Assembly: GCA_017625065.1 (NCBI GenBank)
Contig: JAGALS010000068.1
Location: forward strand, 1 to 36,546
DNA: 36,546 nt
From: Clostridia bacterium
GTDB taxonomy: Bacteria; Bacillota; Clostridia; Oscillospirales; CAG-272
Direction of reading: 5' to 3'
Position numbers and translations under genes: made by a program. Each line of letters opens with the position of its first letter. Position 1 is the stretch's first letter. Below, one piece after another: positions 1 through 36,546 of this stretch. The notes beneath the pieces were generated by a model. It ran no database searches. It was not told the origin of the DNA and worked only from the letters and a program-made list of their open reading frames with translations.

Positions 1-3000
1 CCCGCTTTCATCTGTCCGATCACATGATTAAATTCCGAAATTTCGGAAGGTGTCAAGCAACCGGTCAGTTCATTGGTGGCCCAAGCATGATGAATATAAG
101 AAGCTCTCGTAATAGTAGAAAGGTCTTGCTTAGCAAAGTGCCGCCTTTTCGCATATTGCACGTTCTTTCCTGAATATTTTACATCTCGTCTATCCTGATT
201 GCTTCCTCGAGTATTTCCGATTCCGTCGCCTTGGGATTCTTTTGGAGAAATTCTGCCATTTCCGCGATCTGATCGTCCGTCCGAACCATCAGCATGATTA
301 CTGCGATTGCGTCTTCTTTGACCTTGTAGTACATCAAGCATTTTATTAACATCGCTTGTGCTTGTGTAAGTTCCACTTTTATTCACACTCCTTATCTGTG
401 CTTCGATTGCCGAAAGATATGTTTTTTCCACTGCGTCAATTTTGATTTGTTTCAAAACGCCAAATTCACCGGGAATGAAATTTTCATACACGTAGAAAAA
501 GTTTGCGCTTCTTGCTACGCCAAACTTAGGGAATGGTTCGTTCCGAGCCATAAATTTGGCGTTATTTTCGGCAATACGGCTGCTAATTACAGCATATTCT
601 TCCTCTGTAATTTGCTTGTACCGTCTTTTCGCATATTGCACGTTCTTTCCTGAATATTTTACATCATCGGGCAGGATTATTTTGTCGAAATCTGTCACAT
701 CTTTGCCAAAAAATACCGATTCCTTGTCAGCAAACAACACGTTAGTCCGATCAATGTCGGGACGCAAGTCTTTTCTCTGCTCAGCATTCAGATCTATTCT
801 TCGTTGTGCATCGTTCGCCTCCACCTCTCCGGCAGTACGCAAATACATTTTGTAAGGATGATTATCCCCAAACCTTTCATCCATCTCCATTAACTTCTGA
901 TAATAGTGCATATATGTGCCGAACGACTTTCCGTCAGGATCCCGCAACAGATTTCGAAACATCGCTTTTTGTTCGGGTGAATAATCCTGCTCTTTTGTAT
1001 TCCTTGTTAAATACAAAAACTCCTTTACCTTGGCAAGAAAAGAATCTGTGCTATGCTGCCGCATATCTCTATATTCCCTGCGCAAATTATCCAAAGCAAT
1101 TTGATAAGCTTCTGGATTCTCATACCCCAGTTTGTTTGCCCAATAAGTGGAGTTTGCTCCACCGGAATAGTCCTCGATCTGTTGTACCGCGTGTTGTATC
1201 TCGTGAATAAGTGTATTTTTAATCTCTTTATCAGACAAATTACGATCAATGCTAATTTCATTCGCTTTAATTCCATAGCCCATTGAAATGTTGGGTCTCA
1301 GCACCACCTTTACCTGACGCAATTCGGGATACGCGTCAAACAGTGTATCGTGCTTCACGTAGAATGGAAGCGTAACGGCAGGAGTCTTCTCGTATTTTTC
1401 CTCCACTGCTTTCAAACGCATTTCCAATGCAGAACGATCTCCGTTGGGATTTGTAACTTTTTGATACAAGATTTCATTCCAAAGCTCTCTTTCTTCCTGT
1501 ATCAGTTTTTCTCGCTCATTAACGCCATACCCCTCTCGCAAGAATTCCATTTGACTATCGTCGATCTCAAAGCGCCACTTACCGTCATACCCTTGGAACC
1601 AGCCTGTTTCCCGGCGTACCGTTTCGCTATCCACACCTTCGGCAATCATCCGTTGCGCCGTTGCGAGCTTCATTTTATCGGCGGTCCTTGCTTTTGTACC
1701 CGCCATCGAATATTGCACGCCACGACCATATTTTTTTGCTTCTCGTGCCAAAGCTCTCTTTTTCGCTTCGATTTGTTCCTTGCTCAAAAACACATCTGGC
1801 ACATATTTAAAAAAGTTTTCATCTTTGGGGTTGATTTTTTGAATCAGATCGGGTATACTGATAATAGAGACAGGTAACAGGCGTGTCGATGCTTGATTTT
1901 CAAGTATGGTATCGCCCATGACGCCTGCCTCTGCCACAGAGACAGGTAACAGGCGTGTCCGTTCTTCACCTTGAAGAGCCGTATCGCCCATGACGCCTGT
2001 CTCTATTTTTGTCAATGCGACCGCAAGATACAGGCGGTTGTTGTCATCCACATACTGCTTGATCTCAAACTGCACGGGCGTAACCGTGCTTTTTTCTTTG
2101 AATGCACTCAATAGCACGTAAGTCTGTACCAATCGAGCATTTTCCCGCGGCGTGCCCTTCGCCTTGTCGGTATGGATTTCAATCAAAACCGCGCTATCAA
2201 GCAATTGCTGCATATTCATCACGACCTTGGCAAGATCGGCAAGATTTCCGCCGTAATCCGCAACCTGAGAGTTCATGCTTTTGCGCAAACCACCGCCTGT
2301 AAATTCAAACTCTACATCGACAGCATCGGTTTTGTACGCTCGCAAAAAACCAAGCTTACGCATTTTTTCGATAAGCGGTTTTTCTACAATGCTCTTTCTG
2401 TTCCGCTCAAGCTGTTCAAAATCAATATCAAACCCATCGGCAATCGCGATTTCCTTCGGTTCGATCGACTGCTTGCGCAAGATTTTCGCCCGATCAGAAT
2501 CAGACATATTAACTGTTATTTTTTGCCCGTCATCGGCATCAGATCTTGCCCGTTCGCTCTCGCCCTCATCGGGGGCTTTTTCTTTTTGAGCTTCATCCTC
2601 GTCCTCGTCGTCAGCAGTCACGATCTTACCGTCACGGTATGCAAATCCCGACTCCTTGATGGCATTCAGATACAGCTGCTCGGCCCTGTTCAAAAAAGCC
2701 TCTGCCTTTTTCTGCTCGGCAGTCCGCTTCCCCGCGACGGCATCCCTGATCTGTACGATCTTGTTCAAAATTTTCTCCGCAACGCTCGGCTCGCCCTTTA
2801 CCAGCCTTTTAATGAACGCCGCATTGCCCAACACGTTTTCAGTTGCAATCGCCACGATCTCCGTCACAGCCGTATCAAGATCGCTCTTTTCCTGCTCTGT
2901 CAGCGTATCGCCATTCTTGCTCTTTTTAAGTAACGCGTTCAGCTTATCGGTAGCAGCATCTGCATCCACGCCAAAATAACCGCGCTCGATAAAGTCGCTC

Positions 3001-4682
3001 ACTGCCTGTCCGTAAACCGTATCGTCGCTAATGAGGTGATCGGCAAGCGCTGCGTGAGAGGTAGTCCCCTCCGTGCTATGTGCCGTTTCATGAACGAGCG
3101 CACCTTGCCACAGCTCCGACTGCACGGCACTTTTGACCGCAACCAAGGCACCCTCTCCGTTACTGAATTGATCAGCGTTGATAGCGATCACACCGCTATC
3201 GGGATCAAAGGAAGCATTACCGTCCAAGCCCTGCACCACGACGTAGCGCGTCTTGCCGCCGTTCAGCTCGCCGATGGCATCCATGCTCTCCTGAAACACC
3301 GCCAAGCCCTTCTTGCCCGCCTCGTCCAGCTCTCCGTCAAAGGCGGTCACCGTCTGACCGTCCTTGCTATTTTTCTCCAAAACCTTGGTAATGGTCTCGG
3401 CGTCCAAATTTGTAGAACGATAGCCAAGCCGATACGTGCTATCACCGGCAGCGGCAATATTACGATCCAAAGACACCGCAAAATCCGCCTTTAGGGTGCC
3501 GTCACTTTCAAACGCTCTCGCAAATTGCGGATTTTCCAAAACTCGCGCGCGCGTTTTGTCGGAGACTTTTTGCAAGCGCTTCGACAGAAGCTCATAGTCC
3601 GCTTTGATGTTTCTTTCCAATTGCGCCGCCTGCTGGTTTGTCAAGCTTCCGTTTTTCTTAAGCTCTTGAGCTTTTTTTGCCTGCTGCTCGATATGCTCCA
3701 CAACATTTCGTGCGTCAGCATAAACACCCGAGGTTTTCATCACCTTACCAACAGTACCACCGTAGGCAACCGACGTACCGGCACCAATGATACCTGCCTC
3801 ACCAACGCCGGCCCAGAAATCGGCATCACCATATTCTTGCCAGGCATCCTTGCCCTTATAAATGCTTTTCAGCGCAGGGTTTGCCACTTCGGAAAGCATC
3901 TCCTCCACGCCCTCACCGACAGCATCTGCGGCAACACGTTTTAGTCCTGTCTTGGCAACCTTTCCAAGCACATCATCCAAAATGCCCTTGCCAAACACAG
4001 CTTTAGCAGCACCACCCGTCAACTTTTCGGTAACGCCCTCAATAGCACCCGATGCCGCACCGTACAGCATACCCTGCCCATAACCCGCGCCTTCTTGGAA
4101 TGCCTGCTCTGTGCCCGTTCCCGCCGCCGAGAGGACAGTGGTGCCAAGAGCGAGCTTTGCACCAAGTGCAGGTCCCACACCGGGAATAAGGCTAACCGCA
4201 ACGGCGGGCAGCATCTGGCCAACACCTTGCGCGACTCCCTCGACGATCTGTCCGACCTTAGTACCGTTCAGCGCCGACTGATCAAGCCCCTCCTGCCAAG
4301 CGTTGCCGTAAAGCTCGCCCGTCCAATCGGTAGAGATCCAATCCTTGACAGCATTTTCGGCATCATCGCTGAAAATACCCGCCACGGCACCGCCAAGTCC
4401 TGCGCCAAGGTCAACGATACCCTCAACGCCCTTTCCAAGCCCTGTGAGCAGATTTGCGCCTATATCGCCAATGGTGTGTAACGCCTTCAAAAAGCCGTTT
4501 TTCTCTTTTTCATTCTGAACAGGGGCGACTGCTGCCTCCCCTGTTTTCTTGTGAACAGGGGCGACTGCTGCCGCCCCTGTTTTCTTGTATGTAGGATAGC
4601 GCGAAGCATACCTCGCCTCTCGCTCTTTCCTGATCAGCTCCGCCTGCACCCGGCGGTCATACGGTGTCAATCTGTATGCCAT
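1..4682 (-). CDS. Large polyvalent (multi-domain, probably virion-injected) protein, C-terminus beyond left edge
   Basis: One frame stays open from an ATG at 4682 (site TTAGGAGAAGCTT just upstream) to the left edge, about 1560 codons. The N-terminus is basic and carries a duplicated KKTGxAAVAPV unit. Residues about 48-180 are Gly/Ala-rich and hydrophobic, as in membrane-active ejected proteins. A zinc-protease-like HETAH lies near residue 531, followed by charged coiled stretches. From about residue 1020 comes a module with the look of LPD23-type polyvalent domains (RRETGWFQGYDGKWRFEIDD, then IHEIQH near 1160). Linkers DVKYSGKNVQYAKRR occur near residues 1340 and 1500. Giant modular proteins of this kind are known from Firmicutes phages and conjugative elements and are thought to enter the host with the DNA. 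It follows the inner-virion gene in the late operon. The role is inferred; the reading frame is well supported. Confidence 0.85.
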   Translation of the reverse strand, partial: MAYRLTPYDRRVQAELIRKEREARYASRYPTYKKTGAAAVAPVHKKTGEAAVAPVQNEKEKNGFLKALHTIGDIGANLLTGLGKGVEGIVDLGAGLGGAVAGIFSDDAENAVKDWISTDWTGELYGNAWQEGLDQSALNGTKVGQIVEGVAQGVGQMLPAVAVSLIPGVGPALGAKLALGTTVLSAAGTGTEQAFQEGAGYGQGMLYGAASGAIEGVTEKLTGGAAKAVFGKGILDDVLGKVAKTGLKRVAADAVGEGVEEMLSEVANPALKSIYKGKDAWQEYGDADFWAGVGEAGIIGAGTSVAYGGTVGKVMKTSGVYADARNVVEHIEQQAKKAQELKKNGSLTNQQAAQLERNIKADYELLSKRLQKVSDKTRARVLENPQFARAFESDGTLKADFAVSLDRNIAAAGDSTYRLGYRSTNLDAETITKVLEKNSKDGQTVTAFDGELDEAGKKGLAVFQESMDAIGELNGGKTRYVVVQGLDGNASFDPDSGVIAINADQFSNGEGALVAVKSAVQSELWQGALVHETAHSTEGTTSHAALADHLISDDTVYGQAVSDFIERGYFGVDADAATDKLNALLKKSKNGDTLTEQEKSDLDTAVTEIVAIATENVLGNAAFIKRLVKGEPSVAEKILNKIVQIRDAVAGKRTAEQKKAEAFLNRAEQLYLNAIKESGFAYRDGKIVTADDEDEDEAQKEKAPDEGESERARSDADDGQKITVNMSDSDRAKILRKQSIEPKEIAIADGFDIDFEQLERNRKSIVEKPLIEKMRKLGFLRAYKTDAVDVEFEFTGGGLRKSMNSQVADYGGNLADLAKVVMNMQQLLDSAVLIEIHTDKAKGTPRENARLVQTYVLLSAFKEKSTVTPVQFEIKQYVDDNNRLYLAVALTKIETGVMGDTALQGEERTRLLPVSVAEAGVMGDTILENQASTRLLPVSIISIPDLIQKINPKDENFFKYVPDVFLSKEQIEAKKRALAREAKKYGRGVQYSMAGTKARTADKMKLATAQRMIAEGVDSETVRRETGWFQGYDGKWRFEIDDSQMEFLREGYGVNEREKLIQEERELWNEILYQKVTNPNGDRSALEMRLKAVEEKYEKTPAVTLPFYVKHDTLFDAYPELRQVKVVLRPNISMGYGIKANEISIDRNLSDKEIKNTLIHEIQHAVQQIEDYSGGANSTYWANKLGYENPEAYQIALDNLRREYRDMRQHSTDSFLAKVKEFLYLTRNTKEQDYSPEQKAMFRNLLRDPDGKSFGTYMHYYQKLMEMDERFGDNHPYKMYLRTAGEVEANDAQRRIDLNAEQRKDLRPDIDRTNVLFADKESVFFGKDVTDFDKIILPDDVKYSGKNVQYAKRRYKQITEEEYAVISSRIAENNAKFMARNEPFPKFGVARSANFFYVYENFIPGEFGVLKQIKIDAVEKTYLSAIEAQIRSVNKSGTYTSTSDVNKMLDVLQGQRRRNRSNHADGSDGRSDRGNGRISPKESQGDGIGNTRGSNQDRRDVKYSGKNVQYAKRRHFAKQDLSTITRASYIHHAWATNELTGCLTPSEISEFNHVIGQMKA
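145..185. repeat. 41-bp direct repeat, copy 1 (polyvalent linker)
   Basis: Identical over 41 bp to 625-665. Both copies are in the same frame and encode DVKYSGKNVQYAKR on the minus strand. The identity at DNA level suggests recent duplication or conversion of a linker module between polyvalent domains. Confidence 0.95.
179..376 (-). CDS. Small overprinted protein (65 aa) inside the polyvalent gene
   Basis: GTG start at 376 with a good internal ribosome site (AAGGAG, 11 nt upstream) inside the polyvalent gene, read in a different frame. The product has a hydrophobic N-terminal half (AMLIKCLMYYKV) and an acidic helical C-half ending KATESEILEEAIRI. It resembles the 72-aa ORF at 35965-36183, which sits in the same way inside the right-edge polyvalent gene: both share a TD...M..FL..N..AT..EI..E..RI pattern. 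In the host frame the same DNA encodes an Arg/Asp/Ser/Gly-rich linker that looks disordered, which is where an overlapping gene is tolerated. The stop codon lies in the 41-bp repeat that encodes DVKYS. Function unknown. Confidence 0.6.
   Translation of the reverse strand: MELTQAQAMLIKCLMYYKVKEDAIAVIMLMVRTDDQIAEMAEFLQKNPKATESEILEEAIRIDEM
625..665. repeat. 41-bp direct repeat, copy 2 (polyvalent linker)
   Basis: Second copy of the repeat at 145-185, encoding the linker near residue 1340 of the polyvalent protein. The flanking DNA differs from that of copy 1. Confidence 0.95.
1867..2010. repeat. Two tandem 72-bp units with inverted ends, inside the polyvalent gene
   Basis: Units 1867-1938 and 1939-2010 begin with the same 21 bp (GAGACAGGTAACAGGCGTGTC) and end with related CCATGACGCCTG(C/T)CTCT. 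The ends of each unit are inverted relatives (ACAGGCGT / ACGCCTG). They are translated as two copies of a segment of the form ETGVMGDT...RTRLLPVS. The 72-bp length keeps the frame, so this looks like a mobile palindromic element tolerated as a linker. Confidence 0.85.
4517..4588. repeat. Two tandem 36-bp units in the 5' end of the polyvalent gene
   Basis: Units 4517-4552 and 4553-4588 differ at one base. They encode two copies of a 12-residue KKTG(A/E)AAVAPV unit. Each unit contains CAGGGGCGACTGCTGCC, a motif with the look of a host interspersed repeat. Confidence 0.9.
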
Positions 4683-4698
4683 AAGCTTCTCCTAACTG

Positions 4699-5703
4699 TT
4701 ATCTGTATCGCCTTCTACTACCGTCGGAATAATGAATGTAGTTTCTATCGCGTGACACTTCCACCTTTGGAGTGGGTTGGCTTGCGTTTGTCTGTGCTCC
4801 CTGTTGTGTCTTACCCGCTAATGCATCAATCAAACCGGTGGGTGCTCCACGACCCGCGCCGGTTCGGTTTTCGACCTCGTAATAATCGGTTCCAAGCTTG
4901 ATATACACGTGACCGTTAACCGTAAACACGCCACCATCCTCAACACCCAATCGATTGAAGTGCTGGATCATACCGATCTGCTGCTCTGTTCCAGTATTGT
5001 AAGTATCGGTTTCAACGATCTTTTGCGCCAACTGAACGGGGTAAGATTCACCATTACTATCCTTGATAGTGAAATTGTCCCCGTGTTTACGATTTTTTCC
5101 GATACCGCTGGCGGTGTATGTTCCACCCACGTGCGCGCCGCCAAATTGCGCCCTTGCATCCTCAACGCTCATATTCGCCCAATTCTGCGCGGTCTCCGCT
5201 TGTTGATGCGCGACTTCCGCCGCCTGTTGATTAGGATCGGCTGCAATCACGCCGTAACGATACAGCAAATCGTTTTTCTGCTCCTCGCTAACAGTACCTT
5301 CTCCAAGCTGATCAATATACACTTTAATGTCCTCCGCCTTGTTATAATACCCGTCATTGATCAAACTCAAAACTCTGTTATAGGCTGCATCCTGTGCCGC
5401 CTTTTGCTCCGCCTTCGCCTTATCATCCAAGCGCTCCTGCTCGGTCCTGAGGTAATGGTTCAGCTCGCCCATTCCCTGATTATACGCCGCATCGGCAGCA
5501 GCAACGTCCTGACTGTATTGATTCGCCGCGGCGATCTTGGCGCTCTCGGTCATACCGACCGAATACCCCTTCGAGGCAGAGCTCTGTTCAAGATATTTCA
5601 GCAGCTTCTGATGGTTGATGTAGGCACTCTCCTGTGCCCGCGCCTTCTGCGCTTCCAGCTGCTTCTGCTGCTCGCTCTTGTATGCATCCAAGTCGTTTGC
5701 CAT
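4699..5703 (-). CDS. Putative internal virion (ejected) protein, 334 aa
   Basis: Starts at an ATG preceded by AAAAAGGAAGGGGAAAACC. The N-terminal half (residues about 5-130) is rich in Gln, Ala, Lys and Glu and looks coiled-coil, with AQKARAQESAY and EQKAAQDAAY stretches. The middle holds a Gly/Thr segment and the C-terminus is a short basic tail (SRRRYR). No enzymatic motif is visible. It lies between a membrane-protein gene and the giant polyvalent gene, the place where short-tailed phages keep ejected inner-core proteins, so an internal virion role is inferred from position and composition. Its first 116 nt overlap the 3' end of the upstream gene in another frame. Confidence 0.6.
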   Translation of the reverse strand: MANDLDAYKSEQQKQLEAQKARAQESAYINHQKLLKYLEQSSASKGYSVGMTESAKIAAANQYSQDVAAADAAYNQGMGELNHYLRTEQERLDDKAKAEQKAAQDAAYNRVLSLINDGYYNKAEDIKVYIDQLGEGTVSEEQKNDLLYRYGVIAADPNQQAAEVAHQQAETAQNWANMSVEDARAQFGGAHVGGTYTASGIGKNRKHGDNFTIKDSNGESYPVQLAQKIVETDTYNTGTEQQIGMIQHFNRLGVEDGGVFTVNGHVYIKLGTDYYEVENRTGAGRGAPTGLIDALAGKTQQGAQTNASQPTPKVEVSRDRNYIHYSDGSRRRYR

Positions 5704-6550
5704 GGTTTTCCCCTTCCTTTTTTACCCAATTTTCAAATGCCTGTAAATGATTGATCTTCGCCACAATGCTTGCACGGTGCGTGCTGGTCACGAACAGCTT
5801 GGCGCGGTACATCGTCACTACACCGAGCGCAAGCATCATCGCAACGTAAACACCACGCCACAAAAGATCAATGTACCCCGCGTTCAGCAACGGCTCTACC
5901 GAATAGTAGCCGAGGATCACTGCCGTCAGCAGCTTGGTGACCGCGCCCTTGAGGTTGACACGCTGTAAATAGGTATCGGTCGATATACCGAAATCAAACG
6001 GATCGTCTTGGTTTTTACTGCTCTCACCCGTGAGCACCGAGGTGGAAAGCCGCGCGGGGTTCAGCTCCTCTGCGCGCCGCAACGCCCTGCGACGTCGCCG
6101 AAGCGCTCGCTTTTCTTCTTTGGTACCTTGAATTTCAATTACAAAACCATTGGCGCGACCGTCATCGTCAAAGCAATCAACGTAAGCAAGCCCCACAGCA
6201 GATAAAATGCGCACACGGGCGGCTCGCAACGCCTCGGTGTTCCGAAGGTCGCACCACCCGTCAAGGCGCTCGATAAAGGGCGCAATACGCTCCACCGCCT
6301 CGCCGTGTAAGCGTCTGGTCGCCAGCATCTTCTCGCTGCCCTCACCGTTCATCACGCCTTGCGCCGAGAACAAATAGTTAAAGCAAATGCCGAGCAGGTA
6401 TGAAAGAAAGCCGTCCACCAAGATGGCGCCGAGCGTTTTGCCCGTTACACCCGGCACGAATAGCGCCGACAGCACGTACAATGCCGACACCAACGCGATC
6501 GCGATGTACCCGGCATAGTCCATGATCGTCTTTTTCAAATTTTCGTTCAT
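5588..6550 (-). CDS. Multi-pass membrane protein, 320 aa
   Basis: ATG at 6550. Two hydrophobic segments lie near the N-terminus (YIAIALVSALYVLSALFV and a second near residues 40-65), then a charged region with an RRRRR-type patch near residue 155, then two more hydrophobic segments near 205-250 (KLLTAVILGYYSVEPLL and YVAMMLALGVVTMY). The last 38 codons overlap the start of the next gene in another frame and read Ala/Glu/Gly-rich, so the natural end is compositionally unlike the rest. The family is not recognised. Its place among membrane and inner-virion genes suggests a role in DNA ejection or lysis. Confidence 0.65.
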   Translation of the reverse strand: MNENLKKTIMDYAGYIAIALVSALYVLSALFVPGVTGKTLGAILVDGFLSYLLGICFNYLFSAQGVMNGEGSEKMLATRRLHGEAVERIAPFIERLDGWCDLRNTEALRAARVRILSAVGLAYVDCFDDDGRANGFVIEIQGTKEEKRALRRRRRALRRAEELNPARLSTSVLTGESSKNQDDPFDFGISTDTYLQRVNLKGAVTKLLTAVILGYYSVEPLLNAGYIDLLWRGVYVAMMLALGVVTMYRAKLFVTSTHRASIVAKINHLQAFENWVKKEGENHGKRLGCIQERAAEAAGSAEGAGTGECLHQPSEAAEIS

Positions 6551-6557
6551 GATCTAC

Positions 6558-7010
6558 TCACGTTCTCCCAAAATATTGATCAAGCGCCGCCGTGACCTTC
6601 CCTGCGGTGGCATCTGCGGTCTTTTCAATGGCGATGCGTTCTTTTGCCGCCCTTGCGCGCGGCGCGAAGAAGATAGAATCCACCGCCTTCGAGCAAAGCG
6701 CGATCCCCGACAGCAACGTCAGATCCCGCAAAATGCTTTGAAGTAAGACCGAAAGCCCATACACAATGGCAAGCGACACAAGTCCTCCCGGCACGCGGAG
6801 CTTTCCAAACACCAAAAGCGCGATTAGCACAAGGCAGATCATACCCCCTACCGAGATCTTCAGGACCTCGGCAGAGGTGGTGAAATAGCGCGCGCGGTTC
6901 ACGATCAACACCGTCGTAAGCGGTACCGTCAGCACAAAGAACCCTGCGAGGGACCACAGGGCAAAGCGAAGGCGGTCATTGCGCTTCTTCGGGGCTTTCT
7001 GCTGTGACAT
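6558..7010 (-). CDS. Small membrane protein, possible holin-like protein, 150 aa
   Basis: The start has a ribosome site (GGAGGTGGAGGCGT) and overlaps the upstream gene end by 35 nt. A basic N-terminus (KAPKKRNDRLR) is followed by three hydrophobic segments (about residues 16-38, 50-68 and 72-95). The cytoplasmic C-terminus is charged. Three spans with a basic end are compatible with a holin, but no family signature is recognised and the position (after the spike, before inner proteins) only weakly supports lysis. Treat as a membrane protein of unknown role. Confidence 0.6.
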   Translation of the reverse strand: MSQQKAPKKRNDRLRFALWSLAGFFVLTVPLTTVLIVNRARYFTTSAEVLKISVGGMICLVLIALLVFGKLRVPGGLVSLAIVYGLSVLLQSILRDLTLLSGIALCSKAVDSIFFAPRARAAKERIAIEKTADATAGKVTAALDQYFGRT

Positions 7011-7548
7011 ACGCCTCCACCTCCTTCATAATCTCGCGGGCGGTACCGTTTCGCACCAGCTCCGATTCGTGCGAGAACGCCAGCGCCACCACGCGAAGCA
7101 ACACGCCCACAAGCTCCCTGTTTCGCTCCTCGGTCGCAACGACCTTGGCGGAATCGCTTTGCAGCTCGGCGCGCAATGCCTCCACTGCGGCGGCAAGCGC
7201 TTTGTTGTCGGAGGCGGTCTCGCGGATGCCCCCTGCCGCACTGTCAAACCCGTCTGCCGCGGCTTTTGCCCTCAGCGCCGCGGCGGTGATCTTTTTCAGC
7301 ACGGGCAGGATCAATATGTAAAGAGTGCAAACCCCCGATACAACGGCGCCAAGCACAGGCAACAGCTTGTCCTCCACGTAGATCTGCCACGGCGCACGGT
7401 CCTCTGCCGGCGGCACGTCCTGCACCTGCTCTTGCGGTACGGACGGAAGATCCGTCACTTCCTCGGCTGCCACAAGCACGGCACCGCCACAAAAAAGCAC
7501 TACCGCAACGCAAAGCGTCAACATCAAAATTCCAAAACGTTTCATCAT
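6976..7548 (-). CDS. Signal-peptide/TM protein with long helical tail, 190 aa
   Basis: Start ATG ATG after GAAAGGGAAAA. The N-terminus is a typical signal or anchor (MKRF, then LMLTLCVAVVLFCGGAVLVA). An acidic Pro-rich spacer (PSVPQEQVQDVPPAED) is followed by a second hydrophobic segment (about residues 65-85), then an Ala/Glu/Lys-rich helix predicted to be coiled. The topology would place the spacer outside and the helix inside. Together with the next gene it may form a membrane pair for lysis or ejection. No endolysin motif is present. Confidence 0.65.
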   Translation of the reverse strand: MMKRFGILMLTLCVAVVLFCGGAVLVAAEEVTDLPSVPQEQVQDVPPAEDRAPWQIYVEDKLLPVLGAVVSGVCTLYILILPVLKKITAAALRAKAAADGFDSAAGGIRETASDNKALAAAVEALRAELQSDSAKVVATEERNRELVGVLLRVVALAFSHESELVRNGTAREIMKEVEAYVTAESPEEAQ

Positions 7549-7570
7549 TTTTCCCTTTCATTCATAACTT

Positions 7571-8794
7571 TCATGATATGATATAGTACCCTATTCCACC
7601 ATCAAGCACCACACTATATCCCGCATTTTCTGCTACTGTTTTAGCAGATTCGGTGATCGCATACATAATAGCAGCGTCATATTGTTCGCACTTGCTAATG
7701 GCATCACCCAACGTTTCGCAAAAATAAAAGCAGGTACCGTCATTCCTGACCATAAACCCATAACCACTATAATCGAAATCAAGCGTCGAAAAAACTTTGG
7801 ACAGCATATCGATCTTACCCGTGAGGAAAGCATCTCCGGAAAGAATAACTCCGCCACGACCGTAAGGTGCAAAAATAGCAACACCTAAACCGTCATCCGT
7901 CGAATTGTTTTCAACCGTTGAATTTTTGATAGTTAAAGTTGTAGCGCTATCAGGGGCACGATAAACGATCGTAAAATCCTTCTGTGAGCTTTGAACAGTC
8001 GAACCCTCGATAACAGTGGATCCGGAATGCTCGACCTGTACCGCATGCCCGGCAGCAGTGATCGTCGAATCAATGATAGAAACATCATTTGAACCCGAAA
8101 GAACACAAATTGCCGTTCCGCCCATATCTGCGGTAACTTTGTTGATTTTCAGAAAACCGGCGCTGCCGCCGCGGAAGTAAACAAAATGATACAAACCCGT
8201 GAAGGTCGCGTTCTCGATCGTAATATCAGCGTAATATCCGCTATCGACGTTAGCGACCATATGAGAGTGAGTAACGTCAACGTTCATCAGCTTCAAAAAC
8301 GCGCCTTCATTGGTTGTTTTCAGATCGAACAAATAATTGTTGAAAGTCGTCTTGATCCTGTGACCGTTTCCTTCGATCGCGATCGATTTTTCAAGCACGA
8401 CGCCCGCGCCGAGAACGACGTCCTTCAACAACGTAACAGTATCCCCGTCTTTTGCATTCGAAAGCGCCGCCCCAAGTGTTCGATAACATAGCATGCCGAC
8501 TCTTGCTTCTGCAAAGCTGTGGCATGTATTGATGTGATGACGCATCCTATTAAGCGACAACTGTTGAAACCAAGCCATATCCGGCACCGAGTTTCTGATG
8601 AGATAAGCTAAAACAGTGAGCTTTCTATCCAACTTGGTTTGCCCTTCGCCCGGCACCGTGTGTTCGGGCAAAAGTTCAAATCCGACAAATTCAGCAAGAT
8701 CCTTGATCATACCGTCAAGCCCCAGCTTGTCCGTTTTTCCGGTGCAAGCTCGAATCGCATCGGCGATCGCCGTCATTTTTTCATTGACACTCAT
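7571..8794 (-). CDS. Tail spike/fibre with right-handed beta-helix, 407 aa
   Basis: The ATG at 8794 overlaps the upstream stop (TGATG), so the two are translationally coupled. The N-terminal 40 residues (NEKMTAIADAIRACTGKTDK) match an attachment module common on tail fibres of gut Firmicutes phages. Residues about 95-310 have the short repeating strands of a parallel beta-helix (pectate-lyase-like), with repeated I.NSTV, V.SGSTVIEGSTV and similar rungs and scattered Asn and Gly. Such spikes bind or degrade surface glycans. Active-site residues cannot be assigned by eye. The C-terminus (residues about 330-405) is a separate small domain. Confidence 0.75.
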   Translation of the reverse strand: MSVNEKMTAIADAIRACTGKTDKLGLDGMIKDLAEFVGFELLPEHTVPGEGQTKLDRKLTVLAYLIRNSVPDMAWFQQLSLNRMRHHINTCHSFAEARVGMLCYRTLGAALSNAKDGDTVTLLKDVVLGAGVVLEKSIAIEGNGHRIKTTFNNYLFDLKTTNEGAFLKLMNVDVTHSHMVANVDSGYYADITIENATFTGLYHFVYFRGGSAGFLKINKVTADMGGTAICVLSGSNDVSIIDSTITAAGHAVQVEHSGSTVIEGSTVQSSQKDFTIVYRAPDSATTLTIKNSTVENNSTDDGLGVAIFAPYGRGGVILSGDAFLTGKIDMLSKVFSTLDFDYSGYGFMVRNDGTCFYFCETLGDAISKCEQYDAAIMYAITESAKTVAENAGYSVVLDGGIGYYIIS

Positions 8795-9555
8795 CACCAA
8801 GCACCGCCCAAGATTGCATCATCTACGTATTTCTTGATTTCTGCTTTGTCGGCTTCAGTCCAATAGTCCGTTCCCTTAACAGGCTTCGGTCCTTGCAATC
8901 CCGAAAGGTCACCCATAAACTTATACTCATAGGCACCGTTCTCTTTTAGGACTTTCCGATATATTCTGCCGGTCGCATTATCGTCGTCAACGATAGTGGG
9001 ATCTTTTTGAATCATAACCAAACCGTTAATAGGCACACCATCGTCAGTTTGAGCTGCAACCGCAGCTTCCATTTCCGCGATCGTGCCGTAATCCGCATAA
9101 AACGTAACCAAATTGTCGCCTATTGGCCCTTGTGAACCGTTTCTTACCGTAAAATTGAACGAGCTTCCGTCACTTAACTTGACCGTCAGAACATTGATGC
9201 CATCGCTTTCTTCACTCGTCTTGGTTTGTTCGATCCCCGCTATTCCAACACTGTTCACACAAAAAGTCTTTTTTTCTTCTTTACCGAAGGACACTTTTAG
9301 AGAATGCGTTGCCTCATCAAAACTGATGTCCTGCACAAAGCCGTCCAAAGCGGAACACAGCTCATCGATCAAATGGTTGATGAGCCCGACAATCGAATCA
9401 TCACCCTCCACCAGCGGCTTCCAGAATTTCGGCTTGACCGCCCCCGCCTTCATGCCATAGGCAGCAGGGGAATCGGGCAGTGCCCAAACGCCCTTATTTA
9501 TGATTTTACTCTTATCGTCATCGGTGATCTTAGTGATCCCATAATTACTTTCCAT
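8794..9555 (-). CDS. Tail fibre/adaptor protein, 253 aa
   Basis: Start chosen at the ATG with AAAGGAGAGT directly upstream; longer upstream reading lacks a site and overlaps the preceding gene. Features are a hydrophobic patch near residues 55-70 (SIVGLINHLIDELCSALDGF), beta-rich central segments, a collagen-like GSQGPIGDN near residue 140, and a C-terminal short helix (KAEIKKYVDDAILGG). The C-terminal layout resembles receptor-binding or fibre-shaft adaptors. It is coupled to the beta-helix protein, suggesting the two are assembled together. Confidence 0.65.
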   Translation of the reverse strand: MESNYGITKITDDDKSKIINKGVWALPDSPAAYGMKAGAVKPKFWKPLVEGDDSIVGLINHLIDELCSALDGFVQDISFDEATHSLKVSFGKEEKKTFCVNSVGIAGIEQTKTSEESDGINVLTVKLSDGSSFNFTVRNGSQGPIGDNLVTFYADYGTIAEMEAAVAAQTDDGVPINGLVMIQKDPTIVDDDNATGRIYRKVLKENGAYEYKFMGDLSGLQGPKPVKGTDYWTEADKAEIKKYVDDAILGGAW

Positions 9556-9566
9556 ACTCTCTCCTT

Positions 9567-12401
9567 TCACCGCACACCAAGGTTTTTGCGGTTGATCTTG
9601 TATTGCAAGGTCACGCCGGATACGGCGCAATCCCGATCGACGTCCGAGCCAAAGCGGAACACGATAAAGTTAAAGTTTCGCAAATTTATTCGTCTTGTGT
9701 AGCTGCACGCAAAGCTCGCGTCAAAGCTGAAATTATTAAAATCCAGCCCCGAAAAGTCAAAGCCGTCCCCGCCGACGGGAACCGCCATGCTACCAAGTTG
9801 CCGCCGCGTTTCATAACCAAAGGTCACAAGCCCGCCGATGCCCGGCTCGGTCGCAACGGTGAATCCAAGCAACGTCTTTGCGCTCGCGTTGGTACCAAAA
9901 TCCATCACGGGCGTCACCCACTCAGCACGAATGGGCGACACGTGAACGTAGCGCCCCGTCCAATTCGTTTCTTTCACATTTACGAGCTGCGTTAAGCACA
10001 AATTATTCCACTTTACCTCATTTTTATCATCAAAATACGACCGCCCTCGGGCAACGGTAAAGGTCCTGTGGTTCTCATTCGCGATTTTGTCGCAAGGATT
10101 CTCATTCACAGCACTAACATATAGCTCCTCGCCGTCAAGACATTCCAGCAAATGGAAGCCCACAGCTTGGATGACGACCGGAGTCCCCTCCTCGTAGGAG
10201 CGACCATTGGTCTCCCTTAAAGAAAACGTCCCTTTATTTACGTCAATATCGCCCACCGTATAATCGATGTCCATTGACAGTCCCGTACCGTCGTCCACTC
10301 GATCTGCACGAACCGTCTGACCCTCATAATAGCTGTCGATATCTTTGGTGTGAAGAATACTGTATTCCACATTCGTGGCATCGCCAAACTTTTCATATTT
10401 GCCTGGCATCACGGAATCGACTATACCTAGCTTCGCGTATACGCCGCCGTGCAGTACCACGCGGTCACCCACGGCGGGTTTTACGTTCTCGTTATAGATC
10501 ACCTCGCCGCGAGCGTCACAAAGCAGATCTCCTGCGCTGAGCTCGGTGAATGTGCGGTCAGCAAACGTCCCTTCGACAAAGGTGCAGATCCTCCCGTCGG
10601 GCGTACCGAACAGCAGCTGATCACCGTACTCGGCGAAACAGGTGGCGTGCACGTTATCCCACACCCACCATTCGTAGTTGTAATCGGTGCTGCCATCAAA
10701 AGCGGCTTTATAGTGGGCATCCGCTACGTAGCACTTGCCCGCCTCGGGCAAGGCCAGATAATAGCGGTTGCGGTACACGATGCCCGCAGCATTCGCAAGC
10801 TCGCCGCTGCTTGTAAGCTCTCGGTAAATAGGACGGGAGCGTTCGTGCATGTAGCGCTCTCCCGACGCCACGTTGGAGGAAAGCACCAGCGCACGCACAC
10901 CCGATCTTGTCACCACCATCACGTCGCCCGCAAGTGTCGCGCCCGCGTGATGGTTAACAATGCCATCCCCCGCAATACCTGCCGCCACGGGGAAATAGGC
11001 ATCATATTTCAAATTGGCGGTGTCGTGCTTCTCAGCACCCGTCCGATAAAAGATCGTGGGCTCGCCCGCCTTTTCCTCCTTCAACACAGCAAGCGTCGTG
11101 TCCGACAGCCGCGCATAGCCGTTGATCGCGGCGTGCGCGCTGCCCACCTCCATGGTGTTGCCATCAGGAAAATAAGTAAAATCGTTTGCCTCGGACCAAA
11201 AGTCCATATTGGGGTGATCGGGATTTCCGGCAAGGAATAACCTGTCATTTGCACCGTTCACCCCGAATGTCACCCCGAATCGACATTTCTTGATGCGATT
11301 GGCGTGATCCTCCTCGTCCTCAGCGGAGAATGTGACTGTTATATTAGCTTCTTCCTTGATTGGTGGTGCGATGAAATCAAGGGTTATTGTGCAAAGATCA
11401 TCATTTACACGACCGCTCGCTGCACCGATACCTAAAAAAGTTTCGTCCAAATCATCCGGAACTCCTGAATTTTCGGGAATTATTGCTTCACCTTCAAAAT
11501 CAAAAAAGTCCCCCTGCAGTTCAAACCCCTTTCCTCTTTTTCCTTGTTTTCCGGAAAGCTTGAATTTATAGCGCTTAAAATCACCTCCTACGGTTACTTC
11601 TCCATATCCTTCTATCGACACTTCGGTGCCATCGGCTATTTTTCCGTCCGTTTTGAAATCCCATGTGCTTTTCCAATATTGTCCGTTACTCAATAATACG
11701 CCGCTATATCCAACTACTGTATTAGATCGCCTTCTCGTTAGCAGATTGACAGGATCGCGGCTCGCCTTCCCCTCACTCCCCCCAATACCGATGGTTGTCG
11801 TGGGTACGCGAGCAATCTTTGAAACCTTACACAGTGTGTAATTCTCCCCATCGTGCTTCCCATAGCACAAAAACTCTCCACACCCTACAATAAAAGCCCT
11901 TCCTTCCCGATAAAAGCAACTCGAGCGATTCTCGTCGATCCACAGCCAATCGTCGCTGTCGGCGCTGTCGGTTTCGCTTATGCACTTGCAATCCCACTTC
12001 CCGTTCTCCTTTCTCACGCTAAAAACGAAACCACTTCCATAACCATCACCCGCATGGATCAATAAGATTTCAATGCCATTCTCGGAAAACGGAAAGATGC
12101 CGTGAATCTTCAGCGCGGCATTCTCTATTTCATATTCCCCAAATAATTCGTTCCCCGACTCGTCTTTTTTAGGTATTGGTTCTCCATTAGCATCCCTCTT
12201 AAAAACACTGTGAAAGATCCTGAACTGCTCCTCCCACCCAGGGCGCTTGTGCAGGATGCCGTTGTCGCAGATAAAATTCTTCATGCTGCTCGCGCGGTTT
12301 GGCGCCACGCGCAAGGGCGAGGTGTTCAGATCCACGCCCTTGAAATCGGTCAGCGTCGCGGTGTATCTGTTTTTTAGCGATATATTCGTTCTTGCCCGCA
12401 T
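9567..12401 (-). CDS. Large tail structural protein (nozzle/stabilisation type), 944 aa
   Basis: ATG at 12401 with GAAAGGAGCCAAT upstream. The N-terminus reads FKGVDLNTSPLRVAPNRASS and then CDNGILHKRPGW, a pattern seen at the start of tail tubular B/nozzle and stabilisation proteins of short-tailed phages. The body is beta-rich and repetitive with many Gly and aromatic residues, consistent with a propeller-like tail ring. No tape-measure, tube or sheath gene exists in the window, which fits a podovirus whose tail is built of this protein and the connector. The exact family name is inference. Confidence 0.75.
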   Translation of the reverse strand: MRARTNISLKNRYTATLTDFKGVDLNTSPLRVAPNRASSMKNFICDNGILHKRPGWEEQFRIFHSVFKRDANGEPIPKKDESGNELFGEYEIENAALKIHGIFPFSENGIEILLIHAGDGYGSGFVFSVRKENGKWDCKCISETDSADSDDWLWIDENRSSCFYREGRAFIVGCGEFLCYGKHDGENYTLCKVSKIARVPTTTIGIGGSEGKASRDPVNLLTRRRSNTVVGYSGVLLSNGQYWKSTWDFKTDGKIADGTEVSIEGYGEVTVGGDFKRYKFKLSGKQGKRGKGFELQGDFFDFEGEAIIPENSGVPDDLDETFLGIGAASGRVNDDLCTITLDFIAPPIKEEANITVTFSAEDEEDHANRIKKCRFGVTFGVNGANDRLFLAGNPDHPNMDFWSEANDFTYFPDGNTMEVGSAHAAINGYARLSDTTLAVLKEEKAGEPTIFYRTGAEKHDTANLKYDAYFPVAAGIAGDGIVNHHAGATLAGDVMVVTRSGVRALVLSSNVASGERYMHERSRPIYRELTSSGELANAAGIVYRNRYYLALPEAGKCYVADAHYKAAFDGSTDYNYEWWVWDNVHATCFAEYGDQLLFGTPDGRICTFVEGTFADRTFTELSAGDLLCDARGEVIYNENVKPAVGDRVVLHGGVYAKLGIVDSVMPGKYEKFGDATNVEYSILHTKDIDSYYEGQTVRADRVDDGTGLSMDIDYTVGDIDVNKGTFSLRETNGRSYEEGTPVVIQAVGFHLLECLDGEELYVSAVNENPCDKIANENHRTFTVARGRSYFDDKNEVKWNNLCLTQLVNVKETNWTGRYVHVSPIRAEWVTPVMDFGTNASAKTLLGFTVATEPGIGGLVTFGYETRRQLGSMAVPVGGDGFDFSGLDFNNFSFDASFACSYTRRINLRNFNFIVFRFGSDVDRDCAVSGVTLQYKINRKNLGVR

Positions 12402-12581
12402 ATTGGCTCCTTTCTTTTTGAAAACGTTTCGTGCAGCAGTCGCTTCGCGCCCCTTGCAGTCATACCATGACGCAGTGATTGCTTCGCACCCCCTGCGTCA
12501 TCCTGAGCGTAGTCGAACTTTCGGCAGAATGCCGAAAGCGCAAGGCGTCAGCCGCAACGGGATCTCGCAGGGGATCCCGCC
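12402..12581. repeat. Gap with host-type repeat fragments and hairpins
   Basis: This 180-bp gap between connector and tail genes has no ORF. It holds CTGCGTCATCCTGAGCG at about 12492-12508, a fragment of a kind of intergenic repeat found widely in bacterial chromosomes. It is followed by a perfect hairpin CTTTCGGCA-GAA-TGCCGAAAG (12518-12538) and a second structured GC block (ATCTCGCAGGGGATCCCG). The hairpins could affect late mRNA decay. Confidence 0.6.
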
Positions 12582-13205
12582 TCACAACATTCCATAAACT
12601 GTTTGAACACTGCCCTGTTGGCTGATCTCGGCACGGCTCGCATACTGCTCCACCGCCGCCTCGTAAAAGTTACGCGCCTCACCTGCCTCGTCGGGCTCGT
12701 CAAAACGATGGACCTCACTTTTCACAAAGTAAGGCACCGCCGCGGCAAGCGCATCGGGCAAATCGATCACGGTGCTGTTGTCAGTGTAAGCCGTCAACCG
12801 CGTAAGCTTCGGGCGGTACAGCACAGCGTAATTCGCCGTATCGTCGTAATCGTTTACGCGAAGCTTTCCGCCCTCCTCCAAAAGGAAGGGGTGATCGTCG
12901 TCCACACCATAGTTTGTTTCCATCACCAAGCGCACGACCTCAAACAGACCCTCGATCCCGCTGTAATCAAAGCGTCGCCACGTGCCCTTCCCCGTAGCTT
13001 CTTTCTTTTTCAATTCCACTCTTTTGAGTGGCAGCACGCGCTTTGTTTCCAGATCTGCAAAGCAACGGTTGACCGCGCTCCACATCTGTCGCAGCAGCGG
13101 TCCGAAATTATCATCCTCGGCAAAGTCGTCCACGTTATTTGCATCAACATACTCGTCGAAGCCCATCATCTGCAAGGCCTGTGCCTTGACATCTCCCAAC
13201 GTCAT
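12582..13205 (-). CDS. Putative head-tail connector/adaptor protein, 207 aa
   Basis: Start set at MTLGDVKAQALQMMGF, with GAAGGGAGAG five bases upstream; the longer reading to 13334 passes through a tRNA-like element and is rejected. The protein is acidic at the N-terminus (DANNVDDFAEDD), then helical (LLRQMWSAVNRCFADLET), then beta-rich, and ends in a helical FYEAAVEQYASRAE. Size, composition and position directly after the coat gene fit an adaptor ring protein. Family assignment is by context. Confidence 0.65.
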   Translation of the reverse strand: MTLGDVKAQALQMMGFDEYVDANNVDDFAEDDNFGPLLRQMWSAVNRCFADLETKRVLPLKRVELKKKEATGKGTWRRFDYSGIEGLFEVVRLVMETNYGVDDDHPFLLEEGGKLRVNDYDDTANYAVLYRPKLTRLTAYTDNSTVIDLPDALAAAVPYFVKSEVHRFDEPDEAGEARNFYEAAVEQYASRAEISQQGSVQTVYGML

Positions 13206-13237
13206 AAATACTCTCCCTTCAAGAGATTCGCCTACTT

Positions 13238-13263
13238 GTAGGGCGGGGGCTTGCTCCCGCCGT
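13238..13263. repeat. Short GC-rich interspersed repeat, copy E1
   Basis: GTAGGGCGGGGGCTTGCTCCC followed by GCCGT, a self-complementary element (GGCGGG...CCCGCC). A near-identical copy lies at 19620-19645, inside the terminase start. It sits between the tRNA-like element and the connector gene. Confidence 0.8.
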
Positions 13264-13270
13264 TTTTCTT

Positions 13271-13341
13271 TGGCGTGACCGAGAGGAATTGAACCTCTCC
13301 GCCGCAGGCAGGAGTATCCTGCGACCATCCCCATAGATCAC
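13271..13341 (-). other. Degenerate tRNA-like element
   Basis: Read on the minus strand, 71 nt end in GCCA, with a perfect T-arm (AGAGG, loop TTCAATT, CCTCT) and an acceptor that pairs 6 of 7 (GTGATCT with CGGTCAC). The middle contains GCAGG...CCTGC, a plausible anticodon stem, but its loop is 9 nt and the D-arm is not canonical, so no anticodon can be assigned. It lies just after the coat gene. It may be a decaying phage tRNA, or a tRNA-like fold used for mRNA processing or as a 3' end. Confidence 0.45.
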
Positions 13342-13346
13342 GTATA

Positions 13347-13373
13347 ACACAGCCCGCAAAGCACGGGCTGTGT
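13347..13373 (-). terminator. Strong hairpin after the coat gene (processing or attenuation site)
   Basis: ACACAGCCCG, loop of 7, CGGGCTGTGT gives a perfect 10-bp stem directly after the coat stop codon. No U-run follows on the minus strand, so it is unlikely to be a full terminator. More likely it stabilises the coat mRNA 3' end or causes partial termination, reducing expression of connector and tail genes relative to coat. Confidence 0.6.
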
Positions 13374-13383
13374 ACTTTGTTTT

Positions 13384-14292
13384 TTAGACAGCGATCTTTG
13401 CCACAAGATCCACGATCTGCTCGGGGCGGACCGTTTTTCCGCCGAAAAGGATAAAACCTTTCAGCGCATCGGCAAATCTGCCCTGCGGGCGATATGCCTC
13501 GATGTGGCGAACCGGCTGAGCAAACGCAAGAGCGCGCTTGGTCTTAACCTGGATGTGATAACTGCCCTGTGCCTCCTGAGGCACGTTATTCGACATCTTA
13601 ACGGTCATATTGCCGTACTTGGCTACCTTGCCGTTCTTCATCATGTCGCTGTTGTCGGTGTCGCGGGTGATATACGCTTTGCGGAACAGACGGTAAACAG
13701 CGGGAGGAATGGTGATGATCACCTCGGTGGTGGTCTTGACATCGTTCTCGTATAACTTCTGCTGAACCATATCGAAGGTATCCAGAATGTTATCCGCAGA
13801 CAGCGCGTCCTCGGTTACTACAGCAACACCTTCCGCCTGAGAGCAGGCGGTGATCTTGCCGCTGTCGTCCTTGCTGATGCCTGTCAGATGGAGCTCGGAA
13901 ACAAATTGGTCCACCTCGCCCGCAAGCCCCTCGCTTGCCTCCTGAGTCAGCGCATCCATCAGACCGTCCAGCGCCTGTGCCTTATCAACGTCATCCACCA
14001 TAAAGTTGAAGTAACGAATCTGGTCGATCACAAGCACGACCTCAGTACCGTCCGGGATCTCGGGGCCTTCAATATCGTTGTTATCGGCACCGACTCGCTC
14101 GCCGCTCTCGGTATAGGTCGCCAGCTTGTGAATGGTAGGCTTGCCTGCACCGGTGATATGCACGGTATCACCGCACTTTTTGACGTTACCCTCCCACTGG
14201 CGATTGCAGTCGGCGGCAAAAACATAGTTCTTTTCAAGATCTCTCTCGATTTTCTCTGCCCATACCTCGGGCACAAAAGTGTTATAAGCCAT
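13384..14292 (-). CDS. Major capsid (coat) protein, P22-like HK97 fold, 302 aa
   Basis: Starts MAYNTFVPEVWAEKIERDLE, a typical coat start, after AATGAAAGGAGTCAATT. Residues about 30-60 carry CNRQWEGNVKKCGDTVHI, followed by PTIHKLATYT as in the P22 coat-like family of Firmicutes phages. The spine helix region lies about 100-135 (DALTQEASEGLAGEVDQF). The C-terminus is a beta-rich domain ending in VRPEQIVDLVAKIAV. It lies in the expected order of scaffold, coat, hairpin, connector. It would form the icosahedral shell with the scaffold protein. Confidence 0.85.
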   Translation of the reverse strand: MAYNTFVPEVWAEKIERDLEKNYVFAADCNRQWEGNVKKCGDTVHITGAGKPTIHKLATYTESGERVGADNNDIEGPEIPDGTEVVLVIDQIRYFNFMVDDVDKAQALDGLMDALTQEASEGLAGEVDQFVSELHLTGISKDDSGKITACSQAEGVAVVTEDALSADNILDTFDMVQQKLYENDVKTTTEVIITIPPAVYRLFRKAYITRDTDNSDMMKNGKVAKYGNMTVKMSNNVPQEAQGSYHIQVKTKRALAFAQPVRHIEAYRPQGRFADALKGFILFGGKTVRPEQIVDLVAKIAV

Positions 14293-14323
14293 AATTGACT
14301 CCTTTCATTTTTTGATTGGCGGA

Positions 14324-15160
14324 TCACCACTTGGCCATAGAGGCTCTGATTTTGCCGTAATTCGCCTTGATCCACTTGGGATCGTTGCGCTTTGCCTTCA
14401 CCTGATCGGCGGAAATATAATCTGATTCCACCTGCGCGGCGCCGGTCAGCGCGCCGGGAGATGCCTTGCCATTGGCGACCATCTGCGCCGCCATCCGCTT
14501 GGCGTGTTCCTCGATCCGCGCGGTCATCCGCAGAAAACCCTCGTAGATCTCGGCAAGGGGCACCTCTCCCACCTTGCCCTCTGAATAATCGTTGAAGTCC
14601 TCGTCATCGATCAGTGCGCTAAGATCGGCATCGGGGTATTTTTCAAAAAAGTCGGCACGGTCCTTTTCATACCAAGCCCTCTGCTCTGCCTCGGTGCGCT
14701 CCTGCTCACGCTGCTCTCTGACTCTTGCCTTCACGTGTCCCGAATAGTCCGTGACGGGATCTCCACCCGTCTTCTCGATCTCGCGCATGGTGAGGAACTC
14801 CGCCACATCCTCGGCGTCGGTCATTTCGCCGCCGGTGTAGGGGTTTCTACCGCCAAGCGCGTCAATGATCGCTTGGTTTCGAGTCTCGGTCAGCTCGCGC
14901 TGACGCTCTTGCTCCCGCCTCTTGCGGGCAAATTCGGCGTTGGTGTCCTTGCTCTGGGGCTTTTTGCCCGTTTCTACCTTTCTGTTCTTGCCATCAAAGC
15001 CCGAGGGCGTCCCCTCGCCCCTCTCGGTATCGTCCTGAAAGGTCGCATCGTTCACAACGTCGGTCCGACCACCCACCGCGGCGGCGGTCTGCGGAGCTTG
15101 TCCGCTTGTTTGCGCGGTGTTCTCGGCGGCAGGGGCCGCCACGTTCATTTCTTCAGACAT
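14324..15160 (-). CDS. Scaffolding protein, 278 aa
   Basis: Acidic/charged protein between portal and coat. The N-terminus is Ala/Pro/Thr-rich and disordered (MSEEMNVAAPAAENTAQTSG). The middle is strongly charged with RKRREQERQRELTETR and REQREQERTEAEQRAWYEKD coiled stretches. The C-terminus has a basic helix (DQVKAKRNDPKWIKANYGKI) as used to bind coat in P22-like scaffolds. No protease domain is visible. It should direct coat assembly and leave the procapsid. Confidence 0.8.
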   Translation of the reverse strand: MSEEMNVAAPAAENTAQTSGQAPQTAAAVGGRTDVVNDATFQDDTERGEGTPSGFDGKNRKVETGKKPQSKDTNAEFARKRREQERQRELTETRNQAIIDALGGRNPYTGGEMTDAEDVAEFLTMREIEKTGGDPVTDYSGHVKARVREQREQERTEAEQRAWYEKDRADFFEKYPDADLSALIDDEDFNDYSEGKVGEVPLAEIYEGFLRMTARIEEHAKRMAAQMVANGKASPGALTGAAQVESDYISADQVKAKRNDPKWIKANYGKIRASMAKW

Positions 15161-15348
15161 ATCGTCCTTTCACGCCGCAAAATCGCAGACGTTTGGATTT
15201 TTGCGCTATTCACTGCGAAATACAAACTCGCCTGCGGCGAGTAAATGAAGGTTGCCTCGGCGGCTAAACACCGCCGTTTTGCTATGCAAAAGCCGACAAC
15301 CTTTGGTATAAACAGACGGCATCGCCGCCGATTTATCGGTCTTATCGC
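15161..15348. repeat. Non-coding gap with a structured interspersed repeat (D1)
   Basis: No ORF is seen between portal and scaffold. The stretch about 15217-15318 carries CTCGCCTGCGGCGAG, AAATGAAG, a GGCGGC...GCCG hairpin, TGCTATGCAAAAGCCGA and ACCTTTGGTATAAAC. The same order of blocks recurs at about 23412-23510, where it forms the 3' part of a small gene. It has the look of a short palindromic host repeat. Confidence 0.6.
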
Positions 15349-17451
15349 TTATGTAACGATAGGCGCACTATTGCCTTCCCCAGTGGGGGAAGGTGGCACC
15401 GAGCTCTGCGAGGTGACGGATGAGGTTGGGCGAGTCGCTGTGTTCGCACCAATTGCGGTACGGTCTATCCCTTCCATCTTTGCAATATGCTCTGCAAACT
15501 GCTGCGCGTCGCGGGCGACCTCCATACCGTCGGCTTGTAGCTTTTTGATCACCGCATTGGCTTGCAGGATCTTTTGCGATGCCTCGTTGTAAAGCACCGC
15601 ATACTGCTCCTTTAGCTTTTGGTTCTCCTTTATCACGCGCTGCACCGCATCCACCGCCTTCCCTCGCTCGGCGGCCTCTGCCTGCATCTGTTGGAGTGTT
15701 CCCTGCATCTGTTGCAGTTGCGCTTTAAGCTGTGCGTTCTCGCCCTCCTTCATCCTTTGCATCGCCTCCAGCATCTCGGTTTTGTCGGAAACGGCGTCCT
15801 TGGGATAAAGCTGCGCATAGACCTCAAAATCAATGGCACCCTTGGCAAGAGCGGCGTCCAGCATATTGATGTCGCCCGCAGTCGAGGATTTCGAGCCCTT
15901 GGTCGCCTCCACCACCACGTCAAAGGTGAGATCCGCGTAATCACTGCCGTTAAAGGTGGCGGGCAGGGTTTGCTCCTGCTCTCCCACGCGCTCGGTATAG
16001 GTGAACTCATACCCCGTGTAATAGTGCTTGAAAAACTGTGCAAGCACAAGACCTTGCTTGATCTTAACCTGCCAGAAGCTTGCGCGCAGCTCCTCAACGG
16101 GTTGCTGCGCCTGTGCCTGTAACGCGGCAATGGCGGCACCCGACATATTGGAGCCGACCGTCTCGCCGGTCATAACCTCGGTGGCACCCGAAACCGAGCG
16201 CAAAAGGCTCAGCATCGTGGTGGCAAGCTCGATGGGCTGGGATTGCATCACCTGCTCGGTGAGCTTGCGGATGCCGTTGAAGCCGGGAGAATAATCAACG
16301 ATCATTTGTCCGGGCTCGTTGGTGAGCCGTTGACCGTGCAGCGCCTGCGGATGCACGACGTACTTGCCCCACGCCACCTGCTGATTGTTGAGAATCAGCA
16401 AAGCGAACAGCAGATTGATCGCCTTTTGAACGGGGATGATACCCTCTACCTCACCGATACCGTAAATCGAACCCTCACGGCGCTCATAACTGCCCGACAC
16501 GATGGGGTACAGCTCACCCCCCCTTTCTTCGACACCATCCTTGTAGGGGGCGACGTTCTCATAGCCTTCCCCAGTGGGGGAAGGTGGCACCGAGCCCCGC
16601 GAGGTGACGGATGAGGCTGGGCGAGTCGCTGTGTTCGCGCCATCCAAACGCACAGTCATCTCACGCAGAGCCCCCTGCACGTCGGGGCGCAACGGTCTTG
16701 CCGCCGAGACCAGCACCGACTTGGTGGATTTCTCCCAATAAACTCTGCCCCCCACACGGAAATAACGGGTGAGCACGGTCACAAGCGCATTCCCCTGCTC
16801 CTTCTCGCCGTAATGGTTTTCGCCGTTTTCATCGGGGAGAATATCCTCTTTGTTCATACCCTCGTCGGCATAAGCACGAACGCTCTCTACCTCCTCGCGG
16901 GTAGCGATCAGTATCCACTTCTGCTTTTGCTCATCGCGACAGGTGGGATCAGCAAAAAAGATCTTCAAGGGATCCACGATCTCACAACGCAGCGCACCGT
17001 CAACGGCGGCGTCCAACCCACGTGCTGTCGCATCCCAAAAGTAGTGATAATGGTAAGAGCCCTTACGAACGGCGTCCTCAATGGCGTCCTTGTCAAGGGC
17101 ATCCTGCTTCATCTCTTTCAGGATGTACGAAGCAAAAGCGTTAAACAGCTTCACACGGGGGCTGTCGTTCTCGGCGTGATACACGATCTTGCCGGGCACA
17201 GACAAAATGGCGGACTTTTTGTTTCTGCCGATCATCTTGGTGCAGTTGAACACGGGACGCGGCAAATTCATGGTGTTTTTCGTCGCGGCAGGCCATTGGC
17301 GCCCCTCAAAAAAGTCCACGTATTTCGGGAACTTTGAAACAAAGCCCATCTCACTCTGATAGCGCACACCATCCTCAAAGCACTTGAGGATCCGCGCCGC
17401 CGCCTCGTCACGGCTCTCGCCGCGTTTTACCTCTTCTCTTTCGACTTCCAT
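15349..17451 (-). CDS. Portal protein, P22-like, 700 aa, with two in-frame repeat insertions
   Basis: Start at the ATG with GGAAGGAGAGGACGC upstream, overlapping the preceding small gene by 25 nt; an ATG at 17470-17472 lacks a good site. The N-terminus (DEAAARILKCFEDGVRYQSE, then DFFEGRQWP) fits large podovirus portals. Residues about 310-450 form the core (GIIPVQKAINLLFALLILNN, then GATEVMTGETVGSNMSGAAI). The C-terminal 150 residues are a Gln/Ala coiled coil. Two copies of a 75-bp repeat (15373-15447, 16564-16638) insert the Ser/Thr/Pro-rich string NTATRP.SSVTS, once within the body and once at the C-terminal end. The portal ring would nucleate procapsid assembly and bind terminase. Confidence 0.85.
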   Translation of the reverse strand: MEVEREEVKRGESRDEAAARILKCFEDGVRYQSEMGFVSKFPKYVDFFEGRQWPAATKNTMNLPRPVFNCTKMIGRNKKSAILSVPGKIVYHAENDSPRVKLFNAFASYILKEMKQDALDKDAIEDAVRKGSYHYHYFWDATARGLDAAVDGALRCEIVDPLKIFFADPTCRDEQKQKWILIATREEVESVRAYADEGMNKEDILPDENGENHYGEKEQGNALVTVLTRYFRVGGRVYWEKSTKSVLVSAARPLRPDVQGALREMTVRLDGANTATRPASSVTSRGSVPPSPTGEGYENVAPYKDGVEERGGELYPIVSGSYERREGSIYGIGEVEGIIPVQKAINLLFALLILNNQQVAWGKYVVHPQALHGQRLTNEPGQMIVDYSPGFNGIRKLTEQVMQSQPIELATTMLSLLRSVSGATEVMTGETVGSNMSGAAIAALQAQAQQPVEELRASFWQVKIKQGLVLAQFFKHYYTGYEFTYTERVGEQEQTLPATFNGSDYADLTFDVVVEATKGSKSSTAGDINMLDAALAKGAIDFEVYAQLYPKDAVSDKTEMLEAMQRMKEGENAQLKAQLQQMQGTLQQMQAEAAERGKAVDAVQRVIKENQKLKEQYAVLYNEASQKILQANAVIKKLQADGMEVARDAQQFAEHIAKMEGIDRTAIGANTATRPTSSVTSQSSVPPSPTGEGNSAPIVT
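15373..15447. repeat. 75-bp interspersed repeat, copy A (portal C-terminus)
   Basis: Matches 16564-16638 at 72 of 75 positions. It contains CCTTCCCCAGTGGGGGAAGG, a perfect palindrome. It encodes NTATRPTSSVTS...PPSPTGEG on the minus strand, in the same frame as copy B. I recognise this as the kind of short repeat spread through gut Firmicutes genomes. Confidence 0.95.
16564..16638. repeat. 75-bp interspersed repeat, copy B (portal body)
   Basis: Second copy of the repeat at 15373-15447, placed in the portal near residues 271-296. It is directly followed upstream by CTTGTAGGGGGCGACG (about 16542), another repeat motif present at about 28438. Confidence 0.95.
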
Positions 17452-17783
17452 GCGTCCTCTCCTTCCAGCCATTCGGTCATGATCTGTTCTGTACTGACCA
17501 CATCCTTAGCCGCGTTCCCTTCGTAGGGACGGGCGTCCCTGTTGCCGTTTCCGCATCGTACATCGGTCGCCTCCGCTTCCTCGCACTCTGCGACGGCTGC
17601 CACTCCTTTTTGCTCGCTCCCTCTGCCACCGGCAGCGCTCGCAAACGTCCCCTCGACCGTCCGTCCTTTGACGCCCTGTATCTCTATCGCCACCAGCTCC
17701 CGCCGCAGCTCTGCCATCTCACGCCGCAGCTCCGCAATCTCCAAGCGCAAAGCGAGCACATCCTCTTTGGTCAATCCTTCCAT
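17427..17783 (-). CDS. Small coiled-coil protein with repeat-derived tail, 118 aa
   Basis: Starts MEGLTKEDVLALRLEIAELR after TAGGAGGAAGT. Residues 1-33 form a short coiled coil (EIAELRREMAELRRELVAIE). Residues about 44-90 are encoded by an interspersed repeat (17537-17653) that reads GTFASAAGG...EQKG and later DVRCGNGNRDARPYEGN; the same repeat in the same frame makes the tail of the gene at 22500-23300. It lies between terminase and portal and overlaps the portal start. It may be an accessory packaging protein; function unknown. Confidence 0.6.
   Translation of the reverse strand: MEGLTKEDVLALRLEIAELRREMAELRRELVAIEIQGVKGRTVEGTFASAAGGRGSEQKGVAAVAECEEAEATDVRCGNGNRDARPYEGNAAKDVVSTEQIMTEWLEGEDAWKSKEKR
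17537..17653. repeat. Interspersed repeat, copy C1
   Basis: Related to 22535-22709 along its length, with CCCTGTTGCCGTT at one end and CACCGGCAGCGCTCGCAAAC at the other. Copy C2 has about 60 bp of additional internal DNA. Both are read in the same protein frame. Confidence 0.85.
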
Positions 17784-17791
17784 ACTTCCTC

Positions 17792-19663
17792 CTAAAAATC
17801 ATCCCAAGCTATGAAAGCGGCGTCGCTCTCGCCCTCGGGCTTATAATCAAACATTTTCTCCATCACGCGGTTTTCCTCCCGTGGCACGTCTTGCACACAT
17901 ACTGCCTGCTGACCTCTGATAAAATGCGCGATGGCAAGCGCCATCACAAGGTCATCGTGACAACCCCCGATCGCCTCGGTGCGTCCGTTTTCTTTTCGCA
18001 CAAAGGTGGTCATTTCCTCTAAGGTCTCTGGGTCGCATTCTCTGGTGATATCCTCCCGCATCCGCATGATCAGCTCCGCCACGATAATGGGCTTTGTGCG
18101 GGTGGTCGTCTCAAAGCCAAGCACCTTTTCGGGCACGTCAGCCATGCCGCTCGTGTTCTCGCGCAAGTAAAGATGCGGATAGCCGAGATCAGATAGGCGT
18201 CGCATCGGTACACGGCTGTAATTGATCTCAATGCCGATCAGCGCGTCGTGATAATAATGCCCAAGGCAAAACATCTGTTCGGCATACAGATCGTCGTCCA
18301 TTTTTTGCCGATGAAGTGTTGCCACAGTGCGCCCGTCGCGGTTGTCGAGGACCTTAGCGGTGAAATAGTCCTGCCCCGTGCCGGCAGTATCCCCGCCCAC
18401 CACGTAAGGCACAAGCCCCGTCACAACACCGTCCCTTTTCACCATTTCCGGCTCTATGTGGAGCTTAATGTAACCGTCAAGCGCCTCCTTGAAGGCAATA
18501 TCCACAAGGCGCTCGGTGTAGCCCACCACGGCACCGAAGCCGTCCTTTAAGGGCTCCACCACCTTGCGATATGTAAAGTAGCCCACCTTCGGCGGCGGCA
18601 ACTGCCGCACCTCAATGAGGCGATTGTGGATGGCTTCTATGTCAAATACGCAATCACCCGAGGCGATGAACGCCTCCTCGGGGGTGCAAGGGTATTCCTG
18701 ACGGATCGACGCCTTGTCGATATAGCCCTCATACTTGCGGCAATACCACGCAATCTGATCGCGGTCAAGGCCCATGCGCTCCAGCATCCTCACGCGCTCC
18801 AATATCCAAGTGTCGGAAATATGCTCCAGCGCGCGGTGGTCGGTCGTACGGTACTCGGCGGTACGCCACCACCCGTAAAAAAGATTGACACAGCTGCCGC
18901 CGTCCCATAGGTCCTTGAACTCGTTGTAACCGTTGGCAGTGCTCTCAAACACGCGGAAAGCATCGTGGGTGCACGCCTCACCGATACTCTTTTGCATCGC
19001 CGCAAGCGAGCACTTGTAGAAAGCCGCCTCGGAGTAATGCACAAAATTGAGGGTACGGGAACGGCCCACCTGCTCTGCGGCGACTTGGATACGCCAAGAG
19101 GAATTGAGCTTATCGAAAAAAAGCTCGTTTTTGCTGTTAAAGCGCTCGTTGGGCTTGAGCAGCTCGGGCAAGCGCTCGTAAACCATACGCGCCTTGTCGT
19201 TGAAGATGGCGCGGGTGTTGTCGGCGCAGTCAGCAAGCGTCATGCCCGAAAAATTGCGCCGCACGATGGCAAAGGCGGTCTGCATCGCCGTGATCAGCGA
19301 GGTAAAGCCCTGCTGACGCCCTTTCAGAACGATGTAAGCGCGATCGGTGCCGTTTTGCTCGTACTGACGGATAAAATCGCGCTGCACCTCGTTGAAAAAG
19401 AATGGAACCGTGTCCTTTTCCTTGTCTACGATGTGAAAGGCGAGCTCAATGAGCAGATAGGGACGGTCAAGGATCTCCTGCATCAACGCGCGATCGGAAA
19501 GGATCTTTCGTGCCGCTGCCGTCACCAGCTGCGTGTCATATTCCAGATCATGCCGCTCCTCCCACCGCTGCCGCCGCTTCTCGATCATATCGGCGACAGT
19601 AAGAGAAACTGTCACACCCGTAGGGCAGGGGCTTGCTCCCGCCGTGCTTCTCTCCTTCTCCAT
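17792..19663 (-). CDS. terL: Terminase large subunit, 623 aa
   Basis: ATPase and nuclease of DNA packaging. With the ATG at 19663 (TGATG overlap with the small subunit), Walker A is KGRQQGFTS at about 114-122, a Walker-B-like FVHYSEAAF lies at about 208-216, and a coupling motif ESTANGYNEF at about 240-249. The C-terminal nuclease has GGDTAGTG (Asp425), IGIEIN (Glu479) and HDDLVMALA (Asp570/571), the three acidic positions of the RNase H-like fold. The first 15 residues (STAGASPCPTG) come from an interspersed repeat (19620-19645), so the ancestral start may be MIEKRRQRWEERHD. The GRQQG form is typical of P22-type headful enzymes. Confidence 0.95.
   Translation of the reverse strand: MEKERSTAGASPCPTGVTVSLTVADMIEKRRQRWEERHDLEYDTQLVTAAARKILSDRALMQEILDRPYLLIELAFHIVDKEKDTVPFFFNEVQRDFIRQYEQNGTDRAYIVLKGRQQGFTSLITAMQTAFAIVRRNFSGMTLADCADNTRAIFNDKARMVYERLPELLKPNERFNSKNELFFDKLNSSWRIQVAAEQVGRSRTLNFVHYSEAAFYKCSLAAMQKSIGEACTHDAFRVFESTANGYNEFKDLWDGGSCVNLFYGWWRTAEYRTTDHRALEHISDTWILERVRMLERMGLDRDQIAWYCRKYEGYIDKASIRQEYPCTPEEAFIASGDCVFDIEAIHNRLIEVRQLPPPKVGYFTYRKVVEPLKDGFGAVVGYTERLVDIAFKEALDGYIKLHIEPEMVKRDGVVTGLVPYVVGGDTAGTGQDYFTAKVLDNRDGRTVATLHRQKMDDDLYAEQMFCLGHYYHDALIGIEINYSRVPMRRLSDLGYPHLYLRENTSGMADVPEKVLGFETTTRTKPIIVAELIMRMREDITRECDPETLEEMTTFVRKENGRTEAIGGCHDDLVMALAIAHFIRGQQAVCVQDVPREENRVMEKMFDYKPEGESDAAFIAWDDF
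19620..19645. repeat. Short GC-rich interspersed repeat, copy E2 (terminase N-terminus)
   Basis: GTAGGGCAGGGGCTTGCTCC and following CGCCGTG match 13238-13263 with small changes. Inserted at the 5' end of the terminase gene, it encodes STAGASPCPTG. Confidence 0.8.
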
Positions 19664-20244
19664 CACATATCCTCAAATTTGATGATCGCCGTGCCACCGA
19701 TGTTCTCGGTGGGCTCGCCCTTCGCCAGCGCGCGCTTGTCGTACATCGTGCCCATCACAGAGGAGAGCTTCCCAATATCGGGGAGCTTCAGCTCGGTCAG
19801 CACCTTCACGCAGAGCTTTAACTCCTGCGGCGAGATGCGCTCGCCGAGCGCGCAAAGCACCTCAATGGCGCGGTCGATCTTGGCCCTGTGTTCAATGGCA
19901 TAGGCAAGATCGTGCCTCATCAGCTGCTGCGACATCGAAACGATATCGCCCGCCTCCGCGATAAATCGCTCTTGGTTGAGCGTTCGAAGCTCCTCGAACG
20001 ATTGCCCCTGTGTTTGACCTTCCCCTAACGCACGCGCGCCCGCGCCTTTTTGCGGTCGAGCTTGTTCAAGGTCGAGGTCGTCCGCTGCCGCGGGCTTTTC
20101 TTCCTCAAAGCGTTTTTTCCACGTGGCAACGGTAGACTTGGGCAGCCCCATTTTCCGCGCCGTCTCGGCAAGACTCGTCCCCGCCGCAAGGTATGCTCGC
20201 ATGACCTCGATCTGCTTTTCTCCGATTTTCTGACCCTTGGCCAT
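19663..20244 (-). CDS. terS: Terminase small subunit, 193 aa
   Basis: Start set at MAKGQKIGEKQ, with AAAGGAGGGGGC directly upstream; upstream in-frame codons lie in the late promoter. Residues about 20-46 hold a helix-turn-helix (SLAETARKMGLPKSTVATWK), the DNA-recognition part of small terminases. An acidic/Gln-rich spacer follows, then a helical oligomerisation region (about 90-170). It is the first gene after the late promoter, with terL overlapping its stop. It would recognise the packaging start site on phage DNA. Confidence 0.85.
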   Translation of the reverse strand: MAKGQKIGEKQIEVMRAYLAAGTSLAETARKMGLPKSTVATWKKRFEEEKPAAADDLDLEQARPQKGAGARALGEGQTQGQSFEELRTLNQERFIAEAGDIVSMSQQLMRHDLAYAIEHRAKIDRAIEVLCALGERISPQELKLCVKVLTELKLPDIGKLSSVMGTMYDKRALAKGEPTENIGGTAIIKFEDM

Positions 20245-20281
20245 GCCCCCTCCTCCTTTTGCCGGGATCTCTATATATTCC

Positions 20282-20350
20282 ATTGTATCAAAAAAGTTGA
20301 ACCCACTACTGACATCTTTAACCGCACTACTGACATCTTTGTGTCAGTAA
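20282..20350 (-). promoter_or_regulatory. Late promoter with tandem activator sites
   Basis: On the minus strand an extended -10 (TGATACAAT, 20282-20290) has no fair -35. Instead, two exact 16-bp direct repeats CACTACTGACATCTTT (plus-strand reading, 20304-20319 and 20325-20340) are spaced 21 bp, two helical turns, and overlap the -35 zone. The outer copy continues into an inverted TACTGACA...TGTCAGTA (to about 20349). This is the arrangement of an activator-dependent promoter. The start would be near 20275, about 30 nt before the terS start. The obvious candidate activator is the gene at 20932-21279. Confidence 0.65.
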
Positions 20351-20362
20351 ACCGCAGAAAAT

Positions 20363-20389
20363 AAAAAAAGACGTGCCGAAGCACGTCTT
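20363..20389 (-). terminator. Intrinsic terminator upstream of the late promoter
   Basis: AAGACGTGC, loop TTCG, GCACGTCTT followed by a seven-base U-run on the minus strand. It insulates the late promoter from minus-strand transcripts coming from the early operon or the cassette upstream. Confidence 0.85.
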
Positions 20390-20410
20390 AGAAAATATTC
20401 AAAAATTCCG

Positions 20411-20439
20411 TTGACAAAAAAGTTCCAAAGATGTATAAT
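20411..20439 (+). promoter_or_regulatory. Consensus sigma-A promoter of the small toxin-like cassette
   Basis: TTGACA, 17-bp spacer, TATAAT: both hexamers match the consensus. It points away from the late operon, toward the 32-aa peptide gene. The start of transcription should be near 20446, giving a leader of about 145 nt. Confidence 0.9.
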
Positions 20440-20544
20440 ATTGTCGTGGAAATCCACCGTTCTTCCCTGTTTTGCTTTTTTGCGAACGGTTGACGGTAAA
20501 AAAGACGGTTGCCTGCCCTCCCGCGAGTGCGGAAAGGACGGCAA

Positions 20545-20589
20545 ATGTATAGCCCTCGCGGGAAATTCTATTTCACGAAAGGAGGGTAA
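20545..20589 (+). CDS. Leader peptide ORF (14 aa) coupled to the toxin-like peptide
   Basis: ATG with AAAGGA six to seven bases upstream; reads MYSPRGKFYFTKGG and stops at TAA, which lies inside the ribosome site of the next gene, two bases before its ATG. Part of it lies in the long stem TCCCGCGAG/CTCGCGGGA (20519-20527 with 20555-20563). Short coupled leader ORFs are known from hok/mok-type toxin mRNAs. Whether this one is translated is not known. Confidence 0.45.
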   Translation: MYSPRGKFYFTKGG

Positions 20590-20591
20590 GC

Positions 20592-20690
20592 ATGATAATT
20601 TTTTCTGTATTTGTTGGTATTTTTACTATAACAAGTGCAATCGTAGGCATTATGTCCTTCGCTTGCTACTTACACGACAGAAAAAAATGA
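20592..20690 (+). CDS. 32-aa single-span hydrophobic peptide, type I toxin candidate
   Basis: ATG after AAAGGAGGGTAAGC. The peptide is one membrane segment (residues 2-27, MIIFSVFVGIFTITSAIVGI and on) with a short charged tail HDRKK. Size, topology and charged C-terminus are as in type I toxins (Fst, TxpA and relatives), which damage membranes when free of antisense control. The leader contains CCCTCC (20516-20521), able to mask the GGAGGG ribosome site, and a 9-bp stem. The stop codon lies inside a perfect bidirectional terminator shared with a convergent RNA. It is on the opposite strand to the late genes around it. No family match is claimed. Confidence 0.65.
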   Translation: MIIFSVFVGIFTITSAIVGIMSFACYLHDRKK

Positions 20691-20721
20691 GCCGTCTGTA
20701 GCAGAGACGGCTCATTTTTTT
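20681..20721. terminator. Perfect bidirectional terminator shared by two convergent RNAs
   Basis: AAAAAAATGAGCCGTCT (20681-20697) and AGACGGCTCATTTTTTT (20705-20721) pair over 17 bp with a 7-base loop. Each strand gives a GC stem followed by a U-run. It ends both the peptide mRNA and the opposing RNA. Confidence 0.95.
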
Positions 20722-20779
20722 GAGGAGTAACTCCTCACTTTATGTAGACTGACCTGTGGTAACCGTCTTGGGTTTCCAC
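20683..20779 (-). ncRNA. Putative antisense antitoxin RNA, about 95 nt
   Basis: A consensus minus-strand promoter (20786-20815) would start a transcript near 20779 that ends at the shared terminator. No ORF with a ribosome site lies in it. It is complementary to the 3' end of the peptide mRNA through the terminator region. It carries its own hairpin GAGGAGT/ACTCCTC (20722-20736), whose CTCCT could pair with the toxin ribosome site AGGAG. AAGACGGTT occurs in both RNAs. Inference from layout only. Confidence 0.55.
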
Positions 20780-20785
20780 ACTCTT

Positions 20786-20815
20786 ATTATACACTCTGTT
20801 GACATTTTTTGTCAA
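20786..20815 (-). promoter_or_regulatory. Consensus promoter of the antisense RNA
   Basis: On the minus strand TTGACA (20810-20815), 18-bp spacer, TATAAT (20786-20791). The -35 lies in an inverted repeat GTTGACA-TTTTTT-TGTCAAC. It faces the toxin-like gene. Confidence 0.85.
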
Positions 20816-20899
20816 CCTCTTTTTGATAATTTTTTGAAATATATTTATAGTGCATATTCGTTATATGCGCTTTTAAGACATAATACATCCATTTTGATG

Positions 20900-20930
20900 A
20901 AAAGGTTCCGTTAAAAAAACGGAACCTTTT
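20900..20930. terminator. Terminator after the regulator gene
   Basis: AAAAGGTTCCGTT and AACGGAACCTTTT form a 13-bp stem ending in a U-run on both strands. It lies two bases past the stop of the gene at 20932 and ends the early operon. Confidence 0.85.
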
Positions 20931-20931
20931 C

Positions 20932-21279
20932 TTATTTCGATCGTAGCCCTCGTACCCTTCCAAAAAGATCTCTTGCCACACGGAGCCAGCGATAGACCAT
21001 CCTTGTTGATACAGGATACCCCGCCGCAAGCGCCTCCACCCGTGCGCTGATGCTGCCCCGCTCGATTTCTTGCCGCGGCGCCACAAAATACACGGCACGC
21101 ACTGCGGCGATCACCTCCTCCTTGCCTTGGAGCGCAAGGATCCGCAGCACCTCGCATACAGCTTTGAGATCCGCAGCGGTAGCGCCCTCTCCTCCGATCT
21201 CTCGCTCCGCGGGACACCCCATACGGGCATAGAGCCGAAAGGCCTCGGTCGCATAATCACGGATCAGGTCCTTTTTCAT
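20932..21279 (-). CDS. Putative late-gene transcription activator (ArpU/RinA-like), 115 aa
   Basis: Start at ATG with GAGGAGGGTGAGGGT upstream. The N-terminal part is helical (DYATEAFRLYARMG), followed by a central helix pair (DLKAVCEVLRILALQ) and a C-terminal helix-turn-helix-like stretch (PVSTRMVYRWLRVARDLFGR). Small proteins of this size at the end of the early operon, just before terminase, are often ArpU/RinA-type activators of late transcription. The tandem sites at the late promoter (20304-20350) fit that role. Identification rests on position and fold-like pattern. Confidence 0.55.
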   Translation of the reverse strand: MKKDLIRDYATEAFRLYARMGCPAEREIGGEGATAADLKAVCEVLRILALQGKEEVIAAVRAVYFVAPRQEIERGSISARVEALAAGYPVSTRMVYRWLRVARDLFGRVRGLRSK

Positions 21280-21623
21280 ACCTCACCCTCCTCGCCGTCG
21301 TATACCACAGGCGCGTCCATTGCTACACCCTGCAAGCGTACCGCCTTGCTGGTTGCAAGAAGCCGTCTGTTTCCTCGCCGCAGGGTAAACCAAACACTGT
21401 AAACACCTTTGTCACCGTCAAAGGAGCCGTGGATATGTAACCGCTCCCCGCGTTTGCTCATCTTCTTACGAATGGCATCCCGCATCGTAGGTGTCAGCTT
21501 GTCCGCCGCTTCAGGATACCCGTTGTCAGCGAGGAAACGGTACCCAAGCCCGTCCACCGCCGCCACCGCCTCAGGCCCACTCCCCGCCACCACGTCCCAA
21601 ACGTTTAATTTATGCTGATCCAT
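21276..21623 (-). CDS. Hypothetical early protein, 115 aa
   Basis: ATG after GAGGAGAGAA, overlapping the next gene by 4 nt (ATGA type). The N-half is acidic with WDVVAGSGPEAVAAVDGLG. The middle is basic and the C-half is beta-rich with RGERLHIHGSFDGDKGVYSV and LRRGNRRLLATSKAVRLQG. No motif is recognised. Its place in the early operon before the late activator suggests a regulatory or DNA-metabolism accessory role. Confidence 0.65.
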   Translation of the reverse strand: MDQHKLNVWDVVAGSGPEAVAAVDGLGYRFLADNGYPEAADKLTPTMRDAIRKKMSKRGERLHIHGSFDGDKGVYSVWFTLRRGNRRLLATSKAVRLQGVAMDAPVVYDGEEGEV

Positions 21624-21807
21624 TTCTCTCCTCTCTTTCTTTCAGTGCTTGACCCATCTTTTCTACCGTATTTCGCAAGACCCTGTTTTCTCTTGCCAAC
21701 GCCTCCAACGCTTGTGCAGTCTCGTCCAATAGACGGTGCCTTGCAAAAGGCATATCCTTTTTCAGTTCTTCCTTCAATTCCCGCACCAATTCTTCCACGG
21801 TTCTCAT
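21610..21807 (-). CDS. Small coiled-coil protein, 65 aa
   Basis: MRTVEELVRELKEELKKDMP then ETAQALEALARENRVLRNTV: nearly all helix with heptad spacing. The start is weakly supported (AAGAGAGAATCTAAT upstream). A weak minus-strand promoter (TTGTGT, 17 bp, TAAATT) is possible in the AT-rich gap 21808-21929. Function unknown. Confidence 0.55.
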   Translation of the reverse strand: MRTVEELVRELKEELKKDMPFARHRLLDETAQALEALARENRVLRNTVEKMGQALKEREERNGSA

Positions 21808-21929
21808 ATTAGATTCTCTCTTTCGTTGGATTTTTGTGATGACGCAATTTCAATTTAACAGATTTTGTCGACTCACACAATACTTTCGACATTCAAAGTG
21901 CTTTAATGACATTTATCGTGTTTTTCCTC

Positions 21930-22214
21930 TCATCTCTTTTTCGCAAACGTTTGGCATTTTGGCACACTCTCGGTGCAGGAAAAGCGCCTTGTGTCAATAC
22001 CAAAGGGCTTGAACTCTATACCTACGTGCTTGCACAGCCCATAGATCTGCTTGCCGTTGATTTTCTCAAAGTGCTCGCAGAGTTCACACGGCACCGCCTG
22101 CTCATCGCTCGGCTTATACCACCCACAGTCAATCGCCTCGGTGTCGATGTCATGACATTCCGCGGAGCAGATCTCATAATGTCCACAGCTCTTGCAGCTC
22201 ACGCCGTCACGCAT
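21930..22214 (-). CDS. Small Cys-rich, probably zinc-binding protein, 94 aa
   Basis: The ATG at 22214 overlaps the upstream stop by 8 nt; a GTG at 22229 is an alternative start. It carries CKSCGHYEIC near the N-terminus, CELCEH in the middle and further single Cys residues, so several zinc clusters are likely. Small Cys-rich proteins of this type are frequent in early operons of Firmicutes phages and are of unknown role. Confidence 0.6.
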   Translation of the reverse strand: MRDGVSCKSCGHYEICSAECHDIDTEAIDCGWYKPSDEQAVPCELCEHFEKINGKQIYGLCKHVGIEFKPFGIDTRRFSCTESVPKCQTFAKKR

Positions 22215-22503
22215 ATCCAACCGTATCACCTACCTTCTCAAAGATCCATTCCTTTGTCTTGGGATGCAGATGGTTGCCGTACTTATACACCGCACCGGCG
22301 TGCTCGCTCTCCGCCACCACCAAAAGTGCCAGATCGTTGTCTTCATCAAAGCCCTTTCCTTTGGCAAGACGCAAACAGTCCCCCAAGGTCACGCGATCAC
22401 CCGCTTCTTGCAAAATAATGATCGAGATCCCCATACCGCAGATCCGCACGATCCCGTCATCCGCGGCGATCACAGTGCTCTGCGGCACTTGTTCTATCTT
22501 CAT
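22207..22503 (-). CDS. Hypothetical early protein, 98 aa
   Basis: ATG after GGAGAGGGGTGACGGT, overlapping the upstream stop. It is a beta-rich, mildly acidic protein (STVIAADDGIVRICGMGISI and DNDLALLVVAESEHAGAVYK), probably a small barrel or PAS-like sandwich, but no family is recognised. It is part of a run of tightly overlapping early genes. Confidence 0.6.
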   Translation of the reverse strand: MKIEQVPQSTVIAADDGIVRICGMGISIIILQEAGDRVTLGDCLRLAKGKGFDEDNDLALLVVAESEHAGAVYKYGNHLHPKTKEWIFEKVGDTVGYA

Positions 22504-23300
22504 ACCGTCACCCCTCTCCTTCTGAATTGATCCTCCCTGTTGCCGTTACCGCATCGCGCATCGGTCGCTTTCGTTCCCTCGCCCTCCTGCGACGCACGCA
22601 AGGCTTGCCGATGGCAAGCGTTGCAGTTGTCGGCTGTGCCGAACAACAGGCCACATCCTTTTTGCTCGCTCCTCCTGCCACCGGCAGCGCTCGCAAACGT
22701 CCCCTGCGGGCAACTTTCAAAATGGGAGCGATAGCCCCAAAAATCAGCCACACCGTCGGGCGCCTCCACGCCACACCTTACAAAGCCGTTGGGTGTCACA
22801 AACGAGGTCTTGGCGCTCTTATCCTCACGGCACCGTATCAACGCCGCATCACACGGCATCTTTGCGCCGCTCTGCATCGTCACCCACACGATCTCCGCGC
22901 CGCAAGATCTACATTTGCAAACGTTTGGCTTTTTGCCTTCCTTGTAGGGACAGGCGTCCTCTACTGTCCGTATTTCTTTCCCCGGCCCCATCGGCAGCGG
23001 CATCCAATGGGTAACGTTAACGGCGTCAATTTGGGGATAGCCATCAAGATACCAACACTTGCCATCGTATTCAACAAGTTGTATGGCGTTTTGAAATGTG
23101 ATGTTTTCATATTTGCCATTTACGATACCAAGAACAAATTGATCAGTGTCCGGCAGCTCCTCGGCGGCATCCACCCAGCAGGGTACCTCCACGCGGGGCG
23201 CCGCGGCAATGATCTTTTTCGCCAAATTGTAGTGCATATAACTCTTATTGCACTGATCCAGCCACGCCTCGGCATCAATCAACGTTTTTGTTTTGCTCAT
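22500..23300 (-). CDS. DUF551-like protein with zinc ribbon and repeat-derived tail, 266 aa
   Basis: Start chosen at MSKTKTLIDAEAWLDQCNKS with GGAGG ten bases upstream; a TTG at 23336 is less likely. Residues about 40-105 show the DUF551 pattern (CWVDAAEELPDTDQFVLGIV ... VNVTHWMPLP). Residues about 125-160 have CKCRSCGAEIVW and a further Cys, a zinc ribbon. The C-terminal part (from about residue 195) is encoded by an interspersed repeat (22535-22709) reading GTFASAAGG...EQKG and TDARCGNGNR. The tail is probably not part of the original fold. Function unknown; DUF551 proteins are common phage early proteins. Confidence 0.7.
   Translation of the reverse strand: MSKTKTLIDAEAWLDQCNKSYMHYNLAKKIIAAAPRVEVPCWVDAAEELPDTDQFVLGIVNGKYENITFQNAIQLVEYDGKCWYLDGYPQIDAVNVTHWMPLPMGPGKEIRTVEDACPYKEGKKPNVCKCRSCGAEIVWVTMQSGAKMPCDAALIRCREDKSAKTSFVTPNGFVRCGVEAPDGVADFWGYRSHFESCPQGTFASAAGGRRSEQKGCGLLFGTADNCNACHRQALRASQEGEGTKATDARCGNGNREDQFRRRGVTV
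22535..22709. repeat. Interspersed repeat, copy C2
   Basis: Longer relative of the element at 17537-17653, with about 60 bp extra in the middle (including GCTTGCCGATGGCAAGC, a palindrome). It forms the 3' end of the DUF551-like gene. Confidence 0.85.
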
Positions 23301-23332
23301 CGCTCTTTTTCCTCCGTTTGTGTTTATTTTCC

Positions 23333-23554
23333 TCAAGCCGACCCAAGAGCTTCAAAAAGCAGGTCGGCTTGCAGCACCACTTGGTGCCCCGATGCAGCGC
23401 GTGCTGAGAGGCCTAATCTCGCCTGAGGCGAGAAAATGAAGTTTTCTTGTCGGCGACGCCTCCACTTTGCTTTGCAAAGACCGAAAACTTTGGGGCACAA
23501 ACTTGCGCCGCAAGTACAGCACCGCCGTTCCCTCAGCTCATCTTGCCCCTGCAT
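23333..23554 (-). CDS. Small zinc-ribbon-like protein remodelled by a repeat, 73 aa
   Basis: ATG after GGAGAGGGGGAAACCG, overlapping the replication gene stop. It starts MQGQDELRERRCCTCGASLC: a single CxxC knuckle. The rest (from about residue 15) is encoded mainly by repeat D2 (23412-23510) and has no second clear Cys pair, so the metal site is probably incomplete. It looks like a small Cys protein whose 3' half was replaced by a repeat insertion. Confidence 0.45.
   Translation of the reverse strand: MQGQDELRERRCCTCGASLCPKVFGLCKAKWRRRRQENFIFSPQARLGLSARAASGHQVVLQADLLFEALGSA
23412..23510. repeat. Structured interspersed repeat, copy D2
   Basis: TCTCGCCTGAGGCGAGA, AAATGAAGTTTTC, GTCGGCGACGCC, TTGCTTTGCAAAGACCGAAA and ACTTTGG in the same block order as 15217-15318. 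Inverted halves (GAAGTTTTC / GAAAACTTT) suggest a palindromic mobile repeat. Confidence 0.7.
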
Positions 23555-24254
23555 CGGTTTCCCCCTCTCCGTAGGTCCGTCGCAAAGCAGCTTCAAAGAA
23601 ATCGTCAATGTCAAAGGAGCCCTTCGCCGTCTTGCTTTGGTTTTTCTCCTCGGCGAACCACAACAGGATCGTGGCAAAATGATCCTCGTAGCGGTACCCC
23701 TTCGCTCTCAGCTTGCAGGAAAAGATCTCGATGCGATGATCGGCATCGGGGATCTTCTTTTTCAGCGCCTCGTATTCCTCCTCGGTCAGCATCACGTTTT
23801 CAAACTGCCCGAAAGCCTTTTTCCCTCTCGCGTGCGCGTTAGAGAGAGTATTATACTTATCTAACTCTATCCTAACTCTAACCTGTGTATCCAAATTGGA
23901 TACATCGTGTATACATTCGGTGTAGGCCTTATTTTCGCAGACCGTCAGCAGCGCCATTTCTTTGGTGTAAGTGGTGGGGTGGTAACGATCCTTTTGGATG
24001 TAATTATGTATCCTCCAATGCTTGATCACGATCACACCGCTCTCAAATGAAAGCACGAAGCGCTTGGCAAGCAAGAGCTTCAGATCGTCCTCGGAAGCTC
24101 CCACGTCCTTACGGATGCGGCTGGGACTGTTCACAAATCCATCGTCATCCGCTCGCATCGCAAGATGAAAATACAGGGCTTGCGTGGACAACGGCATTTC
24201 AATAAAGGCGTCGCTGTCGATCACGGTTTTGGAAAACATCCTTCTCTCCGCCAT
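23538..24254 (-). CDS. Replication initiation/replisome organiser-like protein, 238 aa
   Basis: Start at MAERRMFSKTVIDSDAFIEM with GGAGGAGTGAGAAG upstream; the 90-codon upstream extension is Arg/Pro/Ser-rich shadow sequence. Residues about 10-90 (MPLSTQALYFHLAMRADDDG, FVNSPSRIRKDVGASEDDLK, HWRIHNYIQKDRY) form the winged-helix N-terminus of phage replisome organisers and DnaD-like proteins. A basic linker and a helical C-terminal domain (about 150-225) follow. It would bind the phage origin and recruit the host helicase. No phage polymerase or helicase is seen. Confidence 0.75.
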   Translation of the reverse strand: MAERRMFSKTVIDSDAFIEMPLSTQALYFHLAMRADDDGFVNSPSRIRKDVGASEDDLKLLLAKRFVLSFESGVIVIKHWRIHNYIQKDRYHPTTYTKEMALLTVCENKAYTECIHDVSNLDTQVRVRIELDKYNTLSNAHARGKKAFGQFENVMLTEEEYEALKKKIPDADHRIEIFSCKLRAKGYRYEDHFATILLWFAEEKNQSKTAKGSFDIDDFFEAALRRTYGEGETDAGAR

Positions 24255-24258
24255 CTTC

Positions 24259-25335
24259 TCACTCCTCCAACATATTCGGGATCTGCGAAAGGATCCCGCG
24301 CAGGATCTCGCCCTCAGACGGATCCTCGCGCTCGGCTTCCTCCACAACGGCGTGCATACGGCGGTAAATATCCTGCAAAGCTTCAAACAAAGAGCCGAAT
24401 TTCGCGCGGAAGGGCGAGGCGTTGGCGGCAGCGGCGCGGAGCTGCTCCTCAAGCGCGGCGATCTTCGCGGCGGCTGCCCGCTCAGCTTCTGCCTTTGCCT
24501 CCTCCTTGGCTTTCCCGATGGCGGCATCGCGCTCGGCTTCCACCTTCTTCACGGCATCGGCACCCTCGGCACGGGCCTTTTCCAAGTCCTTCTCCGCTTT
24601 CTTCTTTGCCGCCTCTATTCTTTTTGCGGCGGCTTCATCGGCAGCTTTCTTCGCGGCGGCTTCGATCTCTGCCCTCTCCTCGGGGGAAATTCCCTTTTGC
24701 GCTTCCATCTGCTCCAAAGCGCGGTTGGCTTCGTCCAGCTTGTCCGAAAGCATCATACGGGCATCCTCCGCGATCGACGCCTTGTGCAAGGCATCCTCGG
24801 CGGCTTGCTTCACGTTGGCGATCTCCCCCTTGAGGGCGCTCACCTCGGCTTCTGCCGCCTCGCGCTTTTCCCTCTCTGCCTTGATCTCTTTTTTGATCTC
24901 ACGTGCTGACATATCGGCGACGTTGTGGCTCTCCATAAATTCACGGCGCTCCGCCGAGGGCAGACGCATCAGCTCCACCACCTTGGAGGGGGCAAGCCCC
25001 TCGAACATCTCAAAGCCGTTCTCACCGAACAGATCCAGCTGTGCCGCTCTCTCCTGCTCATTGTATAGCCGCATCATATTGTTTGCCGTGGAGGTGGAAT
25101 AGGAAACGTTATCACGCAGCCAATCGCCCCACGCGCCGTGCGGCACGGTCTCCTTTGCTTCACAAAGCAGCCGCCCGATCTCGATCGCATCCTTTAAGAG
25201 CCCCTCTGCGGCTCTGCGCTTGATGATGTTGATCTCCATCGCGATCTCAGAAGCCCTCGCGGGCACCAGCTCCTGCGTTTTGTCCACATACTCCCCGTCG
25301 ATCATTTCGACCTTGTTCAAATCTGTTAATGCCAT
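24259..25335 (-). CDS. DUF3102 protein with long coiled coil, 358 aa
   Basis: Residues about 25-110 match DUF3102 (EINIIKRRAAEGLLKDAIEI, GRLLCEAKETVPHGAWGDWL, SYSTSTANNMMRLYNEQ), a domain of phage and plasmid proteins that are thought to act in partition or replication control. Residues about 145-300 are a continuous charged coiled coil with Ala/Glu/Lys repeats (KKAEKDLEKARAEGADAVKK). The C-terminus is a short helical domain ending GILSQIPNMLEE. It sits directly upstream of the replication initiator and one base after the PcfJ gene stop. Confidence 0.8.
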   Translation of the reverse strand: MALTDLNKVEMIDGEYVDKTQELVPARASEIAMEINIIKRRAAEGLLKDAIEIGRLLCEAKETVPHGAWGDWLRDNVSYSTSTANNMMRLYNEQERAAQLDLFGENGFEMFEGLAPSKVVELMRLPSAERREFMESHNVADMSAREIKKEIKAEREKREAAEAEVSALKGEIANVKQAAEDALHKASIAEDARMMLSDKLDEANRALEQMEAQKGISPEERAEIEAAAKKAADEAAAKRIEAAKKKAEKDLEKARAEGADAVKKVEAERDAAIGKAKEEAKAEAERAAAAKIAALEEQLRAAAANASPFRAKFGSLFEALQDIYRRMHAVVEEAEREDPSEGEILRGILSQIPNMLEE

Positions 25336-27054
25336 TTATACTGCCTTCCTTTCTGCCACCTGCGTTTTCGCAGACGTTTGTTTATTTTTGTGTGTCAGAC
25401 CGCCGCCCGCTTTGACAAAATCAAGCCAACGGTCAAAAAATTCCTTTGCTTCGCCATCGATGGCGCAATTATGATCCCCGTGGACCTGTTGCAGCTTGCC
25501 CTCTCTCATCTCTACGGTGTAAAAGGGCTTCGTCGGAGCATCCGCGCGCCGCAAGAACAGGATCGTCGTCTGACAGGTCAAATGCCTGTCCACGTAGCCG
25601 CCCACACAATGATGCAGGGCGTTGCCCTCTGCCACGATTTCAAGACCGTCGCTTGCCACCCGAACAAAAAACGTTCCGTCGGAATAGTCATAAAGCTTTC
25701 GTCTTTCCTTGTCCTTGGCCCGGCACCGCTTGGCTTTCTTTTCCCATTCTTCTCTTTTCTTGGCATCCTTCATCCACTGCCTTGCCGCCACGGCATCGTC
25801 GTGGGCGGCGATCAAGTTTCTCGGGAAAGCAACGTTATGTACTGTCAGGTCACGGCCGATAGCAGCTGCTGCCTCAAGATAGTCGCGGTAAAAAGAAAAA
25901 TACTGATTGCTGTTTCGCCTCATGTACCGCAGTATATAATCGGGCTTCTCGTTTGGAAGCAGGTCAAGCACGGCAAAAAAGGCGTTCACGTTCCCTCCCC
26001 CGTCGCGATAGATCTCCGCAAGCTCTGAAAGCTTCAGCCGCCCCGCGTACCGCTTGCAATCCCGCAAGAAATCCAGCCGATCGGAAAGACATTCGGTGGC
26101 GCGATATTCCTCCTTGCTGAGCCGCCAGAACTGCAATGGGTTTTTCGCGCACCAATTTACAATATGGGAATTGCGGCGGTGGGAGTAGATCAGATCCCGA
26201 GCCGCTTCTTGACCGCCCGTACGCATAGCGATCTCCAAGGCGGGATATTTGGCGTAATAACAGAGATAAGCCATCAATTTTGTGGAACCATATTCCCCTC
26301 CGCCATATCCCCACATTCTGCCGCGACGCGGACGCAGCTTGTTAAAATCCATCACTCTGCTGTATTTCAAAAAGGTATCGTCCAGCTTACCCAGCTTGAT
26401 AAAGGAATAATGCATCGCATTCCACATAAAGCCCTGCCAAGGATCGCAAGGGCGCTTGCGTTCCTCCCACGGGCACATATCAACAGCATAAGAATAATGC
26501 CCTTTGTAAAAAGCCAAGGTGTTAAAGCGATACACGTCATAGATGGGAAAGGTGCGCCGCTCCATCACCCATTCACCGGGAGACAGACGGTAATGCGCCT
26601 TTTCCACAAAGCAAAGGTGGGCGGGCTTCTCATCGGAATAGTCCACGAACACCGTATAAGCCCTAAAAAACACCGTTTGACCGTTGTTGATGGGCAAGAT
26701 AAAGATCACGTTGTCATAGCAATTCAAGGTTGAAAAATCACGGAAACGCCCTGCCGCTTGATAGGTGATCTCGGCACGGCAGGCAGGGCACTTGCCTTTG
26801 GTGCCGTGCTTTGCAAGCCAAAGGTCCTCCAAAAGATCTCCGCTATCTTTGTGCTCCTTGAAAGCAGTCATTTTAGCACCGCAGCAGGAGCAAAGCCCCC
26901 GTACGCGATCCCTCTCACGCCGATAAAACACAAAATGCCGCCACCAAGTTTTACGAATCCCATCCATCTCGGCAGCGGGAACATCAGGCATATCCCTGAA
27001 TGCCGTTCCGAAGCTCGACCGATCGTCGCAGTCGATCCTGAAATTGTAATCCAT
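25336..27054 (-). CDS. PcfJ-like protein, 572 aa
   Basis: The ATG at 27054 overlaps the PcfK-like stop with GGAGG CAAGTG upstream. The N-terminal part has a split zinc site (CSCC near 56, CPAC near 90). The body is rich in Trp, Tyr and Arg. Near residues 479-491 it has ALHHCVGGYVDRH, the hallmark of PcfJ proteins, followed by PFYTVEMREGKLQQVHGDHN. PcfJ was named from conjugative plasmid pCF10 and also occurs in phages and integrative elements next to PcfK. The biochemical role is unknown. Confidence 0.85.
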   Translation of the reverse strand: MDYNFRIDCDDRSSFGTAFRDMPDVPAAEMDGIRKTWWRHFVFYRRERDRVRGLCSCCGAKMTAFKEHKDSGDLLEDLWLAKHGTKGKCPACRAEITYQAAGRFRDFSTLNCYDNVIFILPINNGQTVFFRAYTVFVDYSDEKPAHLCFVEKAHYRLSPGEWVMERRTFPIYDVYRFNTLAFYKGHYSYAVDMCPWEERKRPCDPWQGFMWNAMHYSFIKLGKLDDTFLKYSRVMDFNKLRPRRGRMWGYGGGEYGSTKLMAYLCYYAKYPALEIAMRTGGQEAARDLIYSHRRNSHIVNWCAKNPLQFWRLSKEEYRATECLSDRLDFLRDCKRYAGRLKLSELAEIYRDGGGNVNAFFAVLDLLPNEKPDYILRYMRRNSNQYFSFYRDYLEAAAAIGRDLTVHNVAFPRNLIAAHDDAVAARQWMKDAKKREEWEKKAKRCRAKDKERRKLYDYSDGTFFVRVASDGLEIVAEGNALHHCVGGYVDRHLTCQTTILFLRRADAPTKPFYTVEMREGKLQQVHGDHNCAIDGEAKEFFDRWLDFVKAGGGLTHKNKQTSAKTQVAERKAV

Positions 27055-27452
27055 CACTTGCCTCCAAGATTGAACAAGTCCTTGAAATCGAGGTCAAGGA
27101 TCTTGGCGGAGGGCTTTTTCGGTATCTCCTGCTTTTCCTCGCATTCAAACTCGCTCATATAGATGGTCATTGTCATTTTGATCTTGGCGCCGGGGAAGTA
27201 AAATTCTACCGCCTTGGCGTAAACGTCGAGATCCGAAATACTGCTGCCGCAGCCCTTCATAATCTCCTCGCAGCACTCGCCCAAGCTCTTGCCCTGCAAG
27301 ATCGCATCGGCAAACTCCTGTTGCTGCTCACAAAAGCCGATTAGCGCATCGCGCACGGCATCGTAAACCGCCGCAGCGTGTCTGCTCTTTGCCCCGTCCC
27401 GCTGTTTATTGTCCTGCAATTTCTTGATCGCATCAATCTGTACCTGTGTCAT
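27054..27452 (-). CDS. PcfK-like protein, 132 aa
   Basis: MTQVQIDAIKKLQDNKQRDG start. Residues about 25-75 are helical with QEFADAILQGKSLGECCEEI and the typical SISDLDVYAKAVEFYFPGAK of PcfK proteins. The acidic C-terminus ends ILDLDFKDLFNLGGK. It is coupled to the PcfJ gene by stop-start overlap, the arrangement found on conjugative plasmids, so the two probably act together. Confidence 0.85.
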   Translation of the reverse strand: MTQVQIDAIKKLQDNKQRDGAKSRHAAAVYDAVRDALIGFCEQQQEFADAILQGKSLGECCEEIMKGCGSSISDLDVYAKAVEFYFPGAKIKMTMTIYMSEFECEEKQEIPKKPSAKILDLDFKDLFNLGGK

Positions 27453-27691
27453 TTTTCCTCTACCTCACTTTCAAGATACGCGACTGCTGCCGCGATGCAA
27501 TTCTCATCAGAGCAAGGAAGGAAGCGGTCCGCGTCCTCTCCCCTCTCCTCTGCTTCTGCTATCGCACGGGCATTTGAACAAATCCCCGCATTACACACGT
27601 TCGTCGAAAATTGTCCCTGCTCCACCTCATCCATCAGCCACCGCGCCAGCTCCTCGGCGCTCATTTGGCGGATCTTCTCGATCTGTGTCAT
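27449..27691 (-). CDS. Hypothetical early protein, 80 aa
   Basis: Start at MTQIEKIRQMSAEELARWLM, GGAGGTTATGGT upstream, ATGA overlap with the preceding gene. It contains spaced Cys residues (NVCNAGIC, PCSDENC) and an acidic helical end (AAAVAYLESEVEEK). The pattern is common in small phage proteins annotated without function. Zinc binding is possible. Confidence 0.65.
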   Translation of the reverse strand: MTQIEKIRQMSAEELARWLMDEVEQGQFSTNVCNAGICSNARAIAEAEERGEDADRFLPCSDENCIAAAVAYLESEVEEK

Positions 27692-28002
27692 ACCATAACC
27701 TCCATTTCTTTTTCCAATCTCATCACCAAGCGCGAAAGATCCCCGACGCTCGAAAAGCCGTGCATCAGCATTCGGTCCACATCCTCCTCCGAAGGGCGCC
27801 CGAACAGCATCCACATATTCGCACATTCCGAAAGATATAAAATCGCCTCACCCGCCACGCGGTTGATACTGTTGACCAATTCCCGCGCCCTCTCCATCAA
27901 AAGGCGCGCAAGGTTCCGATTTTCGCCCGCTGTGATGCCTTTCACATCCAAAATACTGCCCAAACGGCGTTGCCGCGTCAAAATCATCGCATTTCCGATC
28001 AT
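27688..28002 (-). CDS. Hypothetical early protein, 104 aa
   Basis: MIGNAMILTRQRRLGSILDV start, basic N-terminus, long helix (NRNLARLLMERARELVNSIN) and an acidic C-terminus (SSVGDLSRLVMRLEKEMEVM). It is closely packed: one base after the 49-aa gene stop, and overlapping the next gene. No family is recognised. Confidence 0.6.
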   Translation of the reverse strand: MIGNAMILTRQRRLGSILDVKGITAGENRNLARLLMERARELVNSINRVAGEAILYLSECANMWMLFGRPSEEDVDRMLMHGFSSVGDLSRLVMRLEKEMEVMV

Positions 28003-28003
28003 T

Positions 28004-28153
28004 TCACATCACCGCCCTTCTGTTATTCCCACCGAGCACCCGACGGTTGTAAATGGCAAGAATTTGCCCCTCCGGCATCCGTGCCACCTTTTCCTTCCAT
28101 CCCCTGCCGGAATAAAGCGCAGCAACTGCCGCGCGCATTTGATCCATAGACAT
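28004..28153 (-). CDS. Small protein, 49 aa
   Basis: ATG with AAAGGAGG nine to ten bases upstream. It reads MSMDQMRAAVAALYSGRGWK and then MPEGQILAIYNRRVL: two helices, basic. The site and the tight spacing to the next gene make it real; longer in-frame reading to 28495 crosses the non-coding region. Unknown function. Confidence 0.65.
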   Translation of the reverse strand: MSMDQMRAAVAALYSGRGWKEKVARMPEGQILAIYNRRVLGGNNRRAVM

Positions 28154-28298
28154 TTTCAAAATCCTCCTTTGCGTCTGTAAAATTGACTCCCTTGTCGCAA
28201 AACAAAGAAGCCTTTGGCTTCTTTTTGAAGAACGCGTTGCGTTCTTCGTGGAGCATGGCGCGAAGCGACTGAGGGATTGTCCTTTTTCGCATCTCGCC
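28154..28298. other. Non-coding stretch with repeat-like hairpins
   Basis: This is the proximal part of a 328-bp stretch without protein genes. It contains AAGAAGCCTTTGGCTTCTTT and GAAGAACGCGTTGCGTTCTT, two adjacent palindromes, then GAGCATGGCGCGAAGCGACT. Their look is that of a host interspersed repeat inserted in the early operon. The distal part holds a small RNA unit (28299-28414), then CTTGTAGGGGGCGACGTCCT (about 28439). Confidence 0.55.
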
Positions 28299-28327
28299 TT
28301 GACTTTCATCAAATTATGTGTTACAAT
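28299..28327 (+). promoter_or_regulatory. Promoter of a plus-strand small RNA
   Basis: TTGACT, 17-bp spacer, TACAAT, with an extended -10 (TG one base before TACAAT). It points against the early operon. Confidence 0.7.
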
Positions 28328-28333
28328 AGGAGG

Positions 28334-28414
28334 AGCAGGAGCGTACCACCGCCCTGCCCTCATATTTGGAGTATCGCAAGCCGCCAAGCTTTGCAGCGAT
28401 GCTCCTTTTCTTTT
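28334..28414 (+). ncRNA. Putative small RNA, about 80 nt, with intrinsic terminator
   Basis: It starts about 7 nt after the promoter at 28299-28327 and ends at hairpin GGAGTATCGC (28368-28377) / GCGATGCTCC (28396-28405) followed by TTTTCTTTT. There is no start codon with a ribosome site inside. It is antisense to the untranslated part of the early transcript between the genes at 28153 and 28482. It could regulate early mRNA or act in trans. Confidence 0.55.
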
Positions 28415-28481
28415 GGCCTTTTCGCGTTCCGCGCACCCTTGTAGGGGGCGACGTCCTCGACGCCCCGCATCCGCGCCGGCA

Positions 28482-28781
28482 TCACGTCGCACCACCCGCC
28501 TTGGGCCTCTCGCTGATCGCCGCCAGATATTGCTTGATCCCTTCGGTCACCAATTTGGCGTACTGCTCAATCTCACGAATAACACCTGTTTTTTCTGCAT
28601 CAATCAGAGGATCGCAAGCATCTATGAGCCCCTTGGCAGTTTCGCACAACCCCTGTACTGCCCTTGCCACATCCAAACTCGCTATGATGTACGACGGGCA
28701 GGTAGGATCCCTCCGTAGATCTCGTTCAATATAGCGACACAATTCCTCGCGCATCTCCCTTTGTGATCTTTCTTTTTCCAT
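28482..28781 (-). CDS. Hypothetical early protein, 99 aa
   Basis: ATG after AAAGGAACGGAA. The protein is helical: a charged N-terminus (EKERSQREMREELCRYIERD), then SYIIASLDVARAVQGLCETA and KTGVIREIEQYAKLVTEGIK. The last residues (SERPKAGGAT) border the repeat-rich region. No family is recognised. Confidence 0.65.
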   Translation of the reverse strand: MEKERSQREMREELCRYIERDLRRDPTCPSYIIASLDVARAVQGLCETAKGLIDACDPLIDAEKTGVIREIEQYAKLVTEGIKQYLAAISERPKAGGAT

Positions 28782-28870
28782 TTCCGTTCCTTTCTTTTTC
28801 CAATTTTATTTTTGATTTTTCTATTTTCGACAAGCGCAATACGCACCATTTTTCCAAAAATCAACAAAAA

Positions 28871-29146
28871 TCAAAGTCTTTCCTTAAATTTGGGATCCAC
28901 AATGCTCTCCCAATACTCAAGCTCCGATAGCAAGACCATACCATCGTGATTGAGCTTGCCGCCGTTGCAGCAATGCCGTACCGCACGCATGATCTCGTAG
29001 GCCTTACACTTGCTGATGCCGCCGTAACGCTCCATCACGTCCTCCACCGTCAGATACGGCTTTGCGCTTTGCGCTCTCGCCTTCTCCACCCCGGCAGTAT
29101 ACCCGGACATATACGCCTCCATATAGAACTGCTCCTGCGCCGTCAT
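28871..29146 (-). CDS. Excisionase-like/MerR-type DNA-binding protein, 91 aa
   Basis: Start ATG after AAAGGAGGAAAAT. Residues about 30-65 read YLTVEDVMERYGGISKCKAY and EIMRAVRHCCNGGKLNHDG, the winged-helix pattern of excisionase-like helix-turn-helix proteins. Early position downstream of the Cro-like gene fits a directionality factor or regulator. The integrase lies on the other side of the lysogeny region. Confidence 0.6.
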   Translation of the reverse strand: MTAQEQFYMEAYMSGYTAGVEKARAQSAKPYLTVEDVMERYGGISKCKAYEIMRAVRHCCNGGKLNHDGMVLLSELEYWESIVDPKFKERL

Positions 29147-29158
29147 ATTTTCCTCCTT

Positions 29159-29404
29159 TCATTTTTCTACGTGCGCCCTCTCGGCACGCCTCAATTCCTT
29201 TTCTTTCTCCAACAACTTCTCCACCGTCACACCGGCGGCGTCAAGCTCCATGCCGCGCTTCTCATACTGTCTCAGAGTATACATATACTGCCGCCTGCGG
29301 CAGCGGATCCGTTCCTCTACCTTGCCTAGCGCAACCATAGGCGACTCCTTCAGCCGCTTGATCTCCAGCTCCACCTCAGCGTCGGTCAATACTTTTCGTG
29401 CCAT
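29159..29404 (-). CDS. Conserved-type small early protein, 81 aa
   Basis: MARKVLTDAEVELEIKRLKE then ERIRCRRRQYMYTLRQYEKR: helical and very basic, with an alternating charge pattern. I recognise the MARKVLTDAEVE start from other Firmicutes phages, where it has no assigned role. It begins one base after the Cro-like gene stop. Confidence 0.7.
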   Translation of the reverse strand: MARKVLTDAEVELEIKRLKESPMVALGKVEERIRCRRRQYMYTLRQYEKRGMELDAAGVTVEKLLEKEKELRRAERAHVEK

Positions 29405-29405
29405 A

Positions 29406-29612
29406 TCAATCCTCCTTTGGCTCGATCACAAGCTCGTCCAGCTTGCAACCCATCAGCCGAGCGATCTCGGTCAGCATTGCAAGACTGGGTTGCTTCATTC
29501 CCACAATGATGTGCCGCACCGCCCCCTCCGAGCAGCCCAAGCGCTTTGCAAGCGCGCTTTGACTCATTCCATGCTCTTTCAGATATTCCGAGAGCTTCTT
29601 TCCGTTAAACAT
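29406..29612 (-). CDS. Cro-like HTH regulator, 68 aa
   Basis: ATG after GAAAGGAGAACGAA. It is a single helix-turn-helix domain of the Cro/C1 (Xre) type: KLSEYLKEHGMSQSALAKRL, then GCSEGAVRHIIVGMKQPSL, then TEIARLMGCKLDELV. It is the first full gene of the lytic transcript from the promoter at 29864-29893 and should compete with the CI-like repressor for the AACTAAC operators. Confidence 0.8.
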   Translation of the reverse strand: MFNGKKLSEYLKEHGMSQSALAKRLGCSEGAVRHIIVGMKQPSLAMLTEIARLMGCKLDELVIEPKED

Positions 29613-29666
29613 TTCGTTCTCCTTTCATTTGTCGTTTTCTGTCGTTTGATTATTCGTACCAAGATA

Positions 29667-29696
29667 TTGACAAAATACTTTTTATTTTGATATAAT
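29667..29696 (+). promoter_or_regulatory. Consensus extended promoter in the immunity region
   Basis: TTGACA, 18-bp spacer, TATAAT with TG one base upstream of the -10 (TGATATAAT). It is the best promoter of the region. It points toward the repressor but meets a terminator at 29812-29833 first. Confidence 0.85.
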
Positions 29697-29722
29697 AGTT
29701 TCAAATGATTGTGAGGGCTCTA

Positions 29723-29797
29723 ATACATCCAACTTTGAACACAATACTGTACAGATCGGCATACTATGTCTTCCATACGTTTCTGCGGATCTATCAT
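29723..29797 (-). CDS. Leader mini-ORF, 24 aa
   Basis: ATG with GGAGGGAACT upstream; reads MIDPQKRMEDIVCRSVQYCV and ends SWMY. The KRM.D....RS part resembles the start of the 57-aa ORF at 30233-30406 (KRMLDTYARS). It may be a truncated relative, or a leader peptide of the lytic transcript. Translation is unproven. Confidence 0.4.
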
Positions 29798-29811
29798 AGT
29801 TCCCTCCCCTC

Positions 29812-29833
29812 TGCGCCATCGGCGCATATTTTT
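29812..29833 (+). terminator. Intrinsic terminator of the immunity-region RNA
   Basis: TGCGCC, loop ATC, GGCGCA, then TATTTTT: a U-run on the plus strand only. Confidence 0.8.
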
Positions 29834-29863
29834 AGCCTCACGTTAATATCTCGGTACGAGTAT

Positions 29864-29893
29864 ATTCTAAACTAACCGTAGTTAGTTTGTCAA
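29864..29893 (-). promoter_or_regulatory. Lytic promoter with operator in the spacer
   Basis: Minus-strand TTGACA (29888-29893), 18-bp spacer, TAGAAT (29864-29869). The spacer is nearly the whole palindrome AAACTAACCGTAGTTAGTTT (29869-29888), so a bound repressor would block RNA polymerase directly. It drives the Cro-like gene and the early operon. Confidence 0.8.
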
Positions 29894-29911
29894 GCAAAAA
29901 ACATTACTTTG

Positions 29912-29961
29912 GTTAGTTTCTGCTTTTTGCACAAATTTTTATTAATAACTTTGGTTAGTTT
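29912..29961. promoter_or_regulatory. Two further operator half-sites
   Basis: GTTAGTTT recurs at 29912-29919 and 29954-29961, in the same orientation as the right arm of the main operator. The last one ends just before the repressor ribosome site (AAAGGAGG), suggesting repressor autoregulation. The repressor's own promoter is not clear; TATTAA at 29940-29945 is a weak -10 candidate. Confidence 0.65.
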
Positions 29962-29979
29962 GCGAAAGGAGGATTTATC

Positions 29980-30318
29980 ATGTTTTGGGAAATTTTTGAA
30001 AGCTTATGTCAACAGCGTGGTTCAACCCCTACTGCCATTTCACAAGAAATGGGTTTTTCGAACGCAACAGCCGCAAAATGGAAAAAGGGGAGTATACCAC
30101 AAGGCACAACGCTTCAAAAAATAGCTGCCTATTTTGATGTCTCGGTAGACTACCTCCTCGGCAAAGAAGAAAAAAAGCCCCCGATGCCCGAAGGCACCGA
30201 GGGTATGGGGGAAAACGAGAAACGCCTGATGGCTATGTGGTCTCAGATTCCGGAGGAACAGAAGCCGGAGCTTCTGACTCTGATCGAGGCAGCATTACGT
30301 ATGCGCGGAGAACATTGA
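29980..30318 (+). CDS. CI-like repressor, HTH_3 type, 112 aa
   Basis: ATG after AAAGGAGGATTTATC. Residues about 5-60 form an Xre-type helix-turn-helix (SLCQQRGSTPTAISQEMGFS, NATAAKWKKGSIPQGTTLQK, IAAYFDVSVDYLLGKEE). The C-terminal half is short and acidic-helical (MWSQIPEEQKPELLTLIEAA). There is no LexA-type Ser/Lys peptidase domain, so induction must not be by RecA autocleavage. It should bind the AACTAAC operators upstream. Its 3' end is overlapped by an antisense ORF. Confidence 0.85.
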   Translation: MFWEIFESLCQQRGSTPTAISQEMGFSNATAAKWKKGSIPQGTTLQKIAAYFDVSVDYLLGKEEKKPPMPEGTEGMGENEKRLMAMWSQIPEEQKPELLTLIEAALRMRGEH

Positions 30319-30406
30319 CGGCAATCTTACAAATATCTTCCCTCTCGCTTGCAGATCGGGCATACGTATCTAACATTCGCTTCAAATCTTTATCGTAAGT
30401 AGACAT
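30233..30406 (-). CDS. Small protein antisense to the repressor 3' end, 57 aa
   Basis: ATG with AAAAGGAG nine bases upstream and a good minus-strand promoter (30449-30477). It reads MSTYDKDLKRMLDTYARSAS, then EREDICKIAVNVLRAYVMLP, then a Ser/Pro/Glu-rich end that lies inside the repressor gene. The N-terminal 35 residues are helical. Its transcript would be antisense to the repressor mRNA, so peptide or RNA could affect repressor levels. Confidence 0.5.
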   Translation of the reverse strand: MSTYDKDLKRMLDTYARSASEREDICKIAVNVLRAYVMLPRSESEAPASVPPESETT

Positions 30407-30448
30407 AATTCACTTCTCCTTTTAGACATTACAAGCGTCTGTATCCAT

Positions 30449-30477
30449 ATATTACCATATTCCCAATCAAATTTCAA
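30449..30477 (-). promoter_or_regulatory. Promoter of the 57-aa antisense ORF
   Basis: Minus-strand TTGAAA (30472-30477), 17-bp spacer, TAATAT (30449-30454). A ribosome site and ATG lie within about 45 bp downstream. Confidence 0.65.
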
Positions 30478-30608
30478 CCGTTTTTTTCCTTTTTTTCCAA
30501 AAACTCCCAAGTTTGTGCAAAGTAACAAAATTTTCGACAAAAATCTACATAAAAAGACCGCCAAATCAGGCGGCGAAAGGAAATGATGTAGTCGGCTTTC
30601 ACATTTCA

Positions 30609-30953
30609 ATGTATTCAAAAATCCAAAGTCTCTATCTGAACACGACCTTTGCTGCATGGTTCACTTTACGCTACATCCTTTTTGATTGGCCAAGCGAACC
30701 TCCTAAAATATGTGCAAAACTATTTTTGCTCTTGTTATCCCCTCTCTATCTAATCATGACGCTTTTTCTGACCATTATTACATTATTAGGTAACGTCATC
30801 AACTTCATCCCACTTGTTCGTTGGCTAATAGAACTAGTCGTCATACTTATTTGGCAATTCATTATAGTTCCTTTAGCAATGCTTCTAACTGCATACGACT
30901 CGAACGACTATGTAACTAAGCTCACCTACTTCGATCAAAGTCACATATTTTAA
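30609..30953 (+). CDS. AT-rich membrane protein, about 114 aa, exclusion candidate
   Basis: The first ATG is MYSKIQSLYLNTTFAAWFTL; no ribosome site sits close to it, and in-frame starts further up (GTG at 30513) are possible. Upstream lies a hairpin CCGCC-AAATCA-GGCGG followed by AAAGGAA. Two long hydrophobic segments (LLLLSPLYLIMTLFLTIITL and LIELVVILIWQFIIVPLAML) follow. AT-rich compared with late genes and carried between repressor and integrase, it fits a lysogenic-conversion or superinfection-exclusion gene. No family is recognised. Confidence 0.55.
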   Translation: MYSKIQSLYLNTTFAAWFTLRYILFDWPSEPPKICAKLFLLLLSPLYLIMTLFLTIITLLGNVINFIPLVRWLIELVVILIWQFIIVPLAMLLTAYDSNDYVTKLTYFDQSHIF

Positions 30954-30987
30954 GACTATCGGTTTTTAATTATTCTTCCTATGATTT

Positions 30988-31016
30988 TTCACAATCTGAG
31001 ATATACATCATACAAA
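30988..31016 (+). promoter_or_regulatory. Possible promoter of the 208-aa accessory gene
   Basis: TTCACA, 17-bp spacer, TACAAA, about 36 bp before the gene start. Confidence 0.45.
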
Positions 31017-31051
31017 AATACCTCCTTTAGATAGCAGAAGGAAATTTTAAT

Positions 31052-31678
31052 ATGGGATTCTTTTCAAATTTATTTGGCAAGAAGAAAGCTGCAGCTTCCA
31101 CAATTTCTTCTCCCCCTACACTCACAAGAGAGCAAGAACAAGCAAAATGGTGCTTTTCAATAGAAAGAATCGGAGAAATAGCAAAGCAACTATATAAAGC
31201 ATCCGTGTCGGAATCTTATGAGGAACAACTGGATTGGGCAATCAATTTTGGCTTTAGATTCTATTCCTCAATTTGTTTCATCCGCCGCGATCTAAGTTTT
31301 GCAACAGCTTTCTTAGATTGGTATAAATACTCTTTGAAACACGACTGGCAAGCACCTCACGAACTTGACGAAACTTTCATCATTGACTTTGTTAATACAC
31401 GTTTCGTCGCCTACAAAAACATCTTAAAAAATCCCACGCAATATATTGAAAATGAACAGCGATTAGAGGAAGCACTTTTTCAATTCATATTAAATGATAG
31501 AGCCGGTAGTCCATTTACATCACAGGAAACCGAAACACCTTTTTATGAAACGTTTTCACTCAGACGTTCTCTATCCTCCGTTTACATCGAAACTCTTGAA
31601 AAGACCAAAGCCCAATGTGATTATGTGATGGGATCTTCCTTTTACATTCAATATACTGGAGATCATCAAGAAGAATGA
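31052..31678 (+). CDS. Accessory protein of unknown function, 208 aa
   Basis: ATG after AGAAGGAAATTTTAAT. The N-terminus MGFFSNLFGKKK is of a type seen on small membrane-associated or regulatory proteins. The body is helical and aromatic-rich (LDWAINFGFRFYSSICFIRR, FATAFLDWYKYSLKHDWQA). There is no signal peptide and no catalytic motif visible. AT-rich, with its own promoter-like sequence. The next gene overlaps its stop by 4 nt. Candidate lysogenic-conversion or defence gene by position only. Confidence 0.7.
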   Translation: MGFFSNLFGKKKAAASTISSPPTLTREQEQAKWCFSIERIGEIAKQLYKASVSESYEEQLDWAINFGFRFYSSICFIRRDLSFATAFLDWYKYSLKHDWQAPHELDETFIIDFVNTRFVAYKNILKNPTQYIENEQRLEEALFQFILNDRAGSPFTSQETETPFYETFSLRRSLSSVYIETLEKTKAQCDYVMGSSFYIQYTGDHQEE

Positions 31679-31962
31679 AACGTACATTTTTATTTCTCCT
31701 CTGCCTTTTCCTGCTCCTCGCTTGTATTCCCACCCTTTCGGCGTGTGACGACGATCCTCCAAGCGAGAGCGCGCAGACCGAGCAGAGCACAGAAAACACG
31801 CCAAAACCAGAGGATCGGTATTATATTTTGAACACCGCCACAAAGAAGTACCACCGCACAGATTGCAGCTATCTTCCCTCTGCGGCAAACTCCAAAAAGG
31901 TGTTAAAAACTCAAATGTCAGCCTATAAGGGATATTCCCCCTGCCAGCATTGCGATCCATAA
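31675..31962 (+). CDS. Small lipoprotein with Cys/His motif, 95 aa
   Basis: Signal peptide (MKRTFLFLLCLFLLLACIPT) with lipobox LSAC, Cys at about residue 24, then an acidic Ser/Thr/Pro/Glu-rich linker. The C-terminal 45 residues read YYILNTATKKYHRTDCSYLP and end YSPCQHCDP, a small Cys/His module (YH..DC, PC..C) found at the ends of some secreted nucleases and lipoproteins. Expressed from the prophage, it would sit on the outer face of the membrane. Possible superinfection-exclusion lipoprotein. Confidence 0.75.
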   Translation: MKRTFLFLLCLFLLLACIPTLSACDDDPPSESAQTEQSTENTPKPEDRYYILNTATKKYHRTDCSYLPSAANSKKVLKTQMSAYKGYSPCQHCDP

Positions 31963-31984
31963 TTCACACAAAAAGGAGCCACCC

Positions 31985-33115
31985 ATGCCCTCATACGAAA
32001 AAAATAAATCCTCCGGGCTGTGGTCAGCTCGTTTTCGCGAAATAGACGCCAATGGCATCGCCCACCAAAAGCGCCTTTCTGGATTCAAGACAAAAAAGGA
32101 CGCACAATACGGCTACGAGGATTATATGACCGCCAAAAAAGCCGAGCCAAAGCCCTCGGAGCCCATTCAAGCACCGAAGCCCACCTCCATCAGTTTCGTC
32201 GAGCTGGCGGAGCAATATTTGGCTTATAAGCGCCCTCGCGTCAAAGAAACCTCCTTTTACGATATAGAAAAAAGGATCCGCCTGCGCATCCTGCCCTTTT
32301 TCAAGGATATGACGGTCGAGGAGATCACACCCATCACGATATTGGAATGGCAAAATTCCCTCTCGGAATACAGCTATTCCTACCGCAAGGATCTGATGAT
32401 GTACCTCACCTCCATCTATAACTACGCCGAGCGATATCATGATATCAAAAACGTGGCAAAGAAGGTGGAGAAGCCCCGCAATTTAGAGGGTAAAAAGGAG
32501 ATGCTGTTTTGGACACCCGAGGAGTTCGCGGCAGCTGTCGCCACGGTAGAGCATCCGGGCTACGCGATGCTGTTCCGCTTTCTGTTCCTCACGGGCTGCC
32601 GCAAGGGCGAAGCGTTGGCGCTCACGTGGAGCGACCTCGATCTTGACAAAGGTACGGTTATCGTTTCAAAAAGCATTTCAAACAAGGTGCGCGATGAAGG
32701 CAAGTGGTATTCGGTCACCACACCGAAGAACACGGGCAGTAATCGCACCGTGTACCTCCCCGCCTTTTTCTGTGATATGCTTCGCGCCTATCAGAAGGAG
32801 CAGCAAGCCGAGCCGAGCGCCTTCGTATTCGGCGGCGCCGATCCGTTCCCCTATATCACAATCGATCGCCGCTTTCACCAAGCCGCCGAGGATGCAGGCG
32901 TGAAACGGATCCGCATCCACGACCTGCGCCACAGCTGCGCATCACTTCTGATCCACAAAGGTGTGTCTATCGTGGCAGTCAGCCGCCACCTTGGGCACAA
33001 AAGCGTCAAGCAGACCCTTGACACCTATTCCCATATGCTCCCCGACGATCAGACTATGATCCTCCGCTCCCTCTCCTCCGTCGCCGATCAGCTTACCCCC
33101 GAGAAAAAGCATTGA
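31985..33115 (+). CDS. int: Tyrosine integrase, 376 aa
   Basis: ATG after AAAAAGGAGCCACCC. The N-terminal arm-binding domain (SGLWSARFREIDANG...KRLSGFKTKKDA) is followed by a SAM-like core-binding domain (residues about 70-165) and the catalytic domain. Catalytic residues: Arg206 (TGCRKGEA), Lys248 (TPKNTG), His312 and Arg315 (HDLRHS), His338 (HLGH) and Tyr348 (DTYSHML), a complete set. It catalyses integration and, with an excisionase, excision at attP just downstream. It is last in the lysogeny gene block. Confidence 0.97.
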   Translation: MPSYEKNKSSGLWSARFREIDANGIAHQKRLSGFKTKKDAQYGYEDYMTAKKAEPKPSEPIQAPKPTSISFVELAEQYLAYKRPRVKETSFYDIEKRIRLRILPFFKDMTVEEITPITILEWQNSLSEYSYSYRKDLMMYLTSIYNYAERYHDIKNVAKKVEKPRNLEGKKEMLFWTPEEFAAAVATVEHPGYAMLFRFLFLTGCRKGEALALTWSDLDLDKGTVIVSKSISNKVRDEGKWYSVTTPKNTGSNRTVYLPAFFCDMLRAYQKEQQAEPSAFVFGGADPFPYITIDRRFHQAAEDAGVKRIRIHDLRHSCASLLIHKGVSIVAVSRHLGHKSVKQTLDTYSHMLPDDQTMILRSLSSVADQLTPEKKH

Positions 33116-33117
33116 TT

Positions 33118-33141
33118 TTAGGCACAAAATTAGGCACAAAA
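33118..33141. promoter_or_regulatory. attP arm-type sites, integrase side
   Basis: Two exact tandem TTAGGCACAAAA 12-mers, starting two bases after the integrase stop. Related pairs lie on the far side of the core. Confidence 0.7.
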
Positions 33142-33231
33142 ATGAAATTTTAAGCAGTTCAAAACGATTTACAAACAACATTCATTGTGCAATTCAAACA
33201 ACAACGAGCCATAGAATTAGTGCAACAAAAA

Positions 33232-33262
33232 CAAAAAAACCGAGGTAAAACCTCGGTTTTTT
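33232..33262. terminator. Bidirectional terminator after integrase
   Basis: AAAACCGAGG, loop TAAAA, CCTCGGTTTT with A/U-runs both sides. It ends the integrase transcript and the opposing transcript of the gene at 33377. Confidence 0.9.
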
Positions 33263-33264
33263 GT

Positions 33265-33287
33265 TTTTGGCGGAGAAGGAGAGAGTG
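33265..33287. other. Probable attP core (tRNA 3'-end-like)
   Basis: TTTTGGCGGAGAAGGAGAGA resembles the reverse complement of a tRNA 3' end (acceptor strand plus CCA), the usual target of such integrases. No tRNA is present around it. It lies between the two groups of arm sites. Both arms present means the site is intact, not split into attL/attR. The target tRNA is not determined; a serine-type acceptor is a guess. Confidence 0.5.
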
Positions 33288-33353
33288 TTTTTATACCTAT
33301 ATTTAGCATAATTTAAGTATCAAAATCGCAATATATTGTGTTCTGAAACAACA

Positions 33354-33375
33354 TTAGGCACATTTTAGGCACAAA
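33354..33375. promoter_or_regulatory. attP arm-type sites, far side
   Basis: TTAGGCACA at 33354-33362 and TTAGGCACAAA at 33365-33375, 11 bp apart, same orientation as the pair next to the integrase. The stretch between core and these sites (33290-33350) is AT-rich, as at att sites that are bent by host proteins. Confidence 0.65.
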
Positions 33376-33376
33376 C

Positions 33377-35167
33377 TCACGCCCCATACCCACTGTATTT
33401 CAGCAGCGCCGCCTTCTCGCTCTTGCTCAAATTCAGCTTGCTGATGTGGGTCTTCACGGCGCCCTCTCCGTTCACGTTGGAATACCCAAGGTATCCCATC
33501 ACCATATACTTTTCCGCTGCCGAGAGCCGCAAGGAATTTACAAACGTCTGCACTTTTCGCTTTCTCGTTCCCAAGATCGCCTTGCCGTCCTTATCCTTGT
33601 CCGCCTCGATAGAGCGCGCCATGGCGATGATGACCGCCAGCTTTTCGATGTCGATCGCCTCGGCAAACAGCACGTTCTTTTCGGCAAGATCCACGCCGAG
33701 AGCATCCTCCAGCGCAAGATCCCAATACACGTCGTAAATAAACTTGATCGCCGCTACCTGCACCTTCTCGTCGGCTTCGGCAAATTGCTTCAACTTGACC
33801 ATATCGGCGACCGCATCCTGCCCGATGGCATAGACCTCGCGCAGCTTTTTCTGCTGGGCACCCGTCAAGGCGATCTCCTCGCCGTCAACGGTCACGCTAT
33901 CCCCGACCGATCGCGGCAGCACCTTGTAGCCCTTGCTCGTAAGATCCTGCAACGTCTTTCGCGTAGCCGCGTCCTCGATGCCGATCTTCTCGTCGATCAT
34001 CAGCCCGGCGATGGTGCCCACCATCTTGTCGTCCCCGGCATCCAACGCCTTTTGGAGATCGGAAGCATAGGACTGCTTGAAAAACCGACTCTCGACCGCA
34101 TACCCCGCCTCGGGCGACACGCGATTGATCACACCCGTGGTAAAATTGTAAAGGTTGCGCGTCGGCACACCCGAAAGCTGCCCGGCGGCATACACCACCT
34201 TACGCATATTGGCAAGCACCTGCTGCCGCGTGACCTCCTTGCCCGATGCCGCATCGCTCACAAGCTCAAAGCTGGCAGAAACGGTACCAAGCACGTCGTT
34301 GACGGTGGAAATCAGAAAATGATCCATCTCGAAGCCGTCTTGGAAGAAGCTCCACAGATCTCTCACGAACGGAATACCGCCCAGCATATTGCCGAAGGTG
34401 TCGGCGATAAAGGAGCCAAGACTCTCGTCCTCGTCGCGGCGGTACAGCCACTTGAAGCCATACGCCAGCGCCGCGTTGAAGAAAGCCACGCCCACAAGCG
34501 AAACGGTGGCGCGTACGCACTGCTTTCTGGCGCGCTTGATCTCGCCCTCCAGCCAAGCCATATCCTTTCTGTTTCCTGCCTTTTTGGCTTCCCTGTATAA
34601 TGTCCGAAGCACCGACAGCTCACCGAAGGCATCCACAAACCGCGCGCCGACCTTCATAGCATCCGCAGAGAACATCGTAAAGCCCTTCAGCAGCTCGTCG
34701 CCGGAGCGCATCGCCGCCGACCGCTCGGTCGCAAGCGAGTTTTGCTGCGTTTCCAAGATCACACGCTGCAACAGCTTTCCTGCCTCGATCTTGTTTTCCT
34801 TGGTGCCCACCTTGGCACCGCCCTTTTTCTCCACCTGTACCTGACAAGCACCGAACAAACGGGTGATTATAAGGCGGTCAACTCTGCCTATCATCCACAT
34901 CGAAGCATCACGGACCTTCTGAAGCACGTTGCGCGAAGCTCTCTGCACCGCGTTCTGCGAGGTGCCTACGGCTTGTGCCTGTGCCGCCGAACTGTCGTTG
35001 TTACGAAGCCACGCAAGGCGGCAGAATTCGTCCACGTCCTCGCCGCTGCGCTCGCTCACAGCACCCATGACCTCGCGCACACTTTCCACATTTTTGCGCT
35101 GTGCCTCGGTCAGCGGACCTGTATAGGCGCGCATCTCGTGGTTTTCGGTCGAGCCGTTTTTCGGCAT
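33377..35167 (-). CDS. Polyvalent-type virion/ejected protein, 596 aa
   Basis: Start at ATG, weak site AAGAGAGAT upstream. Residues about 20-110 are helical. Residues 125-190 read KLLQRVILETQQNSLATERS and AAMRSGDELLKGFTMFSADA, a pattern I know from C-terminal parts of giant Firmicutes phage proteins. A single membrane segment lies near 218-240. Later parts are helical with repeats. It is the last late-strand gene before attP and ends at the bidirectional terminator 33232-33262. It appears to be a module of a giant protein encoded separately here. Membrane-acting ejection protein by inference. Confidence 0.6.
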   Translation of the reverse strand: MPKNGSTENHEMRAYTGPLTEAQRKNVESVREVMGAVSERSGEDVDEFCRLAWLRNNDSSAAQAQAVGTSQNAVQRASRNVLQKVRDASMWMIGRVDRLIITRLFGACQVQVEKKGGAKVGTKENKIEAGKLLQRVILETQQNSLATERSAAMRSGDELLKGFTMFSADAMKVGARFVDAFGELSVLRTLYREAKKAGNRKDMAWLEGEIKRARKQCVRATVSLVGVAFFNAALAYGFKWLYRRDEDESLGSFIADTFGNMLGGIPFVRDLWSFFQDGFEMDHFLISTVNDVLGTVSASFELVSDAASGKEVTRQQVLANMRKVVYAAGQLSGVPTRNLYNFTTGVINRVSPEAGYAVESRFFKQSYASDLQKALDAGDDKMVGTIAGLMIDEKIGIEDAATRKTLQDLTSKGYKVLPRSVGDSVTVDGEEIALTGAQQKKLREVYAIGQDAVADMVKLKQFAEADEKVQVAAIKFIYDVYWDLALEDALGVDLAEKNVLFAEAIDIEKLAVIIAMARSIEADKDKDGKAILGTRKRKVQTFVNSLRLSAAEKYMVMGYLGYSNVNGEGAVKTHISKLNLSKSEKAALLKYSGYGA

Positions 35168-35251
35168 TTTGCGTGTATCTCTCTTGGTGTAAACTTGTCG
35201 TGGTTTCGGTTGACAGATTTACGGCTCTTTTTTTACCTCGTTATTGCATAG

Positions 35252-35280
35252 AAAAAGGGGCTTGTGGAAGCCCCTTTGTT
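35252..35280. terminator. Strong bidirectional terminator
   Basis: AAAGGGGCTT, loop, AAGCCCCTTT, ending in a U-run on the minus strand (CCCCTTTTTCT). It separates the gene at 33377 from the genes upstream of it, so that gene may have its own promoter, which I could not find. Confidence 0.85.
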
Positions 35281-35315
35281 TGTATGAAAAAAGCACCTTA
35301 CATGTGCAAATTGCT

Positions 35316-35474
35316 TTATTTTTGGATAACTTCAAATTGTTCAGGCGGAAAAAGATAATCTTCATCAAGTTCGGTCATGATTCTGAACCATCCTTTTTCG
35401 ACAGACAAGACATCATACACTTTCCCCTTTTTAAGCGCAAGTGTATCAACCTTGCCAAGATACTTCACTTTCAT
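35316..35474 (-). CDS. Small conserved-type protein, 52 aa
   Basis: The ATG overlaps the upstream stop (ATGA). It reads MKVKYLGKVDTLALKKGKVY, then SVEKGWFRIMTEL and a DYLFPPEQFEVIQK end: a small beta-barrel-like protein. I recognise this pattern (LGK.D...L..GK.Y.V.S.EKGW.RI...EDYL.PP) from many small proteins of Firmicutes genomes next to polyvalent-protein genes, where its role is unknown. It is coupled to the polyvalent gene and so may be its immunity or partner protein. Confidence 0.7.
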   Translation of the reverse strand: MKVKYLGKVDTLALKKGKVYDVLSVEKGWFRIMTELDEDYLFPPEQFEVIQK

Positions 35475-36546
35475 TCTAACCACCTCTTAACAAAGAAATC
35501 AAATTCGCCAACATCTTTGCATTGTGACCAATGCACTTCTGCTTTTAGATCACCTTCGTCTGTTGCCAACAAACCAAATCCCTTTACATGTTGCCAATCT
35601 TCGGGATTTCCGCCGTACTTTTCGGCATATTTTCGCGCCTTCCGATAGACCGTGCGTGTCCCCTTACCTGCGAAAACCTCAACATTCTGCAATCTTGAAC
35701 CTTCAACAAATCGGAACATTTGACCAGTCGCAAAATCTAACACATCATAATTCAAGGCTTTTGCGCCAATGCTTCTGTAAATCTGTATATCTGGCAATTT
35801 CATTTTATCGCCATTTCCAGCATTTGTCAACACCTTTCCAACATTGTGATTGTCAACAATGGTGCTGGAATCCTTGGGTTGCTTTCCAACAACGGCATTT
35901 TCCTTGGTTGCATTTGGCATCTTGTCTGCATCAAGCTGCGCATACAATTCACGCAGTTCGCGAATTAGGCGGTCGGTCTCGTCCCAGTTGATTTGATGAT
36001 CCGCGCCACTTCCGTCATAATCTCGTCGTGCGTCGCTTCGCGATTGTTCGATAGAAAATCCATCATCTTCACTCTTTCTTGATCTGTCTCCAAAAGTGTC
36101 GCTATCGAAATCTGTTCTTCCTCGCTCAACGGCAAAAGCATCAGCCAACGCACTAACAGTATCAACATTTTGGTTGCTTTCATTTTTCCACGCCTCTCTT
36201 ATCCATTTTACAACATTTACCCTTTTGGCAGATACGGAACGCAACATTTTTCCCCGCATATAGCCATCAGCTTCAAAGAAATATATTTTCTTGAAGCAAT
36301 AAATTGTAACATTCTTAACTTCATCATAAGTCAAATTAGAAGTCTTATTCGCCAACCAACGGTCAAAGTCACCTCTGTCTTCGTATGCCACTTCTCTTGC
36401 ATACTCATCCGTAGAGGTGTATAAGTCCTTTTTATGATATTGCCCCCCGCTTTCATTATACAGTCCTCTGCCACGCTCGTCAAGATTTTCGGAATGATCA
36501 ACACCGCTACCGTGCGTCTTTTCGCCATACGCGCGCGCCAATTCAC
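35471..36546 (-). CDS. C-terminal part of a polyvalent protein, start beyond right edge
   Basis: Open from the right edge to TGA at 35471; TTG at 36541 is unlikely as true start. Residues in order: a linker (GVDHSENLDERGRG), a domain reading LYTSTDEYAREVAYEDRGDF and DRWLANKTSNLTYDEVKNVT and EADGYMRGKML (common in giant phage proteins), then a disordered Asp/Ser/Arg linker that overlaps the small gene at 35965-36183. The last 110 residues (IGAKALNYDVLDFATGQMFR, VEVFAGKGTRTVYRKARKYA, WQHVKGFGLL, AEVHWSQC) look like a C-terminal toxin/nuclease module of the Barnase-EndoU-ColicinE5/D-RelE kind. This assignment is tentative. The 52-aa gene follows it in overlap. Confidence 0.65.
   Translation of the reverse strand, partial: ELARAYGEKTHGSGVDHSENLDERGRGLYNESGGQYHKKDLYTSTDEYAREVAYEDRGDFDRWLANKTSNLTYDEVKNVTIYCFKKIYFFEADGYMRGKMLRSVSAKRVNVVKWIREAWKNESNQNVDTVSALADAFAVERGRTDFDSDTFGDRSRKSEDDGFSIEQSRSDARRDYDGSGADHQINWDETDRLIRELRELYAQLDADKMPNATKENAVVGKQPKDSSTIVDNHNVGKVLTNAGNGDKMKLPDIQIYRSIGAKALNYDVLDFATGQMFRFVEGSRLQNVEVFAGKGTRTVYRKARKYAEKYGGNPEDWQHVKGFGLLATDEGDLKAEVHWSQCKDVGEFDFFVKRWLE
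35965..36183 (-). CDS. Small overprinted protein (72 aa), relative of 179-376
   Basis: ATG with a ribosome-like AAGAGAGGCGTGGAAAA upstream, read in another frame inside the right-edge polyvalent gene. MKATKMLILLVRWLMLLPLS, then ATLLETDQERVKMMDFLSNN and REATHDEIMTEVARIIKST. It shares the TD....M.DFL..N..AT..EI..E..RI pattern with the 65-aa ORF at 179-376. In the host frame this DNA encodes an Asp/Ser/Arg-rich, apparently disordered linker. Two independent cases of the same overlap argue for a real gene. Confidence 0.6.
   Translation of the reverse strand: MKATKMLILLVRWLMLLPLSEEEQISIATLLETDQERVKMMDFLSNNREATHDEIMTEVARIIKSTGTRPTA

What the first reader, a model, noticed from the sequence alone, without database searches (positions are those of the whole stretch)
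20411..20816. Type I toxin-antitoxin-like cassette in the phage control region
A plus-strand consensus promoter drives a structured leader, a 14-aa coupled leader ORF and a 32-aa single-span membrane peptide. A convergent minus-strand consensus promoter drives an RNA of about 95 nt with no ORF. Both end in one perfect 17-bp bidirectional terminator that contains the toxin stop codon. This is the layout of par/Fst and TxpA/RatA type I systems, with a mok-like coupled leader. The leader can mask the ribosome site (CCCTCC against GGAGGG). Its position between the early operon and the late promoter would be unusual, and I know no match for the peptide.
Basis: partly seen in the sequence, partly recalled or inferred. 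Interest (0 to 1): 0.85.

Follow-up and report, generated by a model that had tools for sequence, protein, structure and literature searches.

The report
Prophage toxin gene with antisense antitoxin
A prophage of a gut bacterium carries a tiny membrane-peptide gene and a facing antisense RNA gene, laid out like known toxin-antitoxin pairs that keep mobile DNA in its host, and two distant phages carry the same unit.

Summary
Window 20411-20815 holds two facing 12/12 promoters, a structured leader with a 14-aa ORF, a 32-aa single-span peptide with a good ribosome site, an antisense RNA of about 95 nt, and one perfect 17-bp bidirectional terminator containing the toxin stop. A detector for this layout found 6 distinct cassettes in 2.76 Mb of fetched DNA and none in 8 shuffled copies.

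The type I toxin-antitoxin reading is supported by comparison. The closest relatives lack the cassette. A sister prophage has, at the same site, a different peptide in the same layout. Two homologues of the window cassette turned up: L270 (prophage of another bacterial family) and L272 (50-kb viral contig). They keep facing promoters, leader hairpins and the antisense RNA.

The antisense RNA begins with a hairpin signature, ACC-N3-GAC-GGUUGC, seen (3 or fewer mismatches) in 26 of 27 detector rows, across peptides without detectable similarity. Rfam has no match.

It works like par/Fst but is not Fst. Not shown: transcription, toxicity, or pairing at the ribosome site; duplex tests outside the terminator were no better than shuffles. 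L270 lacks an ATG; the L272 peptide is less hydrophobic and reads through the terminator.

The parts
20390..20939 (.). variable segment (about 550 bp); relatives with 92% identical large terminase have about 26 bp here
20411..20439 (+). toxin promoter, TTGACA-17-TATAAT, 12/12
   Evidence: 12/12 also in L270 and L272
20446..20723 (+). predicted toxin mRNA, about 278 nt, from GUGGAAAUCC to the terminator
   Evidence: inferred from promoter and terminator; 5' GTGGAAATC shared by three homologues
20446..20457 (+). hairpin at the extreme 5' end (GUGG-AAAU-CCAC), comparable to the 5'-UH of par
   Evidence: not the same sequence in L270
20453..20493 (+). leader stem CCGUU/AACGG, kept in three homologues
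   Evidence: (I7), columns 47-53/82-88
20502..20513 (+). block AAGACGGTTGCC, nearly repeated in the antisense RNA
   Evidence: (I2)
20508..20545 (+). hairpin over the SD of the leader ORF (-15.8 kcal/mol)
20545..20589 (+). 14-aa leader ORF MYSPRGKFYFTKGG, stop 2 nt before the toxin start
   Evidence: comparable 12-aa ORF in L272, not closed in L270
20552..20587 (+). hairpin over the toxin SD (-11.3 kcal/mol)
   Evidence: an alternative pairing
20592..20690 (+). 32-aa single-span peptide, predicted toxin
   Evidence: in L270 15 of 31 residues identical, recounted (its figure of 16 counts the stop)
20681..20721 (.). perfect 17-bp bidirectional terminator, 7-nt loop, contains the toxin stop
20680..20779 (-). 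predicted antisense (antitoxin) RNA, about 95 nt, three hairpins
20756..20779 (-). antitoxin hairpin 1, GUGG.AACC[CAAGAC]GGUU.CCAC, carries the shared signature ACC-N3-GAC-GGUUGC (one mismatch)
20721..20737 (-). antitoxin hairpin 2, sequence unrelated in L270 and L272 but a stem in all three
20786..20815 (-). antitoxin promoter, TTGACA-18-TATAAT, 12/12
   Evidence: 12/12 in L272, 11/12 and farther upstream in L270

Best explanation
This is a phage-borne type I toxin-antitoxin module, gained as a small self-contained cassette. Shown by sequence and comparison: two strong facing promoters; a toxin mRNA whose leader can fold over two ribosome sites; a 32-aa membrane-spanning peptide; an antisense gene that shares the terminator with the toxin gene; and homologous cassettes in two other phages. 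Inferred: in the lysogen both RNAs are made. The antisense RNA meets the mRNA first through the fully complementary terminator loops, then forms a duplex at the 3' ends that blocks translation or triggers decay. The leader keeps the toxin silent until translation of the short leader ORF opens the toxin ribosome site. If the prophage is lost, or transcription is disturbed, the less stable antisense RNA disappears, the peptide is made and inserts in the membrane, and the cell stops growing. That would favour cells that keep the prophage.
For: Layout confirmed and rare: 6 distinct cassettes in 211 sequences (2,763,211 bases) against 0 in 8 shuffled sets. Sister prophage L041 has a cassette of the same layout at the same site, and a second one lies beside the integrase gene on the same contig (L057). 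The homologue L270 was found by its peptide and shows the antisense RNA and the leader, which were not used to find it. The homologue L272 was found by its antisense hairpin and shows promoter, leader, leader ORF and a small peptide gene, which were not used to find it. All three antisense RNAs fold into the same three hairpins. The antitoxin signature occurs with 3 or fewer mismatches in 26 of 27 detector rows. Prophage type I TAs shown by experiment in C. difficile have toxins of 34-53 aa, and that of CD0977.1 has a strong antitoxin promoter (PMC6563280 and PMC7699646, passages).
Against: No transcript, toxicity or antitoxin activity is known. Outside the terminator, pairing of the antisense RNA with the leader is no better than shuffles (7 cassettes, p 0.08-0.78; window p 0.88), so the mechanism at the ribosome site is unsupported. 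L270 has no ATG at the toxin start, and its 11/12 antisense promoter lies about 13 nt farther upstream than in the window. L272 has no stop before the terminator (47 aa), and its best 19-residue hydropathy is 1.67, against 2.42 in the window and below my cut-off of 2.0. In the three-sequence mRNA fold, RNAalifold's covariation term is unfavourable (+3.56 kcal/mol) although 11 of 78 pairs show a compensatory change. The cassette is rare: the peptide was found in 1 other genome and the antisense hairpin in 1 viral contig. Codon-position differences between window and L270 are only mildly coding-like (13/8/14).
Confidence: 0.75

Rival explanations
1. The peptide is a phage cargo gene of another kind, such as a superinfection-exclusion or membrane-signalling peptide made by the lysogen, and the antisense RNA only sets its level.
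For: The site is a cargo site: L042 has a gene of at most 201 aa with hydrophobic stretches there and L040 nothing. Small membrane peptides serve such roles (general knowledge, recalled).
Against: Two facing near-consensus promoters with a shared terminator recur around peptides near the Hol_Tox family; an exclusion gene needs no such control.
Confidence: 0.15
2. It is an RNA-only regulatory locus: the antisense RNA acts on other targets, or on the phage late region, and the peptide frame is incidental or decaying.
For: By eye the RNAs are better conserved than the peptide among the three homologues. L270 lacks an ATG, L272 lacks the stop and is less hydrophobic.
Against: Between window and L270 the SD, frame, stop, hydrophobicity and basic C-terminus are kept. 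In the larger set the antitoxin signature goes with a small peptide behind an SD in 24 of the 26 rows that carry it; the other two rows are L245 read from both sides, where my filter found no peptide.
Confidence: 0.08
3. The features are a chance coincidence or assembly artefact.
For: The genome is a draft of 97 contigs.
Against: 0 of 8 shuffled sets gave such a cassette; homologues exist in two other records.
Confidence: 0.02

Closest known systems
par of plasmid pAD1 (Fst / RNA II), Enterococcus faecalis
   Same: facing promoters, shared bidirectional terminator with complementary loops, SD-masking leader hairpin, hairpin at the mRNA 5' end, about 33-aa membrane toxin, short antisense RNA (PMC7472228, passages)
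   Different: no PXXXG motif or Pfam hit in the peptide; no direct repeats pairing at the SD; antisense RNA of about 95 nt (about 40 in pAD1) with two hairpins before the terminator; a leader ORF
Hol_Tox-like (PF16935) cassettes of the host family, including the one at the same site in sister prophage L041
   Same: layout, near-consensus promoters, stop codon in or beside the terminator stem, antitoxin 5' signature ACC-N3-GAC-GGUUGC, basic C-terminus
   Different: peptide not detectably homologous; terminator AACCGCC/GGCGGTT; antitoxin of about 85 nt with one hairpin before the terminator
C. difficile prophage type I TAs (CD0977.1-RCd11 and relatives)
   Same: prophage location, small hydrophobic toxin with lysine-rich end, antisense RNA with its own promoter, reported to help keep the prophage (PMC7699646, passages)
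   Different: peptide and RNAs were not compared by sequence here; some have riboswitch-linked antitoxins
TxpA/RatA and BsrG/SR4 of Bacillus subtilis
   Same: convergent 3'-overlapping RNAs, membrane toxin, mobile-element location (PMC4147584, passages)
   Different: overlaps of about 75 and 120 nt there; only the terminator (about 41 nt) here
hok/sok of plasmid R1
   Same: leader ORF coupled to toxin translation (mok) (PMC4147584, passages)
   Different: in hok/sok the antisense RNA pairs over the leader ORF; here it is encoded at the 3' end

Membership tests
par/Fst (Fst/Ldr superfamily) | convergent promoters and a shared bidirectional terminator | tested here: met
par/Fst (Fst/Ldr superfamily) | leader hairpin sequestering the toxin SD | tested here: met
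   (one search gives another pairing of the same SD)
par/Fst (Fst/Ldr superfamily) | upstream helix at the mRNA 5' end | tested here: inconclusive
   GUGGAAAUCCAC in window; not the same in L270
par/Fst (Fst/Ldr superfamily) | direct repeats giving pairing at the toxin start | tested here: not met
   none of 4 direct-repeat families joins the toxin start to the antisense 5' region; duplex no better than shuffles
par/Fst (Fst/Ldr superfamily) | PXXXG(C) toxin motif / Pfam match | tested here: not met
   peptide has no proline; no Pfam hit at E up to 10
Hol_Tox (PF16935) | peptide matches the family model | tested here: not met
   window peptide and L041 peptide: none. Of 6 relatives of the L041 peptide, one above the cut-off, one at it, three below, one without a match
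Hol_Tox-like cassettes of the host family | antitoxin 5' signature ACCNNNGACGGTTGC near the antitoxin start | tested here: met
   one mismatch at offset 12 after the -10 element. The covariance model R1 did not show homology beyond the terminator, and the weight matrix score is far below that of its members
TxpA/RatA, BsrG/SR4 | long 3' overlap (about 75-120 nt) | tested here: not met
   overlap is the terminator, about 41 nt
hok/sok | coupled leader ORF covered by the antisense RNA | tested here: not met
   leader ORF present, but the antisense RNA is encoded at the 3' end
type I toxin-antitoxin (general) | peptide is toxic and the antisense RNA neutralises it | not testable with these tools
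   needs expression experiments

The most novel reading that the evidence does not exclude
The window cassette, the sister-phage cassette and the other cassettes found in this bacterial family are one superfamily of type I toxin-antitoxin modules, defined by the antitoxin RNA and not by the toxin. A common 5' hairpin (ACC-N3-GAC-GGUUGC), partly repeated in the mRNA leader, controls exchangeable membrane peptides (MIIFSVF-type, MYITLEQL-type, VDFITWQDL-type), and phages swap whole cassettes at one site next to the terminase genes.
Probability: 0.5. Interest if true: 0.75.

Novelty: new variant of a known kind. Interest (0 to 1): 0.58.

Why it matters
Type I toxins are usually found by toxin similarity and are missed when the peptide is new. 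Here an antitoxin RNA signature links peptides that share no detectable similarity, so it may give a way to find such systems in uncultured gut Clostridia and their phages. It also gives a natural experiment: related phages carry a different cassette, another gene, or nothing at the same site, so a role in prophage maintenance can be tested directly. I found no Rfam match at the gathering score and saw no paper on these RNAs in the listings of searches, which cover only open-licence papers.

Tried and rejected
Peptide search alone: 196 relatives, 394 genomes of the order, 390 of the family and 196 of the class; these sets overlap. Besides the window's own genome it gave only G098 (inside a 155-aa ORF; rejected as chance) and G795 (L270; accepted because of the surrounding cassette, the peptide E-value of 0.0056 being weak alone). 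Phages and plasmids: no credible match.

Degenerate peptide patterns in IMG/VR: 11 hits to FVGIFTIT, in frames of 22-40 aa with no cassette by the detector; 0 hits to MSFACYLHD; 5 hits to the MYITLEQL pattern, none a cassette. The pattern GGAAACCNAAGACGGTTNCC gave 7 contigs; besides L271, 6 are chance matches with no promoter near them.

Covariance model R1 of the Hol_Tox-type antitoxins on the window: hits are terminator-driven (sense strand 24.7 bits, antisense 16.1, an unrelated terminator 21.7). Rejected as proof of homology. In the whole own genome R1 gave 10 weak matches, best E 0.016. A weight matrix of the antitoxin 5' block gave 5.8 bits for the window against 22.6-38.3 for its members, rank 11 of about 73,000 positions: weak.

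Anti-SD role of antitoxin hairpin 2: considered because GAGGAGUUACUCCUC could pair with the SD; rejected because L270 and L272 have unrelated sequences there. Same-sense similarity of leader and antitoxin: p up to 0.002 in 13 of 15 Hol_Tox-type cassettes (the others 0.04 and 0.15), and p = 0.11 in the window. Homology of the window peptide to the Hol_Tox-like peptides: not supported (hhalign probability 1%; HMM score -0.8, reached by 44% of shuffles).

The first versions of the layout detector (loop up to 10 nt, no mismatch; loop up to 16 nt, one mismatch) found 1 and 3 cassettes. The loop limit was widened to 22 nt after looking at known loci, so recovery of those loci is not independent; the zero in shuffles used the widened version. 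Searches ended in script errors; the test was completed.

Full report
WHAT IS THERE. The window is one whole 36.5-kb contig of a 2.0-Mb draft genome (G000:C63). It carries phage genes: a P22-like portal match and an integrase, and repressor-like proteins. The nearest named relatives by large terminase are MAGs called Oscillospiraceae bacterium SIG624 and SIG629 (92%). The cassette lies on the + strand between the presumed small terminase gene (20283-19663, -) and the end of a 115-aa gene (21279-20932, -). The two flanking promoters are perfect matches; the window holds only three such promoters, and shuffles average 0.03. The terminator arms are 17 of 17 complementary.

IS IT CHANCE? I wrote a detector for a + promoter of at least 10/12, a bidirectional terminator stem of at least 9 bp, and a facing promoter of at least 10/12 at set distances. 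In 211 sequences (2,763,211 bases, duplicates of some loci included) it found 6 distinct cassettes, each with a 26-33 aa ORF behind a ribosome site; 8 dinucleotide shuffles of the whole set gave 0. The loop limit was widened after seeing known loci. In a second set of 50 loci (212,346 bases) it gave 24 rows. Four of these repeat loci of the first set, and L245 appears twice. Of the 30 loci L222-L251, all fetched for an L041-type peptide, 21 have a row and 9 do not. Of the first eight such loci (L050-L057), 5 have one. L051/L224 has no + promoter of 9/12, and L052/L234 has no facing promoter of 9/12.

THE SITE. In relatives L011-L014 and L040 (large terminase 92%) the two genes are joined by a short spacer and the cassette is missing. 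The minus-strand terminator at 20389-20368 aligns with their operon terminator, so the cassette sits between the last gene and its terminator. In L041 (G006, same genus, large terminase 74%) the same site holds another cassette: promoters of 11/12 and 11/12, leader, peptide MFITLEQLLLIGTFLIALAGYWKSHK, shared terminator and antisense RNA. In L042 (G008) it holds a gene of at most 201 aa with hydrophobic stretches. One search looked at the loci numbered 11-23 and 40-210; both flanking genes were found in 10, which fall into three distinct arrangements: empty (6 loci), the L041 cassette (2) and the L042 gene (2). The G006 contig has a second cassette directly upstream of, and divergent from, an integrase gene 92% identical to the window's (L057).

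THE LARGER GROUP. The L041-type peptide matches 7 of 196 relatives at E up to 0.05, G006 itself included. As an alignment it matches 64 of 395 genomes of the host family at E up to 0.05, but not the window's own genome; some of the weakest matches lie in long frames and are probably chance. The L041 peptide itself has no Pfam match. Of six related peptides tested, one passes the Hol_Tox cut-off (24.0 against 23.3), one equals it, three score below and one has no match. 17 antitoxin RNAs (A3) and 15 leaders (A4) were aligned. Most antitoxins begin with a block like ACCGATGACGGTTGCTTCC. Rfam has no match in 18 loci at the gathering score. L223 and L226 each have a second adjacent cassette with a different peptide.

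HOMOLOGUES OF THE WINDOW CASSETTE. L270 (G795, another family of the same class) was found by a weak peptide match (E 0.0056). Its DNA shows a 12/12 promoter, an RNA start GTGGAAATC, GGACGGTTGCC, GAAAGGAGG, a peptide frame with 15 of 31 residues identical and the same stop, a terminator over the stop, and an antisense block GTGGAAACCAAAGACGGTTGCCAC (one search printed 16 because it counted the stop). Its antisense promoter is 11/12 and ends about 19 nt before that block, against 6 in the window, so the RNA start may differ. The peptide search did not use the antisense side, so that match is independent. L271/L272 (IMGVR_UViG_3300013947_000564, 50.5 kb) was the only IMG/VR match to GTGGAAANCNNNGACGGTTNCCAC. 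It has 12/12 promoters on both sides, a 12-aa leader ORF ending 4 nt before an ATG, and a peptide MIYLAAISQICNIVRFVCSIIRYIWSNRKK... that runs through the terminator to 47 aa. Its best 19-residue hydropathy is 1.67, against 2.42 in the window and 2.18 in L270. L270 lies beside a phage minor tail protein gene (PF10145), with Bro-N/KilAC antirepressor and IrrE-type genes nearby. L272 lies beside a 1479-aa gene with an NlpC/P60 domain. So all three copies are in phage or prophage DNA, at different sites.

STRUCTURE. The three antisense RNAs fold into the same three hairpins (z -6.2, -6.1, -3.9). Hairpin 1 is conserved in sequence. Hairpin 2 is a stem in all three with unrelated sequences. Hairpin 3 is the terminator. 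The mRNA consensus has hairpins over the leader-ORF SD and the toxin SD. 11 of its 78 pairs have a compensatory double change: 3 in the toxin-SD hairpin, 3 in the terminator, 1 in the leader stem, the rest in long-range or coding pairs. The alignment began at the -35 element, so 6 of the 78 pairs lie in the promoter. Many pairs are broken in one sequence, and the covariation term is unfavourable overall (+3.56 kcal/mol). With three sequences this is suggestive at most.

LINK BETWEEN THE GROUPS. The signature ACCNNNGACGGTTNC occurs in 36 of 280 loci: 7 copies of the window, 18 loci fetched for a peptide of the larger group, 5 loci of the two homologues, and 6 chance loci that had been fetched with a similar pattern. 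I scored ACCNNNGACGGTTGC in the first 45 nt after the antitoxin -10 element. 26 of 27 detector rows have 3 or fewer mismatches (16 have 1 or fewer), 25 of the 26 at offset 12-17; the window has 1 mismatch at offset 12. One of the 26 rows (L245, -) is the mirror reading of a cassette already counted. The one miss (L274) has no peptide. As a background, all promoters of at least 11/12 in the loci I took (cassettes, duplicates and toxin-side promoters included) gave 59 with 3 or fewer mismatches and 243 with 4-8, so a match with 3 mismatches is not strong by itself. In the window the pattern ACCNANGACGGTTRC, chosen after seeing both groups, occurs once, at the antisense start, with 0 expected. 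The peptides are not homologous by profile tests, and the R1 model does not prove RNA homology. A common origin of the RNA control is therefore likely but not shown.

MECHANISM. Shown: layout, conservation, shared terminator. Described for par of pAD1 (PMC7472228, passages): first contact at the terminator loops, then pairing near the start codon, with a leader hairpin that delays translation. Inferred here: contact at the complementary loops GUAGCAG/CUGCUAC, duplex at the 3' ends, and coupling through the leader ORF, whose translation would open the hairpin over the toxin SD. Pairing outside the terminator is not supported: duplex energies are no better than shuffles in 7 of 7 cassettes, and complementary matches are unremarkable (16 pairs, lowest p 0.02 in L229).

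VERDICT. A real cassette, very likely a type I toxin-antitoxin module kept by a prophage; par-like in layout, with a new peptide family and an antitoxin hairpin signature shared with a larger group in the host family. Toxicity and expression are untested.

Noticed in passing
window 20300-20350: Upstream of the presumed small terminase gene, two direct copies ACTACTGACATCTTT and an inverted TGTCAGTA. L040 has ACTACTCTCAACTT x2 with TTGAGAGTA and L041 ACTACTGCAGACTT x2 with CTGCAGTA in the same slots: repeats differ between phages but match within one, as for a packaging or activator site evolving with its protein. Seen by eye.
   Followed up: partly
L057 1302-1703: A second cassette of the L041 type on the G006 prophage contig, directly upstream of and divergent from an integrase gene.
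   Followed up: partly
L223 and L226: Adjacent second cassettes with different peptides (VDFITWQDLLQVALLVFAILSVFYNKKR and VDNVTWNDLIQIAFLVFAILSCFYNKKR), i.e. tandem type I TA-like units.
   Followed up: partly
window 20823-20931: A third + promoter (10/12) 8 nt beyond the antitoxin promoter, followed by a terminator at 20899-20931: possible orphan RNA of about 75 nt. The antitoxin -35 lies in an inverted repeat GTTGACATTTTTTGTCAAC.
   Followed up: no
L272 1442-1585: In this homologue the toxin frame has no stop before the terminator and reads through it to 47 aa.
   Followed up: partly
L270 1490-1510: In this homologue the toxin frame has no ATG, GTG or TTG at the start; AUA or AUU would be the start, or the copy is inactive.
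   Followed up: partly
L042 6510-7301: At the same phage site a different gene (at most 201 aa, hydrophobic stretches) on the other strand.
   Followed up: no
leaders of A4 and of the window group: The block shared by leader and antitoxin matches one arm of the terminator (GGCGGTT with AACCGCC in most of the larger group; AGACGG with CCGTCT in the window, similar in L270; AGATGG with CCATCT in L272), which could allow 5'-3' closing of the mRNA as in hok. Seen by eye, not tested.
   Followed up: no
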